Source: Leisingera sp. ANG59
GTDB lineage: Bacteria > Pseudomonadota > Alphaproteobacteria > Rhodobacterales > Rhodobacteraceae
Direction: 5' to 3'
Length of the DNA: 64,000 nt
Assembly (NCBI RefSeq): GCF_013317235.1
Contig: NZ_WLCM01000002.1
Location: forward strand, 1-64,000
In this document: in pieces, positions 1 to 64,000 of the stretch
Layout: every line of letters starts with the position of its first letter
Position numbering within the stretch: the first letter of the stretch is position 1
Position numbers and translations under genes: made by a program
Notes under the pieces: generated by a model
Told to the model about the DNA's origin: nothing
The model's database searches: none
What the model saw: the letters and a program-made list of their open reading frames with translations, nothing else

Positions 1-1
1 C

Positions 2-868
2 CCCCAGCCCCGCCCCCTCCAGCAATCGCCGGAATTCGCCCGCGCGCTAAAGGCCTGCGGCCAGGAGCCGCTGACGCTGGACGGCACAATGGTGCTTCAG
101 CGCCGCCTGCCCGGCGGGCTGAGGCTGGCAATGGTGAACCGGGCAGACCTCTCCAGTCCCGCCCCGCTAATGTCCGCCCTGCGCACCAGCGGCCTGCACC
201 GCGCCCCGCTGATCCTGTCGCCCGAATCCCCGGCGCCGCATCTTGCCCGCCTCGGCGCCGTGCCGCTGGTCTCGCCCGCCCACGCGGCGCTCTGGGATCT
301 GACAGGCAATCCGGACCAGCGCCGCGCGGCGCTGCATCAGAAATGGCGCAACCGGCTGAAACACGGCGAAGTGCAGAACCTCCGCCTTACCCGCCAGAAC
401 CTGCCGCATGACGTGCGCCACTGGTTGTTCCGGGCCGACGCCAAACAGCAATCTGCCCGCGGCTACCGCAGCTGGCCCATCGGCCTCACCCTCGCCTACG
501 CGCGTGAGAACCGGGGCCAGGCCAAGCTCTTCCAAGCTTTCGAGGGCAAGGAACCCGTCGCCGCCATCCTGATCCTGACCCACGGCAGCACCGCCACTTA
601 CCACATCGCCCACACCACTGCCCGCGGCAAACAGCTCAGCGCGCATCCCCTGCTGCTGTGGGAAGCCGCCAATTGGCTCGCCGCCAAGGGTATCTGCCGC
701 CTCGACCTTGGCCTCATCAATACAGAGGACGCCCCCGGCCTCGCCCGCTTCAAGCTCGGCACCGGCGCCCATCTGCACCGCCTGGGCGGCACCTGGGGCT
801 TCTGGCCGCCGCTCGGCCGCATCTTAAGCCCGCTGGCACGGCTCGACTGCGGCCTGATGGGCGACTGA
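2..868 (+). CDS. FemAB/GNAT-like acyltransferase, 5' end outside the window
   Basis: The reading frame is open from the first bases of the window and has no ATG, GTG or TTG codon before the ATG at 89. The in-frame upstream stretch (LQQSPEFARALKACG) reads like protein, so the true start is probably just outside the window and the ATG at 89 is internal. The C-terminal half has a GNAT/FemAB look: a basic RNRLKHGE stretch, a hydrophobic strand PVAAILIL, then LSAHPLLLWEAANWL and a closing LDLGLINTEDAPGLARFKLG. That pattern is typical of proteins that N-acylate with acyl-CoA or aminoacyl donors. The substrate cannot be read from the sequence. Low-GC signals and truncation are absent apart from the window edge. 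Confidence 0.6.
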   Translation, partial: PQPRPLQQSPEFARALKACGQEPLTLDGTMVLQRRLPGGLRLAMVNRADLSSPAPLMSALRTSGLHRAPLILSPESPAPHLARLGAVPLVSPAHAALWDLTGNPDQRRAALHQKWRNRLKHGEVQNLRLTRQNLPHDVRHWLFRADAKQQSARGYRSWPIGLTLAYARENRGQAKLFQAFEGKEPVAAILILTHGSTATYHIAHTTARGKQLSAHPLLLWEAANWLAAKGICRLDLGLINTEDAPGLARFKLGTGAHLHRLGGTWGFWPPLGRILSPLARLDCGLMGD

Positions 869-919
869 ACATCCGCGACGTCCCGTCCCGCTGGACAGGC
901 GCCCGGCCTCTCCATTATA

Positions 920-933
920 TGAACACATGTTCA
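920..933. promoter_or_regulatory. Inverted repeat, candidate TetR-type operator
   Basis: TGAACA and TGTTCA face each other across two bases, 23 bp upstream of the dehydrogenase start and before its GGGAGGAG ribosome binding site. The size and position suit a TetR-family operator. No regulator gene lies next to it, so this is inference. Confidence 0.35.
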
Positions 934-956
934 GATAACCGGGAGGAGCCCCGCTC

Positions 957-1712
957 ATGAAACTTGCAGACACCGCAGCCGTCGTCACCGGCGGCGCTTC
1001 GGGCCTGGGGGAGGCCACCGCGCGCTACTTTGCGGAACAGGGCGCCCAGGTCACCATCCTGGACCGCGACGCCGAACGCGGCACCCAAGTGGCGCAGGAG
1101 ATCGGCGGGCATTTCGCCCAGACCGATGTGACCAGCGAGGAGTCGGTTTCCGCCGCCATCGCCCATGCGGCGGAAAAGATGGGCCGGATCACCGCCTGCG
1201 TGAACTGCGCGGGCATCGCCATCGGCGCCAAGACCGTCGGCAAGGACGGTGCGCACCCCTTGGATGCCTACAAGCGCACCATCGACATCAACCTGGTCGG
1301 CACCTTCAACGTCGCCCGCCTGGCGGCTGTCGAAATCGCCAAGAACGCGCCCGATGCGGACAACGCCCGCGGCGTGATCATCAACACCGCCTCAATTGCT
1401 GCCTTTGACGGGCAAAAGGGCCAGGCCGCCTATGCCGCCTCCAAGGGCGGGGCTGCCGGCATGTGCCTGCCGATGGCGCGCGATTTGGCCTCGCTGGGCA
1501 TCCGGGTGATGACCATCGCGCCGGGCATCTTCATGACCCCGATGCTGGCCGGGCTGCCGGAAGAGGTGCAGCAGCAGCTGGCGGCCGACGTCCCCAACCC
1601 CGCCCGCCTGGGCGACCCGCGCGAATACGGCCGTCTCGCCGGTTTCATCGTCGAGATGGGCTACCTCAACGGCGAGGTCATCCGCATCGACGGCGCCCTG
1701 CGCATGCGCTGA
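957..1712 (+). CDS. SDR-family 3-hydroxyacyl-CoA dehydrogenase-like protein
   Basis: A 251-residue short-chain dehydrogenase, the usual single-domain length. The nucleotide-binding TGGASGLG lies at residues 11-18 and NCAG at 83-86. The catalytic Ser146, Tyr159 and Lys163 (YAASK) are all present. The DRD motif after strand 2 favours NAD over NADP. The pattern NTASIAAFDGQKGQAAYAAS is typical of the type II 3-hydroxyacyl-CoA dehydrogenase (HSD17B10-like) branch, which acts in fatty acid or branched-chain amino acid breakdown. GGGAGGAG precedes the ATG. The gene stands alone, with a palindrome upstream and a long hairpin downstream. The exact substrate is inferred from family only. Confidence 0.85.
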   Translation: MKLADTAAVVTGGASGLGEATARYFAEQGAQVTILDRDAERGTQVAQEIGGHFAQTDVTSEESVSAAIAHAAEKMGRITACVNCAGIAIGAKTVGKDGAHPLDAYKRTIDINLVGTFNVARLAAVEIAKNAPDADNARGVIINTASIAAFDGQKGQAAYAASKGGAAGMCLPMARDLASLGIRVMTIAPGIFMTPMLAGLPEEVQQQLAADVPNPARLGDPREYGRLAGFIVEMGYLNGEVIRIDGALRMR

Positions 1713-1720
1713 CCCCCTGC

Positions 1721-1790
1721 CGCTGAGACCGGGTCAAGGGCCGCATGAGCGGCGGCGCCTGCGCCGTTTACCCTTGAGGCGGTCTCAGCG
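1721..1790. terminator. Long inverted repeat after the SDR gene
   Basis: Arms of 20 bases (1721-1740 and 1771-1790) pair except at two positions, beginning CGCTGAGACC and ending GGTCTCAGCG. The 30-base loop holds a second small GC hairpin (GGCGC-CT-GCGCC). It starts 8 bases after the SDR stop. A terminator role is likely, but there is no T-run, so an extragenic palindromic repeat is also possible. Confidence 0.5.
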
Positions 1791-1994
1791 GTTCACACAC
1801 TGGAAAACGCGCCTTCAGGGCAGATCTGCCCCTGAAGCGCTTCTCAGCAAATCCTTCGGCGCTGCGCAAGCAGCGCCCGGCCCAAGGCCGCACAAAGATG
1901 CCTCGGCACAGTCAAGGCATCTGCGGGCGCGGGAGCCCTCCGCCATTTGACAAGCCGCCGCGCCCGGTGTCCTCTCCCCGGCAAGGAGACACCG

Positions 1995-2549
1995 ATGACC
2001 AAAACCGAACGGCAGAAGATGCAGGCGGGCGATTGGTACTGTTGCCTGGACAGCGAACTGGCGGCGTTGCGCCACCAGGCCCGCGTTGCAGTGCACCAGC
2101 ACAACATGGCGGCCCCTGATCCGGCTGAGGTCTTAAGCCCGCCGCTTGCCAAGCTCTTTGTCGGCCACGGCGAAAACTGCCTGATCGAGGCGCCGTTCCA
2201 CTGCGCTTACGGCCTCAACATCACGCTCGGCAACAACGTCTATTTGAATGCGGGCTGCACCATTCTGGACACTGCGCCCGTGACCATCGGCGACGGCACC
2301 ATGCTGGGGCCGAATGTGCAGATCTACTGTGCCCAGCACCATAAGGACAGAGACTTACGGGCGAAGGGCCTCGAAATCGCATACCCTGTCACCCTGGGCG
2401 CTGATGTCTGGATCGGCGGCGGCGCCATCATTCTGCCGGGCGTCACCATCGGCGATGGCGCCATTGTCGGCGCCGGGGCCGTAGTCACCCGCAGCGTGGC
2501 CGCCGGCCAAACAGTGGCAGGCAATCCGGCCCGCCCCCGGAACGGGTGA
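1995..2549 (+). CDS. Maltose/galactoside O-acetyltransferase-like (left-handed beta-helix)
   Basis: About 184 residues, matching the maa/lacA/nodL family. The N-terminus MTKTERQKMQAGDWY corresponds to the family's capping segment. It is followed by hexapeptide repeats of the left-handed beta-helix (for example VTIGDGTMLGPNV and VTIGDGAIVGAGAVVTRSV), then VAGNPAR, which is almost diagnostic of this acetyl-CoA-dependent family. The catalytic His is probably in the QHHKD segment. The start at 1995 was chosen over an upstream in-frame codon because AAGGAG lies 6 bases before it and the protein then aligns with family length. The acceptor sugar is unknown. Confidence 0.85.
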   Translation: MTKTERQKMQAGDWYCCLDSELAALRHQARVAVHQHNMAAPDPAEVLSPPLAKLFVGHGENCLIEAPFHCAYGLNITLGNNVYLNAGCTILDTAPVTIGDGTMLGPNVQIYCAQHHKDRDLRAKGLEIAYPVTLGADVWIGGGAIILPGVTIGDGAIVGAGAVVTRSVAAGQTVAGNPARPRNG

Positions 2550-2643
2550 ACCGGCCAGTGATCAAACCGTAAAGCCTGCGCCCGCGCCCTTTACACTTCG
2601 TTCACATTTTCTGATGAATTCCAAAGTTTTACGGCAGGAACTT

Positions 2644-2677
2644 TGACCAAATGTTTCGCGCGCGAAACATTTGGTCA
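2644..2677. repeat. Perfect 34-bp palindrome between convergent genes
   Basis: Two 17-base half-sites mirror each other exactly with no spacer. The outer part is TGACCAAATG and the centre is TTTCGCGCGCGAAA. It lies 3' of both the acetyltransferase (plus) and the ABC-F gene (minus). No T-run follows on either strand, so a simple intrinsic terminator is not the best fit. A protein-binding site or a cruciform-forming element is possible. Confidence 0.6.
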
Positions 2678-2708
2678 GCCTCTCTGTCCTAACTAAAAAA
2701 GAGCCGCT

Positions 2709-4517
2709 TCAGCCTTCGGCCTTTTCCTCCAGCAGCAGCCATTCTTCCTCGGCCGCCGCCAGCTTTTCCTGCCGCTCCACCAGCGCCTCTGTGGCCTTCT
2801 TGAACTTGACCGGTTCGCGGGTGAACAGCTCCGGATCGCTCATCAGCTCCTGTAGCTTGCCGATCTCCGCCTCCAGCCGCGCGATCTCACCCGGCAGCAC
2901 CTCCAGCCGGTGCTTTTCCTTGAAGCTTAGGCCGTCCTTGGGCTGGCTCTCCTGCTTCGGCTTGGGCTTCGCAGGCTTCGCCTTCTCAGGCCGTTCCGCC
3001 GCCTCCAGCGGGCCGCGCTGCGCAAGGTAGTCGCTCCAGCCACCGGCATAGGCCGTGGCCTTGCCGTTGCCTTCCATTGCAATGGTGGTGGTCGCCACCC
3101 GGTCCAAAAAATCCCGGTCGTGGCTCACCAGCAGCACGGTGCCGTCGTAATTGTCCAACAGCTCCTGCAGCAGGTCCAGCGTCTCGACGTCCAGGTCGTT
3201 GGTCGGTTCGTCCAAGACCAGCAGATTCGAGGACCGCGCCATCAGCCGCGCCAGCAAGAGCCGCGCCTTCTCGCCGCCCGAGAGCGACCGCACCGGTGCC
3301 CGCGCCTGGCGCTCGTCGAACAGGAATTCCTTGAGGTATCCCACCACATGTTTCGGCTGGCCGCGCACCATCACCTGGTCCGCCTTGCCGGAAATCCCCA
3401 GCAAGGGGTCGGCGGTCAGGTTCTCCCACAGGGTCGAATCGCCATCCAGCTGGTCGCGGGTCTGGTCGAACAGGGCGATCTCCAGATTGGTGCCCAGCTG
3501 CACCTTTCCGGCATCCGGCTCTTCCATGCCCAAGAGCATCTTCAAAAGCGTGGTCTTGCCCGCCCCGTTGGGGCCGACAAAGGCCACCCGGTCACCGCGC
3601 TGCACCTTCAGCGAGAAATCCTTGACGATCTGCTTGCCGCCGAACGCCTTGCTCAGCCCCTCGGCCTCGATCACCTTGCGGCCCGATTTGGGGCCTGCTT
3701 CCAGCGCCATCTCGGCAGCGCCCTGGCGCTTGATCTGGGCAGAGCGCTCGGCCTTCAGGTCCTGCAGCGCCCGCACCCGGCCCATGTTGCGCTTGCGGCG
3801 GGCAGAAATGCCTTCCACCGCCCAGCGGCTTTCCGACTTGATCAGCCGGTTCAGCTTGTGGCGCTGCATGTCCTCGTCTTCCCAGACCTTGTCGCGCCAG
3901 GCCTCGAAATGCTCGAACCCCTTCTCCTGACGGCGCACCTCGCCGCGGTCCACCCACAGGGTGGCGCGGGTCAAGGCCCGCAGAAACGCCCGGTCGTGGG
4001 AGATCAGAACAAAGGCCGCGCGGGTGGCTTTGAGTTCATTCTCCAGCCATGTGATCGCCTCGATATCCAGGTGGTTCGTGGGCTCGTCCAGCAGCATCAG
4101 GTCCGGCGCTTCCGCCATCAGCTTGGCCAGCGCCGCGCGCCGCCGCTCGCCTCCGGAGGCGGTTTCAACGGGCCGGGCAGGGTCGAACTTCAGCCCTTCG
4201 CCTGCGCGCTCCACTTTGTACATCTCGCCGGGGGCCAGCTCGCTGGCGGCAAAATCGCCCAGCGTCGCAAACCCCTCCATCTTCGGGTCCTGCTCCATGT
4301 AGCCGACGGATTTGCCCGGCGGCACCACGATGTCGCCCTGGTCGGCTTCAACAATCCCCGCCATCACCTTCATCAAGGTGGACTTTCCGGAACCGTTGCG
4401 GCCCACCAGCGCCACCCGGTCGCCGGGCTGCACCACCAGATCGAGATTGGCGAAAACCGGATCTCCCCCAAAGGTGAGCGAAATGCCGGACATCTGCAAA
4501 AGAGGAATTCGTGCCAT
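2709..4517 (-). CDS. uup: ABC-F family ATPase, Uup type
   Basis: A 602-residue soluble protein with two ABC ATPase domains and no membrane segment, which defines the ABC-F translation/ribosome-associated group. Walker A motifs are GRNGSGKS (39-46) and GPNGAGKT (315-322). Signatures are SGGERRRA (about 121) and LSGGEKARL in the second domain. Walker B motifs MLLDEPTNHLD and LVLDEPTNDLD follow. The linker between domains is charged. The last 70 residues form a Glu/Lys-rich coiled coil after a Pro/Lys hinge. That tail separates Uup from EttA, which lacks it. Uup is known to bind ribosomes and branched DNA. The gene is monocistronic with OlsB upstream. Confidence 0.85.
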   Translation of the reverse strand: MARIPLLQMSGISLTFGGDPVFANLDLVVQPGDRVALVGRNGSGKSTLMKVMAGIVEADQGDIVVPPGKSVGYMEQDPKMEGFATLGDFAASELAPGEMYKVERAGEGLKFDPARPVETASGGERRRAALAKLMAEAPDLMLLDEPTNHLDIEAITWLENELKATRAAFVLISHDRAFLRALTRATLWVDRGEVRRQEKGFEHFEAWRDKVWEDEDMQRHKLNRLIKSESRWAVEGISARRKRNMGRVRALQDLKAERSAQIKRQGAAEMALEAGPKSGRKVIEAEGLSKAFGGKQIVKDFSLKVQRGDRVAFVGPNGAGKTTLLKMLLGMEEPDAGKVQLGTNLEIALFDQTRDQLDGDSTLWENLTADPLLGISGKADQVMVRGQPKHVVGYLKEFLFDERQARAPVRSLSGGEKARLLLARLMARSSNLLVLDEPTNDLDVETLDLLQELLDNYDGTVLLVSHDRDFLDRVATTTIAMEGNGKATAYAGGWSDYLAQRGPLEAAERPEKAKPAKPKPKQESQPKDGLSFKEKHRLEVLPGEIARLEAEIGKLQELMSDPELFTREPVKFKKATEALVERQEKLAAAEEEWLLLEEKAEG

Positions 4518-4580
4518 GCCAGCCAGCTACCCCGGCGGCAAAATCGCGTCAACGCCGCATCTTCTTCTTTGCAAAAATAC

Positions 4581-5327
4581 TCAAAGCCGCCCGGCCACCG
4601 CCCGCAGCAGCCGTTTGCGGGTTTCCGGGATCGCGCCGATTTCCAGGCCGGTGAACACGTGCAGCGTGCTCATCTGCCGGTCAACCACCGCATGATCGCT
4701 GACCCAGCCGCCCATGATCAGATATGTCCGCAACAGCGGCGGCATCATCTGCAAGGCTTTCTTGGCATCCGTGTCCTGCGGCGGCTCAGCAGTAAAACGC
4801 ACCACCTCAGGCGCCTTTATGCCAGGCCGCCACTGCGCCGGCGCCAGATGCCGCTGCCGCAGCAGCGCCAGTACCTCTGTGTAAGGCGCGGCAGCGGTGC
4901 CCGCAAAGGACGAGCAGCCAAACAGCATCTTCACGCCCAGCCCCTCCACCAGGCCCGTCATCGCCCCCCAGGCGACACGCAGGATGTCTGCATCCTGCCG
5001 CTCCGGATGAATGCAAAAACGGCCCAGTTCGGCCATCCGCCCCTCAAAAGCCTGCAATGATGCCAGCTCATAGAATTGCGCCGCATAGCTCTGCGCCAGC
5101 TGACCGCCGCTTTCCAGCAGCAGCAGCCGGAAGCAGCAAACCAGCGTGCCGCCGGCTTTCTCCTCCACCAGGACGTGGGAACACAGGCTGTCATAAGGAT
5201 CGCTGTCCGTGCCGCCGGTCCGGAAGCACAGAGTCCGCAGGGATTGCGCCGCCGCCACGTCCGCCGCCCCGGCGGCCAGCCGGGCGCGGTAGCGCCCCCT
5301 GCTCAGCAAAATCTCAGGTTCCGCCAC
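4581..5327 (-). CDS. olsB: L-ornithine N-alpha-acyltransferase (ornithine lipid synthesis)
   Basis: A 248-residue GNAT-like acyltransferase. MAELGRFCIHPERQ and the C-terminal MPPLLRTYLIMGGWVSDHAV are hallmarks of the OlsB/autoinducer-synthase-like acyltransferase family. OlsB transfers a 3-hydroxyacyl chain from ACP to ornithine, giving lyso-ornithine lipid at the inner membrane; OlsA then adds the second chain. No olsA is seen nearby. The start is GTG with GGAGG 6 bases upstream; an out-of-frame ATG overlaps it. The specific substrate rests on family similarity, and a related hemolysin-like acyltransferase cannot be wholly excluded. Confidence 0.75.
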   Translation of the reverse strand: MAEPEILLSRGRYRARLAAGAADVAAAQSLRTLCFRTGGTDSDPYDSLCSHVLVEEKAGGTLVCCFRLLLLESGGQLAQSYAAQFYELASLQAFEGRMAELGRFCIHPERQDADILRVAWGAMTGLVEGLGVKMLFGCSSFAGTAAAPYTEVLALLRQRHLAPAQWRPGIKAPEVVRFTAEPPQDTDAKKALQMMPPLLRTYLIMGGWVSDHAVVDRQMSTLHVFTGLEIGAIPETRKRLLRAVAGRL

Positions 5328-5391
5328 ATCGGCCTCCAGCTTTCCAGCTCAGCCCATAGCATATGCGCTGTGACAGAGCAGAGAAGCCGTC

Positions 5392-5865
5392 CTATTCGTC
5401 GTTCAGCAGCTGACCGGGGGCGAAGTTGCCCAGGTTACCCAAGAGCTGGCGCAGGAAGGTGTTGTCCTGCACGCCGGAACTGGTCACGCGGCGCTCCAGC
5501 GGCACCACCTTGCCGTCCTCCAGGCCGAAGCGCTCGATCGCCTGCACCACGCCAGAGGTGTCAAAACTGATCGCCACCAGGTCTCGCGCCACCGGCTCCG
5601 GCGCCTTGGCGCCGTAGTGGCGGAACCGGGTGGCCACGTAGTAATAGCCGCTTTCGTTCAGCACCCCGGTTGAGGACGGGATGCCGATGGTCTCTGCCAC
5701 CGAATCCCGGGTGTCAACGCCCGGCACCACCTCGGCCAGCAGTTCCGGTGCCGGCACATATCCGTGCTTGCGGTAGACAGAGGTACAGGCCGTCAGGGCC
5801 AGCCCCGCTGCCGCAATTACTGCCCCGCGCAAAACCGCCTTGAAGTGAAATGCCTTTGCAACCAT
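5392..5865 (-). CDS. bamE: BamE/SmpA-OmlA-family outer membrane lipoprotein
   Basis: From the ATG at 5865 the protein has 157 residues, beginning with a short basic segment, a hydrophobic stretch and the lipobox LTAC (Cys27). This gives a lipoprotein signal of normal length. Two earlier in-frame starts (TTG at 5916, ATG at 5889) would put 26 or 17 residues before that signal peptide, so they were rejected. The mature domain includes PGVDTRDSVAETIGIPSSTG, the conserved SmpA/OmlA turn that follows a lipoprotein anchor in BamE. BamE stabilises the BamA outer-membrane insertion complex. The gene is divergent from the YceD gene, a common alphaproteobacterial arrangement. Confidence 0.8.
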   Translation of the reverse strand: MVAKAFHFKAVLRGAVIAAAGLALTACTSVYRKHGYVPAPELLAEVVPGVDTRDSVAETIGIPSSTGVLNESGYYYVATRFRHYGAKAPEPVARDLVAISFDTSGVVQAIERFGLEDGKVVPLERRVTSSGVQDNTFLRQLLGNLGNFAPGQLLNDE

Positions 5866-5966
5866 GACTGCCCCCCAGCCTGCCGCCATGACCGGCGGCT
5901 TGAATACGTCTTTCAACCCGATTACCTAATGACCGCCTCCGGTTCAAGAAACGAAAGTCCCCGAAT

Positions 5967-6503
5967 ATGTCTGACAGCACCGCTTTGCGGGTCGCGGACC
6001 TGCCGCAGAACGCCCCGACCGCTTTTGAAATCATCCCGGACAAAGAAGCCCTGGCCGCGCTGGCGGCGGAATTGGGGGTGAACGGTTTGCGCAAACTGCG
6101 CTTCGCCGGAGAGATCAAGGCGATAGGCAAGAAGGACTGGAAATTGACCGGCCGGCTGGGGGCAACCGTGGTGCAGGATTGCGTGGTGACGCTGGAGCCG
6201 GTGACCACCCGGATCGAGGAGCCGGTGGAGATCACCTACCTGGCCCGCATCGAGACCCCGGAAGGCGCCGAAGTTGAGATGCCCGAGGATGACAGCATCG
6301 AACCGCTGGGCAGCCACATCGACCCCGCAGCAGTCATGGCAGAGGCGCTGGCGCTGCACATACCCGCCTACCCGCGCAAGGTCGGCGCCGAACTGGGTGA
6401 GGCTGTCTATGCCGAGGATGGCATTCAGCCGATGCGCGACGAGGACACAAGACCCTTTGCCGGCCTCGCTGCCCTGCGCGGCCAGCTGAAAGATGAGGAC
6501 TGA
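5967..6503 (+). CDS. yceD: YceD/DUF177 family protein
   Basis: A 178-residue acidic protein with the DUF177 core LTGRLGATVVQDCVVTLEPV, containing the family cysteine, and the closing PFAGLAALRGQ. DUF177 proteins sit almost universally upstream of rpmF and plsX, as here, and have been linked to 23S rRNA maturation in other organisms. The position supports the call strongly; the molecular activity is not visible in the sequence. The ribosome binding site is weak. A 224-base spacer separates it from rpmF, so rpmF may have its own promoter, though I see no clean -35/-10 pair. Confidence 0.85.
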   Translation: MSDSTALRVADLPQNAPTAFEIIPDKEALAALAAELGVNGLRKLRFAGEIKAIGKKDWKLTGRLGATVVQDCVVTLEPVTTRIEEPVEITYLARIETPEGAEVEMPEDDSIEPLGSHIDPAAVMAEALALHIPAYPRKVGAELGEAVYAEDGIQPMRDEDTRPFAGLAALRGQLKDED

Positions 6504-6727
6504 GGACAGAATTTTTGCGGTGCAGAAAATCGCCTCTGGCGCCGCCCTTCTGCCTGTCTTAAAAAACAGCTTGCGCCAGCGGAGATTCGCAGTATTTTCG
6601 CGCGCTCATCGGAATTTTTGGTTGGACAATGCTTGGGCAGACGCCTAAACGCACGTCAGACTGATCGAACAGAATGCAATCGCGCCGCGGGGATGGCCCC
6701 AAGGCCCAAACAGACAAAGGTTGAGAC

Positions 6728-6934
6728 ATGGCCGTCCAACAGAACAAAGTATCCAAATCGCGCCGCAACAACCGCCGCGCGCACGATGCACTGGTTGCTG
6801 CGAACCCGAACGAATGCGGCAACTGCGGCGAGCTGAAACGCCCGCACCACGTTTGCCCCTCCTGCGGCCACTACGACGACAAGGAAATCGTCGCAGCTGC
6901 AGACGAGATCGCGATCGATGAGGACGCGGCATAA
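6728..6934 (+). CDS. rpmF: 50S ribosomal protein L32
   Basis: A 68-residue protein with the L32 start [20 protein letters not shown] and a zinc-ribbon of two Cys pairs ([18 protein letters not shown]). It keeps all four cysteines, so it is the zinc-binding form. L32 is part of the large ribosomal subunit near the peptidyl transferase entry side. The gene precedes plsX and fabH as in most Proteobacteria, tying ribosome and membrane-lipid synthesis to one transcript. Confidence 0.97.
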
Positions 6935-6971
6935 GCCACGGACAGGATCCTGATGCCAGGCAGGCTTTCGC

Positions 6972-8084
6972 ATGACGGGTAAACCCGATCAAAATCAGGC
7001 AAAAGCCGGCCGCATCACCATTTCTGTTGACGCCATGGGCGGAGACGCCGGCCCTGCTGTAGTGGTGGCCGGCATTGCCATGTCTGCAGAAAAGAACCCG
7101 GACATCGGGTTCATCCTGCACGGGCCTGCCGAGCAGCTGACACCTCTGGTCGCCAAAAAGCGCGCGCTTAAGGGCCGCGTGGAAATCCGTGACGTCCGCG
7201 ACGTGGTCACCATGGAGGACAAGCCCTCCCAGGTGATGCGCAACGGCAAGGGCACCTCGATGTGGTCGGCACTGGATGCGGTGAAGAACGGCGAAGCCTC
7301 GGGGGCGGTCTCCTGCGGCAACACCGGCGCACTGATGGCCTTGTCGATGCTGCGGCTGCGCAAGCTGCCGGGCGTCAACCGGCCTGCCATCGCCATCCTG
7401 TGGCCGTCGCTGAACCCGCAGGGGTTCAATGTGATGCTGGATGTTGGCGCCGACGTGAAGGCGGATGCCGAGGATCTGCTGCAATATGCCCTGATGGGCA
7501 CCTCCTATGTGCGCAACTCGATGGACATCGCCTGCCCCCGGGTGGGGCTGCTGAATGTCGGCACCGAAGAACACAAGGGCCGCGCCGAGCTGAAGGAGGC
7601 CTACGGGCTGATCGCGGACAACGCAGAGCAGGCGAGCTATGAGTTCGTCGGCTTTGTCGAGGGCAGCGACATCCCCGGCAATGCGGTGGACGTGATCGTC
7701 ACCGACGGCTTTACCGGCAATGTGGCAATCAAGACCGGCGAAGGCACCGCCCGGGTGATGCGCACCGCCCTGCGCGAGGCATTCGAATACTCGTTCCTGT
7801 CGAAGATTGCCGCGATTCTTGCAATGACCTCCCTGAAGCGGCTGTCGAAACGGATGGACCCGCGCCGGGTGAACGGCGGCGTGTTCCTGGGCCTCAACGG
7901 CACCGTGGTGAAATCACACGGCGGCGCCGATGCCACCGGCGTCTCCGCTGCTGTCAAGCTGGCATTCCGGCTGGCTCAGCACGGATTCGCCGAAAAGCTG
8001 GCCGCGCGGGTTGCATCTGCCGGCCTCCATACCCAAGATAATACTGCCCCCCGCGCGATGCGGGCGGCCACCGAAAAAGACTGA
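6972..8084 (+). CDS. plsX: Phosphate acyltransferase PlsX
   Basis: A 370-residue protein with the PlsX opening ISVDAMGGDAGP and conserved segments SCGNTGALMAL and NVGTEEHKGR. PlsX converts acyl-ACP and phosphate to acyl-phosphate, the donor for PlsY in the first step of glycerophospholipid synthesis at the membrane face. It lies 37 bases after rpmF and 17 before fabH, so the three are probably cotranscribed. The C-terminal 30 residues are variable and low complexity. The start ATG has a weak ribosome binding site, but no better start exists upstream of the conserved DAMGGD. Confidence 0.95.
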   Translation: MTGKPDQNQAKAGRITISVDAMGGDAGPAVVVAGIAMSAEKNPDIGFILHGPAEQLTPLVAKKRALKGRVEIRDVRDVVTMEDKPSQVMRNGKGTSMWSALDAVKNGEASGAVSCGNTGALMALSMLRLRKLPGVNRPAIAILWPSLNPQGFNVMLDVGADVKADAEDLLQYALMGTSYVRNSMDIACPRVGLLNVGTEEHKGRAELKEAYGLIADNAEQASYEFVGFVEGSDIPGNAVDVIVTDGFTGNVAIKTGEGTARVMRTALREAFEYSFLSKIAAILAMTSLKRLSKRMDPRRVNGGVFLGLNGTVVKSHGGADATGVSAAVKLAFRLAQHGFAEKLAARVASAGLHTQDNTAPRAMRAATEKD

Positions 8085-8101
8085 AATAGGCAGGCAGACG
8101 G

Positions 8102-9073
8102 ATGACGCGACGCGCGGTAGTTGTTGGCACAGGCCACTATCTCCCCGAACGGGTGGTGGAAAACGCGGAATTCGAAGCCACGCTGGACACAACGGACGAA
8201 TGGATCCGCAGCCGGTCCGGCATCGAACGCCGCCATTTCGCCGCTGAGGGAGAGACCACATCGGATATGGCCGCCAAGGCAGCTGAGCGCGCTTTGGCGG
8301 ACGCAGGCCTGACGGCAGATGATCTGGACGCCATCGTGGTGGCAACCTCGACCCCGGATCTCACCTTCCCCTCTGCCGCCACCATGGTGCAGTCCAAGCT
8401 GGGCATGACCAAGGGCTTTGCCTTTGACGTTCAGGCGGTCTGCGCCGGTTTCGTCTATGCGCTTTCCAACGCCAGCGCCCTGATTGCCTCGGGCCAGGCG
8501 TCCCGCGTGATGGTGATCGGCGCGGAGACCTTCAGCCGGATCATGGACTGGACCGACCGATCCACCTGCGTGCTGTTCGGCGACGGCGCCGGCGCCCTGC
8601 TGCTGGAAGCACAGGAGCAGCCCGGCACCAACACCGACCGCGGCATCCTGTCGACCGACCTCAATTCCGACGGCCGCTACAAGGATCTGCTGTACGTCGA
8701 TGGCGGGGTCTCCACCCAATCTACCGGCCACCTGCGGATGCAGGGCAACCAAGTGTTCCGACACGCGGTCGAGAAGCTGGCCTCCACCGCCAATACCGCG
8801 CTGGACCGCGCCGGCCTCAGCGCCGCAGATGTTGACTGGATTGTGCCGCATCAGGCCAATATCCGCATCATTCAGGGCACCGCCAAGAAAATGGGGCTCA
8901 GCATGGACAACGTGGTTGTAACCGTGCAGGATCACGGCAATACCTCCGCCGCCTCCATTCCGCTGGCCCTGTCGGTCGGCAAAGAACGCGGCCAGATCAA
9001 AGAAGGCGATCTGATCGTGACCGAGGCCATTGGCGGCGGCCTGGCCTGGGGTGCTGTTGTGCTGCGCTGGTAA
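8102..9073 (+). CDS. fabH: 3-oxoacyl-ACP synthase III (KAS III)
   Basis: A 323-residue thiolase-fold enzyme with the complete KAS III triad: Cys114 in QAVCAGF, His249 in VPHQANIRI and Asn279 in DHGNTSAAS. FabH condenses acetyl-CoA with malonyl-ACP to start fatty acid elongation. It follows plsX by 17 bases and is followed by ihfA after a 101-base spacer that contains a recognisable promoter. Length, motifs and neighbours all agree with FabH rather than a polyketide-type KAS III. Confidence 0.96.
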   Translation: MTRRAVVVGTGHYLPERVVENAEFEATLDTTDEWIRSRSGIERRHFAAEGETTSDMAAKAAERALADAGLTADDLDAIVVATSTPDLTFPSAATMVQSKLGMTKGFAFDVQAVCAGFVYALSNASALIASGQASRVMVIGAETFSRIMDWTDRSTCVLFGDGAGALLLEAQEQPGTNTDRGILSTDLNSDGRYKDLLYVDGGVSTQSTGHLRMQGNQVFRHAVEKLASTANTALDRAGLSAADVDWIVPHQANIRIIQGTAKKMGLSMDNVVVTVQDHGNTSAASIPLALSVGKERGQIKEGDLIVTEAIGGGLAWGAVVLRW

Positions 9074-9122
9074 CGGCGCGGTTCGAATTTCCGCCCGAAT
9101 TCCCCGGTGCAATTCATTGATA

Positions 9123-9152
9123 TTGACAGGGAAATTCCCTCCGCCCTATGCT
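9123..9152 (+). promoter_or_regulatory. Promoter for ihfA
   Basis: TTGACA (9123-9128) and TATGCT (9147-9152) are separated by 18 bases, a good sigma-70 match. Between them lies a small palindrome GGGAAATTCCC (9129-9139) that could be an operator. The predicted transcript start is shortly before the ihfA ATG at 9175. Confidence 0.5.
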
Positions 9153-9174
9153 TTGGCAAACAACGGGGATTGGT

Positions 9175-9477
9175 ATGGGCGAAAAAACACTGACACGAAT
9201 GGATTTGAGTGAAGCTGTTTTCCGGGAAGTCGGCCTGTCGCGCAACGAAAGCGCACAGCTGGTGGAAAGCATGCTGCAGCATATGTCGGATGCCCTGGTG
9301 CGCGGTGAACAGGTTAAGATTTCCTCGTTCGGCACCTTCAGCGTAAGGGACAAGTCGGCCCGGGTCGGGCGCAACCCGAAAACGGGCGAAGAAGTGCCGA
9401 TCCAGCCGCGCCGCGTGCTGACCTTCCGGCCCTCCCACCTGATGAAAGACCGCGTGGCAGACGGCAACCGTAAGTAA
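9175..9477 (+). CDS. ihfA: Integration host factor subunit alpha
   Basis: From the ATG at 9175 the protein is 100 residues, the standard IhfA size, and begins [16 protein letters not shown]. An earlier in-frame ATG at 9148 overlaps the predicted -10 box and adds nine residues absent from the family, so it was rejected. The DNA-bending arm is seen in [12 protein letters not shown], with [13 protein letters not shown] before it. IHF binds and bends specific DNA as a heterodimer with IhfB, which is not in this window. The MerR gene follows after 15 bases, an arrangement conserved in alphaproteobacteria. Confidence 0.95.
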
Positions 9478-9492
9478 CGGGACCAATAGGCC

Positions 9493-11475
9493 ATGTCGAA
9501 ATCACCGGACGCCTTCCGCACCATCAGCGAAGTTGCGGAATGGCTGGACGTGCAGGCGCATGTTCTGCGCTTCTGGGAGAGCAAGTTCACCCAGGTCAAA
9601 CCTGTGAAGCGCGCCGGCGGGCGGCGCTATTACCGGCCTGCGGATATGCAGCTGCTGGGCGGGATCAGGAAGCTGCTGCACGTTGACGGATTGTCTATCA
9701 AGGAAGTGCAGGCTCTGTTGCGCGAACAGGGCGTGGCCCATGTCGCCAGCCTGTCGCACCCGCTGGACGGCGGGGAAGAGCCCGCCTCTGAGGCCTCGCC
9801 GCCAGCGGACACTCTGGGCGATGACTGGCAGCAGTCGCTGGAGATGAGCGCGGAGGCGTCCGCCGGGGACAACGCCGAAGACAGCAATGTGGTCGGCTTC
9901 CCGCAGTCCACCTTGCCGGACCCCCCTCCGCCTGCTTCCCTTTCCACACCTTCCCAGGCTGCTCCACGGCCCGAAGCCGCCGCTGCGCCGCAAATGCAGA
10001 TGGACCTTGCGCCGCCCGCCGCAAACGGCAGCACTGATCCTTCCGGCGAGGCACCCGCCGCCCCTGCGGCAGAGCCGCCGGCAGCCGCAGTAGATACGGC
10101 CGGACAGACCGCGGATGCTGCCCCGTTCGATGTTCACCCGGTGGCAGCGCAGTCAGCATCCGAAGCCGCACCGGAGGCACAGACTGAGGCAGAGGACACG
10201 GAACTGCCTGCCGCCGGATCCGCGCTTCAGGATCAGGAACCGCAAGCCGCTGAGCCCCCCCTTCTGCACGACGGAGCTGCTGCGCAGGACCAGCCTGCCG
10301 CACCTGCGGCCGGGGCGCCGCAGGATCTGTTCGCTGGTGAAAGACGCGCAGAGCCGGCCCCCGCCGTGCCGCCACTGGAAGACATTCCGGAACCTGTGGC
10401 CGCGCCGGAAACGGCTGACAGGGCAGAGGACCAGCAGCCGGACTTTTCCGCTGCGCCCGCGGCCGCCGGAGACGCGGCCCCGGCGGCACCTGAAGCGGCT
10501 GCAGCCGGCGAAGACACTTTGGAAACCGCGCCCGAGCCGCCAGCAGAACCTGTCCCGGAAGCGCCTGCCTCCCCGCTGGAAGATATCGCGCCGTTGACCG
10601 GCCAGGAGCATTTGCCGGAGCCAGAAGCAGACGCCGAAGCCGCCTCTGCTGACAAGCCAGCCCTGGCCGCTGACGAGCTGCCGCCTGCGGCCGCGCAGCA
10701 GCCGGAGGACGACGTGCTGGAAGCTGCCGCGGAAGAGGCAACTGAGACAGCCCTTGAAACACCGCCAGCGCCGCTGGATGAGATTGCCCCGCTGACCGGC
10801 CAGGAATACCTGTCTGAAACGGAAGCGGAACCGGACGAGCCGGAGCAAGGTCTTACCGTTGCGGAGACGCCTCTTGCCGCCGGCTTGCCTCTGGCCGGAG
10901 ACATACAGGAACCGGAACCCGCTGCCGCATCTGCGGAGCTTGCGGAGGAGGACATCACCGCAGCCGTTGCGACGGAAGACCAGATGCCGGTTGCAACAGA
11001 AACTGCACAGCCGGAGCCTGCGCCGATGACGGACCCGGAACCGGCAGAAGACACATTGGTTGCCGCCGCAGGGATGCAGCCCGAGGAACCGCTGGACTTC
11101 ATCGTTTCCGCCGAAGAGCCCATGCAAGCCGCGCCAGAGCCGGAGCAGGATCTTCCTGCTGATCCTGCTGCGGGCTTCCCGCCGCACGATCTTGACGAGG
11201 CCGCCCGCCAGGTTGACGCGCTGCAGTTCGCCGGCGGCTTCAACGGCAGCGCGGATGAAAACGAAGAAGTGACGGCCCGGGCCGATGCAGAGACGGACCC
11301 GCAGCCGGAGGCGATCGAAGAAGCACCGGCAGAGGAGGAGCCTGCCGCCCCTGCCCCTGTGCAGCCCGGCGTCCTGGCGCTACTGGCGGAAACCCGCAGC
11401 CTGCCGCCGCAGTATCTGGCGGCCGTTTCCGCCTGCGCCGAGGAACTGCGCACGCTTGTTCAGAACAGGCACTGA
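9493..11475 (+). CDS. MerR-family regulator with a very long disordered tail
   Basis: The first 85 residues are a MerR winged-helix domain ([20 protein letters not shown], then RRYYRPADM). The remaining roughly 570 residues are Ala/Pro/Glu-rich and predicted disordered, with imperfect internal repeats such as [14 protein letters not shown] and [14 protein letters not shown] (about 180 bases apart). The extreme C-terminus ([20 protein letters not shown]) looks ordered and conserved. Typical MerR proteins have 110-280 residues. No metal- or drug-binding cysteines are seen. The domain follows ihfA, where a MerR-type protein is usual in this order. The target genes are unknown; the acidic tail may be a protein-interaction region. 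Confidence 0.8.
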
Positions 11476-11523
11476 AACCGGCCATCCGGAAACACGGAGC
11501 GGCTTCCAGGCCGGAAAAACGGC

Positions 11524-11546
11524 TGCCGCATGCGTCTGCTGCGGCA
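11524..11546 (+). terminator. Hairpin after the MerR gene
   Basis: TGCCGCA (11524-11530) pairs with TGCGGCA (11540-11546) across nine bases, about 50 bases beyond the MerR stop. There is no T-run, so it is only a possible terminator. The rest of the spacer up to the tRNA holds nothing recognisable. Confidence 0.3.
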
Positions 11547-11640
11547 ACTGCTTCTGCCTGCTGAATTTCTTTGCCGGGCTGCAAAAAATCTTGCCGCCCC
11601 CTCTTGCCCCTGCCGCGAAAACGGTTAGAAGGCTTTGCAA

Positions 11641-11717
11641 CGGGCTATGGCGCAGCCTGGTAGCGCGTCCGTCTGGGGGACGGAAGGTCGCAGGTTCGAG
11701 TCCTGCTAGCCCGACCA
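11641..11717 (+). tRNA. tRNA-Pro (anticodon GGG)
   Basis: A 77-base cloverleaf. The acceptor arms CGGGCTA (11641-11647) and TAGCCCG (11707-11713) pair fully, with discriminator A and an encoded CCA. The D arm is GCGC/GCGC. The anticodon stem TCCGT/ACGGA closes the seven-base loop CTGGGGG, giving anticodon GGG for CCC/CCU proline codons. The T arm GCAGG-TTCGAGT-CCTGC is canonical. Confidence 0.95.
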
Positions 11718-11722
11718 TATGA

Positions 11723-11756
11723 AAAACGCCCGGGTGTTTGCACACCCGGGCGTTTT
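11723..11756 (+). terminator. Intrinsic terminator after tRNA-Pro
   Basis: A 15-bp perfect stem (arms 11723-11737 and 11742-11756) with a four-base TTGC loop, preceded by A's and ending in four T's. It begins six bases after the tRNA CCA end. It is a strong rho-independent terminator. Confidence 0.85.
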
Positions 11757-11842
11757 CGTATCCGGCGCAAGGCTTTGGCGATTGCGCAACGGGGCCGTTT
11801 GGGCCAGCATCGCCGCAAAGCCGGCGCGGAGGGGGACAGGAC

Positions 11843-12922
11843 ATGACAGGCGTATTGCCCAGCCAAACCATTGAAATGATGCTGGAGCGCGGGGAGATCA
11901 CCGTCAGCACGCCGCTGGTGGAGGGCCAGGTGCAGCCGGCCAGCCTCGACCTGCGCCTGGGCAATGTGGCCTACCGGGTGCGGGCATCGTTTCTGGCCGG
12001 CCAGGGCCGCAGCGTTTCCGACCGGCTGACCGAGTTTGAGATGCACCGGATCGACCTGAGCAATGGCGCGGTTCTGGAAAAGGGCTGCGTCTATGTGGTG
12101 CCGCTGATGGAAGGGCTGGCGCTGCCGCTGGACGTCTCGGCCGTCGCCAATGCCAAAAGCTCCACCGGGCGGCTGGACCTGCTGACCCGCACCCTCACCG
12201 ACGGCGGCGAGGAATTCGACCGCATCAAGCCCGGCTACACCGGCCCGCTGTATGCCGAGATTTGCCCGCGCTCCTTCTCGGTGCTGGTGCGCCCCGGCAT
12301 GCGCCTCAATCAGATCCGCTTCCGGACCGGCCAGGCGGTTCTGTCTGATGCCGAACTGAAGATGCTGCACGCCGGCACCCCGCTGGTGGATGGCGAGGCG
12401 GTGATCGAGGACGGGCTGGGCTTTTCCGTCGATCTAAAGCTGCCCGGCACCGATCTGGTCGGCTACCGCGCCAAACCGCACACCGGGGTCATCGACCTGG
12501 ACCGGATCGGCGAATACGACCCGCAGGAATACTGGGAGGAAGTGCGCACCCGCGACGGCCGCATCATCCTGGACCCCGGCGCGTTCTATATTCTGGTCAG
12601 CCGCGAGGCGGTGCATATCCCGCCTGCCTATGCCGCCGAGATGGCGCCTTATCTGGCGATGGTGGGCGAGTTCCGGGTGCATTACGCGGGATTCTTCGAT
12701 CCCGGCTTCGGCCATGACGCCGCCGGCGGCACCGGCTCGCGCGGGGTGCTGGAGGTGCGCTGCCACGAGGCGCCCTTTGTGCTGGAGCACGGCCAGGTGG
12801 TGGGCCGCCTGGTTTATGAGAAAATGGCCGAGGTGCCGGAACAGCTCTATGGCGCCGGCATTGCCTCCAACTACCAGGGCCAGGGGCTGAAGCTGTCGAA
12901 GCATTTCAAAACGCCGGAGTAA
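11843..12922 (+). CDS. dcd: dCTP deaminase, double-length alphaproteobacterial form
   Basis: A 359-residue protein. GAGGGGGA precedes the ATG at 11843; an upstream in-frame ATG falls in the tRNA terminator and was rejected. The N-terminal half has ANAKSSTGRLDLL and GPLYAEICPRSF, with the Glu expected to act in deamination, then VRPGMRLNQIRF. The C-terminal half has a second dUTPase-like domain (HYAGFFDPGFG, then RGVLEVRCHEAPFVLEHGQ). Standard Dcd has about 190 residues and forms trimers; this form appears to be a fused duplication. It converts dCTP to dUTP for dTMP synthesis. The gene stands alone, convergent with the Lrp gene. Confidence 0.88.
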   Translation: MTGVLPSQTIEMMLERGEITVSTPLVEGQVQPASLDLRLGNVAYRVRASFLAGQGRSVSDRLTEFEMHRIDLSNGAVLEKGCVYVVPLMEGLALPLDVSAVANAKSSTGRLDLLTRTLTDGGEEFDRIKPGYTGPLYAEICPRSFSVLVRPGMRLNQIRFRTGQAVLSDAELKMLHAGTPLVDGEAVIEDGLGFSVDLKLPGTDLVGYRAKPHTGVIDLDRIGEYDPQEYWEEVRTRDGRIILDPGAFYILVSREAVHIPPAYAAEMAPYLAMVGEFRVHYAGFFDPGFGHDAAGGTGSRGVLEVRCHEAPFVLEHGQVVGRLVYEKMAEVPEQLYGAGIASNYQGQGLKLSKHFKTPE

Positions 12923-12938
12923 CCCTTCCGGCGCCGCC

Positions 12939-13472
12939 TCAGCGCTTGATGTACAGCTCTTCCTCCAGCTCATCGCTGACACCGGCCTGCACGGTGCGCT
13001 CCAGATGGGTGGAGAGCGTCATATAGGTGCGGGTGCCGCGCACCCCTTCGACGTCATAGATGCGGGCCAGCAGCCCCTCCAGCGCATGCGGAGACGCCAC
13101 CCGCACCTTGAGGATCAGGCAGGTGTCGCCGGTGGCGGTGTGGATCTCCTCCACCTCCGGCCAGGCCTCCAGCGACAAAAGCTCTGCCGTCTTGCCCCAG
13201 CCCACCGTGTCGACATGGATGAAGGCCAGCATCGGCTTGCCCACCGCAGGCCCGTCCAGCTGCGCCACCGTCGCCCGGATCGCGCCGGAGGCCCTGAGCC
13301 GTTTCACCCGCTCATGCACCGCCGGCGCAGACAACCCGGCCACCTGCCCGATAGCCGCATAAGACAGCGTCGCATCGACGCTCAGCGCGCCTAATATTTT
13401 TCGGTCCAACGCGTCCAGAACACGGGCAGCCCCGCCGTTTCTCCGAACCTCATCTGTTTTTTCCCTGACCAT
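12939..13472 (-). CDS. Lrp/AsnC-family transcriptional regulator
   Basis: About 177 residues from the ATG at 13472, which has a GGGCGG-like ribosome binding site. A start 27 bases further upstream lacks one. An N-terminal helix-turn-helix (LDRKILGALSVDATLSYAAI then LSAPAVHERVKRLR) is followed by a RAM ligand-binding domain (IHTATGDTCLILKVRVASP). Such regulators sense amino acids. It is divergent from an MFS gene, with only 71 bases between the starts and the palindrome TGAACATTCTTCA at 13521-13533 in that gap. It therefore probably controls that transporter and itself. Confidence 0.85.
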   Translation of the reverse strand: MVREKTDEVRRNGGAARVLDALDRKILGALSVDATLSYAAIGQVAGLSAPAVHERVKRLRASGAIRATVAQLDGPAVGKPMLAFIHVDTVGWGKTAELLSLEAWPEVEEIHTATGDTCLILKVRVASPHALEGLLARIYDVEGVRGTRTYMTLSTHLERTVQAGVSDELEEELYIKR

Positions 13473-13520
13473 ATCCGCCCGCCCTTCACAGAACTTCATT
13501 CAGCACATAGCAAAGATACC

Positions 13521-13533
13521 TGAACATTCTTCA
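13521..13533. promoter_or_regulatory. Candidate Lrp-type operator
   Basis: TGAA-N5-TTCA palindrome in the 71-base gap between the divergent Lrp and MFS genes. Its location fits an autoregulatory site; the sequence match to known Lrp sites is loose. Confidence 0.35.
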
Positions 13534-13543
13534 AGGTAAACCC

Positions 13544-14698
13544 ATGCGAACCCCGATTCTGATCCTGATGAGCGCCATTGGCGTGATTGGCGCGAACTCC
13601 CTGCTGCTGTCGCCGGTGGTGACGGCGGTCAGCCAGACCCTGGATGCCACCACGGCAGAGGTGATGCGGGCCGCCAGCGCCTATGGGCTGGGGGTGGCCG
13701 CCGCGGCGCTGCTGCTGGCGCCTCTGGGGGACCGGATCGGTGCCGGGCGGGTAATGCGGGCGGCACTCTTGCTGCTGGGGGCCGGGCTGGGCGCCAGCGC
13801 CGCGGCGCCGGATGTCTGGACGCTGATGGCGGCGCAAGCCCTCTGCGGGCTGGCGGCGGGGGCCGCCCTGCCCTCGATCTACACGCTGGCGATGGTGATT
13901 GCCCCCAAAGGGCGCGAGGCGCAAGTGCTGGGCTATGTGCTTGCGGGCTGGACCGTATCGATGGTCCTAGGCGTCAGCGTCAGCGCCTGGGCCACTGATC
14001 TGGCAGGCTGGCGCGCGGTCTATGGCACCCTGGCGGGGGTGGCGCTGCTGCTGTGGGCCGCCTCCGCTTCGCTGCGGGCCGCGGGCAGCCCCAGCGGCCA
14101 GGCGACCTCGCCGCTGACGGCCCTGCGGGTGCCGGGAATCTTCCGCGGCCTCCTGGCAACCGCGCTGCTGATGATGGGGTTCTACAGCAGCTATTTCTTC
14201 ACTGGCGCCCATATCACAAAAGGATTGGGCCTGAGCACCACCCAGGCGGGCCTGCTGCCGCTGTTTTACGGTATCGGCTTCGGCCTTGCGGTGCTGCTGG
14301 ATCCGCTGCTGGACCGGCTGGGGCTTGCCCGCGCCACCGCACCTGTGCTGCTGGCGGTCACAGCCAGCTACCTTCTGATGATGGCAGTTGCGCAGGAGTA
14401 TTTGCTGCTGATGGGCGCTGCCTTAGTCTGGGGGGTGTTCCAGCATCTTGCGCTCAATTTGCTGGTGGCGCGGCTCACCGCACTGGAGCCTGCGCAGCGC
14501 GGCGCCATCATGGGGCTTTACAGCACCGTCACTTATCTCTGTGTTTTTGCAGCGCCCTTTGCGGGCGGGCTGCTGTTCGCAGGCTGGGGTTTGGCCGGCT
14601 GCCTGATGCTGTCCGCTCTGCTGGCGCTCAGCGGCGCGGCTGAGGCGCTTGGTCTCCGGGGCAAACCCGGCGCACTGCCTGCCGGTTCCGCTACTTAA
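13544..14698 (+). CDS. MFS transporter (DHA1-like)
   Basis: A 384-residue integral membrane protein with about 12 hydrophobic helices. The MFS loop 2-3 motif appears as APLGDRIGAGRVMRAA near residue 60, and the helix-5 motif as VLAGWTVSMVLGVSVSAWA. It resembles drug/sugar efflux antiporters of the AraJ/PbuE type. Divergence from an Lrp/AsnC regulator suggests that the cargo is an amino acid or a related metabolite, but that is inference. The 3' end overlaps by 8 bases the end of the convergent small gene at 14691. Confidence 0.85.
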   Translation: MRTPILILMSAIGVIGANSLLLSPVVTAVSQTLDATTAEVMRAASAYGLGVAAAALLLAPLGDRIGAGRVMRAALLLLGAGLGASAAAPDVWTLMAAQALCGLAAGAALPSIYTLAMVIAPKGREAQVLGYVLAGWTVSMVLGVSVSAWATDLAGWRAVYGTLAGVALLLWAASASLRAAGSPSGQATSPLTALRVPGIFRGLLATALLMMGFYSSYFFTGAHITKGLGLSTTQAGLLPLFYGIGFGLAVLLDPLLDRLGLARATAPVLLAVTASYLLMMAVAQEYLLLMGAALVWGVFQHLALNLLVARLTALEPAQRGAIMGLYSTVTYLCVFAAPFAGGLLFAGWGLAGCLMLSALLALSGAAEALGLRGKPGALPAGSAT

Positions 14699-14888
14699 CC
14701 TTGGGGATGCGCGACCTTGCATTGCGCAATTTGCGCTGCGGGCTGGGGCCGGACCCGAATCCCGGTGCTGGCCCATTGCTCTTGCCCAGGCGCTTCGCGC
14801 CGTGTTGCGCGGCGCGGCGCAGCCCGGCATTGACCGCGCGCCCGATCAGGCGGCGCAGCACCATGCGGATGATCCAGTTCGCATTCAT
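14691..14888 (-). CDS. Small basic protein after scpB
   Basis: A 65-residue protein starting MNANWIIRMVLRRLIGRAVN, strongly basic with a short amphipathic N-terminus and a disordered Arg/Pro/Gly tail. It lies 81 bases downstream of scpB on the same strand, with GAGGG and GAGGA-like elements before the ATG. The N-terminal pattern resembles small conserved Rhodobacteraceae proteins found after scpB, which is why I keep it despite its size. The function is unknown. It could be membrane-surface associated. It overlaps the MFS gene end. Confidence 0.55.
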   Translation of the reverse strand: MNANWIIRMVLRRLIGRAVNAGLRRAAQHGAKRLGKSNGPAPGFGSGPSPQRKLRNARSRIPKVK

Positions 14889-14969
14889 GTCCTCAGCCCT
14901 CTTTCAGCCCTGCCCGCTCCTTTAGCAGGGTAATGCGGCAATTTCCGGGCGTTCTGAGCCGCGGAGGCG

Positions 14970-15653
14970 TCACTCCTCGAACAGTTCCGCCTGTTCTTCC
15001 GCTTCGTCGTCCTCGTCGCCGTTCTGACCCAGCGGCAGGCTGCCCGGCGGCGGCCGGTTCTCCAACAGGCCCGCGGCGCGCAGCTCTTTCAGGCCCGGCA
15101 GGTCGCGGGCGCTTTCCAGGCCGAAATGATCCAGGAACACCGGCGTCACCACAAAGGTCACCGGGCGGCCCGGCGTCATCCGGCGGCGGCCCAGGCGGAT
15201 CCAGTCCATCTCCATCAGCTGGTCGATGGTGCCGCGCGAGACCGACACGCCGCGGATTTCCTCGATCTCCGCCCGGGTCACCGGCTGGTGATAGGCCACG
15301 ATGGCCAGCGTCTCGATCGCAGCGCGGCTCAGCTTGCGCAGCTCGGTGGTTTCCTTCTGCATCAGGAAGCCCAGGTCCGGCGCGGTGCGGATCGCCCAGG
15401 CATCACCCAGACGCACCACCCGCACGCCGCGCCCCTCATAGCGCTTGCGCAGATGCTCCAGCGCCTCGCGCGGGTTGCAGCCATGCGGCATCCGGCCCTC
15501 AAGGTCGCGCAGGGTCACCGGCTCGGCACTGGCAAACAGCACCGCTTCCACCATCCGCTCCTGCTCTGCCATCGGCGGCGCATCGAACAGGGTGTCATTG
15601 TCATCGCGCACCGGGGCGCCCTGGCCGTGGCCGTCCATGATCTGGTCTTCCAT
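14970..15653 (-). CDS. scpB: SMC-Scp complex subunit ScpB
   Basis: A 227-residue protein with the ScpB winged-helix repeats: MVEAVLFASAEPVTLRDLEG at about 34, and the conserved LSRAAIETLAIVAYHQPVTR followed by RGVSVSRGTIDQLMEM. ScpB dimerises and binds ScpA in the SMC condensin, which compacts and segregates chromosomes. The gene overlaps the scpA stop by one base (15653), so translation is coupled. The acidic C-terminal tail (GDEDDEAEEQAELFEE) is a lineage extension beyond the winged-helix core. Confidence 0.93.
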   Translation of the reverse strand: MEDQIMDGHGQGAPVRDDNDTLFDAPPMAEQERMVEAVLFASAEPVTLRDLEGRMPHGCNPREALEHLRKRYEGRGVRVVRLGDAWAIRTAPDLGFLMQKETTELRKLSRAAIETLAIVAYHQPVTRAEIEEIRGVSVSRGTIDQLMEMDWIRLGRRRMTPGRPVTFVVTPVFLDHFGLESARDLPGLKELRAAGLLENRPPPGSLPLGQNGDEDDEAEEQAELFEE

Positions 15654-16447
15654 CAGCTATCCTCGTTCAAGCTGCGCAGCTGGATCGGCGCAAATGTTTC
15701 GCTCTGGCGCAGCTCGGCCTTGCCTTCCTTGACCAGCTGCAGCGAGGCGGCAAAGGTCGCCGCGGTGGCCGACCGCCGCTTCACCGGATCGCTGTGCCAG
15801 CCGTCCGGCAGATAGCTGATCAGGTCGGTCCAGTCTCCGGTGAAGCCCAAAAGGTGGCGCATCCGGTCCAGCGCCTCCTCCATGGTGAAAACCGAGTCGC
15901 GGTCCATCACGAAGGGGCGGAAATCCTCCTTGGTGCGGATGCGGGCATAGGCCTGCATCAGATCCAGCAGGTTGGCGGTATAGGTGACAGTCTTGATCCG
16001 GGCGACACTCTCTTCCTCGCCGCGGGCAAAGAAGTCGCGGCCCAGCCGGTCGCGGGCCATCAGCCGTGCCGAGGCGTCGCGCATCGCCTGAAGGCGCTCC
16101 AACTGGAACGCCAGGTGGGCGGCCAGTTCTTCGCCCGACGGGCCCTCTTCCTCCGGATCGGGGGGCAGCAGCAGGCGGGATTTCAGGAACGCCAGCCAGG
16201 CCGCCATCACCAGGTAGTCGGCGGCCAGCTCGATCCGCAGCTCCTTGGCCTTCTCGACAAAGGCCAGGTACTGTTTCGCCAGCTCCAGCACCGAGATCTT
16301 GCGCAGGTCCACCTTCTGGGTGCGCGACAGCGTCAGCAGCAGGTCGAGCGGGCCTTCGAACCCGTCCACATCGACAATCAGGGCCTCGGCCGCCAGCCGC
16401 TCCTCTACGCTTGTGTCCGCTTCTGAAAAAAGTGACTGCTCAGCCAT
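15653..16447 (-). CDS. scpA: Segregation and condensation protein ScpA
   Basis: 264 residues from the ATG at 16447, which overlaps the nagZ stop (ATGGCTGA); a start further upstream inside nagZ was rejected. ScpA features are FEGPLDLLLTLSRTQKVDLR near the N-terminus, LVMAAWLAFLKSRLLLP, and a C-terminal winged helix ending SLQLVKEGKAELRQSETFAP. ScpA is the kleisin that bridges the SMC heads. The nagZ-scpA-scpB order is conserved in Rhodobacteraceae. Confidence 0.93.
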   Translation of the reverse strand: MAEQSLFSEADTSVEERLAAEALIVDVDGFEGPLDLLLTLSRTQKVDLRKISVLELAKQYLAFVEKAKELRIELAADYLVMAAWLAFLKSRLLLPPDPEEEGPSGEELAAHLAFQLERLQAMRDASARLMARDRLGRDFFARGEEESVARIKTVTYTANLLDLMQAYARIRTKEDFRPFVMDRDSVFTMEEALDRMRHLLGFTGDWTDLISYLPDGWHSDPVKRRSATAATFAASLQLVKEGKAELRQSETFAPIQLRSLNEDS

Positions 16448-17444
16448 ACACCTGCCCGCCCATGAGGGCGGCAAGTTCGTCTTCGGCAGCCTGAATGTCA
16501 AGGTCTGCAGGCGGGCGCCGGGCCGCCAATGCGGCCTCTGCGCGGGTCTGTGCCGCCGCTGTCATGGCACCGGCAGCCTCCGCCACCGCAATGCGGTCTG
16601 CCAGCGGCGCGTTGCACAGCAGGACCACGTCGCAGCCCGCCGCCAGCGAGTCCCGGGTGATGTCTGTCAGCGATCCCCGCAGCGCCTTCATCGAGATGTC
16701 ATCGGTCATCACCAGCCCGTCAAAGCCGATTTGCTCGCGGATCAGCTGCATCATCATCGGCGAAGTGGTGGCGGGCCGGTTGTCATAGGCGTCATAGACC
16801 AGATGCGCGGTCATCCCCAGCGGCAGATCGTTGAGCGCCTTGAAGGCCGCGAAATCAGTCTGTTCCAGCAGCTCGGGCCGGCTGGCCACGTGCGGCAGGT
16901 CCAGATGGCTGTCGGCGGTGGCCCGGCCATGGCCGGGGATGTGCTTCAGCACCGGCAGCACGCCGCCGTCCAGATGTCCCTGCGCCACGGCGCGGCCGAT
17001 GGCGGCCACCGCCTGCGTGTCCTCGCCATAGCAGCGGTTCTTCAGGAATTCATGGGTCTCCGCGCAGGCCACATCGGCAATCGGGGCGCAGTTGCTGTCG
17101 ATGCCCAGGTTGTGCAGCTCATGCGCGATCAGCCGGTAGCGCAGGTACATGGCGCGCTCCGCCCCGGCGCCAGCCCGCTGCACATGCTCCAGCGGCGGCA
17201 GCCATTGCCGTGCCAGAGGCGGCACCAGCCGCTGCACCCGTCCGCCTTCCTGGTCGATGGTGATCGGGCAATCGCGGCCCACCGCCTCGCGGAAATCACC
17301 GCACAGGGCACGCACCTGCTCCGCGTCTTCGATGTTGCGGGCAAACAGGATGAAGCCGAAGGGATCGGCGTCGCGGAAGAACGCCTTTTCATCCGCGCTC
17401 AGGCGCAGGCCGCCGGCGTCAAGGATGGTCGCTCCGTAGGTCAT
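16440..17444 (-). CDS. nagZ: Beta-N-acetylhexosaminidase NagZ
   Basis: 334 residues from the ATG at 17444, which has AGAGGG 8 bases upstream. A start 15 bases further up lacks a ribosome binding site. This is a glycoside hydrolase family 3 single-domain enzyme. KHIPGHG (167-173) carries the catalytic His of the mobile loop, and MTDDISMKA (from 246) holds the Asp nucleophile. NagZ removes GlcNAc from anhydromuropeptides in the cytoplasm during peptidoglycan recycling. It follows the SPOR-protein gene after a 122-base spacer with two GC-rich hairpins, so some readthrough or a separate promoter is expected. Confidence 0.93.
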   Translation of the reverse strand: MTYGATILDAGGLRLSADEKAFFRDADPFGFILFARNIEDAEQVRALCGDFREAVGRDCPITIDQEGGRVQRLVPPLARQWLPPLEHVQRAGAGAERAMYLRYRLIAHELHNLGIDSNCAPIADVACAETHEFLKNRCYGEDTQAVAAIGRAVAQGHLDGGVLPVLKHIPGHGRATADSHLDLPHVASRPELLEQTDFAAFKALNDLPLGMTAHLVYDAYDNRPATTSPMMMQLIREQIGFDGLVMTDDISMKALRGSLTDITRDSLAAGCDVVLLCNAPLADRIAVAEAAGAMTAAAQTRAEAALAARRPPADLDIQAAEDELAALMGGQVYG

Positions 17445-17488
17445 GATGGCCCTCTGCAATGCCCCAGTGCTGTGTCCCGGAAAGGGTT

Positions 17489-17540
17489 GCGCCCGCCCCG
17501 TGGGGGGCGGGGCGGGCGCTGCCCGGCCTTGCGGCCGGGC
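17489..17540. terminator. Paired GC-rich hairpins between the SPOR gene and nagZ
   Basis: First hairpin: 12-bp stem, arms 17489-17500 and 17508-17519. Second hairpin: GCCCGGCC (17521-17528) with GGCCGGGC (17533-17540), loop TTGC. There is no T-run. A very similar pair lies at 23962-24012 in another intergenic region, suggesting a recurring terminator or repeat type. Confidence 0.5.
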
Positions 17541-17566
17541 GGTACATTAATCTGCTGTCCGTACTG

Positions 17567-18784
17567 TTACCGGGTGGTCACCGGAATGCAATCGGCATTG
17601 CCCGCGACCAGTGCCGAACAGAACCGGCGCGCGTCCGACAGCCCGTCAAAGCCCATTGCCCGCAGCCGGTAGAAGGTGCGGCCGCCGCTCTCGGCGCGCT
17701 GGATCACCCGCTGCTTGGTTTCCAGATACTCCGGGAAACGGGCGCTGATGCGGTCCCATTCGGCGCGCGCCACTTCGGGGCTTTCATAGGCGCCCAGCTG
17801 CGCAAGGCGGGTGCCGGCTGCCAAGGTGGCCGGGTCCACATCGACCGGTGCGGCCAGCGCTGCCGGTGCGGCAGCGGCCGGAGCCGGGCTGAACCGTGCG
17901 GGACGGGCCGAGGGCCGCAGCGAGACCTTGACGCCGGGCGCATTCAGCAGCGCCGGAGACGCGGTGGCAGCGGCCAGCGCCGGCTGCAGCGGTTCCGGCT
18001 GCACGATCGCAGGCGCTGCCGCAGCGGCGGGCACCGGGACCGAGACATTCTCGGCCTCGCGGGCCAGTTCCGCCACCAGTGCGTCGATATCGCCGTTCTG
18101 GAAGGAGGCAACCGCCTCCCCGCTGACGCCCGCTTCCGCGCCAGGGGCCGCCGGAGCATCAGGCTCCGCCGGGGCGGCAGGCAGCTCCGCAACCGGCGCG
18201 GCCTCTGCGGCCAGTTCCGGCAGCGGCTTGTCATCTTCGGTGAGTTCAATGGCAGAGGGCGCCAGGGTCAGCCGGTCGGCAGGCGCCTCGGCGCTGCCGC
18301 TGGCCGCCACCGCGTTCACCGCCAGCCCCTGGTGATCCGCTTGGCTGCCGCCCGGATTCTCCGGCTGCTCGCGCATCGGGCCCTCGGCGGCACGCACCAC
18401 CGGCACGCCGCTGACGTCGCGCATCACCAGCTTGTAGCCCCAGAAGCCGACGCCCGCGACCAGTGCGATGGAGGCCACAGCGCCCAGAATGCTCAGGCTT
18501 TTGGAGAACCGCGCCCGCAGGCTCGCCGGGGCCGCAGCATAGGCGGCGTAATCATCAGCGCCATAGCCCTGCCCCTCCGGCTGGTAGCCGTAGGCCGGGT
18601 CTTCATAGCCATAGTCCGGCTCCGCGCCCGGCCCGGTGTACTGCTGGCCGGTGTACGGCTGCCCTGCATAGCTCTGATCGGAGTACTGCTGCCCGTAAGG
18701 GCCGCCAGTTGCGGTGTACTGCTGCTGCCGGTCACCGCCCTGTGAATAGGCGTGGCCATGGCCCGCCTGCGCAAAATACGCCAT
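17567..18784 (-). CDS. SPOR-domain membrane protein
   Basis: 405 residues from the ATG at 18784 (TGAGGCGG upstream). The order is: a Tyr/Gln/Gly-rich cytoplasmic N-terminus with near-repeats such as YAGQPYTGQQYTG; one membrane helix (SLSILGAVASIALVAGVGFW, about residues 95-115); a long Ala/Pro/Glu-rich periplasmic linker; and a C-terminal SPOR domain (RLAQLGAYESPEVARAEWDR, then FYRLRAMGFDGLSDARRFC). SPOR domains bind glycan strands stripped of stem peptides at the division septum. It lies between argS and nagZ, as in related genomes. The role is probably in septal envelope maintenance. Confidence 0.85.
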   Translation of the reverse strand: MAYFAQAGHGHAYSQGGDRQQQYTATGGPYGQQYSDQSYAGQPYTGQQYTGPGAEPDYGYEDPAYGYQPEGQGYGADDYAAYAAAPASLRARFSKSLSILGAVASIALVAGVGFWGYKLVMRDVSGVPVVRAAEGPMREQPENPGGSQADHQGLAVNAVAASGSAEAPADRLTLAPSAIELTEDDKPLPELAAEAAPVAELPAAPAEPDAPAAPGAEAGVSGEAVASFQNGDIDALVAELAREAENVSVPVPAAAAAPAIVQPEPLQPALAAATASPALLNAPGVKVSLRPSARPARFSPAPAAAAPAALAAPVDVDPATLAAGTRLAQLGAYESPEVARAEWDRISARFPEYLETKQRVIQRAESGGRTFYRLRAMGFDGLSDARRFCSALVAGNADCIPVTTR

Positions 18785-18902
18785 TGTCCGCCTCACTGCC
18801 CGGTATGGCGGCGCCTTTTGGCACCGCACTCCCAGATCTCTTGAACTGCCTCGTTCCGGCGGAGTGCGCGATTTATGTCCGCAAGGGCTTGCGCCCCCTT
18901 GG

Positions 18903-20648
18903 TTATCGCATCTCTTCTGCCGGTTTCACGCCAAGAATACCAAGACCAGCGGAAATGACAACGGAAACGGCCCGGGCCAGAGCCAAATTTGCATGTGTTG
19001 CCAATTGGCTGCTCTCGTTAACGAAACGTAAACCTTCGCTCGACTTGCCCAGGTGGTACAGCCCGTGCAGCTCGGAGGCGAGGTCGTAGAGGTAGAAAGC
19101 CACCCGGTGCGGCTCATGGGTGCGGGCGGCGATTTCCACCTGGCGCGGCCACTCTGCCAGCTTCTTGGCCACCGCCAGCTGCGCCGGATCGGCGATCAGG
19201 GTGAGGTCGGCCCCCTTCAGCGTGGCATCATCTGCCGCAATGCCTTGCTCCTCTGCCTTGCGCAGGGTCGAGCAGATCCGCGCGTTGGCGTATTGCACGT
19301 AGAACACCGGGTTGTCCTTGGACTGCTCCAGCGCCTTGTCGAGGTCGAAGTCGAAGCCCTGATCGTTCTTGCGCGTCAGCAGCATGAAACGGGTGACATC
19401 CGGGCCGACCGAATCCACCACATCGCGCAGGGTGACAAAGGTCCCTGCCCGCTTGGACATCTTGAATTCCTGGCCGTCCTTGAACAGCTTCACCAGCTGG
19501 CACAGCTTGATGTCCAGCGGCACCTTGCCGTCGGACAGCGCCGACACCGCCGCCTTCATCCGCTTGACATAGCCGCCGTGGTCGGCGCCGAAAATGTCGA
19601 TCAGCTCGTCAAAGCCGCGCTCCACCTTGTCGTAGTGATAGGCGATGTCCGGCGCGAAATAGGTCCAGGAGCCGTCGGATTTCTTCACCGCCCGGTCCAC
19701 GTCGTCGCCGTGGTCGGTGGATTTGAACAGCGTCTGCTCGCGCGGCTCCCAGTCGTCGGGCTTCTTGCCCTTCGGCGGCTCCAGCACGCCCTGGTAGATC
19801 AGACCCTTGGCTTCCAGGCTGGCCAGTGCCGCCTCGATCTTGCCGGTGCCGTAAAGCGACTTCTCGGAGTAGAACTTGTCCATCTTGATGCCGAGCTGGG
19901 CCAGATCCTCGCGGATCAGCTCCATCATCGCGTCGGTGGCGAACTCGCGCACTTCGGCCAGCCAGACGTCCTCGCCCTTGCCGACATAGGCATCGCCTAC
20001 CTTGTCCTTCAGCGCCTGGCCCACGGGAACCAGGTAGTCGCCCGGATAGGTGCCGTCGGCAAAGGCCACTTCCTGCCCGTGCGCCTCCAGGTAGCGCAGG
20101 TAGACGGAGCGCGCCAGAACATCGACCTGGCCGCCGCCGTCGTTGATGTAGTATTCGCGGGTGACGTCATAGCCGGCATAGGCCAGCAGCGCCGCCAGCG
20201 CATCGCCGAACACCGCGCCGCGGGTGTGGCCCACATGCAGCGGGCCGGTCGGGTTGGCGGAGACATATTCCACATTCACGCGCTTGTCCGCGCCCATGTC
20301 CGAGCGGCCGAAATCCGTACCTGCGTCCAGGACCGATTTCAGAACCCCCTGCCAGACGCCCGGCGCCAGCCGCAGGTTGAGGAAACCGGGGCCGGCCACC
20401 TCAGCCGAAGTGATCCGTTCATCGGCCGCCAGCTTGGCCGCCAGCGCCTCGGCAATATCGCGCGGTTTCATCTTCGCGGGCTTGGCCAGCACCATCGCCG
20501 CATTGGTCGCCATGTCGCCATGGGCGGCATCGCGCGGCGGCTCCACCGCCACATTGGCAAAATCGAGCCCCTCGGGCAGCGCGCCTTCGCCGGTCATGGC
20601 GGTGAGGCTGTCAATCACAAGCGTGCGGATATCGGTAAAGAGGTTCAT
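18903..20648 (-). CDS. argS: Arginyl-tRNA synthetase
   Basis: A 581-residue class I aminoacyl-tRNA synthetase. The N-terminal Add1-type domain is followed by the HIGH-type motif in [18 protein letters not shown], the KMSK-type motif [15 protein letters not shown], and a C-terminal helical anticodon-binding domain with [20 protein letters not shown]. It charges tRNA-Arg. The length and motif order are standard. It is the first gene of the argS-SPOR-nagZ-scpAB block, with two AT-rich hairpins upstream. Confidence 0.96.
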
Positions 20649-20746
20649 GTCTGGCGTCCCAACTGTTCAGCACTGCGGATACCGGGGGCGGCAGGAAGGG
20701 TCAACAGGATTGCAAAAGGCAGCCCGGCGCCTAAGGCAGGCCGCAT

Positions 20747-20792
20747 CGGAAAATTCGAATTTTCCGGCCAATTTTCTTGCCGAAGAAAATTG
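20747..20792. repeat. AT-rich tandem hairpins upstream of argS
   Basis: A perfect 20-base palindrome (20747-20766, CGGAAAATTC mirrored) is followed two bases later by a second hairpin with a 10-bp stem (20769-20778 with 20783-20792, loop GCCG). The pair contrasts with the GC-rich surroundings. A similar double hairpin occurs between ilvB and ilvN, so this may be a dispersed intergenic element. Confidence 0.55.
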
Positions 20793-20818
20793 CGCCGCTG
20801 CCGCGGCGCCGGCCTCAC

Positions 20819-21157
20819 TCACAGAACCGCGGTGCGGTCTTCCAGCATCTTGCCCCAGATGAAGATTTCGTAAGAGCGGAAGGCGGGCACGTAAAACGGA
20901 TCGCCATGGATCAGATGCTCCACCTCGATGCGGTCCTCGGCCTCGACAATCCACAAGGCGCCGCAGAAATCGCCATCGGTGTCCGGCTTCAGCCCGCCGC
21001 CGATGCGCAGCTCCGGGTGATCCTCGACATAGGCCACATGGGCATCGCGCCGGACCTTGTCGGCGCGGATATCCATCATCGCCGGTGCATCGCGAAACAG
21101 CACCGCCCAGCGGGTCAGCGCCGGCGCGGATTTGCGGGCTTCACTGGCGGCGGTCAC
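20819..21157 (-). CDS. YCII-related protein, second of a tandem pair
   Basis: A 112-residue ferredoxin-like fold protein of the YCII group. The start is GTG at 21157 in the sequence TCGTGACC, overlapping the TGA of the upstream paralogue by four bases (GTGA), so translation is coupled. Conserved parts are RWAVLFRDAPAMMDIRADK, ELRIGGGL, GALWIVEAED and DPFYVPAFRSYEIFIWG. These align along the length with the neighbour, which shows tandem duplication. YCII proteins often act as small enzymes or dimerisation units; the activity here is unknown. Confidence 0.75.
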   Translation of the reverse strand: MTAASEARKSAPALTRWAVLFRDAPAMMDIRADKVRRDAHVAYVEDHPELRIGGGLKPDTDGDFCGALWIVEAEDRIEVEHLIHGDPFYVPAFRSYEIFIWGKMLEDRTAVL

Positions 21158-21453
21158 GAGAACATCCCCTGGATGGCCGAGGCCGTGCCCCATTCGGTGA
21201 TCTTGTAGGTGCGCAACGAGGCCACGTAGTACGGGTCCTGCAGGATCAGCCGCTCCACGTCCTGGCGGGTCTCTGCCTCCACGTTCCAGATCGCGCCGGG
21301 AAAGTCCTGCATCGGCCGCATCGCCAGCGCGCCGCCGATCTGCAGCTCGGGCCGCGACCGCACAAAGGCGATATGCGCCTCGCGCCGCTTCTTGTCGCTG
21401 CGCACCCGGTCCATGTCCGGCTTGTCCGTGAATGTGACGGTCCAGCGTGCCAT
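21154..21453 (-). CDS. YCII-related protein, first of a tandem pair
   Basis: 99 residues from the ATG at 21453, preceded by GAGGGGAAA; an earlier ATG was rejected for lack of family sequence. It shares with the next gene the layout RWTVTFTDKPDMDRVRSDK, ELQIGGAL, GAIWNVEAET and DPYYVASLRTYKITEWG. The conserved His in KRREAHIAFV matches the YCII fold's putative active-site region. Two different YCII copies in one transcript suggest a heterodimer. The function is unknown. Confidence 0.75.
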   Translation of the reverse strand: MARWTVTFTDKPDMDRVRSDKKRREAHIAFVRSRPELQIGGALAMRPMQDFPGAIWNVEAETRQDVERLILQDPYYVASLRTYKITEWGTASAIQGMFS

Positions 21454-21598
21454 GGCTTTCCCCTCGTAATGCCTCCCCTCGCGGATAGCGCCGATGCCCC
21501 GCAGCATCATAGGGCCAGATCATAACACGGCTTACGGCCAATTTGGAAAATCACATGGCACGCAAGGCGGGCAGTCCACCCGCCCTGCGCTGCCATGC

Positions 21599-21991
21599 CT
21601 AGGCCGGATGCCCCTGCGACTGCTTTGCCCCGTCGCAGATTTCATACCAGCCAGGCTTCTCGCCAACAAACTCATGGAAGCTGTTGCTGACCTCCAGCGC
21701 CCCGTCCAGCGCATTTGCAGCGATCGGGAAGCTCTCCTCCTCCGACAGGATCTCCCCCAGCGAGCTGCCGCAGATCCGGCAGAAGCAGCTGCCGTATTTA
21801 TAAGGCGGCGCAGGCTGGTACAGCGCCACCTTCTCCCTGCCGGCAATCCAGCGCAGGTCGTCCTTTTTCACAAAGACAATGGTGCTGGCCCCGGCCTTGC
21901 GGCAGCGGGAGCAATGGCAAGTGCCCATCAAAGCGGGCTGCGCCAGCAGTTCGAACTTCACCGCACTGCAGCAGCAGCTTCCCTCAATCAT
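21599..21991 (-). CDS. GFA-family zinc protein (glutathione-dependent formaldehyde-activating-like)
   Basis: 130 residues from the ATG at 21991 (AGAAGGA upstream). Zinc ligands follow the GFA layout: a Cys cluster at residues 6-8 with CCCSAVKFEL, the pair/triplet CHCSRC at 25-30, and CFCRIC at 69-74. The family name derives from a formaldehyde-glutathione enzyme, but most members are of unknown activity, so only the fold is claimed. It is monocistronic and on the same strand as the YCII pair. Confidence 0.8.
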   Translation of the reverse strand: MIEGSCCCSAVKFELLAQPALMGTCHCSRCRKAGASTIVFVKKDDLRWIAGREKVALYQPAPPYKYGSCFCRICGSSLGEILSEEESFPIAANALDGALEVSNSFHEFVGEKPGWYEICDGAKQSQGHPA

Positions 21992-22375
21992 TCCGGCAAT
22001 CCTTCTGTTCAATTGACTTCACAAAGAACGTTACGTGAACATTCATCACAGCACAAGCCGCGGCAAGGCGTTGCGCAAGGGCCCGCCGCAGCGCACGCCC
22101 CGCTTGCGCGGCCTTAACCCCGATCTGCGAAAGTCACTCCCGCTGCAGCACATGGCGCGGGTCTGGCACCCCGCGTGAACAGGAGACCAGGACCCCCGAG
22201 ACCACCTCCACAAAAGGTGCAGGGACGTCTGACTGATGAAGCTTTTGACCGGACCCGGGGCGCGCTGGCGCTCCGGCCCTATCCTCCGCCACCGTGGCGG
22301 CGCCGCCATCCCTATCCCGCCCCTTTGAAAGGCACGCAGGCAGAACAACAGCAAAACGGCAGCAGCCGGAAGCCT
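21992..22375. other. 384-base intergenic stretch with no supported gene
   Basis: Open frames across this region are extensions of frames antisense to dgt or lack any protein-like pattern. A 30-codon frame from the ATG at 22234 has no ribosome binding site. I see no tRNA, convincing terminator or repeat. It serves as the dgt downstream region and the promoter region of the GFA gene. Confidence 0.4.
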
Positions 22376-23527
22376 TTAGACCTCGACCTTCACCCCGATC
22401 AGCCGTTCATGCAGCTGCAGGGCAAAACGGTCGGTCATCCCGGCGATATAGTCCGACACGATCCGCGCCAGCGCGGTGCGGTCCGCTGCGGCCGCAATCT
22501 CGGCGTGCCAGCGTTCCGGCATGTCCTGCGGGTTGTCCAGGAAATAAGGAAACAGCGCCTCCACCACCTTGGCGACCTTGGCGCGTTTCTCCATCACCGA
22601 GGGCGCCCGGTACATGCGGGTGAACAGGAAGGCGCGGATGTCCTTCAGATCGCGCCACAGCGGATCAGAGAATTTCACCACCGGATGGCCCAGGCCGCGC
22701 ACCTCCTCGACGCTTTGCACGCCGGTGTCCGCCAGCAGGCTGCGGGCGGTGCTGATCACATCCTCGACCATAAAGCCAAAGAACCGCCGCAGCGCCTCAT
22801 GCCGCCGCCGGTTCGCATCCAGCCCGGGATACTTCCGGTCCACTTCGCCATAGGCCCTTTCCAACAGCGGCAATTGCGCCAGGTCATCATCGGTGAACAG
22901 CCCGGCGCGCAGCGCATCATGCAGATCGTGATTGTTGTACGCGATGTCATCCGACAGCGCCGCCACCTGCGCCTCGGCACTGGCGTGTGTGCGCAGCTCC
23001 AGATCGATGGCAGCATTGCACTCCGCCAGCGCCCAGGGCAGCTCCCCCGCCACTGGGCCGTTGTGTTTGGCAATGGCCTCAAGGGTTTCCCAGGTCAGGT
23101 TCAGCCCGTCAAACTCGGCGTAATGGCGTTCCAGGCAGGTGACGATACGGATCGCCTGGGCATTGTGGTCAAAGCCGCCGTAAGGCGCCATCAGTGCATG
23201 CAGCGCGTCCTCGCCGGTGTGGCCGAACGGGGTGTGGCCCAGGTCATGCGCCAGCGCCACCGCCTCGGTCAGCTCCTGGTTCAGCCCAAGCGCGCCGGCA
23301 ATGGTGCGGCCCACCTGTGCCACCTCGATGGAATGGGTCAGCCGGGTGCGGTAGTTGTCGCCCTCATGCTCCACAAACACCTGGGTCTTGTGCTTCAGCC
23401 GCCTAAAGGCGCTGGCGTGGATGATCCGGTCGCGGTCGCGCTGGTAGGGCGAGCGGAAGGAGCTTTCCTCCTCCGGTACCTGCCGCCCGCGGCTGCGGTC
23501 CGGCCTCGTGGCATAAGGCGCATGCAT
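22376..23527 (-). CDS. dgt: Deoxyguanosinetriphosphate triphosphohydrolase-like protein
   Basis: 383 residues from the ATG at 23527 (AAGGAAAAG upstream); the frame stays open much further upstream through the divergent gene but without protein-like sequence. HD-domain motifs are RLTHSIEVAQVGRTIA, HDLGHTPFGHTGEDALH and DDIAYNNHDLHDAL, matching the metal-binding H...HD...D set of the dGTPase family. The opening RSPYQRDRDRIIHASAFRRL is typical of the Dgt-like clade 2. It hydrolyses dNTPs to deoxynucleosides and triphosphate. It is divergent from the iron-sulfur carrier gene. Confidence 0.9.
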   Translation of the reverse strand: MHAPYATRPDRSRGRQVPEEESSFRSPYQRDRDRIIHASAFRRLKHKTQVFVEHEGDNYRTRLTHSIEVAQVGRTIAGALGLNQELTEAVALAHDLGHTPFGHTGEDALHALMAPYGGFDHNAQAIRIVTCLERHYAEFDGLNLTWETLEAIAKHNGPVAGELPWALAECNAAIDLELRTHASAEAQVAALSDDIAYNNHDLHDALRAGLFTDDDLAQLPLLERAYGEVDRKYPGLDANRRRHEALRRFFGFMVEDVISTARSLLADTGVQSVEEVRGLGHPVVKFSDPLWRDLKDIRAFLFTRMYRAPSVMEKRAKVAKVVEALFPYFLDNPQDMPERWHAEIAAAADRTALARIVSDYIAGMTDRFALQLHERLIGVKVEV

Positions 23528-23551
23528 TACAAATCTTTTCCTTGGCAAATC

Positions 23552-23582
23552 TTGCTGCCTGGATTGCACCTTTCTATATAAT
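23552..23582 (+). promoter_or_regulatory. Candidate promoter for the iron-sulfur carrier gene
   Basis: A perfect -10 hexamer TATAAT (23577-23582) lies 35 bases before the ATG. The best -35 is weak (TTGCTG, 23552-23557, spacer 19). It lies in the 90-base divergent gap with dgt. Confidence 0.35.
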
Positions 23583-23617
23583 GCTTTGCGCTGCAACATC
23601 ACCTTTGGAGAAACACG

Positions 23618-23941
23618 ATGCAACTGCCCCCGAAAGTCACCGACCGCGCTTTTGCCCGGCTGGCCGAGATCGGCGCTGCGGATCAGGGCCAGGCGCTGCG
23701 GGTTGCGGTGGAGGGCGGCGGCTGCTCCGGCTTCCAGTACGAGATCGCGCTGGATGAGGCCAAGGAGGATGATCTGGTGCTCGAGGGCCAAGGCGAAAAG
23801 GTGGTGGTCGACAGCGTCTCCCTGCCGTTCCTGGAAAACGCGGTGATCGACTTCACAGAAGAACTGATCGGCGCCCGCTTCACCATCGAGAACCCCAACG
23901 CCACCTCCAGCTGCGGCTGCGGCACCTCGTTCTCGATCTGA
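23618..23941 (+). CDS. erpA: IscA/ErpA-type iron-sulfur cluster carrier
   Basis: A 107-residue A-type carrier (HesB/IscA fold) with the three conserved cysteines: Cys36 in GGGCSGFQ, and Cys99 and Cys101 in SCGCGTSF. These bind a [2Fe-2S] or [4Fe-4S] cluster for transfer to apo-enzymes. No isc or suf genes are adjacent, which favours an ErpA-like standalone carrier over IscA or SufA, although the symbol is not certain. GGAGAAACACG precedes the ATG. It is divergent from dgt, a pairing typical of Rhodobacteraceae. Confidence 0.85.
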   Translation: MQLPPKVTDRAFARLAEIGAADQGQALRVAVEGGGCSGFQYEIALDEAKEDDLVLEGQGEKVVVDSVSLPFLENAVIDFTEELIGARFTIENPNATSSCGCGTSFSI

Positions 23942-23961
23942 CGGCACGTTAGCGAATTCCC

Positions 23962-24012
23962 GGCCTTGCGTCAGGCAAGGCCGCGCCCGCCCCTTCAGCT
24001 GGGGGCGGGCGC
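23962..24012. terminator. Tandem GC-rich hairpins after the iron-sulfur carrier gene
   Basis: The hairpin GGCCTTGC/GCAAGGCC (23962-23969 and 23975-23982) is followed by an 11-bp hairpin (23983-23993 with 24002-24012), whose stem matches the one at 17489-17519. It sits between convergent genes, so it could end transcription both ways. Confidence 0.55.
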
Positions 24013-24049
24013 TTTGCCCCCTGCGGGGCCCAACAGCCGGCTTTCAGGG

Positions 24050-24967
24050 CTAAGGGTCGGTCTGCAGCCGCGCGGCACTGCGCAAGCGCGGCATCGCCGG
24101 GGCAAACTGGTCCCACACCAGGTAAAGGCCAGAGGCAACCACGATGGCACCGCCGATGTAGGTGGAGGCCGGCGGGAACTCCCCGAAGAACACCGCGCCG
24201 ATGACCGCCATCCAGATGAACTGCAAGTTCATCAGCGGGGTGACGGCATAGGAGGCCAAGAGCCGCAGCGCCACCACCAAGAGCCAGCGCGCCCCGAACA
24301 GGAGGAACGCATAGGCGGCCGCCCAGCCCGCATCCGCCAGCGGCATCGGCACCCAGACAAAGGGCAGCGCCAGCAGCATCGCGCCGCACAGCGTCAGGTT
24401 CGGATAGAACACCTGCGCCAGCGCGTTGCTTTCATGACGGCCGATAAACCGCGCCATGGTCATCGAAAACGTGCCGGACACCACCGCGCCGAAAGCAATC
24501 AGATGCCCCCAGGCTGAATGCGCCCCTCCATCGTAATGGGGCAGCAGGAACAGCACCCCTGCGAAGCCTGCCATCAGGGCGATCCAGGCCGCCGGGCGCA
24601 CCGGCTCCTTCAGCACCAGCCCGGACATCGCGCCCGCCAGCAGCGGCATCAGGCCGATGAACACAAACACCTCGGCAAAGGGCAGCAGGCGGAAGGCATA
24701 GAAGAAACAGACCGCAGCGATCAGCGTCGCCGCCGAGCGCAGCGCCATCGCCCGCGGGCAAGCCGTGCGGAAGCCGCCGCGCTGCCCGGGCAGCCGGTCC
24801 GCCAGCAGGCAGAAGCCCGCCACCATGGCGCCCGACAGCGCATAAAGCTGCGCCGCCGCATACTGGCCCGCCAGCAGCTTGGTGATCCCGTCAGCTGAGG
24901 CGATCAGGCCGGTATAGGCCACCACCAACAGCGCCCCGCCCAAGGCCTGGTTGCGTGAACTGCCCAT
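24050..24967 (-). CDS. EamA-family (DMT) transporter, third gene of the repeat-protein locus
   Basis: 305 residues from the ATG at 24967. That ATG overlaps the stop of the upstream 353-residue gene by one base (TGATG), so the two are translationally coupled. About ten membrane helices form two EamA repeats; LLPFAEVFVFIGLMPLLAGAM and LMNLQFIWMAVIGAVFFGE mark the repeat ends. EamA proteins mostly export amino acids, metabolites or precursors. The coupling implies that cargo and partner protein are functionally linked. Which molecule moves is unknown; peptide export by this family would be unusual. Confidence 0.8.
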   Translation of the reverse strand: MGSSRNQALGGALLVVAYTGLIASADGITKLLAGQYAAAQLYALSGAMVAGFCLLADRLPGQRGGFRTACPRAMALRSAATLIAAVCFFYAFRLLPFAEVFVFIGLMPLLAGAMSGLVLKEPVRPAAWIALMAGFAGVLFLLPHYDGGAHSAWGHLIAFGAVVSGTFSMTMARFIGRHESNALAQVFYPNLTLCGAMLLALPFVWVPMPLADAGWAAAYAFLLFGARWLLVVALRLLASYAVTPLMNLQFIWMAVIGAVFFGEFPPASTYIGGAIVVASGLYLVWDQFAPAMPRLRSAARLQTDP

Positions 24968-26028
24968 CACGCAGCCCCCGCGCTGCCCGCGCGGGCAAAT
25001 CCTTCGAAGAAACCCGCAAACCCGGCGCAGCTGCGCTCTGCTGCGCAAAGCAGCCCGTGCTCCTCCTCGTTCAGCATCGCCTCGGCCCGCGCTTTGACCG
25101 CGCCCCAGCCGGACCGGCCTGTTCCGGCCTCGAAAACGGCTTCCGAAAGACTTTTCAAAATGCTCCCCCCCCGCAGCGCCGACACATGCACGCCCCCTGC
25201 GGGTACTGTCTGCCGGAACGCCGGGCGCCCGGACAGGATCATGAGCCAGTTAACGACAAAATACTCGTGATAAGAATCATGCGATCCGCGCAACTCTCGC
25301 TCTGATAGAGTAAAGGCGGAAACCTGCCTGTCAAGCCAGCCCTCCCAGGCGGCGGGCGGCTTCTGCCCCGCATAGCGCAGCGCGATGCAGATCTCGGCCA
25401 GCAGATCAGCGTTCTGATCAAGGAAGGCCACCAGGCCCGCAAATTCCAGGCTGGTAAGCGCCGCCTGCGGCAGCTGCGGATCACGGCGGCCGTACTCCGA
25501 CAGGTAAAAGACGATGTGGGTCAGCTCATACGCGGCTTTTTTATTCGGGATCGCAAAGGTTTGCGGGCGCGAGATGAAGGCGCGCAGCCGGTCGTCCAGC
25601 CCGTCGTCGCGCAGGACCGCGCCGCGCCGTGCCAGCAGGCGGCGGGCCTCGGCCCGCTGCAGGTCCGACAGCTCCGCCTGCGCCAGCTCTTCCCGTTCGA
25701 TCCATGCGGCCAGCTGCGCCCCGGTGCCGCCGGGCAGGCCCAGGTCCTCCAGATCCAGGCAGATTGACAGGATGAAACGGTAATACTGGCGGAAGAAGCT
25801 GATATGCCGCGCCGCACCGTCATAGAACCCCTGCAGCGGCGCCAGGGCCTCAGCGGCAACATCCGCCCCGGTGCATTCCAGAATGTTCAGAAGCTCGGCG
25901 TTTTCCTTGAGCCAGAACACGTCTTCCTGGGTGCGCCGGTGCGCGGCGAAACCGCCGATCAGCGCGGCATGCGCAGCCGCCCGGGACTGGCGGGCGGCGG
26001 GAGAGAAGAAGGGGATGATCTGAGCCAT
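24967..26028 (-). CDS. Unrecognised 353-residue helical protein, partner of the FSSGS repeat protein
   Basis: I do not recognise this family. The start ATG at 26028 has a strong AGGAGG 6 bases upstream. The protein lacks a signal peptide and clear membrane helices and looks all-alpha: Leu/Ala-rich amphipathic helices through most of the length. Polar and aromatic motifs that could form an active or binding site are FFRQYYRF (78-85), YELTHIVFYLSEYG (167-180, His171) and SYHEYFVVNW (252-261). Five cysteines are scattered without a zinc or Fe-S spacing. No nucleotide-binding, radical-SAM or protease motif is visible. It lies between the repeat protein and the transporter, which suggests that it binds, modifies or processes one of them. 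Confidence 0.7.
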   Translation of the reverse strand: MAQIIPFFSPAARQSRAAAHAALIGGFAAHRRTQEDVFWLKENAELLNILECTGADVAAEALAPLQGFYDGAARHISFFRQYYRFILSICLDLEDLGLPGGTGAQLAAWIEREELAQAELSDLQRAEARRLLARRGAVLRDDGLDDRLRAFISRPQTFAIPNKKAAYELTHIVFYLSEYGRRDPQLPQAALTSLEFAGLVAFLDQNADLLAEICIALRYAGQKPPAAWEGWLDRQVSAFTLSERELRGSHDSYHEYFVVNWLMILSGRPAFRQTVPAGGVHVSALRGGSILKSLSEAVFEAGTGRSGWGAVKARAEAMLNEEEHGLLCAAERSCAGFAGFFEGFARAGSAGAA

Positions 26029-26062
26029 GGAAACCTCCTGCGGATAGATGCGGCGCGGCTAG

Positions 26063-26117
26063 GGCGGCCCCGTATCCGGGACCGCCAAAAGTCAGGGGCC
26101 GGGAAGAAGACCGGCCC
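26063..26117 (-). promoter_or_regulatory. Two hairpins between the repeat gene and its partner gene
   Basis: One imperfect hairpin (26063-26072 with 26077-26086, 9 of 10 pairs) and one 7-bp hairpin (26096-26102 with 26111-26117) lie in the 97-base gap. Such structures commonly stabilise or partly terminate the upstream message, which would let the repeat protein be made in excess of the partner. This is inference from position. Confidence 0.35.
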
Positions 26118-26125
26118 GCTCCCGG

Positions 26126-26731
26126 TCAGCTGCCCGAGGAGAACAGCCGGGTTGCATCGCCGTCGCTGATGCGCGCTTCTGCCGCCGGAGCGGAGCCGGA
26201 GGAGAACAGATGCGCGCCCTCGCCCGCGCCAGTCTCAGCCGCGGCTGCCGGGGCCGAGCCGGAGGAGAACATTTCCACCCCCTCGCCCGCGCCGGTTCCG
26301 GCCTGCGCAGAAGGAGCCGAGCCTGACGAGAACATTTCCGTCAGACCGCCGGAAGCAACCTCAGATTGAGTTGCGGGCGCGGAACCGGAAGAGAACATCT
26401 GCACCAGATCGCCCCCGGAGGTCTCTGCCCGTGCCGCCGGAGCCGAGCCGGACGAGAACATTTCCACCAGGTCTCCAGCCGCCGTTTCGCTGCGGGCCGC
26501 CGGGGCCGAGCCGCTGGAGAACAGCCCGGTTTCACCGCCTGCCCAGCTGTACGCCATCTGCGGCATGGAGCCCGAGGAGAACAGTGAAACGCCTTCCCCA
26601 GATGACAGATCCGCAGTCCATTCGGGGGCAGAGCCGGAGGAGAACATCTCTGTTGCATCACCTTCAAACAGGCTGGCGCCTGCGGCCGGGCGGGTTGCAC
26701 GGATGGTCTGGATTTTACGCTGAGCAGTCAT
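26126..26731 (-). CDS. FSSGS tandem-repeat protein, possible multi-core peptide precursor
   Basis: 201 residues from the ATG at 26731. A GTG 84 bases upstream is an alternative start with no better ribosome binding site. The first 20 residues are basic (MTAQRKIQTIRATRPAAGAS) and resemble a leader rather than a secretion signal. Then nine units follow with F of FSSGS at residues 30, 51, 71, 92, 113, 134, 155, 176 and 197 (spacing 21, once 20). FSSGS is invariant, Met or Leu always precedes it, and Pro follows in all eight non-terminal units (AP seven times, MP once). Linkers are acidic and variable (for example AGDLVE, AGEGVE). The protein stops right after the ninth FSSGS. There is no cysteine. 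The function is unknown. Confidence 0.8.
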   Translation of the reverse strand: MTAQRKIQTIRATRPAAGASLFEGDATEMFSSGSAPEWTADLSSGEGVSLFSSGSMPQMAYSWAGGETGLFSSGSAPAARSETAAGDLVEMFSSGSAPAARAETSGGDLVQMFSSGSAPATQSEVASGGLTEMFSSGSAPSAQAGTGAGEGVEMFSSGSAPAAAAETGAGEGAHLFSSGSAPAAEARISDGDATRLFSSGS

Positions 26732-27092
26732 GTTGGAACCCCATTCATTAAGGACAAAAGGCTCCTTGACGCTGGCACGGGTGCCGCGCAGCGCAAACAA
26801 AAAATGCAATTTCACATTGTATTTTGTATCTTCAATTACTTTAACTTCAAGCTGCTATTTTTTGCGCAATTTCAATTATTTCAATTCATCCACAGGATAT
26901 TCACCGCGTTACTCACACGCATATTATTGCAAAATATTTAAAATCAACCTGAGGGTTACTTTTCACCCATGCAAAACGCCAGCGGTCCGCAGCGGCACAA
27001 GTGATTCGCGATTCGCGCTCCGGGCTTGCCCCGGGGCGCTGATTCAGCGATAGATCGGCCCCGAATAAAGCAATCTGGGCCGGAGGCAAGCC
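26732..27092. other. AT-rich divergent regulatory region
   Basis: The gap between the repeat gene and xthA. About 26800-26945 is strikingly A+T-rich against a GC-rich chromosome, with repeated TTCAATT words (26831, 26871, 26880) and the palindrome TTGCGCAA (26862-26869). On the minus strand, TTGAAG (26850-26845) and TACAAA 16 bases further form a weak promoter for the repeat gene. In alphaproteobacteria such AT-rich tracts are often bound by MucR/Ros-type proteins; that is inference. The xthA side has GGAGG before its start. Confidence 0.5.
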
Positions 27093-27899
27093 ATGAAAAT
27101 CGCCACTTTTAACATCAATGGCATCAAGGCCCGCGCCCAGGCGCTGCCGGACTGGCTGGACGAGGCGCAGCCCGACGTGGTTCTGCTGCAGGAAATCAAG
27201 TCGGTGGATGAAGCGTTTCCGCGCGAGATCTTCGAGGAGCGCGGCTACAACGTCGAAACCCACGGGCAGAAAAGCTTCAACGGCGTGGCGATCCTGTCCA
27301 AGCTGCCGCTGGAAGACGTGTCGCGCGGGCTGCCGGGCGATGACAGCGACGAACAGGCGCGCTGGATCGAGGCGACGGTGGTGGGCAAACAGGCGATCCG
27401 GATCTGCGGCCTGTACCTGCCCAACGGCAACCCGGTGGAACTGGAGGCGGACGGCAGCCCGGTGGCGGGCGGCAAATACGCCTATAAACTGGCCTGGATG
27501 GAGCGGCTGAAGGCCCGGGCCGAGGCGCTGCTGGCCGAGGAGATGCCCGCGCTGATGGCCGGTGATTACAACATCATCCCGCAGGCCGAGGACGCCAAAC
27601 GGCCCGAGGCCTGGGTGGAGGACGCGCTGCACCGCCCGGAAAGCCGTGCTGCGTTTCAGCGGATTGTCAACCTGGGCTTCACCGAGGCCTTCCGCGCCCG
27701 CCACCAGGGGCCGGGGCATTATTCCTTCTGGGACTACCAGGCCGGCGCCTGGAACCGCGACGACGGCATCCGCATCGACCATTTCCTGCTGACGCCGCAG
27801 GCGGCGGACCTGCTGCGCGACTGCCAGATCGACAAGGACGTGCGCGGCCGCGAGAAGCCGTCCGACCACGTTCCGGTCTGGGTGGACCTGGACATCTGA
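27093..27899 (+). CDS. xthA: Exodeoxyribonuclease III
   Basis: A 268-residue AP endonuclease/exonuclease of the EEP fold. Motifs in order are KIATFNINGIKAR at the start, LLQEIKS with the metal-binding Glu, GLYLPNGNP, LMAGDYNIIPQ with catalytic Asp/Asn, IRIDHFLLT and the terminal SDHVPVWVDL. XthA cuts DNA at abasic sites and trims 3' ends in base-excision repair. GGAGG precedes the ATG. It is divergent from the FSSGS locus and is probably unrelated to it. Confidence 0.94.
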   Translation: MKIATFNINGIKARAQALPDWLDEAQPDVVLLQEIKSVDEAFPREIFEERGYNVETHGQKSFNGVAILSKLPLEDVSRGLPGDDSDEQARWIEATVVGKQAIRICGLYLPNGNPVELEADGSPVAGGKYAYKLAWMERLKARAEALLAEEMPALMAGDYNIIPQAEDAKRPEAWVEDALHRPESRAAFQRIVNLGFTEAFRARHQGPGHYSFWDYQAGAWNRDDGIRIDHFLLTPQAADLLRDCQIDKDVRGREKPSDHVPVWVDLDI

Positions 27900-27908
27900 G
27901 CGCTGAAC

Positions 27909-27930
27909 GCGCCGCGCATCAGCGCGGCGC
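27909..27930. terminator. Hairpin between xthA and the convergent monooxygenase gene
   Basis: A perfect 9-bp GC stem (GCGCCGCGC, 27909-27917, with 27922-27930) and an ATCA loop, starting 10 bases after the xthA stop. It lacks a T-run. Confidence 0.5.
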
Positions 27931-28010
27931 CACGCCCAACGCTTTCGGGGTCATCTCTGATGATCCGGAACGGGGCGGGAGCCGCCCGGCCCTGCCGCCC
28001 CGGACCCGCC

Positions 28011-29177
28011 TCAGGCGGTGACGTCGTGGCGGTAGATCCAGTCGAACTGGCTGACCATGCGGTCCGGGGCGAAACGGCCGCCCAGTTTCAGCACCTGGTG
28101 CGCAGGCCAGCTGAGCGGCGCCCGCAGATGGTATTTCCAGGCATTGTTGCTGGCCGCCCGCACCACTTTCTCCGCCCGGTCGCGGCGGCGCGACTGGTAC
28201 ATTGCCAGCCCGGCCTTGAGCCCCGCCGCCTCCTGCAGCGAACGGGCCAGCACCCAGGCATCCTCCAGCGCCAGATTGGCCCCCTGCGCCATGAACGGCA
28301 GCGTCGGATGCGCGGCGTCGCCCAGGATGGCGGAGTTTTCGCCATACCAGTTCTCTGCCACGGGATGGCGGAACAGTCCCCAGAGCAGCACTTCCTCTAC
28401 CGCGTCCAAGAGCGCCGCGGCATTGCCGCCGAAGCCCGAAAAGGCAGCGCGCAGGTTGGCGGGGTCGTCCTTGAAGTTCCAGCTCTCCTCGGCCCAGGCG
28501 CGGCGCTCTTGCACCGCGACCAGGTTCATCAGGCTGCCGTCGCGCAACGGATAGGCCACCAGATGCCGCCCCGGCCCCATGAATACCTGCGCCTCCGGCG
28601 GCAGGTTCAGATGGTTCGGCACCGTGGCCCGCCAGGCCACCTGGCCGGTGAAGTAGGGCTTGCGCTCGCCGTTCAGGGCCAACCGGGTTTTCGAATGCAG
28701 CCCGTCAGCGCCCACCAGCAGGTCGCCGCCGCATTGGGCGCCGTTCCCCAGGTGCACGAGCGGCTGCGGGCCAGGTTCGATCCGCTCCGCCTTTTGCAGC
28801 AGCCGCACCTGGACGCCTTCGCGCCGGGCCGCGCCGGCCAGGAGGCCAATGAGATCGGAGCGGTGCACGAAGTAATAGGGCAGCCCGGCGGCGTATTCAT
28901 CCAGGTCCAGCCGCAGCACCTGATTGCCGCGGCGGTGGCCGCGCAGCACCACCGCGCGGGCGCGCTGCGAGCACCAGGCCAGATCATCCGCCAGCCCCAG
29001 CGCCTTCAGCACCTGAACGCCGTTGGGGGTGATCTGCAGCCCCGCGCCGACCTCCGAGATCGCCTCGGCCTGCTCCAGCACGGTGACGGACGCCCCGAAG
29101 CGGCGCAGCGACAGCGCTGCCGCGAGACCGCCGATGCCGGCGCCGATGACGGTTATTTTCAGGCCTTTGAGGTCCAT
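28011..29177 (-). CDS. FAD-dependent monooxygenase (salicylate hydroxylase/UbiH-like)
   Basis: A 388-residue group A flavoprotein hydroxylase. The FAD-binding GAGIGGLAAALSLRRFG lies near the N-terminus. The second FAD/NADH motif is VGADGLHSKTR at about residue 155, and the ribityl-binding GD motif is ILGDAAHPTLPFMAQGANLA at about 280. Such enzymes hydroxylate aromatic rings with NAD(P)H and oxygen. AGGAG is 5 bases before the start. It shares no operon with aromatic-catabolism genes, so the substrate is unknown. It lies downstream of dksA past a strong terminator. Confidence 0.85.
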   Translation of the reverse strand: MDLKGLKITVIGAGIGGLAAALSLRRFGASVTVLEQAEAISEVGAGLQITPNGVQVLKALGLADDLAWCSQRARAVVLRGHRRGNQVLRLDLDEYAAGLPYYFVHRSDLIGLLAGAARREGVQVRLLQKAERIEPGPQPLVHLGNGAQCGGDLLVGADGLHSKTRLALNGERKPYFTGQVAWRATVPNHLNLPPEAQVFMGPGRHLVAYPLRDGSLMNLVAVQERRAWAEESWNFKDDPANLRAAFSGFGGNAAALLDAVEEVLLWGLFRHPVAENWYGENSAILGDAAHPTLPFMAQGANLALEDAWVLARSLQEAAGLKAGLAMYQSRRRDRAEKVVRAASNNAWKYHLRAPLSWPAHQVLKLGGRFAPDRMVSQFDWIYRHDVTA

Positions 29178-29209
29178 GGGGCTCCTGCAGATTCTCCGCC
29201 TGCCCCCAA

Positions 29210-29246
29210 TGAAACAAAAAACGCCGGAGCAAAAGGCCCCGGCGTT
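29210..29246 (-). terminator. Intrinsic terminator of dksA
   Basis: The stem AACGCCGG (29220-29227) with CCGGCGTT (29239-29246) is followed on the minus strand by TTTTTGTTTC. It lies directly after the dksA stop and before the monooxygenase gene. Confidence 0.8.
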
Positions 29247-29281
29247 AATGTTTCTTGCGTTATTACCGCCGAAATCAGCGG

Positions 29282-29704
29282 TTAATCGTCACGGTGGACT
29301 TTTTCGCGGCGCTCGTGGCGTTCCTGCGCTTCCAGGCTCATGGTCGCGATCGGACGCGCATCCAGGCGCTTCAGCGAGATCGGGTCGCCGGTCACTTCGC
29401 AGTAGCCGTATTCACCCTCGTCGATGCGGCGCAGCGCCGAGTCGATCTTGGCGACCAGCTTGCGCTGGCGGTCGCGGGTGCGCAGCTCCAGCGCACGGTC
29501 GGTCTCTTCGCTGGCACGGTCGGCGACATCGGGAATATTGCGGGTGCTGTCCTGCAGCCCCTCAATCGTGTCGCGGCTGTCTGCCAGCAGGTCCTGCTTC
29601 CATTCCAATAGTTTGCGTCGGAAATACTCAAGCTGCCGTTCGTTCATGAACGGCTCATCTTCGGCCGGTCGGTAGTCGTCCGGCAGAAACACTTCTTGCT
29701 TCAT
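29282..29704 (-). CDS. dksA: RNA polymerase-binding transcription factor DksA
   Basis: 140 residues from the ATG at 29704, with AAGGAG 6 bases upstream. A second plausible start at 29740 (TGAGG before it) would add 12 residues. The coiled coil includes the tip DVADRASEETD, keeping the DxxDxA residues needed to act on RNA polymerase through the secondary channel. The globular domain reads YGYCEVTGDPISLKRLDARP. Only one of the four zinc-finger cysteines remains, as in other Rhodobacteraceae DksA proteins. It works with ppGpp to repress rRNA and activate amino acid promoters. Confidence 0.9.
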   Translation of the reverse strand: MKQEVFLPDDYRPAEDEPFMNERQLEYFRRKLLEWKQDLLADSRDTIEGLQDSTRNIPDVADRASEETDRALELRTRDRQRKLVAKIDSALRRIDEGEYGYCEVTGDPISLKRLDARPIATMSLEAQERHERREKVHRDD

Positions 29705-29879
29705 TTCGGCTCCTTCGGTCTGGCCCATCATGCTGGTCATAAACAATACCTCAACACTTTGGATCCCCCTCTGCCGCAGCGTTTATCCCTATCGGACAGG
29801 AATGTCACTACACAATAGTGGCGCTGTTTGGTTAAAAGCGTGATAACAAGACGGCAACCACGGCTGAAACGGGAAAGAT

Positions 29880-30719
29880 ATGCGATTTCAGGGCACTAAG
29901 GAATATGTTGCAACCGATGACCTGAAGGTTGCGGTGAACGCGGCGGTGACGCTGGAGCGTCCGCTGCTGGTCAAGGGCGAGCCCGGCACCGGCAAGACCG
30001 AGCTGGCCAAGCAGGTTGCCAGCGCGCTGGGGCTGCGGATGATCGAGTGGAACGTGAAATCCACCACCCGCGCCCAGCAGGGCCTTTATGAATATGACGC
30101 CGTGAGCCGCCTGCGCGACAGCCAGCTGGGCGAGGAGCGCGTGCATGACGTGAAGAACTACATCCGCAAGGGCAAGCTGTGGGAAGCGTTCGAGGCGGAC
30201 GAGAAGGTCGTGCTGCTGATCGACGAGATCGACAAGGCCGACATCGAGTTCCCCAACGACCTCTTGCAGGAGCTCGACAAGATGGAGTTCCACGTCTACG
30301 AGACCGGCGAGACCATCAAGGCGAAGCACCGCCCGGTGATGATCATCACCTCCAACAACGAAAAGGAACTGCCCGACGCTTTCCTGCGCCGCTGCTTCTT
30401 TCACTACATCCGCTTCCCGGACACGGAGACGATGAAGAAGATCGTCGAGGTGCATCACCCGGGCATCAAGGAGGCGCTGCTGACCGCCGCGCTGACCCAG
30501 TTCTACGAGATCCGCGACACGCAGGGGCTGAAGAAGAAGCCTTCGACTTCGGAGGTGATCGACTGGCTGAAACTGCTGCTGGCCGAGGATCTGAGCCCGG
30601 AGGATCTTGCCCGCGACGGCGCCAATGCGCTGCCCAAGCTGCACGGGGCGCTGCTGAAGAACGAGCAGGACGTGCATCTGTTCGAACGCCTGGCCTTCAT
30701 GGCGCGCGGGCGGCGCTGA
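29880..30719 (+). CDS. MoxR-type AAA+ ATPase
   Basis: A 279-residue single AAA+ domain protein. Walker A is GEPGTGKT (33-40) and Walker B LLIDEIDK (112-119). TSNNEKELPDAFLRRCFFHY provides sensor 1 and the arginine finger region. MoxR ATPases act with VWA-domain partners as chaperones that activate enzymes or insert metals, for example CoxD with CoxE. A CoxE-like VWA gene lies 1.8 kb downstream, separated only by a lipoprotein gene and a small membrane protein gene, and all are on the same strand. The client is unknown. Confidence 0.88.
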   Translation: MRFQGTKEYVATDDLKVAVNAAVTLERPLLVKGEPGTGKTELAKQVASALGLRMIEWNVKSTTRAQQGLYEYDAVSRLRDSQLGEERVHDVKNYIRKGKLWEAFEADEKVVLLIDEIDKADIEFPNDLLQELDKMEFHVYETGETIKAKHRPVMIITSNNEKELPDAFLRRCFFHYIRFPDTETMKKIVEVHHPGIKEALLTAALTQFYEIRDTQGLKKKPSTSEVIDWLKLLLAEDLSPEDLARDGANALPKLHGALLKNEQDVHLFERLAFMARGRR

Positions 30720-30854
30720 GCGCACGGGCAGAGGACACAGGCGGCAGGCGCTTTCCCCGCCGCCTGACTGTTTCGCTTCAAATTGCTGCCGCATTCCCCT
30801 ATCAGAGGAAACAGGGCCGGGCTGAGGCAGCCGGGCCGCTAGGGAGACACCTGA

Positions 30855-32276
30855 GTGCCCGCGGACGCAGCAATGGACCCGGAAATGACACCCCGCCGCA
30901 GCGGGAAGCGTCTGCTGAAGGCCGCCGCCGGCGTTCTGGCGGCGCTTGCGCTGGCCGCCTGCGCGGCCCCGGCGGCCCGTGTCGAGGCGCCGACCCGCGC
31001 CGCCGCCGCGCCGCTGGCGCTGCCGCCGGTCAAGGTGTTCACCACGCCCCGGCCGCAGGCCCCCCAGCGCTCCAACGCCGATATTGCCCGCGACTTCCTG
31101 GATTTGCATTTCCAGCTGGAGGGCGGCAGCCCCCTGCCCCAGTTCACCCGCTTTGAGACGCCGATCACCCTGCGGGTCACCGGCGACCCCGCCCCCGGCT
31201 TCAGCCGCGAGCTGAACGCACTGCTGGCACGGCTGCGCGCGGAGGCCGGGATTTCCATCCGCCGGGTCACCGGCGGCGAGGCCAGCATTACCGTCCAGAT
31301 GGTCTCCCGCAACGAGATCCGCCGGGCACTGCCCAAGGCGGCCTGTTTCGTGGTGCCCAATGTCTCCTCTCTGGCGGAATACCGGCGCAACCGGCGCAGC
31401 CCGCGCACCAACTGGGCGCTGCTGCGCGAGCGGGACCGGCTGGCGGTCTTTCTGCCCAACGACACCAGCCCGCAGGAGGTGCGCGACTGCCTGCACGAGG
31501 AACTGGCACAGGCCATCGGCCCGCTGAACGACCTGTACCGGCTGCCGGATTCGATCTTCAACGACGACAACATGCACGCGGTGCTGACCGGGTTCGACAT
31601 GCTGATCCTGCGCGCGACCTATGCGCCGGAGCTGCGAACCGGCATGACCCGCGCCCAGGTGGCCGCCCGGCTGCCCGCGATCCTGTCCCGGCTGAACCCG
31701 CGCGGGAATAGCGTTGCGGCATGGCCGCTGCCGGCGACTCCGCGGGCCTGGTCTGCCGCCTATGAGCAGGCGCTGGGGCCACAGGCAGCCCTGCGGGAGC
31801 GGCTGCGCGACGCCAACAAGGCTGCGGAAATCGCCCGCGACCTGGGCTGGAGCGACCACCGCCGCGCCATCAGCCACTATACGCTGGGGCGGATGCTCCA
31901 CATCCGCGAGCCGGAGCTGGCGCTGCAGCACTTCCTGACCGCGCAGACCTATCTGCAGGCGCAGCCGGGCACCGGCATTCACCAGGCCAAGCTGGCAGTG
32001 CAGCTGGCCGCCTATGACGTGGCCACCGGAGACGGCGCTGCGGCACTGGCCCGGCTGAAGCCCGCGGCAGCGGCGGCCGCAGCGCATGAAAACGCAGCAC
32101 TTCTGTCCACGCTGCTGATGCTGCAGGCGGAGGCGCTGGAACTGCAGGGCAAGACGGTTGAGGCACGCCGGGTCAGACTGGACAGCCTGGGATGGGCGCG
32201 CTACGGCTTCGGCCCGGACTGGGTAGTGGAGGCCCGGCTTGAGGAGGTTGCGGCGCTGCGCCCCCCCGGTTCCTGA
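30855..32276 (+). CDS. DUF2927 lipoprotein
   Basis: A 473-residue protein from the GTG at 30855 (AGGGAGA upstream; ATG at 30873 is an alternative). A basic, hydrophobic signal ending LALAAC gives a lipoprotein site. The DUF2927 core includes GGSPLPQFTRFETPITLR, then CLHEELAQAIGPLNDLYRLP with a His-Glu-Glu-x-x-Gln pattern reminiscent of a metalloprotease-like site. The C-terminal 170 residues are TPR-like helices (HYTLGRMLHIREPELALQHF). Position between MoxR and VWA genes suggests that the three work together at the cell envelope. No activity has been shown here. Confidence 0.75.
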   Translation: MPADAAMDPEMTPRRSGKRLLKAAAGVLAALALAACAAPAARVEAPTRAAAAPLALPPVKVFTTPRPQAPQRSNADIARDFLDLHFQLEGGSPLPQFTRFETPITLRVTGDPAPGFSRELNALLARLRAEAGISIRRVTGGEASITVQMVSRNEIRRALPKAACFVVPNVSSLAEYRRNRRSPRTNWALLRERDRLAVFLPNDTSPQEVRDCLHEELAQAIGPLNDLYRLPDSIFNDDNMHAVLTGFDMLILRATYAPELRTGMTRAQVAARLPAILSRLNPRGNSVAAWPLPATPRAWSAAYEQALGPQAALRERLRDANKAAEIARDLGWSDHRRAISHYTLGRMLHIREPELALQHFLTAQTYLQAQPGTGIHQAKLAVQLAAYDVATGDGAAALARLKPAAAAAAAHENAALLSTLLMLQAEALELQGKTVEARRVRLDSLGWARYGFGPDWVVEARLEEVAALRPPGS

Positions 32277-32324
32277 TGCGGCCTGCAAGAGACAGATCCT
32301 GAAAGACAAGAGACGGAAAGAACC

Positions 32325-32492
32325 ATGATTGTAATCCTCGGCGTTCTGCTGGGCGGCCTGATCGGCGCCCTGAAGGCAAAGAAACGGGGCGGCAACACCC
32401 TGGACATGCTGCAATACGGGGCCGTTTATGCCATCATCTTTGGCGTGCTCGGCCTGCTGGCCACCATCCTGACCCACCGGGTGCTGGCTTAG
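32325..32492 (+). CDS. Small membrane protein, 55 residues
   Basis: ATG at 32325 after GGAAAG. The protein starts MIVILGVLLGGLIGALKAKK and ends with a second hydrophobic helix (AIIFGVLGLLATILTHRVLA). Two membrane helices flank a basic, Gly-rich loop (KKRGGNTLDMLQ). It sits 48 bases after the DUF2927 gene and 53 before the VWA gene, so it is part of the same transcript. I do not know its function. The hydrophobic pattern, start signal and tight fit between genes support it as real. Confidence 0.7.
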   Translation: MIVILGVLLGGLIGALKAKKRGGNTLDMLQYGAVYAIIFGVLGLLATILTHRVLA

Positions 32493-32545
32493 GGCCCGCC
32501 CTGATCTGGCCGAGCCAGTTCACCCCTGCCGGAGACCGATCCGCG

Positions 32546-33730
32546 ATGTTCCAGCCCTTCTTTGAAAACCTGCGCAAGGCGTCCATTCCGGTCAGCTTGC
32601 GCGAGTACCTTACCTTTCTGGAGGGGATGAAGGCGGGGCTGGCCACCTATGACATCGAGGCCTTCTACTTCCTCGCCCGCGCCGCGATGGTGAAGGACGA
32701 GCGCAACATCGACAAGTTCGACCGCGCCTTTGCCGCCACCTTCGAGGGGCTGGAGGCGATTCCGGCGGACGCGGTGATGGAGGCCGTCGACATTCCCGAG
32801 GACTGGCTGCGCAAGATGGCGGAAAAGCACCTGAGCGCAGAAGAAAAGGCCGAGATCGAGGCGCTCGGCGGCTTCGACAAGCTGATGGAAACCCTGAAGG
32901 AGCGGCTGAAGGAACAGCAGGGCCGCCACCAGGGCGGCAGCAAGTGGATCGGCACCGCCGGCACCTCCCCCTTTGGCGCCTATGGCTACAATCCCGAGGG
33001 CGTGCGCATCGGCCAGGACAAGAGCCGCCACCAGCGCGCGGTCAAGGTCTGGGACAAGCGCGAGTTCAAAAACCTCGACGGCGATGTCGAACTCGGCACC
33101 CGCAACATCAAGGTGGCGCTGAAGCGCCTGCGCCGCTGGGTCCGCGAAGGCGCGCAGGAGGAGCTGGATCTGGACGGCACCATCCGCTCCACCGCCGAGC
33201 ACGGCTATCTGGATGTGAAGACACGGCCGGAGCGGCACAACGCGGTGAAGGTGCTGCTGTTCCTGGATGTGGGCGGCTCGATGGACCCGCATATCCAGGT
33301 GGTGGAGGAGCTGTTCTCCGCCGCCCGCGCCGAGTTCAAGCACCTGGAATACTACTACTTCCACAACTGCCTGTATGAAGGCGTCTGGCGCGACAACCGC
33401 CGCCGCTGGAACGAGAAGATCCCCACCCACGAGGTGCTGCGCACCTACGGGCCGGATTACAAGTGCATCTTCGTCGGCGATGCCTCGATGTCGCCCTATG
33501 AGATCGCCTATCCCGGCGGCGCCAATGAACACTGGAACGAGGAAGCGGGCCAGGTCTGGCTGCAGCGCGCGCGCGAGGCCTGGGCGTCGAACCTGTGGAT
33601 CAACCCGGTGCCGGAGAAATACTGGGATTACACCCATTCGATCGGGATGATCCGGGAGATCTTTGAGGACCGGATGGTGCCGATGACACTGGACGGTCTG
33701 GAGCGCGGCATGCGGGAGCTGAGCCGCTAA
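32546..33730 (+). CDS. VWA-domain protein, CoxE-like
   Basis: A 394-residue protein with an N-terminal helical region, a linker (GQDKSRHQRAVKVWDKREFK) and a C-terminal von Willebrand A domain. The MIDAS motif is DVGGSM (Asp241-Ser245), a DxGxS form in which the first Ser of DxSxS is Gly. IFVGDASMSPYEI carries the later MIDAS residues. These proteins pair with MoxR ATPases, as upstream here. The likely role is maturation of an unidentified enzyme. The gene ends the MoxR-DUF2927-small protein-VWA group. Confidence 0.85.
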   Translation: MFQPFFENLRKASIPVSLREYLTFLEGMKAGLATYDIEAFYFLARAAMVKDERNIDKFDRAFAATFEGLEAIPADAVMEAVDIPEDWLRKMAEKHLSAEEKAEIEALGGFDKLMETLKERLKEQQGRHQGGSKWIGTAGTSPFGAYGYNPEGVRIGQDKSRHQRAVKVWDKREFKNLDGDVELGTRNIKVALKRLRRWVREGAQEELDLDGTIRSTAEHGYLDVKTRPERHNAVKVLLFLDVGGSMDPHIQVVEELFSAARAEFKHLEYYYFHNCLYEGVWRDNRRRWNEKIPTHEVLRTYGPDYKCIFVGDASMSPYEIAYPGGANEHWNEEAGQVWLQRAREAWASNLWINPVPEKYWDYTHSIGMIREIFEDRMVPMTLDGLERGMRELSR

Positions 33731-34047
33731 ACGGCAACGCCTCTGACAGCGCGAGGCTCCCGCGCCTGCAGGTGCAGCGGCTGACGCCGCCTCTCCTTGG
33801 CAGCCTTGGGCAGGATGCGCGCCGGACCACCAGGTCCGGCGCCGGGCCCAACCTGCAGGATGGCATTTTCAATGCAAGCCGGGCGGGCGGGAGCGCTGCT
33901 TGGCCGCTTGCCAGGCCCTCAACCGCACCCACCCCCGGTGCGCCCAGTGCTGCCTGCGGCAGTACTGCCGCAGGCTCCGGCGGTGTCCCGCCGCCGTGCC
34001 GTCAGCGGTTGATTGCGTCCCAGCCGATACCTAGGTGCTGTGGCGGT
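33731..34047. other. 317-base spacer with a palindromic hairpin
   Basis: No ribosome binding site or protein-like frame is seen. A perfect 24-base palindrome (33952-33975; GCCTGCGGCA, four-base centre, mirror) is the strongest element and may end the VWA-group transcript. Further small GC inverted repeats follow. An in-frame upward extension of the next gene through this region is Pro/Ala/Ser-rich noise. Confidence 0.5.
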
Positions 34048-35514
34048 ATGAGCAGCAGCACCCGGATAACAGGCCGCAATGCAGGCCCCGGCACCGGACA
34101 AGTCACCGGCCCCATCCTGATCCTCGATGATCTGCGTGATGGCCGGATGCATCTGGCGGCACTGTTCATTGTGCCCAAGGGCGCCGCCCTGCCTCCGGTG
34201 CTCCTGAACAGCGGCGAGGTGCAGCCGGAACCGCTGGCTGAGTATGACGTCTGCACCGTGCATCGGGCGCGGTTCAGCCTGCCTGCGGATCATCCCTCTG
34301 CCTACCAGTGGAAAGGCACGCGTTTTGCGCTGGCAGGCGGTTTTGGCGGCGATCTGCGGATCGCCTATGCCTCCTGCAACGGCGAGGAGCATGGCGACCT
34401 GGACCGCGACGGGGCCGAGCGCAACGCGATATGGGCAAGGATGGGCGCGGAGCATGCGGAACAGCCTTTCTCGCTGCTGCTGCATGGCGGCGATCAGATC
34501 TATGCGGATGAGGTGACACACGGCCATCCCCTTAGCGAAGACTGGCCGGACCGCATCCCCCGCGACCCCGCCCACGAGGAGCTGGGCGATCTGCGCCGCC
34601 ACCTGCGCGAGCGGTTCCTGCAGCGGTATCTGGCTATCTATGCCGCGCCGGAGTTTGCCTGGATCGCGGCGCGGGTGCCGTCGCTGATGCAATGGGACGA
34701 CCACGACATCTGCGACGGCTGGGGATCCTTGCGCCGTTCGCGCACCTATTCCCCGGTCGGCCAGGCCCTGTTTGCGGCGGCGCGGGAGGCAGCGCTGCTG
34801 TTCCAGCACGGCTGCTGCGAAGGCGATCTGCCCGCGCGGTTCTCTGATCCCGGAGGCAGCCACCTGGGCTGGCGCATCGAGGCGCCGGGGCTGCGCCTGC
34901 TGGCCCCCGACCTGCGCAGCGAGCGCAGCCGGCGGCGGGTGATGGCGCGGGGCGGCTGGCGGATGATGAAAACCGCCGCGGAGCAGCGCTTTGCCGGGCG
35001 CACGCTGCTGATGTCCAGCGTGCCGCTGCTGGGGCCGCGGCTGTCGCTGCTGGAGCTGCTGATGGTGCTGACGCCCAGAATGCAGAAATACGAGGACGAC
35101 CTGCGCGACCAGTGGCAGAGCCGGGCGCACCGGGCTTCCTGGCGGCGGATGCTGCGGCTGCTGCGGGACATGGCGGCGCAGGACGGCCAGCAGGTCACCG
35201 CCATCTCCGGCGAGATCCACCTAGCCGCGCGCGGCGAGATGGCGCTTGGCGGCGGAAAGCTGCTGCACCAGCTGGTGGCCTCGGGCATTTCCCACCGGGC
35301 GCCACCCCGGGCCTGGGCCAAGGTGCTGGGAATGCTGTCGCGGCTGGGCGACGCGCCCCTGCCCGGCCACCCCATCCGGATCCGCCAGATCCCCGGCCAG
35401 GCCGGGCGCTATGCGGCAGAGAGGAACTATCTGGTGCTGGAGCGGCAGGGCGCAGACTGGTCCGCCAGCTGGGAGCTGGAGCACTCAGGCCGGTCCGCAC
35501 CGCTGGCGCTGTAG
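34048..35514 (+). CDS. Alkaline phosphatase D-like metallophosphatase
   Basis: 488 residues from the ATG at 34048, the first start after the spacer with a recognisable N-terminal domain. PhoD-like motifs are IAYASCNGEEHGD, LLLHGGDQIYADE, LMQWDDHDICDGWGS and ISGEIHLAARGE, supplying the expected Asp/His/Asn metal ligands. Unlike classical PhoD there is no twin-arginine signal peptide, so it is probably cytoplasmic, of the PhoD-like type with unknown phosphoester substrate. It is monocistronic. Confidence 0.8.
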   Translation: MSSSTRITGRNAGPGTGQVTGPILILDDLRDGRMHLAALFIVPKGAALPPVLLNSGEVQPEPLAEYDVCTVHRARFSLPADHPSAYQWKGTRFALAGGFGGDLRIAYASCNGEEHGDLDRDGAERNAIWARMGAEHAEQPFSLLLHGGDQIYADEVTHGHPLSEDWPDRIPRDPAHEELGDLRRHLRERFLQRYLAIYAAPEFAWIAARVPSLMQWDDHDICDGWGSLRRSRTYSPVGQALFAAAREAALLFQHGCCEGDLPARFSDPGGSHLGWRIEAPGLRLLAPDLRSERSRRRVMARGGWRMMKTAAEQRFAGRTLLMSSVPLLGPRLSLLELLMVLTPRMQKYEDDLRDQWQSRAHRASWRRMLRLLRDMAAQDGQQVTAISGEIHLAARGEMALGGGKLLHQLVASGISHRAPPRAWAKVLGMLSRLGDAPLPGHPIRIRQIPGQAGRYAAERNYLVLERQGADWSASWELEHSGRSAPLAL

Positions 35515-35715
35515 GCGCAGCGCCACTGCTCGGGCGGCAACCGTTTTCTGTTCAACCCCAGGCGGATCATCTGCGGAAATCCGCCGCCGGGCACAGCCGC
35601 AGGCGCATGTCCGCCGACCCTGCCCGGCTGCGGTTGAACGGCCTGCCCGCCTGACGCTACCCAAGGGAAAAAGCCGTGGGGAAACAAGCCCGCCATTTCC
35701 GAGCAGGAGCATCGC

Positions 35716-36465
35716 GTGAGCGTGCCGCATCAAGACATTAAACAACGTGGCAGTGCACCTGCCGCAAGCGTGAAGCCGTTCCAGATCCGCGGGCGGTATT
35801 TCACCGCTGTTGCCCTGCGCCCCGAGGACGGGCCTCTGGATCAGGCGTTTTACGCCGCGCTGGACGCGCAGCTGCGCTGGAGCCCGCAATTCTTTGACAG
35901 CGCCCCGCTGATCCTGGACCTGGCGCAGGCGCCGGGGCTGAACCGGCCTGCTGAGATCCGGGCGCTGGCCGACAGCCTGCGCAGCCGTGATCTGGCGGTA
36001 TTCGGCGTGCAAAACGCCACCCCCGCACAGGCCGCTGCGGCAGAGGACGCCGGCCTGATCACGCTGGCCAGCGGCAAGGACGCGCCGCTGAACACCGGTC
36101 CCGGCCCCCGCCGGGAAATCCCCAAGAAATTGCGCCCGCCCCGGAATGTGGTGGTCACCCGGCCGGTGCGCTCCGGCCAGACGGTGGTAGCTGAGGGCGG
36201 CGATCTAGTGGTCGTCGGGCCTGTCAGCTCCGGCGCGGAACTGATCGCGCGAGGCAACATCCATGTCTACGGCCTGCTCAGGGGCCGTGCCATGGCCGGT
36301 GCGGAGGGCGACGAGAGCGCCCGTATCTTCTGCCAGCGGCTGGATGCGGAGCTGCTGGCGGTCGCGGGCCTCTATCGGACGAACGAGAATTTGGAGCCGG
36401 AACTATTGAACCGCGCAGCACAGGTTTTCCTGCGCGATGGCCGGCTGTGTGTGGAGGCACTGTAA
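35716..36465 (+). CDS. minC: Septum site-determining protein MinC
   Basis: A 249-residue protein from the GTG at 35716 (AGGAG 6 bases upstream). The N-terminal FtsZ-inhibiting domain has PFQIRGRYFTAVALRPEDG. A Pro/Lys-rich linker is followed by the beta-helix C-terminal domain with RSGQTVVAEGGDLVVVGPVS and GAELIARGNIHVYGLLRGRA, the core that binds MinD. MinC blocks FtsZ ring assembly away from midcell. Its stop overlaps the minD ATG by one base. Confidence 0.92.
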   Translation: MSVPHQDIKQRGSAPAASVKPFQIRGRYFTAVALRPEDGPLDQAFYAALDAQLRWSPQFFDSAPLILDLAQAPGLNRPAEIRALADSLRSRDLAVFGVQNATPAQAAAAEDAGLITLASGKDAPLNTGPGPRREIPKKLRPPRNVVVTRPVRSGQTVVAEGGDLVVVGPVSSGAELIARGNIHVYGLLRGRAMAGAEGDESARIFCQRLDAELLAVAGLYRTNENLEPELLNRAAQVFLRDGRLCVEAL

Positions 36466-37313
36466 TGAGCAAGGACCTGACTTTGGAACAACCGATGGGC
36501 CGGGTGATCGTCGTCACCTCAGGCAAGGGCGGCGTGGGCAAGACCACAACCTCGGCGGCGGTGGGCGCCGAGCTGGCGCGGCGCGGGCACAAGACGGTGG
36601 TGATCGATTTCGACGTGGGTTTGCGCAACCTGGACATGATCATGGGCTGCGAGCGCCGGGTGGTCTTTGACTTCATCAACGTGATCCAGGGCGACGCCAA
36701 GCTGAAGCAGGCGCTGATCCGTGACCGGCGGCTGGAGAATCTGGCGGTGCTGCCGACCTCGCAGACCCGCGACAAGGATGCGCTGACCAGGGACGGCGTC
36801 GCGAAGGTGCTGGAAGAGCTGCGCCAGGAGTTCGACTACATCATCTGCGACAGCCCCGCGGGGATCGAGCGCGGCGCCCAGATGGCAATGCATTTCGCCG
36901 ATGAGGCGATTGTCGTCACCAACCCCGAGGTGTCCTCGGTGCGTGACAGCGACCGGGTGCTGGGATTGCTGAACAGCATCACCGAACGGGCCGGGAAAAC
37001 CGGTGCCGAGCCGGTCAAGGCGCAGGTTCTGATCACCCGCCACGACAAGGCCCGCGTCGACAGCGGCGAAATGATGACGGTGGAGGACGTGCTGGAGGTT
37101 CTGGCGGTGCCGCTGCTGGGGATCATCCCCGAGAGCAAGGCAGTGCTGCGCGCCTCCAACCTCGGCGTGCCGGTGGTGCTGGATGACCCGTCTGCGGCGG
37201 CCGCCGCCTATGAAGACGCCGTCGGCCGGCTGATCGGCGAGCAGATCGAGATGCGGATTGCCGCGGACCCGCGCCGCGGGCTGCTGCAGCGGCTGTTCCG
37301 GCGGACGGTATAA
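36465..37313 (+). CDS. minD: Septum site-determining protein MinD
   Basis: 282 residues from the ATG at 36465, overlapping the minC stop (TAATG). The deviant Walker A is KGGVGKTT (21-28), with DFDVGLRNLDMIMG and the FDYIICDSPAGIERGAQ switch. The C-terminal amphipathic segment GLLQRLFRR is the membrane-targeting helix. MinD recruits MinC to the membrane and is driven to oscillate by MinE. All conserved residues are present. Confidence 0.96.
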   Translation: MSKDLTLEQPMGRVIVVTSGKGGVGKTTTSAAVGAELARRGHKTVVIDFDVGLRNLDMIMGCERRVVFDFINVIQGDAKLKQALIRDRRLENLAVLPTSQTRDKDALTRDGVAKVLEELRQEFDYIICDSPAGIERGAQMAMHFADEAIVVTNPEVSSVRDSDRVLGLLNSITERAGKTGAEPVKAQVLITRHDKARVDSGEMMTVEDVLEVLAVPLLGIIPESKAVLRASNLGVPVVLDDPSAAAAAYEDAVGRLIGEQIEMRIAADPRRGLLQRLFRRTV

Positions 37314-37317
37314 GCGG

Positions 37318-37584
37318 ATGTTCGGATTTTCCTTCCGCCCCCGCAAAGCGGCGTCAGCCAGTACCGCCAAGGAACGGCTGCAGATCCTGCTGGCGCATGA
37401 ACGCAGCGGCCACGGCAGCGCCCGCCCCGACTGCCTGCCGCAGCTGCAGCGCGAAATCCTGGACGTGATCCGCCGCCACATGCAGATCGGCGACGAGGCG
37501 ATCGACATCCGCATGGAGCGCGGCGACGAGCTGTCGAGCCTGGAGATCAACATCGAGTTCCCCGGCAAATTGGGGGTGAACTAG
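37318..37584 (+). CDS. minE: Cell division topological specificity factor MinE
   Basis: 88 residues from the ATG at 37318, five bases after the minD stop. MinE features: an N-terminal amphipathic MFGFSFRP, the MinD-activating helix TAKERLQILLAHERSG, and the dimerisation domain LQREILDVIRRHMQI and LEINIEFP. MinE stimulates MinD ATPase and confines division inhibition to the poles. It completes a compact minCDE operon. Confidence 0.95.
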   Translation: MFGFSFRPRKAASASTAKERLQILLAHERSGHGSARPDCLPQLQREILDVIRRHMQIGDEAIDIRMERGDELSSLEINIEFPGKLGVN

Positions 37585-38043
37585 AGCCGCCCTCCGGGAC
37601 CGCGGGACCGCCCCGGGCATTTCACCGAGGGGCAATCCTGTAGGCCCCGGAAATCTGAACAAGGGGCTGCCATCCGGCGGCCCCGGACACTTAAGAATAT
37701 CCGGCGCAGAGTCCCCACCCCTATCCTGCGCCGGGTAAGGGCAGGTAAATCCTGTCCGTGCTGTCATGGGCCTTCCGCATTTTCCCTGCCGAAGGCCCAT
37801 GACACATTAAGTGTCCCCAGCCGTTCGCAGCGGGTGGCGCGCTGCAAAAGGCTGATCTGCCGTCAGCTGGACGCTGCCATTGGAGAAGACCTTTGCCGTC
37901 ATGGGCGGTTTGGCCCGGCCCGGCATTGATCCCAGCCGCTATGCCGCATTGCAGGATGCTGTGACGGCCAGCGGCCGGCCCTCGGCCCCGGACGCACCCT
38001 TGGCCGGAGGCGAGCGGGCGACACCGGCGGGAGCGCGCTGCGC
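37585..38043. other. 459-base stretch with nested inverted repeats and no supported gene
   Basis: A 14-bp stem (37762-37775 with 37791-37804, TGTCATGGGCCTTC) is nested inside an outer 10-base inverted repeat (GGACACTTAA at 37685-37694, TTAAGTGTCC at 37807-37816). A short open frame, about 37850-38046 plus, ending at TAG next to the ThrE gene, could be a remnant, but no start signal or family is recognised. The inner hairpin may end min operon transcription. Confidence 0.5.
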
Positions 38044-39216
38044 CTAGCTGGCGAGGTTGCGGTTCTTCTGCGAATAGAGCGCCAGCGCCGTCACCTGCCC
38101 CGCCACGATGGCCGAGAACATCAAAAGCGCCGACAGGCCGATGCTGGCATCCGCCATCAGCGTCTCGTTGAACAGCGATTGCGTTGCGCTCATCAGCACC
38201 CGGCTGCCGGGGACCAGGATCAGGATGCCCTGCACGATATAGATGGCGCCGGTCAGGTTCAGCGTCTTGGCGAGCCAGGTGCCGTAAAGCGTGATGCACA
38301 TGGCAGTGACCCAGGTCCCGACGATCCAGCCGCCGCCAAAGCCCAGGTAAAGCGGCCCCCACATGCCCAGCACGGTGACCGGCAGCGCCCGCAGGATGTC
38401 GACCATGCGGGCGTTGAAGATCACGCCAATGGAGAACGACAGTGCGGGCAGCGCCAGATAGGGCATCCACCACAGCACTTCGTTCACGTTCTCCACATGC
38501 GGCGCCGCCCCCCAAAGCGCCGCGCCGATGCTGACGCCGATGTAGATGCCGATGAACAGTTTCATCAGCACGAAGATCGACTGGGCAAACAGGCTGGAGC
38601 CGGAGATCACATCGTTGAAGGCCAGGCATTCCAGCGAGTTGGCAATCGACAGCCCAGGCACAAACAGCACGATGGCGGCGATGCAGGTGCCCCAGACCGG
38701 CACCTCCACCCCCATGCTGCTGACCAGCGAGACCGCCAGCCCCGCAACCAGCGCCGACAGGAATTCGACCAGGATCACCCGGTCGCCGCGGCAGAACAGC
38801 TGGCAGAGCCAGACCAGGAAGCCCAGCACCGCCGACAGCGCAATCGTTGTGAGCGCGCTGCCGATCAGGGTCAGGAAGGCGGGCGGGATAGCGATATTGG
38901 CCAGCATGATCAGCCAGCCGGGATAACGCCCCGGCTCCTCAATCCCCGGATCCTCCACCGCGTTGATGCGGATGATGGTGCGGGCCAGGAGGCTGAGGTT
39001 GATCTGAGCAGGCTCCAGGCGGCGGATGATGAACTGGTTGTCCTCGTCCGGGAACTGGCAGGAGATCGACGTGGGGGTGGCCTGCACGATCACGTTGATG
39101 CCCTGCTTCCTGGCATAGAACTGCAGGTATTTCTCGATCTTGTAGGGCGCGCAGCCGCTGCGGTGCAGGGTCTCGCCGGTGTCGGCGATGTTGCGGAGCT
39201 GTGAGAGCGGTGCCAT
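38044..39216 (-). CDS. Threonine/serine exporter family protein (ThrE-like)
   Basis: A 390-residue membrane protein that fuses both ThrE domains. The N-terminal DUF1212 part begins RNIADTGETLHRSGCAPYKI and includes ATPTSISCQF; the C-terminal part has about five more helices with FVPGLSIANSLECLAFNDVISG. About ten membrane segments in all. ThrE exports threonine and serine by proton antiport in Corynebacterium; the substrate in this group is not established. It is a single gene divergent from the M48 peptidase. Confidence 0.85.
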   Translation of the reverse strand: MAPLSQLRNIADTGETLHRSGCAPYKIEKYLQFYARKQGINVIVQATPTSISCQFPDEDNQFIIRRLEPAQINLSLLARTIIRINAVEDPGIEEPGRYPGWLIMLANIAIPPAFLTLIGSALTTIALSAVLGFLVWLCQLFCRGDRVILVEFLSALVAGLAVSLVSSMGVEVPVWGTCIAAIVLFVPGLSIANSLECLAFNDVISGSSLFAQSIFVLMKLFIGIYIGVSIGAALWGAAPHVENVNEVLWWMPYLALPALSFSIGVIFNARMVDILRALPVTVLGMWGPLYLGFGGGWIVGTWVTAMCITLYGTWLAKTLNLTGAIYIVQGILILVPGSRVLMSATQSLFNETLMADASIGLSALLMFSAIVAGQVTALALYSQKNRNLAS

Positions 39217-39377
39217 GTGCCGGAAGCCGTTGTTCTGTGGTGTCTCGGGGTCCAGCCCCCTTAATGGATGCGGCGCGCGGCGGCGAGTGCGGATTTTGCA
39301 TGGCGGCCTGCGCTGGGTGCAAGGCTTCCGGGCCGCTGCCTCTTGCTGGCGGCGCGGTTTCGGCCCATATCTGGTGC

Positions 39378-40064
39378 ATGCTGCGCCTCTTGCCCATTCT
39401 TCTGGCCGTTCTCTATGGCCTTGTGATGTACCGGATTTCCGTCTGGCGCACCAACCGCGAGCTCGACCAGCGCTCCACCGAGCTGGCGGACCCGCGGCTG
39501 AAGCGGCTGACCGACCGGCTGGCGGCGGCGCTGAACATTGCCCGTATCCCGGTGCATATCTACGAAGTCGACCCGGTAAACGGGCTGGCGGCGCCGGACG
39601 GGCGGATCTTCATCACCCGCGGGTTCTACCGCAAGTACCAGAACGGCGAGGTCAGCGCCGAGGAATTGGCCTCGGTCATTGCCCATGAGCTGGGCCATGT
39701 GGCGCTGGGGCATGCCCGCAAGCGGATGATCGATTTCTCCGGCCAGAACGCGCTGCGCACCGCGCTGATGATGATCCTGGGCCGCTACATCCCCTTTATC
39801 GGGCCGTGGATTGCCGGGGTGCTGACCTCGCTGATCGCAGCGCGGCTGTCGCGCGGCGACGAGTATGAGGCGGATGAATATGCTGCGGCGCTGCTGACCA
39901 AGGCCGGGATCGGGCTGGCACCGCAGAAGAGCTTGTTTGCCAAGCTGGAAGAGCTGACGCAAGCGCGCGCCGGCATGGCGCCTGCCTGGCTGATGAGCCA
40001 CCCCAAGACCGAAGAGCGCATCGCCGCGCTGGAGCGGCTGGAAGACAAATGGGCCAAGGGCTGA
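39378..40064 (+). CDS. M48-family metalloprotease
   Basis: 228 residues from the ATG at 39378. An N-terminal membrane anchor (MLRLLPILLAVLYGLVMYRI) is followed by the catalytic zinc site HELGH (103-107) in SVIAHELGHVALGHARKRM, and a third-ligand region RGDEYEADEYAA. A second hydrophobic segment lies after the active site. It resembles HtpX/YcaL-type membrane zinc proteases. The ribosome binding site is weak, and an upstream extension has no family sequence. The substrate is unknown. Confidence 0.85.
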   Translation: MLRLLPILLAVLYGLVMYRISVWRTNRELDQRSTELADPRLKRLTDRLAAALNIARIPVHIYEVDPVNGLAAPDGRIFITRGFYRKYQNGEVSAEELASVIAHELGHVALGHARKRMIDFSGQNALRTALMMILGRYIPFIGPWIAGVLTSLIAARLSRGDEYEADEYAAALLTKAGIGLAPQKSLFAKLEELTQARAGMAPAWLMSHPKTEERIAALERLEDKWAKG

Positions 40065-40119
40065 ACCCGCGGCAAAGGCGGGATTGAGGGGCCGGCCCCT
40101 CAAACTCCCCGGAGTATTT

Positions 40120-40668
40120 TCACAAAGAAGAAGAGAGGGCCTTGGCGAGCCGCGGCAGGCGGGCTTTCTTCAGCAGCGGGCGGATCTCCCAGCTGCCGCC
40201 GGACAGGCGGTTGGCCTCGGCCAGAACCTCTGCCCCCAGCGCCTCCATGCCGGTGCTGTCCTGCAGCCAGATCCCGTAGAGCAGCTCGTCCGGCCCGAGG
40301 CGCTCCAGGCCTTCCTCTGCCAATGTGTGGCGCGGGAAGTCCTTGTTGTTGACGGTGACGATGGCGTCGGCGTGGCCAGCGATGGCGGTGGCCAGCACAT
40401 GGGTATCCGCGCTGTCTGGCAGCCAGAGGCGCGCCTCGACGCCCGGTGCCGGGGCAACCTCTGCCTTGGGCCAGTTGGCGCGGATCAGGGCAATCTCTGC
40501 CGTGGCCTGCGCCGCGCCCGCGGGGCCGAGTTTTACCGCCGCGCGTTCCCATTCGCCCAGGATCCGCGCGGACCAGAGCGGGGTGAAATGGCCGAGGCGC
40601 GCCGCGCCCAGCAGCATTTCCCGCATCACCGTCGGGTAGAGGACGCAAGTGTCGAGCAGCAGCTTCAC
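40120..40668 (-). CDS. PIN-domain protein beside an RNA methyltransferase
   Basis: A 182-residue PIN-domain nuclease-like protein. The acidic residues expected for Mg2+ binding are in LLLDTCVLYP (Asp6), DSADTHVLATA and IVTVNNKDFP. It resembles VapC-like toxins, but no antitoxin gene is adjacent. It lies five bases downstream of the RNA methyltransferase gene on the same strand, a conserved pair in Rhodobacteraceae. A role in RNA processing linked to that methyltransferase is more likely than a toxin. Confidence 0.75.
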   Translation of the reverse strand: MKLLLDTCVLYPTVMREMLLGAARLGHFTPLWSARILGEWERAAVKLGPAGAAQATAEIALIRANWPKAEVAPAPGVEARLWLPDSADTHVLATAIAGHADAIVTVNNKDFPRHTLAEEGLERLGPDELLYGIWLQDSTGMEALGAEVLAEANRLSGGSWEIRPLLKKARLPRLAKALSSSL

Positions 40669-40673
40669 CAGCG

Positions 40674-41888
40674 TCAGTCCAGCCGGAAGAACACAGCCTT
40701 CAGATAGCCGCTTTCGGCCAGCTGCGGCAGCTGTGGGTGGTCCGGGCCTGCGTATCCGGTGTGAATGAGCGCCGCCCGGCGGCCGCCCTTGCCGATACCG
40801 CGGGCCGAGGCGTTGCGGAAGCGGGTAAGGTCGGCGGCATGCGAGCAGGAGCAGAGGCCGAGGTAGCCGCCGGGCTTCACCAGCGGTGCCGCCAGTTTGG
40901 CGACGCGCTCATAAGCACGCAGCCCGGCCTCCAGCGCCTGTTTCGAGGGTGCAAAGGCGGGCGGGTCGCAGACCACCACGTCAAAGCTCTCGCCCTCTTC
41001 CGCCAGCGCGGCCAGCACGTCGAAGGCGTCGCCCTGACGGGCGGTGAACTTGTCCTGGTGGCCGCTGGCTGCGGCGCCTTGCGCGGCCAGCTCCAGCGCG
41101 GCGGCGGAGCCGTCGACGCAGGTGGCTGCCCCGGCACCGCCTGCCAGCATCGCAAGACCAAAGCCGCCGACGTGGGAAAACACGTCCAGCACCTTGGCGC
41201 CGGGCGCGGTCAGGCGGGCGGCAAAGGCGTGGTTTTCGCGCTGGTCGAAGAACAGCCCGGTTTTCTGGCCGCCGGTGAGGTCGGCCATATAGGTGGCGCC
41301 GTTCATCCGGACTGGCACCGGCGCAGCGGGGGCCGCGCCCCGCAGGGTCTGGTTCACGTCATCCAGACCTTCCAGACCGCGGGTGCGGCCTGAGGCGTTT
41401 TTCAGGATCACTTCGGCGCCGGTCACGTCGGCCAAAGCGGCGGCGAGCATGTCCAGATGCGCCTCGGCCCAGGCGGCGTTGGGCTGCACCACGCATGTAT
41501 CGCCGAAACGGTCGATCACCACGCCGGGAAGGCCATCGGATTCAGCATGCACCAGCCGGTAGAAGGGCGCGTCATAGAGCCGTTCGCGCATCTCCAGCGC
41601 AGGCGACAGGCGGGCGGCGAACCAGGCCTGATCAATCTCCGCCTCCGGGTCGCGGTCGAGCATCCGGGCGATGATCTTGCTTTCGGGGTTGACCGCAACC
41701 AGCCCCAGCGGGCGCTGCGCCTCATCCTCCAGCACCGCAAGGGTGCCGGGCGCCAGCTTGCGGGTGCGGCGGTCGGTCACCAGTTCGTTGGCATAGACCC
41801 AAGGAAACCCGTGCCGGATGGCGCGGGCGTTGGATTTGGGTTTCATTTTCACGCGGGGGCGCTGGAGCGCATCGGGGGAGGCAGTCAT
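40674..41888 (-). CDS. Class I SAM-dependent RNA methyltransferase (RlmI-like)
   Basis: A 404-residue protein. It begins with an RNA-binding PUA-type region (VKMKPKSNARAIRHGFPWVYANE) and ends with a Rossmann methyltransferase of the RlmI/RlmK cytosine-C5 type: LTGGQKTGLFFDQRENH, KVLDVFSHVGGFGLAMLAGG, and the catalytic-like VVCDPPAFAPSK. RlmI methylates 23S rRNA C1962 in E. coli. The exact site here is not known. Pairs with the PIN gene downstream. Confidence 0.85.
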   Translation of the reverse strand: MTASPDALQRPRVKMKPKSNARAIRHGFPWVYANELVTDRRTRKLAPGTLAVLEDEAQRPLGLVAVNPESKIIARMLDRDPEAEIDQAWFAARLSPALEMRERLYDAPFYRLVHAESDGLPGVVIDRFGDTCVVQPNAAWAEAHLDMLAAALADVTGAEVILKNASGRTRGLEGLDDVNQTLRGAAPAAPVPVRMNGATYMADLTGGQKTGLFFDQRENHAFAARLTAPGAKVLDVFSHVGGFGLAMLAGGAGAATCVDGSAAALELAAQGAAASGHQDKFTARQGDAFDVLAALAEEGESFDVVVCDPPAFAPSKQALEAGLRAYERVAKLAAPLVKPGGYLGLCSCSHAADLTRFRNASARGIGKGGRRAALIHTGYAGPDHPQLPQLAESGYLKAVFFRLD

Positions 41889-41917
41889 GAGCTTCTCTTA
41901 GCGGTAAGCCCGGGACA

Positions 41918-41945
41918 GGAAAAGGGGCCGCGTGGCCTGGCCCCT
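41918..41945 (-). terminator. Intrinsic terminator after the glnE-small gene operon
   Basis: The stem AGGGGCC (41923-41929) with GGCCCCT (41939-41945) is followed by TTTTCC on the minus strand, 25 bases after the stop of the 90-residue gene. Confidence 0.6.
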
Positions 41946-41970
41946 GGAAGTTCCGCGCGGCGGGGCGGCG

Positions 41971-42243
41971 TTACCGTTCGCGCGAGCGCCAGCCGCCGCG
42001 GCGGCGGGGCTTTTCAGCGCCTTGCAGCCCGTCACGCAGCACCGCGGTCATCGGATGCTCCGGCTGGGCAGCGCCATAGAGATCCAGCAGCGCCTGAATA
42101 TCGGAGCGGCTGTCGCGGGCGGCATCCATGCCCAGCGCCCAGTCAAAGAAGATGCTGCGGCACTGGGCATCGGTGATGCCCTCGATCCGGTAGGATTCGT
42201 AGATCAGACCGCGCGGGTCATGTTCAGTGCTGCCTGTCTTCAT
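41971..42243 (-). CDS. Conserved small protein coupled to glnE
   Basis: A 90-residue protein (LIYESYRIEGITDAQCRSIF, FDWALGMDAARDSRSDIQAL) with a basic Arg-rich tail. It overlaps the glnE end by 20 bases and has a ribosome binding site inside glnE. No family is recognised with certainty; the central region looks like a compact helical domain. The tight overlap implies coexpression with the glutamine synthetase adenylyltransferase. Confidence 0.65.
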   Translation of the reverse strand: MKTGSTEHDPRGLIYESYRIEGITDAQCRSIFFDWALGMDAARDSRSDIQALLDLYGAAQPEHPMTAVLRDGLQGAEKPRRRGGWRSRER

Positions 42244-45031
42244 CCGCCGCTTCCCTTTCCACGGTTTCGCCTATCAGCGCTGCGCAGCGGCTGTAGCGGT
42301 CCTGCAGCTCCTGCTCCAGCGCCTCCAACCGGTCAAAACCGGTGGTGCGGCAGAGGAACTGCGCCCCGCCCTCACCCATAGTTTCGGCCTCGATGGCCTT
42401 GCCGGAGAGCAACCGGGCTGCGCATTGCACCGACCAGAATAAACGGTATCCATCGGTCAGGTATTCTGCATCCGCGTCATTCAGCCACCCGGCAGCGACA
42501 GCGTCGCGAAGGCCTGAGGCCACATCGCGGGCCGCGGAGGCAGAGGTGAGCGTTCCTGCCTGCGACAGCAGTTCGATGTCCATCATCCGCCCCGGTCCGT
42601 TCTTGGCGTCCCAGACGCCCGCCGGCGCCTTGGCCGCAGCCAGCCGTTCGCGCATTTGGGCGACCTCGCGCAGCACCTTGCCCTGCTCGCGCCGCTCCGA
42701 CAGGAAGCCCGCACGGAATTTCTCGATATCGTCGGTAAGGGTGCGGTCGCCTGCGATGGTGCGGGCCCGGGTGAGGGCCAGATGCTCCCACACCCAGGCT
42801 TCGTTCTGCTGGTACTGGGTAAAGCTGGCAAAACTGACAGCGACCGGCCCCTGAGTGCCGGAGGGGCGCAGGCGCATGTCGACCTCATACAGGCGGCCCT
42901 GTGCCATCGGTGCCGACAGCGCAGTGACAAAGGCCTGCGTCAGGCGCGCGAAATAGGGGCGCGTGGCCAGCGGGCGCTTGCCCTCGGACATCTCCTCGCC
43001 CTCGGGATCGTAGATCACGATCAGGTCGAGGTCGGACTGCGAGTTGATCTGCCCCGCCCCCATCGAGCCCATGGCCAGAACCGCCGCACCGCGGCCCGGC
43101 GGGGGGCCGTGCTTTTTCGAGAAATGCGCGACCACCTCCGGTGCGATGCCGGCAATCACCACCTCGGCCAGCTCGGCATACTGGGCGCCCGCCTGATAGC
43201 CATCGATCAGCCCGCGAAGATGATGCACGCCGATACGGAAATGCCATTCCTTGCACCAGCGGCGGGTGGCGTCGAGACGGGTTTCATAGTCCTCCTCCTG
43301 CTGCAGCCGCGCTTTCAGCTCTGCCCGCAGACTGTCCTCCCCCGGCCAGGGATCAAAGAAGGAGCCGCCTATCACCGCGTCAAAAACGGCGGAGTTGCGC
43401 GACAGGAAGCTGGCCAGCTCGCTTGAGGTGCCAGCAATGTCGATCAGGAGATCGATCAGCTGCGGGTTGGCGCCGAACAGGGAAAACAGCTGCACACCGG
43501 CGGGCAGCCCGGCCAGGAAGCCGTCGAGCGCCAGCAGCGTTTCGGCAGGTTTGGCGGTCTTGGCCACGCGGGCCAGCAGCTCCGGCTTCAATCCTTCGAA
43601 GATCCGCGCGCCGCGCGATGAGCGCAGCGCCGGATAGGTGGGCCAGCGGGCGATGATGGCGCCGTCCAGCTCCGCCGTCTCCTGTGCCAGAGGCGCTGGC
43701 CGCGGCGCCGCGCCGGGAGAGAAGAACCCCTCGGTCAGCTCATGCACCTCTTCCAGGCGGGTTTTGATTTCGGCCTGCAGCTCTTCCGGGTCCCGGTCCA
43801 TCAGGCAGGCGATGCGGGCGATTCCGTCCTCCGACTTAGGCATCTTGTGGGTCTGGGCGTCATGCACCATCTGGATGCGGTGCTCGACTTCGCGGTGGGC
43901 GCGGTAATGGGCCGTCAGGGTTTCAGCCGCGTCCTGCGGCACCCAGCCCTTACCCGCCAGCGCCGCCAGCCCCTCCACCGTGCCGCGCAGGCGCAAGCCG
44001 TCGTCGCGGCCGCCAGCGATCAGCTGGCGGGTCTGGGTGAAGAACTCGATCTCGCGGATGCCGCCGCGGCCCAGTTTCATGTCGTGGCCCGGCACATTCA
44101 GGACGCCGCCGGTGCCCTTGTTCTCGCGGATGCGCAGGCGGATGTCGTGGGCGTCCTGGATCGCGGCAAAGTCCAGATGCCGCCGCCAGACGAAGGGGCG
44201 CAGTGTATTCAGGAACCGCTCCCCCGCCGCAATGTCGCCGGCGCAGGGGCGCGCCTTGATATAGGCGGCACGCTCCCAGGTGCGCCCCAGGCTTTCGTAG
44301 TAGCGCTCCGCCGCCTCCATCGCCAGGCAGACCGGCGTCACCGCCGGATCCGGGCGCAGCCGCAGGTCGGTGCGGAACACATAGCCGTCACCGGTGCGGT
44401 CGCTGAGCGCGGCGCACATGTTCTTGGTTGCGCGCACCATGCCCTGGCGCGCCTCAAAAAAATCATCCGGATCGAACCGGGTTTCGTCAAACAGGCAGAT
44501 GAGGTCGATGTCGGAACTGTAGTTCAGCTCATGCGCACCCATCTTGCCCATCGCCAGGATGGTGAGGCCGCCTGCGGTCTCGACGTCCTCCTCCGCAAGG
44601 CCGGGCAGTTTTTTGCGGCGGATCAGACTGGCGATTTCCGCCTTGATGGCCACATCTGCACACAGCGCCCCGAAATCGGTGAGCGCGCCGGTCACCTGCT
44701 CCAGGCTCCAGCCGCCCGAAAGGTCGCAGAGCGCGGTCAGAAGCGCCAGCCGCCGCTTGGCCTGGCGCAGACCGGGTTTCAGCTGCGCCGCCTCCATCGC
44801 GCGGCAGTCCGCAAAGACACGCTGCAGCGCGGCCGCCGGATCGTGCAGCGCGTCTTGCAGCCAGCCTGCCTCGCGGTCGGTCAGCTCCTTCAGATAAGGG
44901 CTGCAACCGCAAGCCCCTGCCACCAGTTCCGCCAGATCGCCGGACAGCTCCGGCACCAGCCTGCGCGCCTCAGCGCCGAGGTCCGGGTCATAGGGCCGGG
45001 GAATGCGGGAAATCGTCAGTCCAGTTGTCAT
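42224..45031 (-). CDS. glnE: Bifunctional glutamine synthetase adenylyltransferase/adenylyl-removing enzyme
   Basis: A 935-residue protein, the standard GlnE size. Two nucleotidyltransferase domains carry NYSSDIDLICLFDE (N-terminal, de-adenylylation) and NSQSDLDLIVIYDPE (C-terminal, adenylylation), each with the G-x-D-x-D type pair. A helical regulatory domain lies between them. GlnE modifies glutamine synthetase in response to nitrogen status, acting with PII. It is the first gene of a two-gene operon with the small protein. The flanking gene order (glnE, small protein, RNA methyltransferase, PIN) is typical of the lineage. Confidence 0.95.
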   Translation of the reverse strand: MTTGLTISRIPRPYDPDLGAEARRLVPELSGDLAELVAGACGCSPYLKELTDREAGWLQDALHDPAAALQRVFADCRAMEAAQLKPGLRQAKRRLALLTALCDLSGGWSLEQVTGALTDFGALCADVAIKAEIASLIRRKKLPGLAEEDVETAGGLTILAMGKMGAHELNYSSDIDLICLFDETRFDPDDFFEARQGMVRATKNMCAALSDRTGDGYVFRTDLRLRPDPAVTPVCLAMEAAERYYESLGRTWERAAYIKARPCAGDIAAGERFLNTLRPFVWRRHLDFAAIQDAHDIRLRIRENKGTGGVLNVPGHDMKLGRGGIREIEFFTQTRQLIAGGRDDGLRLRGTVEGLAALAGKGWVPQDAAETLTAHYRAHREVEHRIQMVHDAQTHKMPKSEDGIARIACLMDRDPEELQAEIKTRLEEVHELTEGFFSPGAAPRPAPLAQETAELDGAIIARWPTYPALRSSRGARIFEGLKPELLARVAKTAKPAETLLALDGFLAGLPAGVQLFSLFGANPQLIDLLIDIAGTSSELASFLSRNSAVFDAVIGGSFFDPWPGEDSLRAELKARLQQEEDYETRLDATRRWCKEWHFRIGVHHLRGLIDGYQAGAQYAELAEVVIAGIAPEVVAHFSKKHGPPPGRGAAVLAMGSMGAGQINSQSDLDLIVIYDPEGEEMSEGKRPLATRPYFARLTQAFVTALSAPMAQGRLYEVDMRLRPSGTQGPVAVSFASFTQYQQNEAWVWEHLALTRARTIAGDRTLTDDIEKFRAGFLSERREQGKVLREVAQMRERLAAAKAPAGVWDAKNGPGRMMDIELLSQAGTLTSASAARDVASGLRDAVAAGWLNDADAEYLTDGYRLFWSVQCAARLLSGKAIEAETMGEGGAQFLCRTTGFDRLEALEQELQDRYSRCAALIGETVEREAADEDRQH

Positions 45032-45398
45032 GGGCAGAGACTGAGCCGCGGGCCGGGGCGCGTCAATGGGGGAAGTGCCGCACGGCCGCTTAGGCTTCCC
45101 CCGGAGTCAAGAACACCCGAATGGATCAAGATCGGATTTTAAGGCAATGTTATCATTACGGTTATGCTCCCGTTGCGGAGCCGTTTCGAAATTAAAGAGT
45201 ATTTTGTTGTCGGGGGACGCTTGGATCCGTCCGGTATTTCTGAAAGCTCCTGGCGGCGGCACCGCCCGTGAAATCCCCGCATCCGGCCATGCAACCGGAG
45301 CATAACCGCGTCTCCCTCCCTGCTGATCCCGCTCCCCGGGCACCCGAAAGCTGTTTTTCCGCCGGTTTCCGTCCCCTTCACCCACAGCCACCGTAAAA

Positions 45399-45417
45399 AT
45401 GTGAAAAAGATTTACAT
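45399..45417. promoter_or_regulatory. Direct repeat copy 1, candidate operator
   Basis: ATGTGAAAAAGATTTACAT. It differs from the second copy at one base. Each copy is an imperfect palindrome (ATGTgAAA...ATTTaCAT), as expected for a dimeric regulator site. It lies 102 bases before the DUF2852 start. Confidence 0.5.
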
Positions 45418-45457
45418 GAGGGCTTGAAAGCCCCCAGGCGGCTTCCGATATGCATTC

Positions 45458-45476
45458 ATGTGAAAGAGATTTACAT
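45458..45476. promoter_or_regulatory. Direct repeat copy 2, candidate operator
   Basis: ATGTGAAAGAGATTTACAT, 59 bases after copy 1 and 25 bases before the DUF2852 ATG. The 59-base spacing is about 5.6 helical turns. The promoter elements probably overlap this site. Confidence 0.5.
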
Positions 45477-45500
45477 TCACCCGCAACCTGGAGGACCCCG

Positions 45501-45956
45501 ATGACGAGTTTCACCCCGACCGCCCCTGCCGCCCCGGTGCAGGGCTGGTTTTCCCGCAGCGAAGCCTGGCTGGACAGCAAGGGCAAAGGCGCCTGGATCG
45601 CCGTCATGGTCCTGGCTTTCGTGTTTTTCTGGCCGGTTGGCCTCGCCCTTCTCTTCTACATGATCTGGAGCAAACGAATGTTCAGCAAATCCTCCTGCCG
45701 CTACCGCAAGTCCTGGGCCCGGCACGGGTATTCGGCGATGAAACCCTCGGGCAACAGCGCCTTTGACTCCTATAAGGCCGACACCCTGCGTCGGCTGGAA
45801 CAGGAACAGCACGATTTTGAGGCCTTCCTGCAGCGCCTGCGCGAAGCCAAGGACAAGGCAGAGTTCGACGAGTTCATGGACGAACGCGCCCGCACCGCCT
45901 CGGGCGAAGACCTGGAGGACGAGGACGAAGACCAGGGCGAAACCAAGCGCCACTAA
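45501..45956 (+). CDS. DUF2852 membrane protein
   Basis: 151 residues from the ATG at 45501 (GGAGG 6 bases upstream). One membrane helix (WIAVMVLAFVFFWPVGLALL, about 33-52) is followed by a basic stretch and a long charged coiled-coil-like region (DTLRRLEQEQHDFEAFLQRL), and an acidic Glu/Asp tail. This layout matches DUF2852, whose function is unknown. Two near-identical operator-like repeats upstream suggest a specific regulator, perhaps stress-linked. It precedes the RDD gene. Confidence 0.75.
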   Translation: MTSFTPTAPAAPVQGWFSRSEAWLDSKGKGAWIAVMVLAFVFFWPVGLALLFYMIWSKRMFSKSSCRYRKSWARHGYSAMKPSGNSAFDSYKADTLRRLEQEQHDFEAFLQRLREAKDKAEFDEFMDERARTASGEDLEDEDEDQGETKRH

Positions 45957-45975
45957 CCTTAGCCCCCTCCGGCTG

Positions 45976-46002
45976 CCCCGCCCATCCGTCCGGGCGGGGT
46001 TT
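45976..46002 (+). terminator. Intrinsic terminator after DUF2852
   Basis: CCCCGCCC (45976-45983) pairs with GGGCGGGG (45992-45999), followed by TTT. It lies 20 bases after the stop. Confidence 0.6.
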
Positions 46003-46031
46003 CCCTATGCCAATCAGCAAAGGACCCTTAA

Positions 46032-46463
46032 ATGACCGCCCTGCCCGATCCCGACTACCAGGCAGAATTCTATGCGTCTGTGCCGGCCAAGCGCCTGATC
46101 GCCTGGATCATCGACAGCATCCTGATTTTTGGCCTCAGCGCCGGTGCCGTGGTGCTGACGGCCTTTACCGGCCTCTTCATTTGGCCACTCCTGTATCTGG
46201 CCGTCGGCTTTGCCTACCGCACCGTGACCATCGCCAATGGCTCCGCCACCTGGGGCATGCGCTTTGCAGGTATCGAGTTGCGCGACGGCGAAGGCCGCCG
46301 GATGGACAGCGGCCTGGCCGCGCTGCACACGGCAGGCTACACGCTGTCGCTGGCGCTGCCGGTGCTGCAGGTGATCTCGGTCATCCTAATGCTGACCTCC
46401 GCCCGCGGCCAGGGCCTGACGGACCATTTCCTGGGCACGGTGATGCTGAACCGGCGGGTTTGA
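46032..46463 (+). CDS. RDD-family membrane protein
   Basis: A 143-residue protein with the RDD signature at the first helix (RLIAWIIDSILIFGL) and about three membrane helices. The GSATWGMRFAGIELRD segment is typical of the family. AAAGGA precedes the ATG. RDD proteins are linked to ion transport or envelope stress in a few species; the role here is unknown. A terminator lies between it and DUF2852, so it has its own start. Confidence 0.85.
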   Translation: MTALPDPDYQAEFYASVPAKRLIAWIIDSILIFGLSAGAVVLTAFTGLFIWPLLYLAVGFAYRTVTIANGSATWGMRFAGIELRDGEGRRMDSGLAALHTAGYTLSLALPVLQVISVILMLTSARGQGLTDHFLGTVMLNRRV

Positions 46464-46593
46464 AGGAAAGCGGCAAGACAGCGTTAAACCATTTTCCACA
46501 AGACCGCTTGGCGCACCGGAACCGCATTGCTATCATCCTTGGGACCGCAGGCGATCTGTTCCGCCTGTTTTGCGAAACTGCTGACGGGGTCCG

Positions 46594-47418
46594 ATGCGCC
46601 ATACACTTCCCATTGCGCCGCAGTTCTATGTGACGGCACCGCAGCCCTGCCCCTATCTGGAGGGCCGGATGGAGCGGAAGCTGTTCACCGCGCTGCAGGG
46701 CGACGGGGTGGATCAGTTGAACAACAGCCTCAGCCAGCAGGGCTTCCGCCGCTCGCAGAATGTGCTGTACCGCCCGTCCTGCTCGGAATGCTCCGCCTGC
46801 CTGTCGGCGCGGATCGACGTGGCGGCCTTCCGCCCCAGCCGCAGCCAGAAACGCACCCTGAAGCGCAACGCGCATCTGGAGCGGCGGGCCACCTCGCCCT
46901 GGGCGACAGAGGACCAGTTCGCCCTGTTCCGCAGCTATCTGGACAGCCGCCACGCCGATGGCGGCATGGCCGATATGGACGTGTTCGAATACGCCGCGAT
47001 GATCGAGGAAACCCCGGTGCGCAGCCGGGTGGTGGAATATGCGGTGCCGGGCAGCAGCGAGCTGACCGCGGTGTCGCTGACCGATGTTCTGGAGGACGGC
47101 CTGAGCATGGTCTATTCCTTTTATGCCCCGGACCGGCCGCAGGACTCGCTCGGCACCTTCATGATCCTCGACCACATCAAGATCGCGCAAGAGGCAGGGC
47201 TGCCTTATGTCTACCTCGGCTACTGGGTGCCCGGCAGCCAGAAGATGGGCTACAAGGCCAAGTTTTCCGGCCTGGAGATCTATCACCAGAGCGAATGGAA
47301 GAAGATGACCGACCCGTCGCAGTTCGAGACCGCCAGCCACCCGCTGTCGACCGACCCGATTGCCGAGCAGGTCGCCAATATCCAATTGCCCGAACAGCCG
47401 ATTCACAAGAAACGCTGA
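46594..47418 (+). CDS. bpt: Aspartate/glutamate leucyltransferase (Bpt, N-degron)
   Basis: A 274-residue aminoacyl-tRNA-protein transferase of the ATE1/Bpt fold. The Cys-rich N-terminal segment [20 protein letters not shown] and the later [20 protein letters not shown] and [16 protein letters not shown] are family hallmarks. Bpt transfers leucine to proteins with N-terminal Asp or Glu, marking them for ClpAP/ClpS degradation. Its stop overlaps the VOC gene start by one base. Confidence 0.92.
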
Positions 47419-47801
47419 TGCAATACATCCATGCCGTCTCGCTGGTGGTGCCGGACTACGACGCCGCCATCGCCTTTTACTGCACCCGACTGGGCTGGCA
47501 GCTGGCGGAGGACATCGACCAGGGCCGAAAACGCTGGGTGCGGATCCTGCCGCCCGGGGCGGAACAGGGCAGCCTGATCCTGGCCCGCGCTGAAGGGGCT
47601 GAGCAGAAGGCCGCTATCGGCAACCAGTTCGGCGGCCGCGTCGGGCTGTTTCTGGCGACAGACGATTTTGCCCGCGATCACGCGACGATGCTGGCCAAGG
47701 GCGTCACCTTCGAGGAAGAGCCGCGGCATGAGCCCTATGGCACCGTCGCCGTCTGGCGCGATCCCTTCGGCAACCGCTGGGACCTGATCCAGTTCACCTG
47801 A
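47418..47801 (+). CDS. VOC/glyoxalase-like protein
   Basis: A 127-residue single-VOC protein starting at the ATG that overlaps the bpt stop (TGATG). Motifs are VSLVVPDYDAAIAFYCTRLG at the N-terminus, GRVGLFLATDDFARDHATM, and the terminal VWRDPFGNRWDLIQF, where the last Glu metal ligand is replaced by Asp (WDLIQ). The family covers glyoxalases, dioxygenases and resistance proteins; no activity can be assigned. Confidence 0.85.
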   Translation: MQYIHAVSLVVPDYDAAIAFYCTRLGWQLAEDIDQGRKRWVRILPPGAEQGSLILARAEGAEQKAAIGNQFGGRVGLFLATDDFARDHATMLAKGVTFEEEPRHEPYGTVAVWRDPFGNRWDLIQFT

Positions 47802-47897
47802 GGCCCGCGCCGCCGCTCTTCATCTTTCCGCAAATACTCCGGGGTGAATGCGCGCCGCGCGCAGAGGGGCAGCGCCCCTCGACCGTCAAGGATATGC

Positions 47898-47924
47898 AAA
47901 GGGGCCCGCATGGGGCCCCTTTTT
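47898..47924. terminator. Bidirectional terminator between VOC and dctM
   Basis: A 10-bp stem AAAGGGGCCC (47898-47907) with GGGCCCCTTT (47913-47922), A's on one side and T's on the other, so it can end transcription of both convergent units. Confidence 0.85.
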
Positions 47925-47947
47925 CCGTTTCTTACCTGCTCTCCGGA

Positions 47948-50302
47948 TCAGTTCGGGATCAGCGCCGGCACGATGGTGACGATCGACGGGAACGCCCAGA
48001 GGATGCCGATGCCCACCACCTGGATCAGCACGAAGGGCACGATCCCGCGGTAGATATGAGCCGTTGTCACCTCCTTCGGCGCCACCCCGCGCAGATAGAA
48101 CAGCGCAAAGCCGAATGGCGGTGTCAGGAACGAGGTCTGCAGGTTCACCGCTACCATGATGGTCACCCATTTCGGATCGAACGACCCGCCATAGATCACC
48201 GGGCCCACGATTGGGATCACGATGTAGATGATCTCCAGAAAGTCCAGCACGAAGCCCAGGAAGAACAGCACCAGCATCACGATCAGGAAGACCGTCATCT
48301 CGTTGTCGAAGCTCTTCAGGAACTGCTGGATGTAGTGCTCGCCGCCGAAGGAGATCACCACCAGATTGAGCAGCTGCGAGCCGATCAGGATGGTGAAGAC
48401 CATCGAAGTCACCTTGGCGGTTTCCCGCACCACCGGAGTCAGCACGCCGGAGCGGAACAGCACCCAGCAGCCATAAAGCAGCCCGAACAGCGCATAGAGG
48501 TACATCGCATAGGCGGCGATGAAGGCGATCCAGCTCTCGACAGAGACGCCGCCCTGGTTCACCCGCAGGTCGAAGTTCATGCCGATCAGGATGCAGATCA
48601 TCACCGCGAAGGTGGACCAGATGATGATCCTGCCCGACTTGCCCTTGTCCTGCAGCTTGCGGTAGGCCGCCAGCATGATGGCGCCGCCTGCCCCCAGCGC
48701 CGCGGCGGGCGTCGGGTTGGTGATGCCGCCCAGGATCGAGCCGAGCACCGCAACGATCAGCACCAGCGGCGGGAACACCACCCGGATCAGATCGTTTTTG
48801 GCGCAGCGGGCCGCAGCCTCGCGGCAGCCCCAGAGCGCCAGCAGTAGCGGCAGAGCAATCCACAGCACCGTGGCTCCGGCAGAAGTGGTTGGCGCAATCG
48901 CCACCAGATCCACCAGTGCAATCAGCAGGATGCCGATGGAACCCAGGATCAGCGGCTTGGCATCGCGCGAAGGCGCCACCCCGCGGCCGAAGGCCAGCAC
49001 CAGGCCCAGGAGAACCATGATCACGGTGATGCCGGTGCCGATGGGCGCAGCAGAGGCGATCTTGGCTTCGCGGGCGGCGGCGATTTCCTCGCCGCTCAGC
49101 CGCTTGGCCAGGGCCACGCCGCCAGCCTCATTGATGGCCTTCTGCTCTTCCACCGCGGCGTCCCAGGCTTCCTGCCCGTGCAGTTCGATCATCGAGGCCT
49201 TGCACTCGGGGCCGACTTTGGTGCGCAAGGATGCGGTCTCACCGGCGTCCGAGAAGGTGGAGACGGTGATGTTCTGGCTGCCGATCACGTTGAAGCTCGA
49301 CAGCAGGATCGCGCCGCCGATCAGCGCTGCCGGCACACCCAGGAACCAGATCAGCCCTTCATTGCGGGTGATCACCTCGCCGGTACCGCCTTCCAGCGAC
49401 ACGGCCGGCGCCTTGTGCGGGTTCAGCAGTGCATAGCCGAAGGCATAGGTGGCATAGAGGATCGCGAGCAGGATACCCGGCAGCAGCGCCGCCTGGAACA
49501 GGGTGCCGACCGATACCACCGCCGGCTCACCCAGGTAGGTGAGCGCGTCGGAGCAGCCTGCCTCCATCGCGCGGGTTTCCTGCGCGGTGGAGTAAAGATC
49601 GCCCGCCAGAGTGCCCAGAAGAACGATCACAATGGAGGGCGGGATGATCTGACCCAGGGTGCCCGAGGCCGCGATCACGCCGGTTGCCAGCTCCGGCGAG
49701 TAGTTGTTGCGCAGCATGGTCGGCAAGGCCAAGAGGCCCATGGTCACCACGGTGGCGCCGACGATGCCGGTGGAGGCCGCCAGGAAGGCGCCCACGACAA
49801 CAATCGACACCGCCAGGCCGCCGGGCAGCGGCCCGAAGACGCGCGCCATGGTGGTCAACAGGTCATTGGCGATCTTGGAGCGTTCCAGGGTGATGCCCAT
49901 CAGCACGAACATCAGCACCGCCAGCAGGGTCTCAATCGACGCGCCCGCCAGCACCCGCTCGTTCATCCGGTTGACGATGAAGGAAACGTTGCGGTCCAGC
50001 GCCACTTCCCAGCCCTGGGTGAACACGGGTTCGGCCAGCCTGGGCAAATCCGGGTAGCGGAAGACGGATATCTTGTCGGGCCTGATGCCCGATCCCACCA
50101 GATCCCGGTAGGCCTGCGACGAGGTGTCGATGGCCTGGTGGATCAGGATGCCGGCGCTGTCCAGCGCGGCGATGATCCCGAAGGAAATGATCCCGGCGCC
50201 GCCGATGGCAAAGGCCACCGGGAAGCCGGACAGAATGCCCCCGAAGAGGCAGAGAAATACGATGAGCAGGCCGATTTCGACGCCATCAAGTCCAAATAGC
50301 AT
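47948..50302 (-). CDS. dctM: TRAP transporter large permease, long form
   Basis: A 784-residue DctM-type permease, nearly double the usual 430. The early helices include GLLIVFLCLFGGILSGFPVA and VLMFVLMGITLERSKIANDL; the late region has FLDFLEIIYIVIPIVGPV-like helices (LDFLEIIYIVIPIVGPVIYG). Between the halves lies a hydrophilic stretch of about 75 residues (near VGPECKASMIELHGQEAWDA) and several extra helices. Long DctM proteins are known in Rhodobacterales. It lies 15 bases after dctQ and drives substrate uptake with the ion gradient. Confidence 0.88.
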   Translation of the reverse strand: MLFGLDGVEIGLLIVFLCLFGGILSGFPVAFAIGGAGIISFGIIAALDSAGILIHQAIDTSSQAYRDLVGSGIRPDKISVFRYPDLPRLAEPVFTQGWEVALDRNVSFIVNRMNERVLAGASIETLLAVLMFVLMGITLERSKIANDLLTTMARVFGPLPGGLAVSIVVVGAFLAASTGIVGATVVTMGLLALPTMLRNNYSPELATGVIAASGTLGQIIPPSIVIVLLGTLAGDLYSTAQETRAMEAGCSDALTYLGEPAVVSVGTLFQAALLPGILLAILYATYAFGYALLNPHKAPAVSLEGGTGEVITRNEGLIWFLGVPAALIGGAILLSSFNVIGSQNITVSTFSDAGETASLRTKVGPECKASMIELHGQEAWDAAVEEQKAINEAGGVALAKRLSGEEIAAAREAKIASAAPIGTGITVIMVLLGLVLAFGRGVAPSRDAKPLILGSIGILLIALVDLVAIAPTTSAGATVLWIALPLLLALWGCREAAARCAKNDLIRVVFPPLVLIVAVLGSILGGITNPTPAAALGAGGAIMLAAYRKLQDKGKSGRIIIWSTFAVMICILIGMNFDLRVNQGGVSVESWIAFIAAYAMYLYALFGLLYGCWVLFRSGVLTPVVRETAKVTSMVFTILIGSQLLNLVVISFGGEHYIQQFLKSFDNEMTVFLIVMLVLFFLGFVLDFLEIIYIVIPIVGPVIYGGSFDPKWVTIMVAVNLQTSFLTPPFGFALFYLRGVAPKEVTTAHIYRGIVPFVLIQVVGIGILWAFPSIVTIVPALIPN

Positions 50303-50317
50303 GTTTCCAGCGTCCCC

Positions 50318-51244
50318 TTAGTGCGTGCCTTCGTAGGCTTCTTCACCCTCTCCAAGGCTGTCCTTGTCGAGGTATTTGTTTTCGCTGCCCTGCCCTTCGA
50401 CAAACTCCAGGAAGGAGCGGTAGAAGAAGGCAATGGCATGCAGGAAGACGAGGCCTGCAAAGGCGATCAGCAGGATCTTGAACAGGAAGTAGGCATTGAA
50501 CCCGTTGGGGCTGAAGCCAATGGTTTCCACGTTCCAGCGCAAGGCCCGCGATTTCATCACCAGCCGGTCAAGCGTGTCCGAGGCCGAGGGTTTCGGCACG
50601 ATCAGGTGGCGCCACAGGAAGAACCACCCGTACATCCAGGTCAGCACCGCGGCAGGCATCATGAACAGCAGCGAGCCGAGCATGTCGACCACCCGCTTGG
50701 CGCGGAAGCTGATGCCGGAATAGATCAGGTCCACCCGCACATGGCCGCCCTGCACGAAGGTGTAGGTGACGCACAGGCAGACCACCAGGGCATTGTAGAA
50801 CTTCAGTTCTTCGGCAAACCAGCTGATGTCCTGGCTGAACGGAATGCCAAAGCCGAAGCTGATGTCAGGCCGGGCGAACACCCGCTGCATGAAAACGATG
50901 ATGATCTGCTGCAGCACCATAAGGAGGCCCGCCCACGCAAAGAAGCGGCCGGTGATGTTGGCCAGCCCCTCCAGCCCGCGGACCATGCCCCACATGAACC
51001 CGCGGAAGTAGATGCCGATGGCGGTCAGCACCAGGAAAGCGGTGAAGACGACAAAAAAGAACTCGACCGATCCGCCGTAGTAGACGAAGCGCATGATCGA
51101 GGCCTTGTCGGACCAGTCGAGCCAGAGCTGCGGGTGGGTGACGGCATAGCCGAAGTTATAGAAGGCGCCGGCGATGTTCTGGACCAGCCAGAGCAATCCG
51201 CCCGCTATGGCGCCGAAGAAGGTGAGGCCACTCTCTTCCTGCAT
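50318..51244 (-). CDS. dctQ: TRAP transporter small permease, large variant
   Basis: A 308-residue membrane protein with about six hydrophobic helices, longer than the usual 160-220-residue DctQ. The family core is FYNALVVCLCVTYTFVQGGH followed by VRVDLIYSGISFRAKRVVDM, which matches the conserved HVRVD signature. It forms the membrane complex with DctM. The matching extra length of both membrane subunits suggests an expanded TRAP subtype. It lies between dctP and dctM in the same direction. Confidence 0.85.
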   Translation of the reverse strand: MQEESGLTFFGAIAGGLLWLVQNIAGAFYNFGYAVTHPQLWLDWSDKASIMRFVYYGGSVEFFFVVFTAFLVLTAIGIYFRGFMWGMVRGLEGLANITGRFFAWAGLLMVLQQIIIVFMQRVFARPDISFGFGIPFSQDISWFAEELKFYNALVVCLCVTYTFVQGGHVRVDLIYSGISFRAKRVVDMLGSLLFMMPAAVLTWMYGWFFLWRHLIVPKPSASDTLDRLVMKSRALRWNVETIGFSPNGFNAYFLFKILLIAFAGLVFLHAIAFFYRSFLEFVEGQGSENKYLDKDSLGEGEEAYEGTH

Positions 51245-51330
51245 GTTTCCCCCGGGGGTCTTTGCTGCGGCGGGTCCGGAACGCGGCCCGGTGGCCGTCC
51301 GTTGCCCGCGTCATGCAACTGGAAAAGGAT

Positions 51331-51350
51331 CCCCCGCCCGCTGGCGGAGG
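51331..51350 (-). terminator. Intra-operon hairpin between dctP and dctQ
   Basis: An 8-bp stem (51331-51338 with 51343-51350, one G-U in RNA, CGCT loop region) 26 bases beyond the dctP stop. Such hairpins often leave more dctP message than permease message. Confidence 0.5.
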
Positions 51351-51375
51351 ACCCGGTTGATGCCGGTCAGGCGGA

Positions 51376-52458
51376 TCAGCCCAGGACGCGGTCGCGCTGA
51401 ACGCGGTAGGCGCCTTCGGATTTGGTGATCCAGCCGGAGGAGGCTTTCATCGAGGATTCGACGCTGTTGCGGATTTTCGCGAACAGCTCGTCGCCCATGA
51501 ACTCGTCCAGGGTATCCTTGGTGGCCTGGCCGAAGGCGCTCCAGACGCTTTCCGGGAATTCCAGGGTCTTCACGCCGCCGGACTGCAGGCGCTGCAGCGC
51601 TGCACCGTTGTTGTTCATGAACTGCGCCAGGCTCCACTGGTGGCCGGCGGCCGATGCCATCTCGATGATCTTCTGATGCGCAGGCGACAGGCCTTCGAAC
51701 ACATCGCGGTTGGTGGCAACCGACAGCGCCGCGCCCGGCTCGTGGAAGCCCGCGGTGTAGTAGGTCTTGGTGATTTCCTGGAAGCCGGCCTTCTCGTCCG
51801 CCCAGGGGCCGATCCACTCGGTGCCGTCGATCGCGCCGGAGGACAGCGCCTGATACACTTCGGAGCCCGGGATGTTCTGCACGGATGCGCCCAGCTTGCC
51901 CAGCGCCTTGCCGCCCAGGCCCGGCATCCGGAACTTGAGGCCGTTGAAATCCTCGGGGCCTTTGATCTCCTTGTTGAACCAGCCGCCGGCCTGCGGGCCG
52001 GTGTTGCCGCCGATGAAGGATTTCAGACCGAAGATCTGGCCCAGCTCGTCATGCAGCGCGTGGCCTTCGCCGTGGTAGTACCAGTTCACCAGTTCCTGCG
52101 GGGTCATGCCGAAGGGCACCGCGGTGAAGTAAGCATAGCCCGGGTGCTGGCTGACGAAGTAATAGTCAGCGGCGTGGTACATGTCGGCCTGGCCCGCGGT
52201 CACGGCGTCGAACACTTCGAACGCGCCGACCAGCTCGCCTGCGGCCTTGACGTCGATGGTCAGGGTGCCGTCGGACATGGCGGTGATGGCGTCGGCGACA
52301 TACTGTGCGGAGTCATGCACGCCTGCCAGACCGCGGCCCCAGGTGGTGACCATGGTCAGGGTGCGGTTGCCCTGGGCATAGGCCGGCGCCGCCAGGGTGC
52401 TGGCTGCTGCTGCGGTCCCGCCCAGCGCGGATGTTTTCAAGAAAGAACGGCGATCCAT
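51376..52458 (-). CDS. dctP: TRAP transporter substrate-binding protein
   Basis: A 360-residue periplasmic binding protein. The N-terminus MDRRSFLKTSALGG is a twin-arginine signal ending near PAYAQG. The DctP fold is seen in LKFRMPGLGGKALGKLGASV, with the Arg that binds a substrate carboxylate, and in IDGTEWIGPWADEKAGFQEI. It belongs to the TakP-like 2-keto-acid or dicarboxylate group, so a carboxylic acid is the likely substrate. GGGAGGAA precedes the ATG. It is the first gene of dctPQM and divergent from a two-component system. Confidence 0.88.
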   Translation of the reverse strand: MDRRSFLKTSALGGTAAAASTLAAPAYAQGNRTLTMVTTWGRGLAGVHDSAQYVADAITAMSDGTLTIDVKAAGELVGAFEVFDAVTAGQADMYHAADYYFVSQHPGYAYFTAVPFGMTPQELVNWYYHGEGHALHDELGQIFGLKSFIGGNTGPQAGGWFNKEIKGPEDFNGLKFRMPGLGGKALGKLGASVQNIPGSEVYQALSSGAIDGTEWIGPWADEKAGFQEITKTYYTAGFHEPGAALSVATNRDVFEGLSPAHQKIIEMASAAGHQWSLAQFMNNNGAALQRLQSGGVKTLEFPESVWSAFGQATKDTLDEFMGDELFAKIRNSVESSMKASSGWITKSEGAYRVQRDRVLG

Positions 52459-52740
52459 TAATTATTCCTCCCATTATTAATTCGGATTGCCCCAGGTCCC
52501 CCCAAGGCGGATCGGTTCGAGTGCGGTCAGCCTAGCGGCAGCGCAATTTATGTGAATACCTACTACTGCGTAGAACGGAACGTTTTTGCCGGGTTTGACG
52601 GGAAATGTTGCGCATTTCAGACGGGTGACGGAATCAGGAAACACCCGCCACAGGTGCAATCCATTCCTGCCCCTTTGATTCCGCTGGGCGGCTGGGCAAT
52701 GATTCGGTACACGATTCTGACCAATTTCGACGGAGTGCCG

Positions 52741-54168
52741 ATGCGCCTGTTCCGCTCCCTGCTGCGCCCTGACTACGCGCAGAAATTGTCGCTCTTGATG
52801 ACCCTGCCGCTGATCGTGGCGGGCACCGCGATTGCGCTGGTGGTGGGCTACCAGTCGCGCGCCCTGGCCGAACGCGAGATCCAGGCGCTGGAAATGCAGC
52901 TCTTGGAGGCCAAGAAGGCCGAGCTGCGCAACTACGTGACCCAGGCGCGCAACGGCTTTGCCCATATCTATGGCCTGGCGGCGCCTGACGATGCGGCGGC
53001 CAAGGAGCAGGTCACCCAGATCCTGAGCGCGATGATCTACGGCAAGGACGGGTTCTTCTTTGTCTATGACTATGATGGCACCAACCTGGTGAGCCCGCGG
53101 CAGACCGAGTTCATCAACCGCAACTGGGCGGGGCTGACCGACAGCGCCGGGGTGCCGGTGGTGGATGAGTTTATCCGCCTCGCCCGCGACGGGGCCGGCT
53201 GGCACAGTTTCACCTGGGAAAAGCCCTCCACCGGCGAGGAGGCGCAGATGATTGCCTATGTGCTGGGGCTGCAGGACTGGCAATGGGCGATCGGCACCGG
53301 CGTCTTCATCGACGATGTGCTGGCCACAGTGGCCGCCTCTCGGGCGGAGGTGGAGGCGCGGGTGCGGCGCACGTTCCTGTACATCGGGGCAATCACGCTG
53401 ATTTCGCTGGCGCTGGTCTTTGCGTCCGGCATGTTCCTCAACATCCGCGAGCGGCGGCTGGCGGATGCCAAGCTGAAGGAACTGACCCAGCGGGTGTTCG
53501 ACGCCCAGGAGGAAGAGCGCGGCCGGGTGGCGCGGGAGCTGCATGACGGCATCAGCCAGCTCCTGGTCGGGGTGCGCTATGCGCTGGACAACACCCGCCG
53601 CCGCCTGTCGCGCGGCGATGGCGAGGGCGCGGCGGCCCCGCTTGAGAAAGGCACAGAGAACCTGCTGACCGCCATTACCGAGGTGCGCCGGATCAGCCGC
53701 GACCTGCGTCCGGGCGTGCTGGACGACCTCGGGCTAGGGCCGGCACTGAAGGCGCTGACCGATGATTTTGCCACCCGCACCGGCATCGAAACCGAGTTTT
53801 CCACCGTGGTGTTCCGCAACCGGCTGGATCAGGATTCCAAGATTGCTCTCTACCGTATCGCACAGGAGGCGCTGACCAACATCGAACGCCACGCGGAGGC
53901 CACCAAGGTCAGTATAGACCTGCGCGGCCACACCCGCGGCGCCACTATGCGGATCTCCGATAACGGCCGCGGGCTGCCGCCGCGCGACGCCCGCACCGGC
54001 CCGGGGATCGGCCTGCGCAACATGCAGGAGCGGATCGAGCAGCTTGACGGCACCTTGCGCATTCTGTCATCACGGGGCACCCAGAGTGGCACCGTGATCG
54101 AGGCCAGCCTGCCGCTGAGCCACCTTCTGCCGCCGGGCGAGGAAGGCACACCTGCGCAATTACCGTGA
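52741..54168 (+). CDS. Cache-domain sensor histidine kinase (NarL-family)
   Basis: 475 residues from the ATG at 52741 (GGAG 6 bases upstream); an ATG at 52699 is an alternative. TM1 at about 16-36 and TM2 at about 210-232 bracket a periplasmic single Cache domain (MIYGKDGFFFVYDYDGTNLV, GLQDWQWAIGTGVFIDDV), which typically binds small carboxylates. The HisKA_3 helix has ERGRVARELHDGISQLLVG with His268, followed by an HATPase with DNGRGLPP and GIGLRNMQERIEQL. It is divergent from dctPQM. Together they suggest regulation of uptake by its own substrate. The 282-base gap holds TAC-TGC-GTA at 52564-52572, a possible response-regulator site. Confidence 0.88.
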   Translation: MRLFRSLLRPDYAQKLSLLMTLPLIVAGTAIALVVGYQSRALAEREIQALEMQLLEAKKAELRNYVTQARNGFAHIYGLAAPDDAAAKEQVTQILSAMIYGKDGFFFVYDYDGTNLVSPRQTEFINRNWAGLTDSAGVPVVDEFIRLARDGAGWHSFTWEKPSTGEEAQMIAYVLGLQDWQWAIGTGVFIDDVLATVAASRAEVEARVRRTFLYIGAITLISLALVFASGMFLNIRERRLADAKLKELTQRVFDAQEEERGRVARELHDGISQLLVGVRYALDNTRRRLSRGDGEGAAAPLEKGTENLLTAITEVRRISRDLRPGVLDDLGLGPALKALTDDFATRTGIETEFSTVVFRNRLDQDSKIALYRIAQEALTNIERHAEATKVSIDLRGHTRGATMRISDNGRGLPPRDARTGPGIGLRNMQERIEQLDGTLRILSSRGTQSGTVIEASLPLSHLLPPGEEGTPAQLP

Positions 54169-54232
54169 CCGGGGGAGGCTGCGGCGGCCTGCGCGGCCTT
54201 TGGAATGTTCGAAGACTGCTGTTGGGGGGATG

Positions 54233-54877
54233 ATGGCGGATCCGGTGAAAGTTTTGATCGTGGATGACCACCCGATGGTGGCCGAAGGCATCCAGTCGAT
54301 CCTGGAAAGCTATGATGATATCGAGGTTGTCGGCTCCCTGACCGACGGGCGCAACGCGGTGGAGCAGATGGGCGGCCTGGCGCCTGACGTGGTGCTGATG
54401 GATCTGAACATGCCCAAGCTCGGCGGCCTCAGCGCCACCGAGATCATCCTGGAACAGCACCCCGGCACCCGCATCCTGATCCTGTCGATGCATGACAGCG
54501 CCGAATATATCTCCACCGCGCTCAGCCACGGCGCCATGGGCTATGTGCTGAAGGATGTGCCGACGGAAGAGATCAAGCAGGCGATTGACGCGGTGATGCA
54601 GGGCAAGACCTATCTCTGCACCGGCGCGGCGGGCTCTCTGAAACCCAAGGACGGCGATATCCGCGAGGCGCTGACCGGGCGCGAGCAGACCATCCTGCTG
54701 GAATTGGCGCAGGGCAAATCCAACAAGGAAGTCGCGCAAACCCTCGATATCTCCGTCAGAACGGTCGAGACTCACCGCAAGAACATCAAGCGCAAGCTGG
54801 GCATTTCCTCCACCGCCGGCCTCACCCGCTATGCACTGGAGCATGGCGTGCTGCAGGGGACCGGCGCCGGGTTCTGA
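54233..54877 (+). CDS. LuxR/NarL-type response regulator
   Basis: 214 residues from the ATG at 54233, the second of two adjacent ATGs after a GGGGGG run. The receiver domain has VLIVDDHPMVAEGI and the phosphoacceptor Asp57 in VVLMDLNMP. The C-terminal LuxR-type HTH has LTGREQTILLELAQGKSNKE and SVRTVETHRKNIKRKLGI. It follows the Cache kinase by 64 bases and is its cognate partner by position. The probable target is dctPQM. Confidence 0.92.
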   Translation: MADPVKVLIVDDHPMVAEGIQSILESYDDIEVVGSLTDGRNAVEQMGGLAPDVVLMDLNMPKLGGLSATEIILEQHPGTRILILSMHDSAEYISTALSHGAMGYVLKDVPTEEIKQAIDAVMQGKTYLCTGAAGSLKPKDGDIREALTGREQTILLELAQGKSNKEVAQTLDISVRTVETHRKNIKRKLGISSTAGLTRYALEHGVLQGTGAGF

Positions 54878-54887
54878 GGCCCCTGCC

Positions 54888-56036
54888 CTAATTCAGGCTG
54901 GCCAGCAGCACCTGCGAGGGATCGCCGGTCGCGGGCAGGCCGCGGCTGGACTGATAGGCGCTGATGGCGGCCCGGCTTTTCGGCCCCAGCACCCCGTCGG
55001 CGCCGCCGGTGTCAAAGCCGCGCGCAGTCAGGCGTTTCTGCAGCAGAATGCGGTCATCCTTGGTCAGCCCGTATTTGTCCGGCGGGAAGTTTGCGCGCAG
55101 CGGAGCACCGCCGGCAATGCGGTCGGCCAGATGGCCAACGCCAATCGCATAAGCATCCGAGTTGTTGTAGCGCTTGATCACGTTGAAGTTGCTGGTGACA
55201 GAGAATACCGGCCCGCCCGGCTGCGGCTGCAGGCTGCGCCCCGAAGGGGTGCCGGGCGCCCCGGCCTCGCCGCCCCATTTCAGGCCGCGGGTCCAGCCGT
55301 TCCGCTGCAGGTAAGCCGCGGTGGAGGCCAGCGCATCCGTCGGGTCCTCCGACCAGATATCACGGCGCCCGTCGCCGGTGTAATCCACTGCAAAGGCTTG
55401 ATAGGATGACGGAATGAACTGGGTATGCCCCATCGCGCCGGCCCAGCTGCCGGTCATGCGGGCGGGCGTGATGTCGCCGTTCTGCAGGATCTTCAGCGCC
55501 GCAATCAGCTGTTTCTCAAAAAAAGCGCCGCGCCGCCCGTCATAGGCCAGGGTCGAGGTGGCCGAAATTACCGGCACGTTGCCGCGGCGCTCGCCAAAGA
55601 AGCTCTCGAGCCCCCAGATCGCGCAGATAATTTCCGCATCGACGCCGTAGGTGCGCTCCAGAGAGCGCAGGGTGGACTGGTGGCGGGCAAAGGCAGCGCG
55701 GCCTTTGCTGAGGCGCTCGTCCGAGACGGCGATGGAAAGGTAGTCCTCCAGCGAGCGTTTGAATTCGGTCTGATTGCGGTCGCGCTTGACGACCCCGGGC
55801 AGATAACCGGCCCCTCGGAACGCCGCCCTCAGGGTTGACCCCGAGATGCCCCGGGCCTCTGCCCGGCTGCGGAAGGCGGCAACCCAGGCGTCATAGCCCG
55901 CGTTCGGCGTGGGGCGCAGGTCTGCGGGCAGTCCGGTTGCGCCGCTGGGGCCGCTGCCTGCTGGAACCGTGCTGCTGCAGGCGGTCAGTCCCAGGGCCGC
56001 CAGGCCAAATCCGAAGTGACGCCGTGTGATGTTCAT
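54888..56036 (-). CDS. Lytic murein transglycosylase (MltB-type)
   Basis: A 382-residue lipoprotein. It starts with a twin-arginine-like MNITRRHFGFGLAALG and the lipobox LTAC (Cys20). The MltB/SLT-like catalytic domain has the active Glu144 in AIWGLESFFG, then AGAMGHTQFIPSSYQAFAVD and DGRRDIWS. A C-terminal peptidoglycan-binding domain has QKRLTARGFDTGGADGVLGP. It cleaves glycan strands to form anhydromuramic ends. It is convergent with the response regulator gene. Confidence 0.9.
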   Translation of the reverse strand: MNITRRHFGFGLAALGLTACSSTVPAGSGPSGATGLPADLRPTPNAGYDAWVAAFRSRAEARGISGSTLRAAFRGAGYLPGVVKRDRNQTEFKRSLEDYLSIAVSDERLSKGRAAFARHQSTLRSLERTYGVDAEIICAIWGLESFFGERRGNVPVISATSTLAYDGRRGAFFEKQLIAALKILQNGDITPARMTGSWAGAMGHTQFIPSSYQAFAVDYTGDGRRDIWSEDPTDALASTAAYLQRNGWTRGLKWGGEAGAPGTPSGRSLQPQPGGPVFSVTSNFNVIKRYNNSDAYAIGVGHLADRIAGGAPLRANFPPDKYGLTKDDRILLQKRLTARGFDTGGADGVLGPKSRAAISAYQSSRGLPATGDPSQVLLASLN

Positions 56037-56201
56037 GCTCTCTGCCCGTTCTGCTGTTTGTCTTGCTGCCCGGCTTCGGCCGGGTCCTTTGCCAACAGGC
56101 TGCCAGAAACCGGGAGGAGCGCCAAGGCCCGGAATTCCCCCGCAGCAAAGACCCGCCGCAGGCGGAAGGGGGCTGCTGGAATTGACGCTCAGTCCGGCTG
56201 T

Positions 56202-57059
56202 TCAGTCCCGCAGCGCATCGGCGCGCAGGCCTTCTCGCTCGAAGTGACGCGGCAGGACGCGGCCATAGAGCTGCCTGGTGCGCTCCACCCCGCCGCACAT
56301 GCCCTCCGTTTCGACAAAGGAGAAGATGCCGACATACCGCCTGCGCGGGCCTTCCACCGGGGCCACCCGGTGCAGCGAATACCGGCCGCGGAAGATCTGC
56401 AGGTCGCCCGGCTGCAGCACCAGCCTGCGCACCAAGGGCGAGCCGCCCGCCAGCACCCGCGCCACACCGTCGTAGTTTTCATCCGCGGGGGTGCGCAGCA
56501 TCGGCGCATATTCGAAGTCACCACCCGCCTCGCCGTTCTGGATTGCCAGAGTTACCGTGTAGTTATTGGTGTCAAAATGCCAGGGGAAGCCGTCGCCTTC
56601 CTCCACCATGTTGATGATCACATCCGCCAGCGGGTCGTCATAGCGGAAGAAACGGTCCTCCGGTTCGCCCAGCGCGTCGCGGATGAAGGGCATGAAACCG
56701 GGATATTCGTAGATCATCCGCAGCGGGCTGGAAACGCCGAAATTGTCTGCCGGGATAAAGGCGTTGGAACGGTCATAAAATTGGCGTACCGGATGGCCCT
56801 CCGGCAGCGACGGATCGTCCTTGGAGAAATAGGCATTGGTGCGGCTGAACGACTTATGCCCTTTATCCGCCACGGAAACGGCCTCTGCAACCAGTCTGGG
56901 AATGCCGTCAGCGTGCACGAACCCCGGAAGCACCGCGCAGCCGTCGGCCTCCAGTTCGCTTTGCAGGTCCGCCATCATTCGCGCGTAGGCCGGCGACCCC
57001 GGCCTGTCGATCGGATAGCGCCCCAGGTCCACCAGTCCCGCAAGTTCAACCATATCCAT
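56202..57059 (-). CDS. 2OG-Fe(II) oxygenase (phytanoyl-CoA dioxygenase/HalD-like)
   Basis: A 285-residue cupin-fold oxygenase. Iron ligands are in GFPWHFDTNNYTVTLA (His161, Asp163) and FRGRYSLHRVAPVEG (His230), with Arg239/240 after it as the 2-oxoglutarate carboxylate partner. The intact HxD is that of a hydroxylase; halogenases of the BesD/HalD branch have Gly instead of Asp. The sequence around DKGHKSFSRTNAYFS looks like the amino-acid-acting branch. The substrate is unknown and no pathway genes are adjacent. Confidence 0.8.
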   Translation of the reverse strand: MDMVELAGLVDLGRYPIDRPGSPAYARMMADLQSELEADGCAVLPGFVHADGIPRLVAEAVSVADKGHKSFSRTNAYFSKDDPSLPEGHPVRQFYDRSNAFIPADNFGVSSPLRMIYEYPGFMPFIRDALGEPEDRFFRYDDPLADVIINMVEEGDGFPWHFDTNNYTVTLAIQNGEAGGDFEYAPMLRTPADENYDGVARVLAGGSPLVRRLVLQPGDLQIFRGRYSLHRVAPVEGPRRRYVGIFSFVETEGMCGGVERTRQLYGRVLPRHFEREGLRADALRD

Positions 57060-57254
57060 ACCCTTCCTTGTCGCCCCTTTTCACGAAAGCTTGCCTGCTG
57101 GCGCAGGGCTGATCTGGCACAAACGGGACACGGGCATGCCGGTTTTGAACGAATCCGCACCGGCGCGCGCCGTCATTTTCGCGGAAATTTCGCCACGCCT
57201 GGGCTGCGAGCAAGAAAATGTCCCTGAACGGGTGTTTTTTGACAGCTTTCGCGG

Positions 57255-57283
57255 TTGACGCCCCTGTCCGGCAGACATAATGT
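57255..57283 (+). promoter_or_regulatory. Promoter for the ilvB leader
   Basis: TTGACG (57255-57260), a 17-base spacer and TAATGT (57278-57283); CATAAT two bases earlier is an alternative -10. It lies 25 bases before the leader peptide start. GACATAATGTC around the -10 is palindromic. Confidence 0.55.
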
Positions 57284-57307
57284 CGCCCGCAACGCAAGAA
57301 GGAGCCT

Positions 57308-57361
57308 GTGGCAGTGACCACCCTAGTCGTAATCGTAGGAACCAAGCGCATGGGCCGGTAA
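57308..57361 (+). CDS. ilvBN leader peptide
   Basis: A 17-codon reading frame, GTG to TAA, preceded by GAAGGAG. The peptide VAVTTLVVIVGTKRMGR packs Thr-Thr-Leu-Val-Val-Ile-Val into seven adjacent codons. Those amino acids are the products regulated by acetolactate synthase. Ribosome stalling there when branched-chain aminoacyl-tRNA is scarce would change folding of the downstream attenuator. The peptide itself probably has no other role. Confidence 0.85.
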   Translation: MAVTTLVVIVGTKRMGR

Positions 57362-57416
57362 CGGTAGACCATAATCGAACCCATGCGCCTCCGAATGAAA
57401 ATCGGGGGCTTTTTTT
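57346..57416 (+). promoter_or_regulatory. ilvBN transcription attenuator
   Basis: GCGCATGGG (57346-57354) inside the leader pairs with CCCATGCGC (57380-57388). The latter overlaps the base of the terminator hairpin GCCTCCGA (57387-57394) with TCGGGGGC (57402-57409, one G-U pair), followed by seven T's (57410-57416). A ribosome finishing the leader covers the first arm and leaves the terminator free; a ribosome stalled at the Val/Leu/Ile codons lets the long-range pair form and weakens it. Confidence 0.8.
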
Positions 57417-57456
57417 ATGCGTAACGGACGATGCCGCCAATTGGAGCAAAAAGCAG

Positions 57457-59208
57457 ATGACACGTGAAATGACCGGCGCAAAGATGGTTGTCCAAGCCCT
57501 GAAGGACCAGGGTGTGGACGTAGTCTTCGGATACCCAGGCGGCGCCGTACTGCCGATCTATGACGAGATCTTTCTGCAGAATGACATCCGCCATGTTCTG
57601 GTGCGGCACGAACAGGGCGCGGTGCACGCGGCTGAGGGCTATGCCCGCTCCACCGGCAAACCGGGCGTTGTCCTGGTGACCTCCGGCCCCGGCGCCACCA
57701 ATGCGGTCACCGGCCTCACCGATGCGCTGCTGGATTCGATCCCGATCGTGGTACTGACCGGCCAGGTGCCGACTTTCATGATAGGCTCGGACGCCTTCCA
57801 GGAAGCCGACACCGTCGGCATCACCCGCCCCTGCACCAAGCACAACTGGCTGGTCAAGGACACCGATGCGCTGGCCGGGACCCTGCACGAGGCTTTCCAT
57901 GTTGCCAAATCCGGCCGCCCCGGCCCAGTTCTTGTCGACATCCCCAAGGACGTGCAGTTCGCCAATGGCAAGTACCAGGGGCCGAAGCCGTCAGCCTCGC
58001 ACTACCAGCCGCAGCTCAAGGGCGACATGGAGGAGATCACCGAGCTGGTCGAGGCTATCGAGAAGGCCAAGCGCCCGGTGTTCTATACCGGCGGCGGCGT
58101 CATCAACTCCGGCACCGCAGCCAGCCAGCTGCTGCGTGAGCTGGTGGACGCCACCGGCATCCCGGTCACCTCGACCCTGATGGGGCTTGGCGCCTATCCG
58201 GCCTCCGGCAAGAACTGGCTGGGGATGCTGGGCATGCACGGGCTTTACGAGGCCAACATGGCGATGCACGGCTGCGACCTGATGATCAACATCGGCGCCC
58301 GCTTCGATGACCGCATCACCGGCCGCATCGACGCCTTCAGCCCGAAGTCGAAGAAGGCCCATATCGACATCGACCCCTCCTCGATCAACAAGGTGATCCG
58401 GGTCGATATTCCGATTGTCGGCGATGTGGCCCATGTTCTGGAGGACCTGCTGAAGGTCTGGAAAGCGCGCGGCCGCAAGGTGAACCGCGAGGCACTGGAG
58501 AAGTGGCACAAGCAGATCAACGAATGGCGCGCGGTGAACTGCCTGTCGTTCAAGAACTCGGAAAAGACTATCAAGCCGCAATATGCGCTGCAGCGCCTGG
58601 AGGAGCTGACCAAAGGCCGTGACCGCTATGTCACCACCGAAGTCGGCCAGCACCAGATGTGGGCGGCACAATACTTGGGCTTTGAGGATCCGAACCGCTG
58701 GATGACTTCCGGCGGCCTCGGCACCATGGGCTATGGTTTCCCGGCCTCCATCGGCGCCCAGATGGCGCATCCGGGCGCGCTGGTGATCAACGTTGCCGGC
58801 GAGGCATCGTGGCTGATGAACATGCAGGAAATGGGCACCGCGGTGCAGTTCCGCCTGCCGGTGAAGCAGTTCATCCTCAACAACGAGCGCCTGGGCATGG
58901 TGCGCCAGTGGCAGGAGCTGCTGCATGGTGAGCGCTACAGCCACAGCTGGTCCGAGGCGCTGCCTGATTTCGTCAAGCTCGCCGAGGCGTTTGGCTGCAA
59001 GGGCATCTGCGTCAGCGACCCCAAGGACCTGGATGATGCGATCATGGAAATGATCGACTACGACGGGCCGGTGATCTTCGACTGCCTGGTCGAGAAGCAC
59101 GAGAACTGCTTCCCGATGATCCCATCGGGCAAGGCGCACAACGAGATGCTGCTCGGCGAAGCCGAGACGCAGGGCGTCATCCAGGCCGGCGGCGCAGTGC
59201 TGGTGTAA
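57457..59208 (+). CDS. ilvB: Acetolactate synthase large subunit
   Basis: 583 residues from the ATG at 57457; the same frame is open further upstream across the attenuator, but that part is not protein-like. This is a thiamine-diphosphate enzyme: VVFGYPGGAVLPIYDE and the catalytic Glu in VRHEQGAVHAAEGY at the N-terminus, and the C-terminal ThDP region MGYGFPASIGAQMA through VKQFILNNERLGMVRQW. It makes acetolactate and acetohydroxybutyrate, the first common step to Val, Leu and Ile. The catabolic AlsS type is ruled out by the adjacent ilvN and the attenuator. The start has a modest GGAG. Confidence 0.95.
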   Translation: MTREMTGAKMVVQALKDQGVDVVFGYPGGAVLPIYDEIFLQNDIRHVLVRHEQGAVHAAEGYARSTGKPGVVLVTSGPGATNAVTGLTDALLDSIPIVVLTGQVPTFMIGSDAFQEADTVGITRPCTKHNWLVKDTDALAGTLHEAFHVAKSGRPGPVLVDIPKDVQFANGKYQGPKPSASHYQPQLKGDMEEITELVEAIEKAKRPVFYTGGGVINSGTAASQLLRELVDATGIPVTSTLMGLGAYPASGKNWLGMLGMHGLYEANMAMHGCDLMINIGARFDDRITGRIDAFSPKSKKAHIDIDPSSINKVIRVDIPIVGDVAHVLEDLLKVWKARGRKVNREALEKWHKQINEWRAVNCLSFKNSEKTIKPQYALQRLEELTKGRDRYVTTEVGQHQMWAAQYLGFEDPNRWMTSGGLGTMGYGFPASIGAQMAHPGALVINVAGEASWLMNMQEMGTAVQFRLPVKQFILNNERLGMVRQWQELLHGERYSHSWSEALPDFVKLAEAFGCKGICVSDPKDLDDAIMEMIDYDGPVIFDCLVEKHENCFPMIPSGKAHNEMLLGEAETQGVIQAGGAVLV

Positions 59209-59221
59209 CCGCGGCGGCGCC

Positions 59222-59271
59222 GCAAAATTCTTATGAAGAATTTTGCCGAAAGTTTTCTGAAAACTTTTGGC
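59222..59271. repeat. AT-rich tandem hairpins between ilvB and ilvN
   Basis: The first stem is 11 bp (59222-59232 with 59236-59246, loop ATG). The second is 12 bp with one G-U (59245-59256 with 59260-59271, loop CTG). The two overlap by two bases. It resembles the element upstream of argS. It may modulate ilvN expression or stabilise the message. Confidence 0.55.
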
Positions 59272-59297
59272 AGCGACAAACGAAAGGACGGCGACTG

Positions 59298-59858
59298 ATG
59301 TCTGCCCTGCATATCAAAAAAGGCTCCAACCGCCACTCCGCCTATAACCTGCGCCCGACCTTCTCAGACGTGCAGGAAAAACACACCATTGCGGTGCTGG
59401 TGGAAAACGAGCCCGGGGTTCTGGCCCGGGTGATCGGCCTGTTCTCGGGCCGCGGCTACAACATCGAGAGCCTCACCGTGGCGGAGGTGGACCATACCGG
59501 CCATCTATCGCGCATCACCATCGTCACCACCGGCACCCCGCAGGTGATCGAGCAGATCAAAGCGCAGTTGGGCCGCATTGTTTCGGTCCGCGACGTGCAT
59601 GACCTGACCGTCGAGGGCGCCGCGGTGGAGCGCGAGCTGGGCATTCTCAAGGTGGTGGGCGAAGGCGAAAAGCGCGTCGAGGCGCTGCGGCTGGCGGATA
59701 TCTTCCGCGCCAACGTGGTCGACAGTACCCTGAACAGTTTTGTCTTTGAAATCACCGGCGCGCCGGAAAAGATCGACGCCTTTGCCGACCTGATGCGCCC
59801 GCTGGGCCTCAGCGAAATTGCCCGCACCGGCGTTGCCGCCCTGCTGCGCGGCAACTGA
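59298..59858 (+). CDS. ilvN: Acetolactate synthase small (regulatory) subunit
   Basis: A 186-residue protein with an N-terminal ACT domain (HTIAVLVENEPGVLARVIGL, then GYNIESLTVAEVDHTGHLSR) and the C-terminal ALS_ss domain (DSTLNSFVFEITGAPEKIDA). It binds valine and gives feedback inhibition of IlvB. AGGACGG precedes the ATG. It follows ilvB by 89 bases and ends at a strong terminator. Confidence 0.94.
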   Translation: MSALHIKKGSNRHSAYNLRPTFSDVQEKHTIAVLVENEPGVLARVIGLFSGRGYNIESLTVAEVDHTGHLSRITIVTTGTPQVIEQIKAQLGRIVSVRDVHDLTVEGAAVERELGILKVVGEGEKRVEALRLADIFRANVVDSTLNSFVFEITGAPEKIDAFADLMRPLGLSEIARTGVAALLRGN

Positions 59859-59886
59859 TCCTGCCTCAGCCCGAACCGGGCTGGTG

Positions 59887-60237
59887 CTATCCCTGAACGG
59901 TTTGAAGCGGTGCGGCAACGCACCGCTTTTTTGCAGCCTGCAGCGGAAAAGGAACAACCTTCTGCTCCTTGCCGCCGGTATCGGGCACCGCGCATACTGC
60001 CGTCGCACTCAGCCGGTCTGCCAGACCAGGGCTGCCTTGCTCCAGCACGATGGCGAGATTCTCGGCGACTCTGATATTGCCACTCAGGGTAACATCAAAC
60101 TCAACCCAGTCCCCTGGATTCAGTTCAGCACACTCAGTTCCAGCCTTATTTGTGTAAAAAGCAAGGTCCCCCTGGTCATCGCACCAGATCACGGCTTTGG
60201 TCAGGGGGGCGTCACTCCATAAAATGACTCCAATCAT
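59887..60237 (-). CDS. Uncharacterised 116-residue protein with a beta-barrel-like core
   Basis: From the ATG at 60237, which has CGAGGA upstream; the frame is open further up to 60513 but that part is not protein-like. The core VILWSDAPLTKAVIWCDDQG, LAFYTN, and NPGDWVEFDVTLSGNIRVAE suggest a small OB-like barrel, as in CSD-type or TRAM-like proteins, but the match is not firm. The last 35 residues contain the ilvBN terminator on the opposite strand, so the 3' end may be poorly conserved. It is divergent from an XRE regulator. The function is unknown. Confidence 0.6.
   Translation of the reverse strand: MIGVILWSDAPLTKAVIWCDDQGDLAFYTNKAGTECAELNPGDWVEFDVTLSGNIRVAENLAIVLEQGSPGLADRLSATAVCAVPDTGGKEQKVVPFPLQAAKKRCVAAPLQTVQG
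59906..59932 (+). terminator. ilvBN terminator
   Basis: AGCGGTGC (59906-59913) pairs with GCACCGCT (59920-59927), loop GGCAAC, followed by six T's ending at 59932. It lies inside the 3' end of the convergent 116-residue gene. Confidence 0.8.
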
Positions 60238-60382
60238 ACCAGTCCTCGTATTGCCGCCCTCCAATTCTGAAGCAATTGAGCTGACGCCAACATGACAAAA
60301 AACGAGTCCCGCTATTGCATTTTGTGTCAATTCCACTAGCCTCCTGACGTGAATTAGAGACACCCCTGACGCTATATGGGTG

Positions 60383-60418
60383 CACAGGCTGCTGTGCTTA
60401 TGCCTGAACTTGGCATAA
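60383..60418. promoter_or_regulatory. Two inverted repeats in the XRE/116-residue gene gap
   Basis: CACAG-GCTG-CTGTG (60383-60396) and TTATGCC-N7-GGCATAA (60398-60418). They sit 55-90 bases before the XRE start. Operator sites for that XRE protein are a reasonable guess. Confidence 0.4.
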
Positions 60419-60472
60419 CCCACCGGCAAAAAGGGAAAATTAAACGTAAACCCCGAGCAGTCAGGACCTCGA

Positions 60473-61270
60473 ATGAACAGCCAGAACCGCTCTCCAGCTG
60501 ACCTGAGGAACATGTTTGGCGCAAACTTGCGTCAATTGGCGCGGCAGTACCGGTCGATTTCGGAGCTATCGCGCCAGCTGGGCATCAACCGCACGCAATT
60601 CAACCGCTACCTGTCCGGCGAGAGTTTTCCGCGCCCGGATATTCTGGACCGAATTTGCCGTTTCTTTGACGTAGACGCGCGTATTCTGCTGGACCCGGTG
60701 GACACCCTTTCAAAAGCAGGTCAGGTCGTAAACGGTGCATTTCTGTCTGATTTCCTTGGCCATGGCGTTCAGCAGCTGACCGAGGAGTTTTTCCCTTCGG
60801 GGTTTTACCGTTTCACGCGCCGCAGCTTCATCAATGAAGAGAAGTTCGTGATTGGCCTCGTGTACGTGTTCCGCGCGGGTGGCGTCACCTATATCAAGGG
60901 GTTTGAGGCGAAAGAGGCGATGCTGAGCCAGGGACTGCCAGCCAGTCCCGGGGTGCGGGAGTTCCGCGGCTACGTCAGCGGCCACGAGGATGGCGTCGCC
61001 TTTGTTATCGCCCGGCGCAAGGCGATGACCTACTCGTTCAACTACTTGGCGCGGGTGGCGTCACTGCAGAACAACTTCTGGTCGGGATATGTCGCCCGCA
61101 CTGTCCGCGAGAGCGGCACCGGGGAACGGGTGACGCGGATGGTTTATGAGCATCTGGGCCGCGACACCGGGCAGGTTCTGGCCGCCGCCCGAAGCGCGGG
61201 ATTTGCCGATGAGGACGCCCTGCTGCCCTTCCACCGCCGCCTGCTGAACACCAGCCAGCCCTTCCGCTGA
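60473..61270 (+). CDS. XRE-family transcriptional regulator
   Basis: A 265-residue protein. Residues 14-75 form an XRE HTH (NLRQLARQYRSISELSRQLG, INRTQFNRYLSGESFPRPDI). The remaining 190 residues are a separate domain (FFPSGFYRFTRRSFINEEKF, GYVSGHEDGVAFVIARRKAM) probably for ligand sensing. I do not recognise the ligand. The gene faces away from the 116-residue gene, with two inverted repeats between them. Confidence 0.85.
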   Translation: MNSQNRSPADLRNMFGANLRQLARQYRSISELSRQLGINRTQFNRYLSGESFPRPDILDRICRFFDVDARILLDPVDTLSKAGQVVNGAFLSDFLGHGVQQLTEEFFPSGFYRFTRRSFINEEKFVIGLVYVFRAGGVTYIKGFEAKEAMLSQGLPASPGVREFRGYVSGHEDGVAFVIARRKAMTYSFNYLARVASLQNNFWSGYVARTVRESGTGERVTRMVYEHLGRDTGQVLAAARSAGFADEDALLPFHRRLLNTSQPFR

Positions 61271-61272
61271 CG

Positions 61273-62043
61273 CTAACTCGCGTCAGCCAGCCTGTAGACG
61301 TGCCAGGTGGCGTGGCCCAAGAGCGGCAGCACCAGGAACAGCCCCAGGAACCACGGCAGCAGCGCTGCAAAGGTCAGAGCCGCGATCACTACGGCCCAGA
61401 TCATCATCACCGCGAAGTTGTTCTGCACATACTGGAAGCTGGTGATCATGGCGGTGACGAAGTCCACTTCGCGGTCCAGCAGCAGCGGCAGCGAAATCAC
61501 CGTGATCATATACAGCAGCAGCGCAAACAATGCCCCGACAACGGTGCCGACGGCCAGCATGGTCAGCCCGTTGGCAGTCAGGAACACCTCCGCCGAGGTG
61601 GAGATATTGGTCATCGTCGCGTGCCCCAGGAACAAGGCAAAGATCATGTGGCCGAGAAAAAACCAGAACAGGAACACCACAACGATGATGGCGCAGATCG
61701 ACGGCAGCTGGCGGCGGCTTTGCTGCAGCACTACGCCCAGGATCCGGCCAACCGCAATCCCTCTGCCCTGTTCCAGCCGGTGTGACACCTCAAAAAGGCC
61801 GACCGCAGCAAAGGGACCGATCAGCGGGAAGCCAATGGCCGCCAGCACCAGCCAGTAGGTGGTGCCGGTGCGCACGGTGATCCAGGCCATTATCCAGCCT
61901 GCCAGCACATACACCGAAGCGAAGAACAGCCCGTAAAGCGGCTTCCTGCGGAAGTCTGCCCAGCCCCGGCGCAGCGCCTCGAACAGCATCTGCGTCGTGA
62001 CCGGCTGCAGCGGCGGCACGCCAAACGGCTTTTCAGGTGTCAT
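61273..62043 (-). CDS. DUF2189 membrane protein
   Basis: A 256-residue protein with about six membrane helices. The N-terminal [20 protein letters not shown] and the central [20 protein letters not shown] match DUF2189, an uncharacterised family common in alphaproteobacteria. GGAGGAG precedes the ATG. It ends two bases from the convergent XRE stop. The function is unknown, and the basic, cytoplasmic N-terminus suggests interaction with the membrane surface. Confidence 0.85.
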
Positions 62044-62220
62044 GGCGGTACTCCTCCCCTCCGGCAGGCCCTGTTTTCTGTCCGGTTGCGGATGGCCTGC
62101 GCTCTTTTCAAATGAAGCGTCAAAAATGCTTCATTTAAGCCTAGCCGTGAAACCTGCAGAATAAAATGCCTTGCAGATGCATGATTTAGCTGCTGCGCCG
62201 CCTGCAGGCCCGCCGCCAAA

Positions 62221-62252
62221 GAAAAAGGGGCGGCCCGCGCAGGCCGCCCCTT
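62221..62252 (-). terminator. Intrinsic terminator of prfB
   Basis: An 11-bp stem (62225-62235 with 62242-62252, loop CGCGCA) followed on the minus strand by TTTTTCTTT. It lies about 40 bases beyond the prfB stop. Confidence 0.8.
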
Positions 62253-62289
62253 AATAACTATAAGTTGCCCTGTCCGGAAAGCGGCCAGG

Positions 62290-63417
62290 TCAGTCCTCGG
62301 CCTGCGCGTCGGCGCGGCTCTTGCCGGAGACATTGAGCGCCAGCGTGGCGGCCATGAAGCCGTCCAGATCGCCATCCAGCACCCCTTTGGTGTCCGAGGT
62401 TTCATGCTGGGTACGCAGGTCCTTCACCATCTGGTAGGGCTGCAGCACATAGGAGCGGATCTGGTTGCCCCAGCCGGCATCGCCCTTGGCCTCATGCGCC
62501 TCGTTGATGGCGGCGTTGCGGCGGTCCAGCTCCTGCTGGTACAGGCGCGACTTCAGCGCCTTCATGGCGATGTCGCGGTTCTGGTGCTGGGATTTCTCGG
62601 ACGAGGTCACCACGATACCGGTCGGAATGTGGGTGATCCGCACCGCCGAGTCGGTGGTGTTGACGTGCTGGCCGCCCGCACCGGAGGAGCGGTAGGTGTC
62701 GACGCGGATATCGGCCGGGTTCACTTCGATCTCGATATTGTCGTCGACCACAGGGTAGACCCAGACCGAGCTGAACGAGGTGTGCCGCTTGGCCGCCGAG
62801 TCATAGGGCGAGATCCGCACCAGCCGGTGCACGCCGCTTTCGGATTTCAGCCAGCCATAGGCGTTGTGGCCGGAGATCTTGTAGGCGGCGGATTTGATGC
62901 CTGCTTCGTCGCCCGCGCTTTCGGACTGCAGCTCGACCTTGTAACCCTTCTTCTCGGCCCAGCGCACATACATCCGCGCCAGCATCGAGGCCCAGTCGCA
63001 GCTTTCGGTGCCGCCGGCGCCTGCGTTGATCTCCAGGAAGGTGTCATTGGCATCGGCCTCGCCGTCCAGCAGGGCTTCCAGCTCCTTCTCGGCCGCTTTC
63101 TCTTTCAGCGCCGCCAGTGACGCCTCGGCATCCTTGATGACCTCGGCGTCGTCTTCCATCTCGCCCAGCTCGATCAGCTCTATGTTGTCGGACAGGTCCT
63201 GCTGGATGCCCTTGTAGGTGTCGATGGAATCCACCAGCGCCTGGCGCTCGCGCATCAGCTTCTGCGCCGCTTCCGGGTCGTCCCAGAGGTTCGGATCCTC
63301 GACCCGCGCGTTGAACTCCTCCAGCCGGTATTCGGCGGTTTCCCAGTTCATCCGCTGGGCCAGCAGCTCCAGCGATTTCTCGATGTCTGCGACGATATTC
63401 TGGGTTTCCGCGCGCAT
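62290..63417 (-). CDS. prfB: Peptide chain release factor 2
   Basis: A 375-residue class I release factor. The catalytic GGQ motif is in [19 protein letters not shown]. The stop-codon recognition motif is [13 protein letters not shown]-like ([12 protein letters not shown]), where the RF2 SPF tripeptide is SPY. The frame is unbroken from the ATG at 63417 (AAGGAA upstream), so the programmed +1 frameshift that controls RF2 in E. coli is absent. RF2 reads UGA and UAA. Length and motifs are standard for the alphaproteobacterial form. Confidence 0.94.
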
Positions 63418-63508
63418 TTCAGTTCCTTGAAATCTCTTGTCAGGCTTGCGTGATAAACCACCCGCGCGCCGCGGGCAAGCGGCGCGCGGGTGCCTTGGCA
63501 GCGGCGGA

Positions 63509-64000
63509 TCAGTAAAGCCCGCCGGAGCTGACCGTGCCGAACGTCGCCTTGGGCCCTAGCACTGCGGTGCCGCCGCTGGAGGTGGTGACCTTGCGGCCGG
63601 ATTCCTGCACCTCTTCAACCAGCGGCAGGTTCGATCCCATCGCAAAGCCGCCATCGTAAGTCAGGCCGAAGATCGGCTCAGCCCCGTCCCGGAAATACTC
63701 CGCCACCACATAGGGCCCGGATGCATTGTCCGGCAGCCGGGCGCCGGTATAACGGTCGATTTTGATGAAATGGCCGCCTTCCGGCACCTCAAACGGGCCA
63801 CCGCCGAATTTTTCGACCGCCTTGGTCATGAACTGCTGGAACACCGGGCCGCACATGGTGCCGCCATAGGCGCCGCGGCCCATCGGCCGGGGCTGGTCAA
63901 AGCCCATGTAGCAGCCCGCCACGATGTTGGAGGTGAAGCCGACAAACCAGACATCGCGGGAATCATTGGTGGTGCCGGTCTTGCCCGCGGTGGGCACCGG
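63509..64000 (-). CDS. mrcA: Class A penicillin-binding protein, C-terminal part (window edge)
   Basis: Only the last 163 codons or so lie in the window; the frame stays open to base 64000. The transpeptidase KTG box is in [20 protein letters not shown], followed by [14 protein letters not shown]-like sequence ([20 protein letters not shown]). The Gly/Ser-rich C-terminal tail ends SSGGLY. It belongs to the PBP1A family (glycosyltransferase plus transpeptidase) that builds peptidoglycan; the catalytic SxxK box and the glycosyltransferase domain would lie outside. It ends 91 bases from prfB on the same strand, so it is upstream of prfB. Confidence 0.85.

Follow-up and report, generated by a model that had tools for sequence, protein, structure and literature searches.

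Three genes, all on the minus strand, make up the locus and encode a repeat protein, a protein of the Pfam family DUF6902 and an EamA transporter (Table 1); they lie in the window, by which we mean the whole 64,000-nt stretch of Leisingera sp. ANG59 DNA that was analysed. The original prediction saw nine FSSGS units of about 21 residues in a 201-residue protein, and reading the sequence bears this out: each unit carries one FSSGS, the eight spacings are 20 or 21 residues, and the unit reads G-[DEG]-x-[VTA]-x-[ML] followed by FSSGS and then by AP or MP, except at the C-terminus, where FSSGS forms the last five residues. The nine cores are written in differing synonymous codons and thus do not stem from a fresh DNA duplication. 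The predicted basic, leader-like N-terminus is a real segment, short and beginning with MTAQRK, and similar starts are common in relatives; as the leader pattern used was loose and matched 54 of 101 precursors, we make no strong claim about a leader. The strong ribosome binding site predicted for the 353-residue protein is present as AGGAGG five bases before the ATG. The transporter ATG (24967–24965) does overlap the preceding stop, with one base in common with the partner's TGA, and has an alternative start in a GTG at 24970. The codons of the repeat-protein gene run from 26731 to 26129, with the stop at 26128–26126.

Table 1. Features of the three-gene locus and its flanks, in window coordinates.
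Feature	Coordinates	Strand	Evidence
Putative multi-core precursor, 201 aa	26126..26731	-	Read from sequence; matched by precursor profile A4
DUF6902 protein, 353 aa, proposed peptide maturase	24967..26028	-	PF21843 E 1.7e-142; PF21836 (DUF6895) E 8.6e-22
EamA transporter, proposed exporter	24050..24967	-	PF00892 E 3.9e-12
Shine-Dalgarno AGGAGG before DUF6902	26034..26039	-	Read from sequence
erpA-like Fe-S biosynthesis protein, flank of usual site, outside system	23618..23941	+	PF01521; synteny
Exonuclease III-like xth, opposite flank of usual site, outside system	27093..27899	+	PF03372; synteny

The repeat protein has no Pfam match over the cut-off and no NCBIfam match at E up to 1. As none of the three cassette proteins matched PADLOC at E up to 1, a role in anti-phage defence was rejected. 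Further neighbours in the window are ordinary, among them an HD-domain dGTPase-like protein, an arginyl-tRNA synthetase, a FAD-binding oxidoreductase and a DksA-like protein.

Distribution and genomic site of the cassette

DUF6902 was found in 108 of 394 Rhodobacteraceae genomes, or 107 of 393 genera, and we read 107 loci with flanks of up to 5 kb plus the window. At 105 of the 108 a unit-bearing precursor stands just upstream of DUF6902 on the same strand, with a median gap of 57 bp (101 measured); this count includes L119, L126 and L163, whose arrays are partly masked by N. No precursor was seen at L167, L189 or L190, the last being a cut gene at the end of a 4.6 kb contig. A precursor adjoining its putative dedicated enzyme, as looked for in a RiPP locus, is thus found at 105 of 108 loci.

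The original prediction tied the repeat protein to its partner, and the contrary case, a repeat protein without a partner, was sought in 286 DUF6902-negative genomes of the family and seen in none. A three-unit precursor profile (A4) matched 102 of 394 family genomes, all of them DUF6902-positive, and none of the 286 negatives; since 44 of these loci went into building it, the 102 positives are partly circular and the 286 negatives are not. The DUF6902 and profile surveys each drew 394 family genomes, and the two draws agree in the members compared. Six DUF6902 genomes had no profile match, namely the three lacking a precursor and L184, L186 and L188, where one was read by eye. In a smaller sample of 61 genomes, DUF6902 exceeded its cut-off in 24 and the window precursor found a match in 25. 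The extra genome (G056), DUF6902-negative and from another family, gave a weak match (E 4.8e-4) that falls in a long, unrelated reading frame devoid of FSSGS units. Finally, we looked at 80 of 388 relatives of DUF6902. The closest named ones are from Leisingera (identity up to 93%), and a precursor was flagged in 75 of the 80; units are visible by eye at L220, L229, L230 and L257, and L246 is masked by N. Among the carriers that bear a name are Leisingera, Roseovarius, Shimia and a strain of Ruegeria pomeroyi.

As a rule the cassette is flanked by xth on one side and by erpA-dgt-argS on the other; of the 108 loci, 99 have xth upstream, and 95 each have erpA and dgt downstream, several loci stopping at contig edges. 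The exporter part of the original prediction holds less firmly, as EamA was seen downstream of DUF6902 in 79 loci and not in the other 29; at 21 of these, DUF6902 is followed by erpA within 107 bp. Where EamA is present, its first in-frame start often gives an overlap of 4 bases with the DUF6902 stop. All 20 DUF6902-negative genomes inspected have erpA, with dgt in 19 and xth in 17 within about 1.5 kb; none has EamA within about 1.5 kb of erpA. EamA thus travels with the cassette but can be done without, as in the 21 loci where erpA closely follows DUF6902.

The same gene order of precursor, DUF6902 (E 2.3e-102) and EamA occurs in G1002, a genome from a different class of the same phylum; there the cores are FGCYT, LGCYT and YGCYT, and the surrounding 12 kb showed no other neighbour known from the window. 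DUF6902 is present in three of four genomes sampled from the family of G1002; a second one, G1200, has cores FGCYA, YGCYN and FGCYK plus EamA, and the locus of the third, G1199, stops short of the precursor position. With the gene order kept and both cores and neighbours changed outside the family, the cassette appears to be a portable module. Spread by plasmids was rejected, since neither the window DUF6902 nor one protein of the related DUF6895 type had a match among 72,556 plasmids.

Core peptides within and between precursors

Core statistics cover 101 of the 108 loci; omitted were the three with N-masked arrays, the three at which no precursor was read, and L178, whose precursor was recognised only afterwards. 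Mean core pair identity was 0.954 within precursors vs 0.518 between loci, the former being raised because units, collected by a regular expression, were counted only if at least two letters agreed with the majority core, and depressed by a few off-register matches (e.g. at L095, L104, L124 and L127). All counted cores were identical in 68 of the 101 precursors, and on average 0.91 of the copies equalled the majority core. The core changes between genera, with 46 different majority cores in the 101 loci (L174 assigned by hand): FSSGS in 22, FTSWS in 12, FTSGS in 7, and others that include FPSWS, FTNWC, FITSC, FCSAS, MMCCS, YIAGL and STSSF. Position 1 is Phe in 93 and position 3 Ser in 85; Ser and Thr abound at positions 2, 3 and 5, Cys occurs in several cores, and identity is variable at positions 2, 4 and 5.

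Where copies match the majority core exactly, synonymous differences separate 4636 of 11495 codon pairs (40%). For the 82 precursors that hold four or more exact cores, pair identity in the spacer (positions -14 to -7) is 0.25–0.38, and the Gly at -6 is identical in 0.97 of pairs, a value partly favoured by the unit pattern. A constant core beside a divergent spacer, with synonymous changes in the core codons, argues for selection acting on the peptide and against recent copying. Taken together, the arrays combine the conserved recognition sequence (Gly at -6) and the variable core, constant within loci and switched between them, that are looked for in RiPP precursors.

Precursors hold 2–20 cores (median 6) as counted by the unit pattern, which missed some units (e.g. 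at L099 and L118) and took in one of two precursors at L183; only two or three units are present at L168, L171, L186, L188, L355 and L362. The protein ends on a core in 58 of 101 precursors (L092 set by hand). When cores from 98 loci were given three coarse labels by position 4 only (Trp, Gly, other), core class changed 22 times on the DUF6902 tree vs a shuffled mean of 42.1, and 0 of 200 shuffles was as low. Core class thus tracks DUF6902 kinship, a pattern that shared descent alone could also give. In Ruegeria pomeroyi SZCCDBG043, five FSTSC cores are flanked by a first and a last FSSGS.

DUF6902 and its DUF6895 relatives

The partner had been called unrecognised. Pfam does recognise it, as a full-length DUF6902 (PF21843; 475 bits vs a cut-off of 27), but the family has no assigned function, and to that extent the description stands. 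Residues 27–231 independently match DUF6895 (PF21836; 78.3 bits vs a cut-off of 23.8), as do 33 of 34 diverse DUF6902 members on their own (E up to 0.01), and hhalign of 57 DUF6902 against four DUF6895 sequences gave a probability of 94.1% over 176 columns. The two are separate Pfam families (351 vs 289 positions) but homologous, with invariant His, Asp/Glu and Tyr-His motifs common to both. In DUF6902 two His and several Asp/Glu are conserved, the conserved residues (window numbering) being H171, E178, D208, E212, D251, Y253, H254 and others. The four DUF6895 proteins share Y206, H210, F213, D217, G219, D250, D252, E256, Y314, H315 and others (L289 numbering); paired by eye on the hhalign alignment, the counterparts of DUF6895 invariants in the window DUF6902 are Y167, H171, F174, E178, G180, D208, E212, Y253 and H254. 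No other Pfam family and no NCBIfam family matched DUF6902 at E up to 1.

The predicted structure of DUF6902 is nearly all-helical, with a mean pLDDT of 90.7. None of the Foldseek matches in PDB was as good as E 0.001; the top one (probability 0.96, E 0.16) was the complement C4d fragment, an alpha/alpha barrel. With no significant match, kinship to such barrels (1hzf, 7b2m) was set aside as a mere hint, and a sequence search for relatives with solved structures returned none at E up to 10. The name DUF6902 is absent from the literature searched, which covers few subscription papers or bioRxiv preprints; within that coverage no function is named for it, and none of the titles and abstracts listed deals with such a system. 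Most of the matches listed for FSSGS, FTSWS, FTSGS and FTSGL were skin-graft acronyms, and none of those listed concerned peptides of this kind.

DUF6895 is sparse: with DUF6902 loci counted in, samples of 190, 398 and 258 genomes gave matches (E up to 0.001) in 7, 13 and 8, respectively. We inspected ten loci that exceed the DUF6895 cut-off without exceeding that of DUF6902. Small precursor-like ORFs lie directly upstream in four of them (L289, L290, L291 and L278): L289 has two precursor-like paralogues, one ending in LVGPWFVLAGDQT, L290 has two units, GPWYIYKE and GPWFVLKE, and L291 also has two, DWTFVSPNYVYKG and DWTFISHNYVYKG. None was seen at the other six (L292 and L356–L360). At L359 and L360, from two genomes of one genus, a Peptidase_M55 (D-aminopeptidase) is fused to a C-terminal DUF6895 domain, with E values for the two domains of 8.9e-41 and 1.1e-8, and of 5.2e-43 and 4.7e-9, respectively. 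Furthermore, the title of Shi et al. (ACS Catal. 2026), as cited in PMC13352647, describes a DUF6895 member as an epimerase in lasso-peptide modification.

Proposed pathway and alternatives

To judge from its sequences, the cassette is best read as a multi-core RiPP system whose candidate maturase family lacks a named function in the literature searched. Co-occurrence, core switching and enzyme kinship all lend good support to the RiPP-like precursor reading of the original prediction, and DUF6902 is very probably the maturase of the precursor. In the pathway we favour, which is rather probable as a whole, each pentapeptide core, FSSGS here, would have its own upstream recognition element, G-D/E-x-V/T-x-M/L/A; DUF6902 would bind these elements and modify each core, a host protease encoded outside the cassette would free short peptides, and the coupled EamA would export them in most lineages. 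Our best guess for the reaction, to which we give an even chance, is L-to-D epimerisation of at least one core residue by acid/base chemistry through the conserved His and Asp/Glu; it draws on those residues, on the epimerase title of the DUF6895 study and on the D-aminopeptidase fusion. Peptide release and export through EamA are more doubtful. Somewhat speculatively, roseobacters and some other proteobacteria may harbor a new RiPP class, in which helical DUF6902/DUF6895 epimerases make secreted D-amino-acid peptides from tandem pentapeptides with two or three genes and with lineage-wide core swaps. If the favoured pathway is right, 107 of the 393 genera sampled from the family, roughly one in four, would make unseen short modified peptides from two or three genes. 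DUF6902 would gain a function and a tie to an epimerase family that was named only recently, and the 46 core variants found in nature, together with their matching enzymes, could serve studies of substrate specificity and of the concerted evolution of tandem cores.

Ser, Thr and Cys are residues targeted by many RiPP enzymes, and their abundance in the cores (Ser/Thr at positions 2, 3 and 5, Cys in several) would suit the same architecture with a different DUF6902 reaction, such as cyclisation, dehydration, oxidation or cleavage. The conserved His, Asp, Glu and Cys of DUF6902 could bind metal, and an alpha/alpha-barrel fold ranked first for the helical model, if without significance. Such a reaction is nevertheless rather unlikely in our estimate: DUF6902 matched no known modifying-enzyme family in Pfam or NCBIfam at E up to 1, the variable positions 2, 4 and 5 are ill-suited to an obvious fixed side-chain cross-link, and both the D-aminopeptidase fusion and the epimerase title cited in PMC13352647 speak for epimerisation. 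We hold it improbable that the repeat protein is instead a structural or scaffold protein, e.g. a beta-solenoid, to which DUF6902 would bind through FSSGS as docking motif. The regular spacing of 20–21 residues fits such a protein, and AlphaFold gave the chief result in its favour, a weak beta-repeat with two strands per unit (pTM 0.60). However, the pLDDT of that model is a low 61.1, repeated sequence induces false solenoids in structure prediction, and relatives make do with two or three units only. Moreover, a docking motif should stay the same between genera, whereas here the core switches and the Gly six residues upstream stays; constancy within a precursor combined with switching between genera thus favours cores over mere docking sites.

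FxSxx-COOH peptides (FxsA/FxsB) carry the motif of their name at the C-terminus, as do many cassette precursors, including that of the window with its terminal FSSGS. Membership in this radical-SAM family is hardly credible: a search of the window's genome for FxsB (TIGR04269) gave no match with E up to 0.001, precursor and DUF6902 have no NCBIfam match at E up to 1, and the cassettes differ in their many repeats and in cores that break the motif (MMCCS, YIAGL, STSSF and MPTSN). The absence of TIGR04269 also speaks against FxsB acting in trans in this genome, an unrelated radical-SAM enzyme in trans being the remaining exception.

Returning to a multi-core precursor with an epimerising DUF6902, several known systems offer comparisons. 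The B protease/RRE and C cyclase genes of a lasso cluster were looked for next to the cassette, and none of 15 window proteins scanned with Pfam matched a transglutaminase, PqqD-like or asparagine-synthetase family; where the reported DUF6895 epimerase, as far as its title in PMC13352647 tells, deals with a lasso precursor, DUF6902 is proposed to act on tandem pentapeptide units. According to PMC10406935, the lasso epimerase MslH epimerises a residue of a ribosomal peptide by acid/base chemistry with two His/Asp pairs, much as proposed for DUF6902, but has a metal-dependent, calcineurin-like fold, in contrast to the nearly all-helical DUF6902 model; MslH is absent among the 50 PDB matches listed for that model. 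The closing comparison concerns microviridins. Their enzyme is an ATP-grasp type cyclase. Multi-core microviridin precursors (PMC5934393) likewise hold several cores served by one enzyme, whereas here DUF6902 would serve as many as 20 pentapeptide cores, every one of them preceded by a recognition element.

Putative precursors and ORFs at DUF6895 and DUF6902 loci

Aromatic cores, e.g. GPWFVL and DWTFVSPNYVYKG, occur in the small precursor-like proteins found at four DUF6895 loci that lack DUF6902 over cut-off (L278 and L289–L291); the three of these four proteins that were scanned gave no Pfam match over cut-off and none in NCBIfam. An unannotated ORF in L289 yielded zero matches in Pfam and NCBIfam searches (E up to 1), and may encode a second enzyme. 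In the DUF6902 locus L183, the cores differ between the two tandem precursors (FTSGS and FGSSC).

Coordinates and strands of features at related loci
Feature	Position	Strand	Context
Small precursor-like protein	L289:7104-7703	+	directly 5' of DUF6895 gene
Small precursor-like protein	L290:8437-8868	-	directly 5' of DUF6895 gene
Small precursor-like protein	L291:7200-7685	+	directly 5' of DUF6895 gene
Small precursor-like protein	L278:8962-9198	-	directly 5' of DUF6895 gene
Unannotated ORF, up to 364 aa	L289:8482-9576	+	overlaps DUF6895 gene end
Tandem precursors (two)	L183:4249-4509 and 4630-4884	+	5' of single DUF6902 gene
Peptidase_M55 (D-aminopeptidase)-DUF6895 fusion	L359:5484-7175	+	
Peptidase_M55 (D-aminopeptidase)-DUF6895 fusion	L360:6302-8128	-	

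Fusions with Peptidase_M55

The two fusion loci possibly represent a further peptide pathway with D-residues. An ATP-grasp gene lies directly 5' of the fusion in L359.

Sequence around the cassette and erpA

Read from the sequence, an A/T-rich stretch (window 26750-26960) in otherwise G+C-rich surroundings lies 5' of the precursor gene and may contain a promoter or regulator site. Additional material separates DUF6902/EamA from erpA in the DUF6902 locus L143 (DUF6902-erpA distance 2.9 kb), and erpA from xth in the DUF6902-negative loci L298 and L301-L303. Since erpA is thus sometimes parted from its neighbours, the site may be open to insertions. The erpA-xth distance is 0.5-1.1 kb in several DUF6902-negative genomes.
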